Origin: Nitrospinota bacterium
GTDB taxonomy: Bacteria; Tectomicrobia; Entotheonellia; J063
Direction: 5' to 3'
NCBI GenBank assembly: GCA_003696125.1
Contig: RFHZ01000986.1
Location: 1-5,506, forward strand
Length of the DNA stretch: 5,506 nucleotides
Position 1 is the first letter of the stretch; each line of letters opens with the position of its first letter. The position numbers and the translations under genes were made by a program. Below, piece by piece: positions 1 to 5,506 of this stretch. Under the pieces are notes generated by a model. It worked only from the letters and a program-made list of their open reading frames with translations. It was not told the DNA's origin and did not search any database.

Positions 1-326
1 CGTTGCCAGCCTCCCAATAGATGCATGTGCACGTGATCGATCACCTGGCCGCCACCGCGTCCCACGTTGACGACGAGGCGATACCCCTTCTCTGCCACCG
101 ATAACTGCATGGCCACCGTCTTGGCCGTGGTGAAGAGCTTTCCTAACAGGAGAACATCCCGCTCTTCCACCTCATTCACCGTAGCAATATGCCGTTTGGG
201 AACGAGCAGGACATGCACCGGTGCTTTGGGATTGATGTCCTTAAACACGATGATCTCGTCGTCTTCGTAGAGCACATCTGCTGGTGCCTGCTTTTCCACA
301 ATCCGACAGAAAATACAGGAAGGCAT
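1..326 (-). CDS. HIT (histidine triad) family nucleotide-binding protein, 3' end cut by window
   Basis: The 108 complete codons visible encode most of a HIT-family protein; family members are usually about 110-140 residues. The family comprises small cytosolic homodimers that hydrolyse nucleoside phosphoramidates and related adenylates (HinT type). The triad signature HVHMHLLGG sits at residues 98-106, with the three histidines at 98, 100 and 102. Also visible are an N-terminal CIFC (Cys4, Cys7), which is the zinc-binding pair in zinc-containing members, the conserved stretch INPKAPVHVLLVPKRH (31-46), and a Gly-rich loop before the triad. The ATG at 326-324 follows a GGGGAGAGG ribosome-binding region. 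A 75-base gap separates it from the selenoprotein gene upstream, so co-transcription is possible but unproven. Only the last few residues are missing at the window edge. The family is certain; the exact substrate is not known. Confidence 0.95.
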   Translation of the reverse strand, partial: MPSCIFCRIVEKQAPADVLYEDDEIIVFKDINPKAPVHVLLVPKRHIATVNEVEERDVLLLGKLFTTAKTVAMQLSVAEKGYRLVVNVGRGGGQVIDHVHMHLLGGWQ

Positions 327-401
327 ACCTCTCCCCTATCCCTATGCGTAACCGTCCAGTGTCTGCCTCGCCAAGCGGCTTAACCTCGACCGATCGCCCC
401 T

Positions 402-944
402 CTAGCTCTCACTCCGGCCAGTCAACAGGAGCTGTACCACCTGAGGCGCAATCTCCCGCGCCCGCTGCTCAAGCTCCTCTTCCGTCAGATTGGAGGTGGG
501 ATGGGGCATGACCAGAAACGGGTAGTCGGGCACTCCCCAGGTCCTGGCCATGGCACGCCCGGTCTCTACAAAGGCATCGGTGACGATAGCAGCAGCCGGA
601 ATCCCCTGCTTCTCAAACAGAATACCGTCGAGCACACTGCCCGAGCTGCACGAGCCTCAGTCCCCAATGCCGGCGATGACCACATCGCAGTTCGCCGTGT
701 ACTCCTTGATGATCTCCTCATGTGCCGGCACGCTGGAGTTGTGCTTGCGCCGGATGATATGCCCCTGGGCCCCGTACTCCTGTTCCAGGATGGTGGCGAT
801 CTTCAGGAGCAGCTTATCCGAATTGAACTTGGTGTTATCGACCAGCCCGATGCGCAGGTTACGCAGCGATTCTGGCCTGGGAGCAAAACTAAACGGCCGC
901 TCTGGCGCCTCCAGGGTCGGATCAAAAATCTGGAGCTTTTCCAT
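402..944 (-). CDS. UGSC-family selenoprotein with in-frame TGA (selenocysteine) codon
   Basis: A 180-residue protein results if the TGA at 659-657 is read as selenocysteine (Sec96). The frame continues from the ATG at 944 through the TGA to a TAG at 404-402 without a shift. Around the TGA the protein reads GIGD-U-GSCSSGSVLDG. This is the defining motif of the UGSC family of (seleno)proteins, which exists in Sec and Cys forms. U96-G-S-C99 is a U-x-x-C redox motif like thioredoxin's C-x-x-C. Other conserved-looking blocks are GLVDNTKFNSDKLL (33-46), GIPAAAIVTDAF (114-125) and PDYPFLVMPHPTSNLT (139-154). There is no signal peptide, so it is probably cytosolic. The start is supported by AAAGGAG six bases upstream. 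The substrate is unknown; a redox role is inferred from the motif. A nonsense mutation is unlikely because both halves keep family motifs and the TGA falls exactly at the known Sec site. Annotated conventionally, it would appear as a 95-residue fragment plus a 77-residue fragment. Confidence 0.9.
628..653 (-). promoter_or_regulatory. Candidate bacterial SECIS hairpin downstream of the Sec UGA
   Basis: In the mRNA, three bases after the UGA, a 26-base segment can fold into one hairpin. The 5' arm is UCG-U-GCA-GCU, the loop CGGGC and the 3' arm AGU-(G)-UGC-U-CGA. It has nine pairs (one a G-U), one internal U-U mismatch and one bulged G. Bacterial SECIS elements are hairpins inside the coding region, directly after the UGA, with a small apical loop bound by SelB. 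The position and size fit. The loop is GG-containing rather than the GU of E. coli fdhF, and this class varies in sequence. I folded it by eye without energy calculation. Confidence 0.5.
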
Positions 945-950
945 GATGCT

Positions 951-957
951 CTCCTTT
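951..957 (-). promoter_or_regulatory. Ribosome-binding site of the UGSC selenoprotein gene
   Basis: AAAGGAG on the minus strand ends six bases before the ATG at 944. It fixes the start of the selenoprotein and indicates that the frame before the TGA is genuinely translated. Confidence 0.8.
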
Positions 958-1028
958 CTAAGTAGCTATTACTCACCCCTTTGCACTCTGAGTTATCCTA
1001 AGGCCATGCGTTACCGGAAAAACTTTTT

Positions 1029-1100
1029 ACCGCCGAGCACGCGGAGACCGCCGGGATGAATAAGTCAAAAACGCTCTGCGGACTCGGCGTCCTCGGCGGT
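1029..1100. repeat. Imperfect inverted repeat (27-base arms) in the gap before the selenoprotein gene
   Basis: The arms 1029-1055 and 1074-1100 are inverted copies matching at 22 of 27 positions, separated by an 18-base AT-rich spacer. The outer ACCGCCGAG/CTCGGCGGT nine bases pair perfectly. The ACCGCCGAG(G)ACGC...GCGTCCTCGGCGGT pattern resembles a palindromic interspersed repeat I recall from intergenic regions of many environmental bacteria (recollection, not searched). Read on the minus strand, the stem is followed after six bases by five Ts, so it might act as a weak terminator for the 1175-2218 gene. It divides a 230-base gene-free gap (945-1174). I see no other gene in that gap, nor a convincing promoter. 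The remainder holds the selenoprotein ribosome site and an AT-rich stretch. Confidence 0.75.
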
Positions 1101-1174
1101 GTAGACCTGTGGACAGCGCTGAGTTCTAGGGACAGAAAAGTGTTCAAAATGTCAGTCATAGTTACTTATAAGGG

Positions 1175-2218
1175 TTAAGGGAGACGAATCTCCTTGGTTA
1201 CACTCTGGGAAGTGCGCTTGCTACCCCAGCCGGGGATATAAGCAGAAAAGGCTCCACCACGTCCCCCGGTCGCCACCACGATGAAATCCTCCGGGGTTTC
1301 CACGATCGACTGCGTGGTGGTCTCGTCTTCCGGCGTGAGAGGACCGGGAAGGACATGAATCCGCTTCAACTCGGCCAGCGAGGTCTGGGTATGCTCAAAA
1401 CAGAACCGCCTGATATCCTCTTTGGACCACCCGTCTTTGGCCATGACCTGCATGTGCTCCCCGGCGATGACCAGCACGTACTGGGGACGGCTCCTTACCC
1501 CGGCCGAGATGCGCATGTGGGCACAGGCAGTGGTCAGAATCCCCTCGGCCGTGTTGCTGAGCTGGTTGTAGAACTGGTGCGGGGCCAGGGCAGCCAGCAC
1601 GGTCACCGTGCTCTGTTCCGGTCGAAACCCGCGTTCCACATGGACCGGTGGCCAGGGACTCTCTGCCTCGTTTTCCGCGATGCAGAAAGTGTACTTTCCT
1701 GCGTGTCCCAGGGTGCTGCGGTCAAGCTGGCCGGGCAGGGTACCGATGACGTTACGCATCACCAGCCGCACCGCCCGTCCGATGGTGGCGTTGGCCCGCC
1801 AGCCCGGACCGAACAGGTTATCACCACAGTTGATATCCAGTTGGCGGGCAATGGGACCGTTCACCAGCATGAATACCGCTGCTCCACCGGTGCTGGTCGC
1901 CGGGCCGTGATAGGAGTAGCGGGGATCCCCAATCGCCTCTATGGCAGCCACAATCACCGGCATGTATTCCGGCTTGCATCCGGCCATCACGGCATTGATG
2001 GCCACCTTTTCCGCGGTGACCGATACCTGGCGGTGTTCGATAAAGGTAATCTCCTCCTCCGGTTCCAGGGCTGCCGCGTCGAGCATGGCCTGAATCCTGG
2101 CCTCGGTCGGCGGCACCACCGGCAGGCCATCGGTCCACCCCCTGGCATAGCAGAACTCTATGGCCTCATCTATCCCAGAGACCTCATAACGGGTCGATTG
2201 CAAACTCTTTGTTCCCAT
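1175..2218 (-). CDS. Conserved protein of unknown function, possible partner of the UGSC selenoprotein
   Basis: This 347-residue protein has no signal peptide or membrane segment. I recognise it as a conserved family of unknown function, not a characterised enzyme. Its landmarks are GWTDGLPVVPPTEARIQAML near the N terminus (27-46), AVMAGCKPEYMPVIVAAIEA (76-95), GPATSTGGAAVFMLVNGPIA (105-124), NCGDNLFGPGWRANATIGRA (130-149), GHAGKYTFCIAENEAESPWP (171-190) and AGEHMQVMAKDGWSKEDIRR (252-271). A Gly-rich block, VVATGGRGGAFSAY, lies near the end (314-327). Six cysteines (23, 81, 131, 179, 232, 273) occur, with Cys81 and Cys131 inside the most conserved-looking blocks. My recollection is that proteins with this GW-DGLP-PPT start are often encoded near UGSC-family proteins, which fits here, but I could not search. 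The ATG follows tandem AGGAG/GAGGAG ribosome-site sequences. The gap from the upstream small gene is only 18 bases, indicating co-transcription with it. Confidence 0.88.
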   Translation of the reverse strand: MGTKSLQSTRYEVSGIDEAIEFCYARGWTDGLPVVPPTEARIQAMLDAAALEPEEEITFIEHRQVSVTAEKVAINAVMAGCKPEYMPVIVAAIEAIGDPRYSYHGPATSTGGAAVFMLVNGPIARQLDINCGDNLFGPGWRANATIGRAVRLVMRNVIGTLPGQLDRSTLGHAGKYTFCIAENEAESPWPPVHVERGFRPEQSTVTVLAALAPHQFYNQLSNTAEGILTTACAHMRISAGVRSRPQYVLVIAGEHMQVMAKDGWSKEDIRRFCFEHTQTSLAELKRIHVLPGPLTPEDETTTQSIVETPEDFIVVATGGRGGAFSAYIPGWGSKRTSQSVTKEIRLP

Positions 2219-2236
2219 TCCTCTCCTCTCTCCTGT

Positions 2237-2629
2237 CTACCGCCGGATCTGATAGCCGGGTCCCTGGGAGCGGGAAAGATCAATAGTGATACGCTTTCCC
2301 CCGTATCCATGCACCTTGTCATGCGCCTCAACGATGATAGTGGAGACATGTGCCGGGATGGTCACCCGGGAGAGACTCCGTGTAAAGGGTTGCTCATCCT
2401 CGTGCGGGTGCAGGAGCACCCGTTTACCCAGCTCCTCGCCCCCCGGGGTCACCACCCTCCACCAGTCGGCATAGTGCTCCCAGCCGGTATCCTGGTGGCG
2501 AACGGTCACGGCAATATCCCAGGTATCCCCCTGTTTCACCAGCCTGACGAACTCGACATCCGCCTCTCCTCCCCACACCAGCAGGGGAAAGGAGAGGAGA
2601 CAGATCAACACAAATCCCCAGTGCCGCAT
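2237..2629 (-). CDS. Small exported protein of unknown function (130 residues)
   Basis: I chose the ATG at 2629 over one at 2686. GGAG lies seven bases upstream, and the protein then begins directly with a signal peptide. That peptide has Met-Arg-His, the hydrophobic core WGFVLICLLSFPLLVW, and probable cleavage around residues 20-23 (WGGEA/D). No cysteine sits at the cleavage site, so it is probably not a lipoprotein. The mature part is about 108 residues and looks like a beta-rich single domain. Distinctive blocks are VTVRHQDTGWEHYADWWRV (41-59), LLHPHEDEQPFTRSL (72-86) and HDKVHGYGGKRI (103-114). Histidines and acidic residues are frequent, which could suit metal binding, but no known metal motif is evident. 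I recall similar small secreted proteins in proteobacteria annotated as hypothetical. The next gene starts 18 bases after its TAG, so the two are likely co-transcribed. The function is unknown. Confidence 0.75.
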   Translation of the reverse strand: MRHWGFVLICLLSFPLLVWGGEADVEFVRLVKQGDTWDIAVTVRHQDTGWEHYADWWRVVTPGGEELGKRVLLHPHEDEQPFTRSLSRVTIPAHVSTIIVEAHDKVHGYGGKRITIDLSRSQGPGYQIRR

Positions 2630-2636
2630 ACGCACA

Positions 2637-2640
2637 CTCC
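2637..2640 (-). promoter_or_regulatory. Ribosome-binding site deciding the start of the small exported protein
   Basis: GGAG on the minus strand lies seven bases before the ATG at 2629. No comparable site precedes the farther upstream ATG at 2686, which would also bury the signal peptide behind a 19-residue extension. Confidence 0.6.
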
Positions 2641-2697
2641 ATCTATCCGCAACGGCCGCCACCAAACCTGCTTCCATGCGGTGCAAACGATAATTCT

Positions 2698-3681
2698 TTA
2701 CTCCTGGAAGACCTCTCGATAGGCAAAAAGGGCCGGTGTCCCCCCGGTGTGAATGAAGACGATGACCTGGTCTTTGCGAAAGACCCCTTGCCGTACCAGG
2801 TCGATCAGCCCGGCCATGGCCTTGCCGCTGTAGACCGGATCGAGCAGGATCCCCTCGGTACGGGCCAGGAGACGTACCGCTTCGATCATACCAGGATTCG
2901 GCACCCCGTATCCCTCCCTGGCGTACTCGTCATAGACCATAATCTCTTCCGGCGTAAATGTCAAGGGAACCTGCAGATAGGCGGCTCCTTCCCGCGCCAC
3001 CCGCAGCACATCCTCTACCAGTCGCTCTCTGGGTGCTCCATCGCTGATCCCGATGATCTGCGCCTGGCTGTGGAGGAGTTTGGCACCGAGCACCAGGCCT
3101 CCCTGTGTCCCCCCACTCCCCGACGCGGCAACAATGGCATCGATCGGGATCCCCAGCTCGTTGGCCTGCATCTCCAGCTCGTGCACGACACTTGCGTACC
3201 CGACAGCCCCGATCCCGTTAGACCCTCCGGTCGGGATGATGTAGGGATGCTTTCCCTGGGAACGGAGTTCTGCAGCGATACGCTCCATGGTCGGTTGACG
3301 CTCTTCCCGCTTTTCCACCAGCACGATCCTGGCTCCCAGGATCTGGTCCAGGAGCAGGTTGCCGGTCACTTCCCTCCTTTCCCCCTGATCCAGCACCAGG
3401 ACGCATTCCATGCCGCAGCGTATGGCGGCAGCCACGGTCTGCCGGCAGTGATTGGACTGCACCCCTCCCTCGGTAATCAGCGTATCGGCCCCCTGTTTTT
3501 GGGCATGGCCGAGGAGAAACTCGAGCTTGCGGGTCTTGTTCCCCCCAAAGGCCAGACCGGTGCAGTCATCCCGTTTGATAAAGAGGCGAGGACCTCCCAG
3601 GGTCCGGGTCAAGACCTGCATCTCTTCGAGCGGGGTGGGAAGATGGGCGAGTCGGACACGAGGAAACTTTCCTAAGAACAT
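2698..3681 (-). CDS. dcyD: PLP-dependent D-cysteine desulfhydrase / ACC deaminase family protein
   Basis: This 327-residue fold-type II PLP enzyme has the family's usual length. D-cysteine desulfhydrase converts D-cysteine to pyruvate, sulfide and ammonia; close relatives are ACC deaminase and L-cysteate sulfo-lyase. Visible motifs are IKRDDCTGLAFGGNKTRKLE (35-54), with Lys49 as the Schiff-base lysine, and EGGVQSNHCRQT (71-82), with the catalytic Ser76. Further along are TGGSNGIGAVGY (151-162), GSGGT (188-192) and HTGGTPALF (311-319). Two positions separate the activities: ACC deaminase has Glu in VYEGK and Leu in HLGG. Here they are Ser285 (VYSGK) and Thr312 (HTGG), the pair linked to D-cysteine desulfhydrase activity. 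L-cysteate sulfo-lyase cannot be excluded. No signal peptide is present, so it acts in the cytosol. A near-perfect AGGAGGT stands seven bases before the ATG. It lies 73 bases after phoU and probably has its own promoter. Confidence 0.88.
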   Translation of the reverse strand: MFLGKFPRVRLAHLPTPLEEMQVLTRTLGGPRLFIKRDDCTGLAFGGNKTRKLEFLLGHAQKQGADTLITEGGVQSNHCRQTVAAAIRCGMECVLVLDQGERREVTGNLLLDQILGARIVLVEKREERQPTMERIAAELRSQGKHPYIIPTGGSNGIGAVGYASVVHELEMQANELGIPIDAIVAASGSGGTQGGLVLGAKLLHSQAQIIGISDGAPRERLVEDVLRVAREGAAYLQVPLTFTPEEIMVYDEYAREGYGVPNPGMIEAVRLLARTEGILLDPVYSGKAMAGLIDLVRQGVFRKDQVIVFIHTGGTPALFAYREVFQE

Positions 3682-3729
3682 GCGTGAGACCTCCTCTTGG
3701 AAGCAATAGTCCTAAAACCGTATGACGAT

Positions 3730-3758
3730 ACTCTAGCAGCTTTCCCCCAGGGGTTCAA
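3730..3758 (-). promoter_or_regulatory. Candidate sigma70-type promoter for the D-cysteine desulfhydrase gene
   Basis: The minus strand carries TTGAAC (3758-3753) and TAGAGT (3735-3730) separated by exactly 17 bases. Each box matches four of six consensus positions. The -35 box overlaps the phoU stop codon, and the predicted transcript would start some 40 bases before the ATG at 3681. The spacing and position are good, but boxes of this quality can occur by chance. Confidence 0.35.
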
Positions 3759-4483
3759 GCAGAAGGAGTGGTATCAGGAGGAGCGTTCTTTCCCATATGC
3801 CGGATGATCTTCCCCTTGACCATGAAGATCACCATCTCGGCGATGTTGGTGGCATGATCCCCGATGCGTTCCAGGGCCTTGGAGACGAACATGAGACGCA
3901 TGGCACGGGTGATGTTGTGGGGATCTTCCAGCATAAAGGTGAGCAGTTCTCGAAAGATCTGCTCGTTCAGCTCATCCACCACGTGATCGTGCCGGAGCAC
4001 CGATTCGGCCAGCTCGACATTGCGTTCCACAAAGGCATCCAGGCAATCATGCACCATCTTTTGTGCCGCTTCGGCCATGCGGGGGAGATCGATATACGGC
4101 TTGAGCTGTGGTTCCTCGTTCAGCTCGATGGCCCGCTCCGCGATACTGGTCCCCAGATCGGCGATCCGCTCCAGATCGGTCACGATCTTCATGGCCGTGC
4201 TCAAGAAGCGGAGATCGCTGGCGGTCGGTTGCCGCAGGGCCAGGATATGGAGGCAGAGCTCATCGATCTCCACCTCCAGGCGGTTGATCTGGTGATCAAA
4301 CTCGATCATCTGGCGGGCCAGTTCCGAGTCCCGTTCCACCAGGGCCTGCATGGTGCGAAAGATCATCTCCTCCACATAGCCCCCCATACGCAGCAGTTTC
4401 TGTCGCAGCTCGGTCAGCTCCTGCTCATACTGCGTGCTCGTATGGCGTCGCTCTCTTCTCTCTTCGGTCGATTTCTCTAACAT
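3755..4483 (-). CDS. phoU: Phosphate transport/signalling regulator PhoU
   Basis: This 242-residue protein has the normal PhoU length. PhoU is a cytoplasmic all-helical protein made of two similar three-helix bundles. It binds metal and restrains phosphate uptake through PstSCAB and signalling by the PhoR sensor kinase. Both repeats carry the signature E-x-x-x-D motif: ERIADLGTSIAE (105-116) in the first half and ERIGDHATNIAE (205-216) in the second. The N-terminal 20 residues are charged and Arg-rich (EERRERRH) before the first helix. The ATG is supported by AAGGAG seven bases upstream. The gene begins 20 bases after the pstB stop, so the two are almost surely co-transcribed. It ends with TGA, showing that TGA works as a normal stop in this genome, which matters for the selenoprotein call. 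No terminator is evident after it. Confidence 0.97.
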   Translation of the reverse strand: MLEKSTEERRERRHTSTQYEQELTELRQKLLRMGGYVEEMIFRTMQALVERDSELARQMIEFDHQINRLEVEIDELCLHILALRQPTASDLRFLSTAMKIVTDLERIADLGTSIAERAIELNEEPQLKPYIDLPRMAEAAQKMVHDCLDAFVERNVELAESVLRHDHVVDELNEQIFRELLTFMLEDPHNITRAMRLMFVSKALERIGDHATNIAEMVIFMVKGKIIRHMGKNAPPDTTPSA

Positions 4484-4503
4484 GGATCCTCTCCTTATTT
4501 TTA

Positions 4504-5277
4504 TTACCCAAACCGGCCGGTGATGTAGTCCTCGGTTTGGGTCTTGGCCGGGGTGGTAAATATCTTTTCGGTCGTGTTGTACTCGATCAACTCCCCCAGG
4601 TAAAGAAAAGCGGTATAATCCGACACCCGAGCTGCCTGCTGCATGTTATGGGTCACGATGACGATGGTGTACTGCTCCTTGAGCTCATGCATCAACTCTT
4701 CCACCTTGGCCGTGGCGATCGGATCAAGCGCGGAACAGGGCTCATCCATTAAGAGGACTTCCGGTTCGACGGCGATGGCTCGTGCAATACAGAGGCGTTG
4801 TTGCTGTCCTCCAGAGAGACTCAGTGCACTCTCGTGTAACCGGTCAGCCACCTCGTCCCAGAGGGCGGCGGCCCGCAAACTCCGCTCCACGATGGCATCG
4901 AGTACCCGGCGTTTCTTTACCCCCAGGATACGCGGACCGTAGGCCACGTTCTCATAGATCGATTTGGGGAAGGGATTCGATTTCTGGAAGACCATGCCCA
5001 CCCGCTTCCGCAGTTCGGTCACATCGAGCGCCGGATCGTAGATATCGACGCCCCCGACCCGGATGGAGCCCTCGATCCGGACCCCTTCCACCAGATCGTT
5101 GAGCCGGTTCAGGCAGCGGAGCAGGGTGGTCTTCCCACAACCGGAGGGACCGATGAAGGCGGTGATGCGTTGCCTGGGGATGGTGATGGAGATATCCTTG
5201 AGCGCCTGTTTGCTCCCGTACCAGAGGGAAAGGTGCTCGATCTGGACCATGGGGGTCTCTTTTTCTACTTCACTCAT
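4504..5277 (-). CDS. pstB: Phosphate ABC transporter ATP-binding protein PstB
   Basis: This 257-residue cytoplasmic ATPase of the high-affinity phosphate importer PstSCAB has full-length family size. All ABC motifs are present. Walker [10 protein letters not shown] is at 43-51, and the Q-loop at Gln98 sits in the PstB-typical [19 protein letters not shown] (96-114). The signature LSGGQQQR is at 154-161, Walker B VLLMDEP at 174-180, the D-loop SALD follows, and the switch histidine is His210. The C terminus EDYITGRFG is typical of PstB. The ATG at 5277 has AGGAG six bases upstream; a second ATG (Met10) lacks an equally good site. phoU follows after 20 bases. The permease gene pstA, which normally precedes pstB, is not seen in the 229 bases upstream. 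I see no Pho-box-like repeat there either, so the promoter controlling this pair is unclear. Confidence 0.98.
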
Positions 5278-5314
5278 CCTCTTCTCCTATAGGGCTGTGC
5301 TGGAGCGACATCCC

Positions 5315-5335
5315 CGGTGGGCACGAAGGCCACCG
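5315..5335 (-). other. Hairpin in the pstB leader
   Basis: CGGTGG (5315-5320) and CCACCG (5330-5335) form a perfect six-base-pair GC-rich stem with a nine-base loop. It lies about 38 bases before the pstB ATG. No T-tract follows on either strand, so it does not look like an intrinsic terminator. A role in the pstB leader is possible but only inferred from position. Confidence 0.4.
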
Positions 5336-5366
5336 CGCCCGACCCTATTTTGTATTCCTCTGATGA

Positions 5367-5506
5367 TCACAGTAGCAAGCCCGACCCACCCCACAAAGCA
5401 CCACGATAGGGTGGTCGGCTGTGGCGACCTGTTAGATGAATTGGTAGCTGGTTCAGCAAACGACTCAGGTCAACTACCTCGGGGTGGGATGCATCAGGCT
5501 GTCTTC
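5367..5506 (-). CDS. 3' end of an unidentified reading frame, possibly a gene remnant
   Basis: A frame open from the window edge gives 45 residues before a TGA at 5369-5367. Its first half contains HPEVVDLSRLLNQLPIH (residues 7-23). This resembles a conserved block I recall from predicted HNH-type endonucleases, where similar NP-V--LS-LLN-LPIH text is followed by a FRNPNGV motif. That motif is absent here. After LPIH the frame runs through a palindromic element (5381-5418) and ends. This suggests a truncated gene whose tail is translated repeat DNA. Third codon positions are less GC-biased than in the neighbouring genes, consistent with foreign or decaying sequence. The same frame stays open after the TGA to another TGA overlapping the pstB ATG. 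The family call is from memory and weak; a chance open frame is possible. Confidence 0.35.
   Translation of the reverse strand, partial: RQPDASHPEVVDLSRLLNQLPIHLTGRHSRPPYRGALWGGSGLLL
5381..5418. repeat. Palindromic element with 10-bp stem and one bulged base
   Basis: CCGACC-C-ACCC (5381-5391) pairs with GGGT-GGTCGG (5409-5418), giving ten pairs with a single bulged C and a 17-base loop. No T-tract follows on either strand. The ACCC(T)AC...GTAGGGT style of arms recalls small interspersed REP-like palindromes found in many bacteria (recollection, not searched). It lies where the conserved-looking part of the upstream reading frame ends. Confidence 0.5.

Follow-up and report, generated by a model that had tools for sequence, protein, structure and literature searches.

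The gene at positions 402 to 944 of the window (the whole 5,506-nucleotide stretch of DNA analyzed) raises the question of whether its in-frame TGA is decoded as selenocysteine (Sec) and, if so, what kind of enzyme the product would be. Translation of 944-402 on the minus strand with TGA as Sec gives 180 residues with a single in-frame TGA (U96), set in the motif G-I-G-D-U-G-S-C and followed by 84 codons up to a TAG. This retranslation bears out the coordinates, the residue number 96, and both end points that had been proposed from the sequence alone, and the ribosome site claimed upstream of the ATG corresponds to a Shine-Dalgarno sequence at 956-951. The features of the gene are as follows.

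402-944, minus strand: UGSC-family selenoprotein gene, 180 aa, Sec96, with PF24696 and NF041046 matches spanning the TGA.
657-659, minus strand: in-frame TGA, the Sec96 codon, which is TGA in nearly all homologues and TGC in five loci, the column being Sec or Cys throughout.
951-956, minus strand: Shine-Dalgarno AAGGAG, 6 nt 5' of the ATG, read from the sequence.

Under plain code 11, the same DNA yields a 95-aa frame (657-944) and a separate 77-aa GTG open reading frame (402-635), so that standard annotation would split the gene, as the sequence-only reading had anticipated. That reading had also placed both conserved halves in the UGSC family, which agrees with one PF24696 match over residues 5-174 that bridges the TGA (E = 1.4e-61; 208.1 bits, cut-off 25) and with NF041046, on which the protein scores 146.1 bits where 125 is required. 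By these profile matches, which lie far beyond chance, the product is an ordinary full-length UGSC member. The gene itself is no different from the rest of the NF041046/PF24696 family, with Sec at the defining motif, and taken alone it adds one more member to a selenoprotein family already known. The earlier description of an "undescribed redox system" is partly right: the family, whose name dates from 2008, is already curated, and it has no assigned function.

The genome of the window (G000) was found to carry the components of Sec insertion that the sequence-only reading had pointed to, namely a tRNA-Sec (74 bits, anticodon TCA by ARAGORN), selB (E = 2.4e-115), selA (E = 5e-168), and selD, which has its own in-frame TGA; selA and selD are truncated by contig ends. 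Across five genomes of the phylum, four to eight UGSC matches were present per genome, and all those with an intact motif had TGA at that position. When 56 homologues drawn from many phyla were aligned, every one had Sec or Cys in the column of residue 96, as the same reading had supposed, and Gly at column 97 was invariant. A true TGC replaces TGA in Candidimonas, Parapusillimonas, two Mycobacterium, and one Acetobacteraceae (L092, L095, L109, L116, and L124). At three further loci (L097 725-1234, L102 3372-3878, and L103 3233-3736), the motif reads HUGSS, with Cys99 changed to Ser and TGA retained, which implies that Sec is the essential residue and the second Cys is dispensable. Cys-type UGSC is not strictly tied to absence of selB, which is present in Parapusillimonas and both mycobacteria; in Candidimonas, selB did not exceed the cut-off. 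A Betaproteobacteria UBA5216 metagenome-assembled genome (MAG; G023, behind L049) holds 35 UGSC genes, with TGA in those listed, and no selB match at E ≤ 1e-50, perhaps owing to incompleteness of the MAG. Elsewhere, a UGSC gene (L044 1498-2006) and a partner gene (L026 432-1413) each span two frames, by frameshift or sequencing error.

Comparison of the DNA 3' of the TGA in close orthologues, where this stretch is strongly conserved, traced a further element.

628-644, minus strand: SECIS-type hairpin UCGGGC-AGUGU-GCUCGA, with 6 of 6 pairs here, at least 5 pairs kept in 92 of 96 Sec genes, and covariation.

The hairpin has a 6-bp stem and the loop AGUGU, with 18 nt from the UGA to the apical loop. 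A bacterial SECIS is a stem-loop just 3' of the UGA with a G among the first two loop bases, and 88 of the 96 Sec genes have such a G. Over these 96 genes, a mean of 5.58 of 6 pairs was kept, against a mean of 3.90 and a maximum of 4.24 in 500 runs of synonymous-codon replacement. Sliding one arm left 1.0-3.2 pairs, a control that favors the helix because the helix was discovered on these same sequences, and five Cys genes gave 3.4 pairs. Fairer tests come from the synonymous-codon replacement and from the shuffle, the latter being weakened by sequence relatedness. When 94 sequences were aligned without gaps, 92.7% of hairpin cells paired, compensatory two-sided changes occurred in 46 cells (11.1 when shuffled), and the covariation score was 0.310 (0.106 when shuffled, reached by 0 of 500 shuffles). 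The element was revealed only through comparison and not through folding energy, which was unremarkable 3' of the UGA (z = -0.46; short hairpin, z = -1.13), and an Rfam search of the window gave no match at E ≤ 1. On the strength of the alignments, the conserved and covarying hairpin is strongly supported as direct added evidence for Sec decoding.

Two other readings of the TGA can be weighed against this evidence. Were it a real stop, left by a pseudogene or a sequencing error or separating two short proteins, standard calling would divide the gene just as it does; the same TGA nevertheless recurs in nearly all homologues across phyla, with Cys in the others, and both the covariation of the hairpin and the complete Sec machinery speak against termination, so that this reading, to which we give only a marginal chance, is already refuted in practice. 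A genome-wide reassignment of UGA instead of Sec recoding would account for the many TGA codons that UGSC genes hold, but within those genes TGA falls almost only at the motif, and the SECIS-type hairpin is local to the UGA. The phoU gene of the window, moreover, does terminate at TGA (3755-3757), as the sequence-only reading had argued, and in a Chloroflexi groundwater MAG (G024), 11 of the 74 solute-binding genes whose stop could be read end in TGA; reassignment is thus scarcely conceivable. Given the machinery, the exchange of Sec with Cys, and the hairpin, the claim that TGA 659-657 is read as selenocysteine, already made from the letters alone, is almost certainly correct.

A feature absent from that earlier reading proved more telling than the motif itself, namely a nearly constant partner gene upstream.

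1175-2218, minus strand: partner open reading frame, 347 aa, proposed substrate subunit, beside UGSC in 68 of 80 partner-seeded loci and fused to it elsewhere.

The frame at 2218-1175 had no Pfam, NCBIfam, or PDB match, either singly or as a family. In the search seeded from UGSC, almost every UGSC gene of the phylum had a partner homologue beside it. Contig searches of genomes were then seeded with the partner alone, since UGSC has no conserved stretch suited to such searches, and UGSC was found nearby in 68 of 80 loci, on the same strand in all 68, with the partner first in 54 and UGSC first in 14. Of the 12 loci lacking UGSC, several are contig ends and five belong to Poribacteria. The Poribacteria loci (L069, L070, L072, L073, and L074) have shorter partner genes with no UGSC neighbor, being either orphans or cases of different partner use. 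True fusions occur in either order, with the Sec codon as the sole TGA in the span; at L106 (3398-8768), three fused UGSC-partner genes lie in tandem. UGSC and the partner therefore very likely form a functional pair, for which we infer a physical complex. Ten polar residues of the partner (D30, T38, T68, N75, N130, N143, R148, N156, E182, and K266) are invariant, as would be expected of an enzyme site. Its fold search returned encapsulin, fumarase, and RidA-like matches with Z of at most 6.8, which were not trusted.

The fold of UGSC itself was approached by an AlphaFold2 model built on 56 homologues (pLDDT 94.8), in which strands and helices alternate and Sec follows the third strand, at the point where a helix begins. 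The best structural neighbors of the model have Rossmann, flavodoxin, receiver, and similar folds, and by this model UGSC is a parallel alpha/beta protein and not thioredoxin-like. A thioredoxin-like fold was once suggested for UGSC (PMC2398784); judged on topology, the model does not have the thioredoxin arrangement, in which the redox motif follows the first core strand. No thioredoxin-fold chain was among the UGSC structural matches listed, an absence that in itself proves nothing.

A profile comparison of UGSC with the Sec domain of GrdB (glycine/sarcosine/betaine reductase) and PrdB (D-proline reductase), represented by 27 proteins, gave 95.6% probability and P = 1.1e-8, with Sec aligned on Sec. 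Column shuffles scored at most 28.9 against the real 58.4, after one degenerate shuffled profile (a numerical artefact that scored 131.7 on 12 columns) was set aside. Both groups have Sec between a strand and a helix, a UGxC-type motif, a conserved E-x-x-GIP block, and an HP motif, and GrdB and PrdB are likewise paired with a second subunit. By plain hmmscan, none of the 56 UGSC members matched Pfam GRDB (PF07355), so that the kinship rests on profiles and UGSC was not filed as GrdB; as judged from those profiles, it is probably a distant homologue of the GrdB/PrdB Sec domain. There are also differences: UGSC is shorter than GrdB and occurs in lineages with aerobic isolates, and its partner, unlike that of the glycine and D-proline reductases, is unrelated to the pyruvoyl subunit GrdE (PF09338) by profile comparison. 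The partner was indeed tried as a GrdE relative and rejected (profile score 14.2, under the shuffle mean of 15.7), and it showed no similarity to GrdB. The same genomes also encode Sec proteins of the GrdB and PrdB types whose genes contain an in-frame TGA, short UPxC forms among them (L129-L145 and L158-L177).

By analogy with the proline and glycine reductases, we put at about even odds that UGSC contributes the Sec subunit to a catabolic reductase that has two subunits and is specific for its substrate, a proposal in which we infer the complex, the chemistry, and the substrate. In this scheme, the SECIS hairpin directly 3' of the UGA would let TGA 659-657 be read as Sec, and the 347-aa upstream protein would be the other subunit and would bind an organic substrate taken up by the cell. 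The Sec selenolate would then attack the bound substrate, leading to reductive bond cleavage as in proline reductase; Cys99 or an external thiol could free the oxidized Sec, and paralogous pairs would handle different substrates.

Its UxxC motif could also suit UGSC to the role of a general thiol-disulfide oxidoreductase of thioredoxin-like fold, acting in redox homeostasis. Such a role sits poorly with the flavodoxin/Rossmann-type alternation of the confident model and its structural neighbors, with the replacement of Cys99 by Ser while Sec persists, and with a nearly constant partner in a catabolic neighborhood; more than 100 paralogues within a single genome are also hard to square with housekeeping, and we regard this reading as improbable. 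A two-subunit catabolic enzyme that uses Sec as a nucleophile in non-reductive chemistry (a lyase, isomerase, dehalogenase, or hydrolase) deserves more weight and is still unlikely. The evidence from partner and context would suit a catabolic enzyme of any kind, conservation of Cys99 is not strict, and the fold of the partner echoes class I fumarase and cyclic-amide hydrolases, weakly and without significance; the profile similarity, however, is to GrdB and PrdB, both reductases. In known bacterial enzymes, Sec nearly always serves as a redox residue, which also counts against non-reductive chemistry and leaves a substrate-specific reductase as our preferred reading.

The surroundings of the pairs bear on what such a reductase might act upon. 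Genes near the pairs encode TctC receptors (12 loci), LysR-like regulators (5 loci), SDRs, and class III CoA-transferases, these families being confirmed on representatives only and LysR from its sequence. In G024 (JACPQD01, 5 Mb, behind L106 and L108; loci L236-L255), UGSC-partner pairs alternate with SBP_bac_5 solute-binding protein genes. Within 381 kb of this genome, an SBP_bac_5 gene lies on the same strand and no more than 3 kb away for 63 of the 78 UGSC domains; the null distribution has a mean of 41.7 and a maximum of 56. Such genomes are rich in TctC and SBP genes, so this association is suggestive only, and gene context may point to uptake and processing of organic substrates.

The same Chloroflexi MAG displays a striking expansion of the family, with at least 150 UGSC matches, about 146 of them with an in-frame TGA. 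The 381 kb that were read directly contain 76 partner domains alongside the 78 UGSC domains, 75 of which have exactly one TGA. Median pairwise identity among these copies is 27% and only two have a relative more than 90% identical, so duplication during assembly does not explain them. Many share the hairpin described above, and in others it seems to have moved slightly (26 of 75 have 6 pairs and 15 have 5). The largest bacterial selenoproteome published comprises 63 selenoprotein genes (PMC13188914), a figure that the copies in G024 would more than double, and the expansion suggests that carbon turnover in subsurface and aquatic settings places a large, unrecognized demand on selenium.

Taken with the distribution of the pairs, UGSC and its partner look like a widespread two-part bacterial enzyme, a distant cousin, as far as comparison of sequences can tell, of the Sec-dependent amino-acid reductases. 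More tentatively, at somewhat below an even chance, the pair may be a new class of Sec-dependent two-subunit catabolic reductases, kin to proline and glycine reductase only through the Sec domain and with substrate-specific paralogues reaching more than 100 per genome, some groundwater bacteria thereby committing much of their carbon metabolism to Sec enzymes. Figure S1A of the Global Ocean Sampling selenoproteome (PMC2398784) includes a UGSC/Unknown_1 fusion, Unknown_1 being given as a domain of limited distribution. Unknown_1 is probably the partner seen here; that 2008 study saw it as a fusion, whereas here the two form a gene pair in many phyla and in both orders. No account of the paired system, the SECIS element, the fold, or the GrdB/PrdB link was found in the open-licence papers searched, and one may exist elsewhere. 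With the partner, the fold, and the closest relatives named, UGSC is no longer an orphan and can be tested as an enzyme with two defined subunits. The solute-binding proteins next door offer a direct route to the substrate, and gene removal is feasible since Cys-type pairs occur in cultured isolates.

Beyond the partner, the remaining genes of the window do not seem to belong to the system; a single one holds its position, and does so within this phylum only.

3-326, minus strand: HIT-domain gene, 3' of UGSC, identified by PF01230 and by synteny.

The order partner-UGSC-HIT was seen in each of the four other genomes of the phylum that were compared and not at orthologous loci of other phyla. 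A small open reading frame (2237-2686) and a CuyA-like gene (2698-3681) were considered as parts of the system and rejected, neither being beside the pair in orthologous loci. The latter gene, on the minus strand, encodes a PLP enzyme whose nearest match is the D-cysteate sulfo-lyase CuyA, at 430 bits where the cut-off is 450, and the only model it passes is TIGR01275, a D-cysteine desulfhydrase/ACC-deaminase-related subfamily model.
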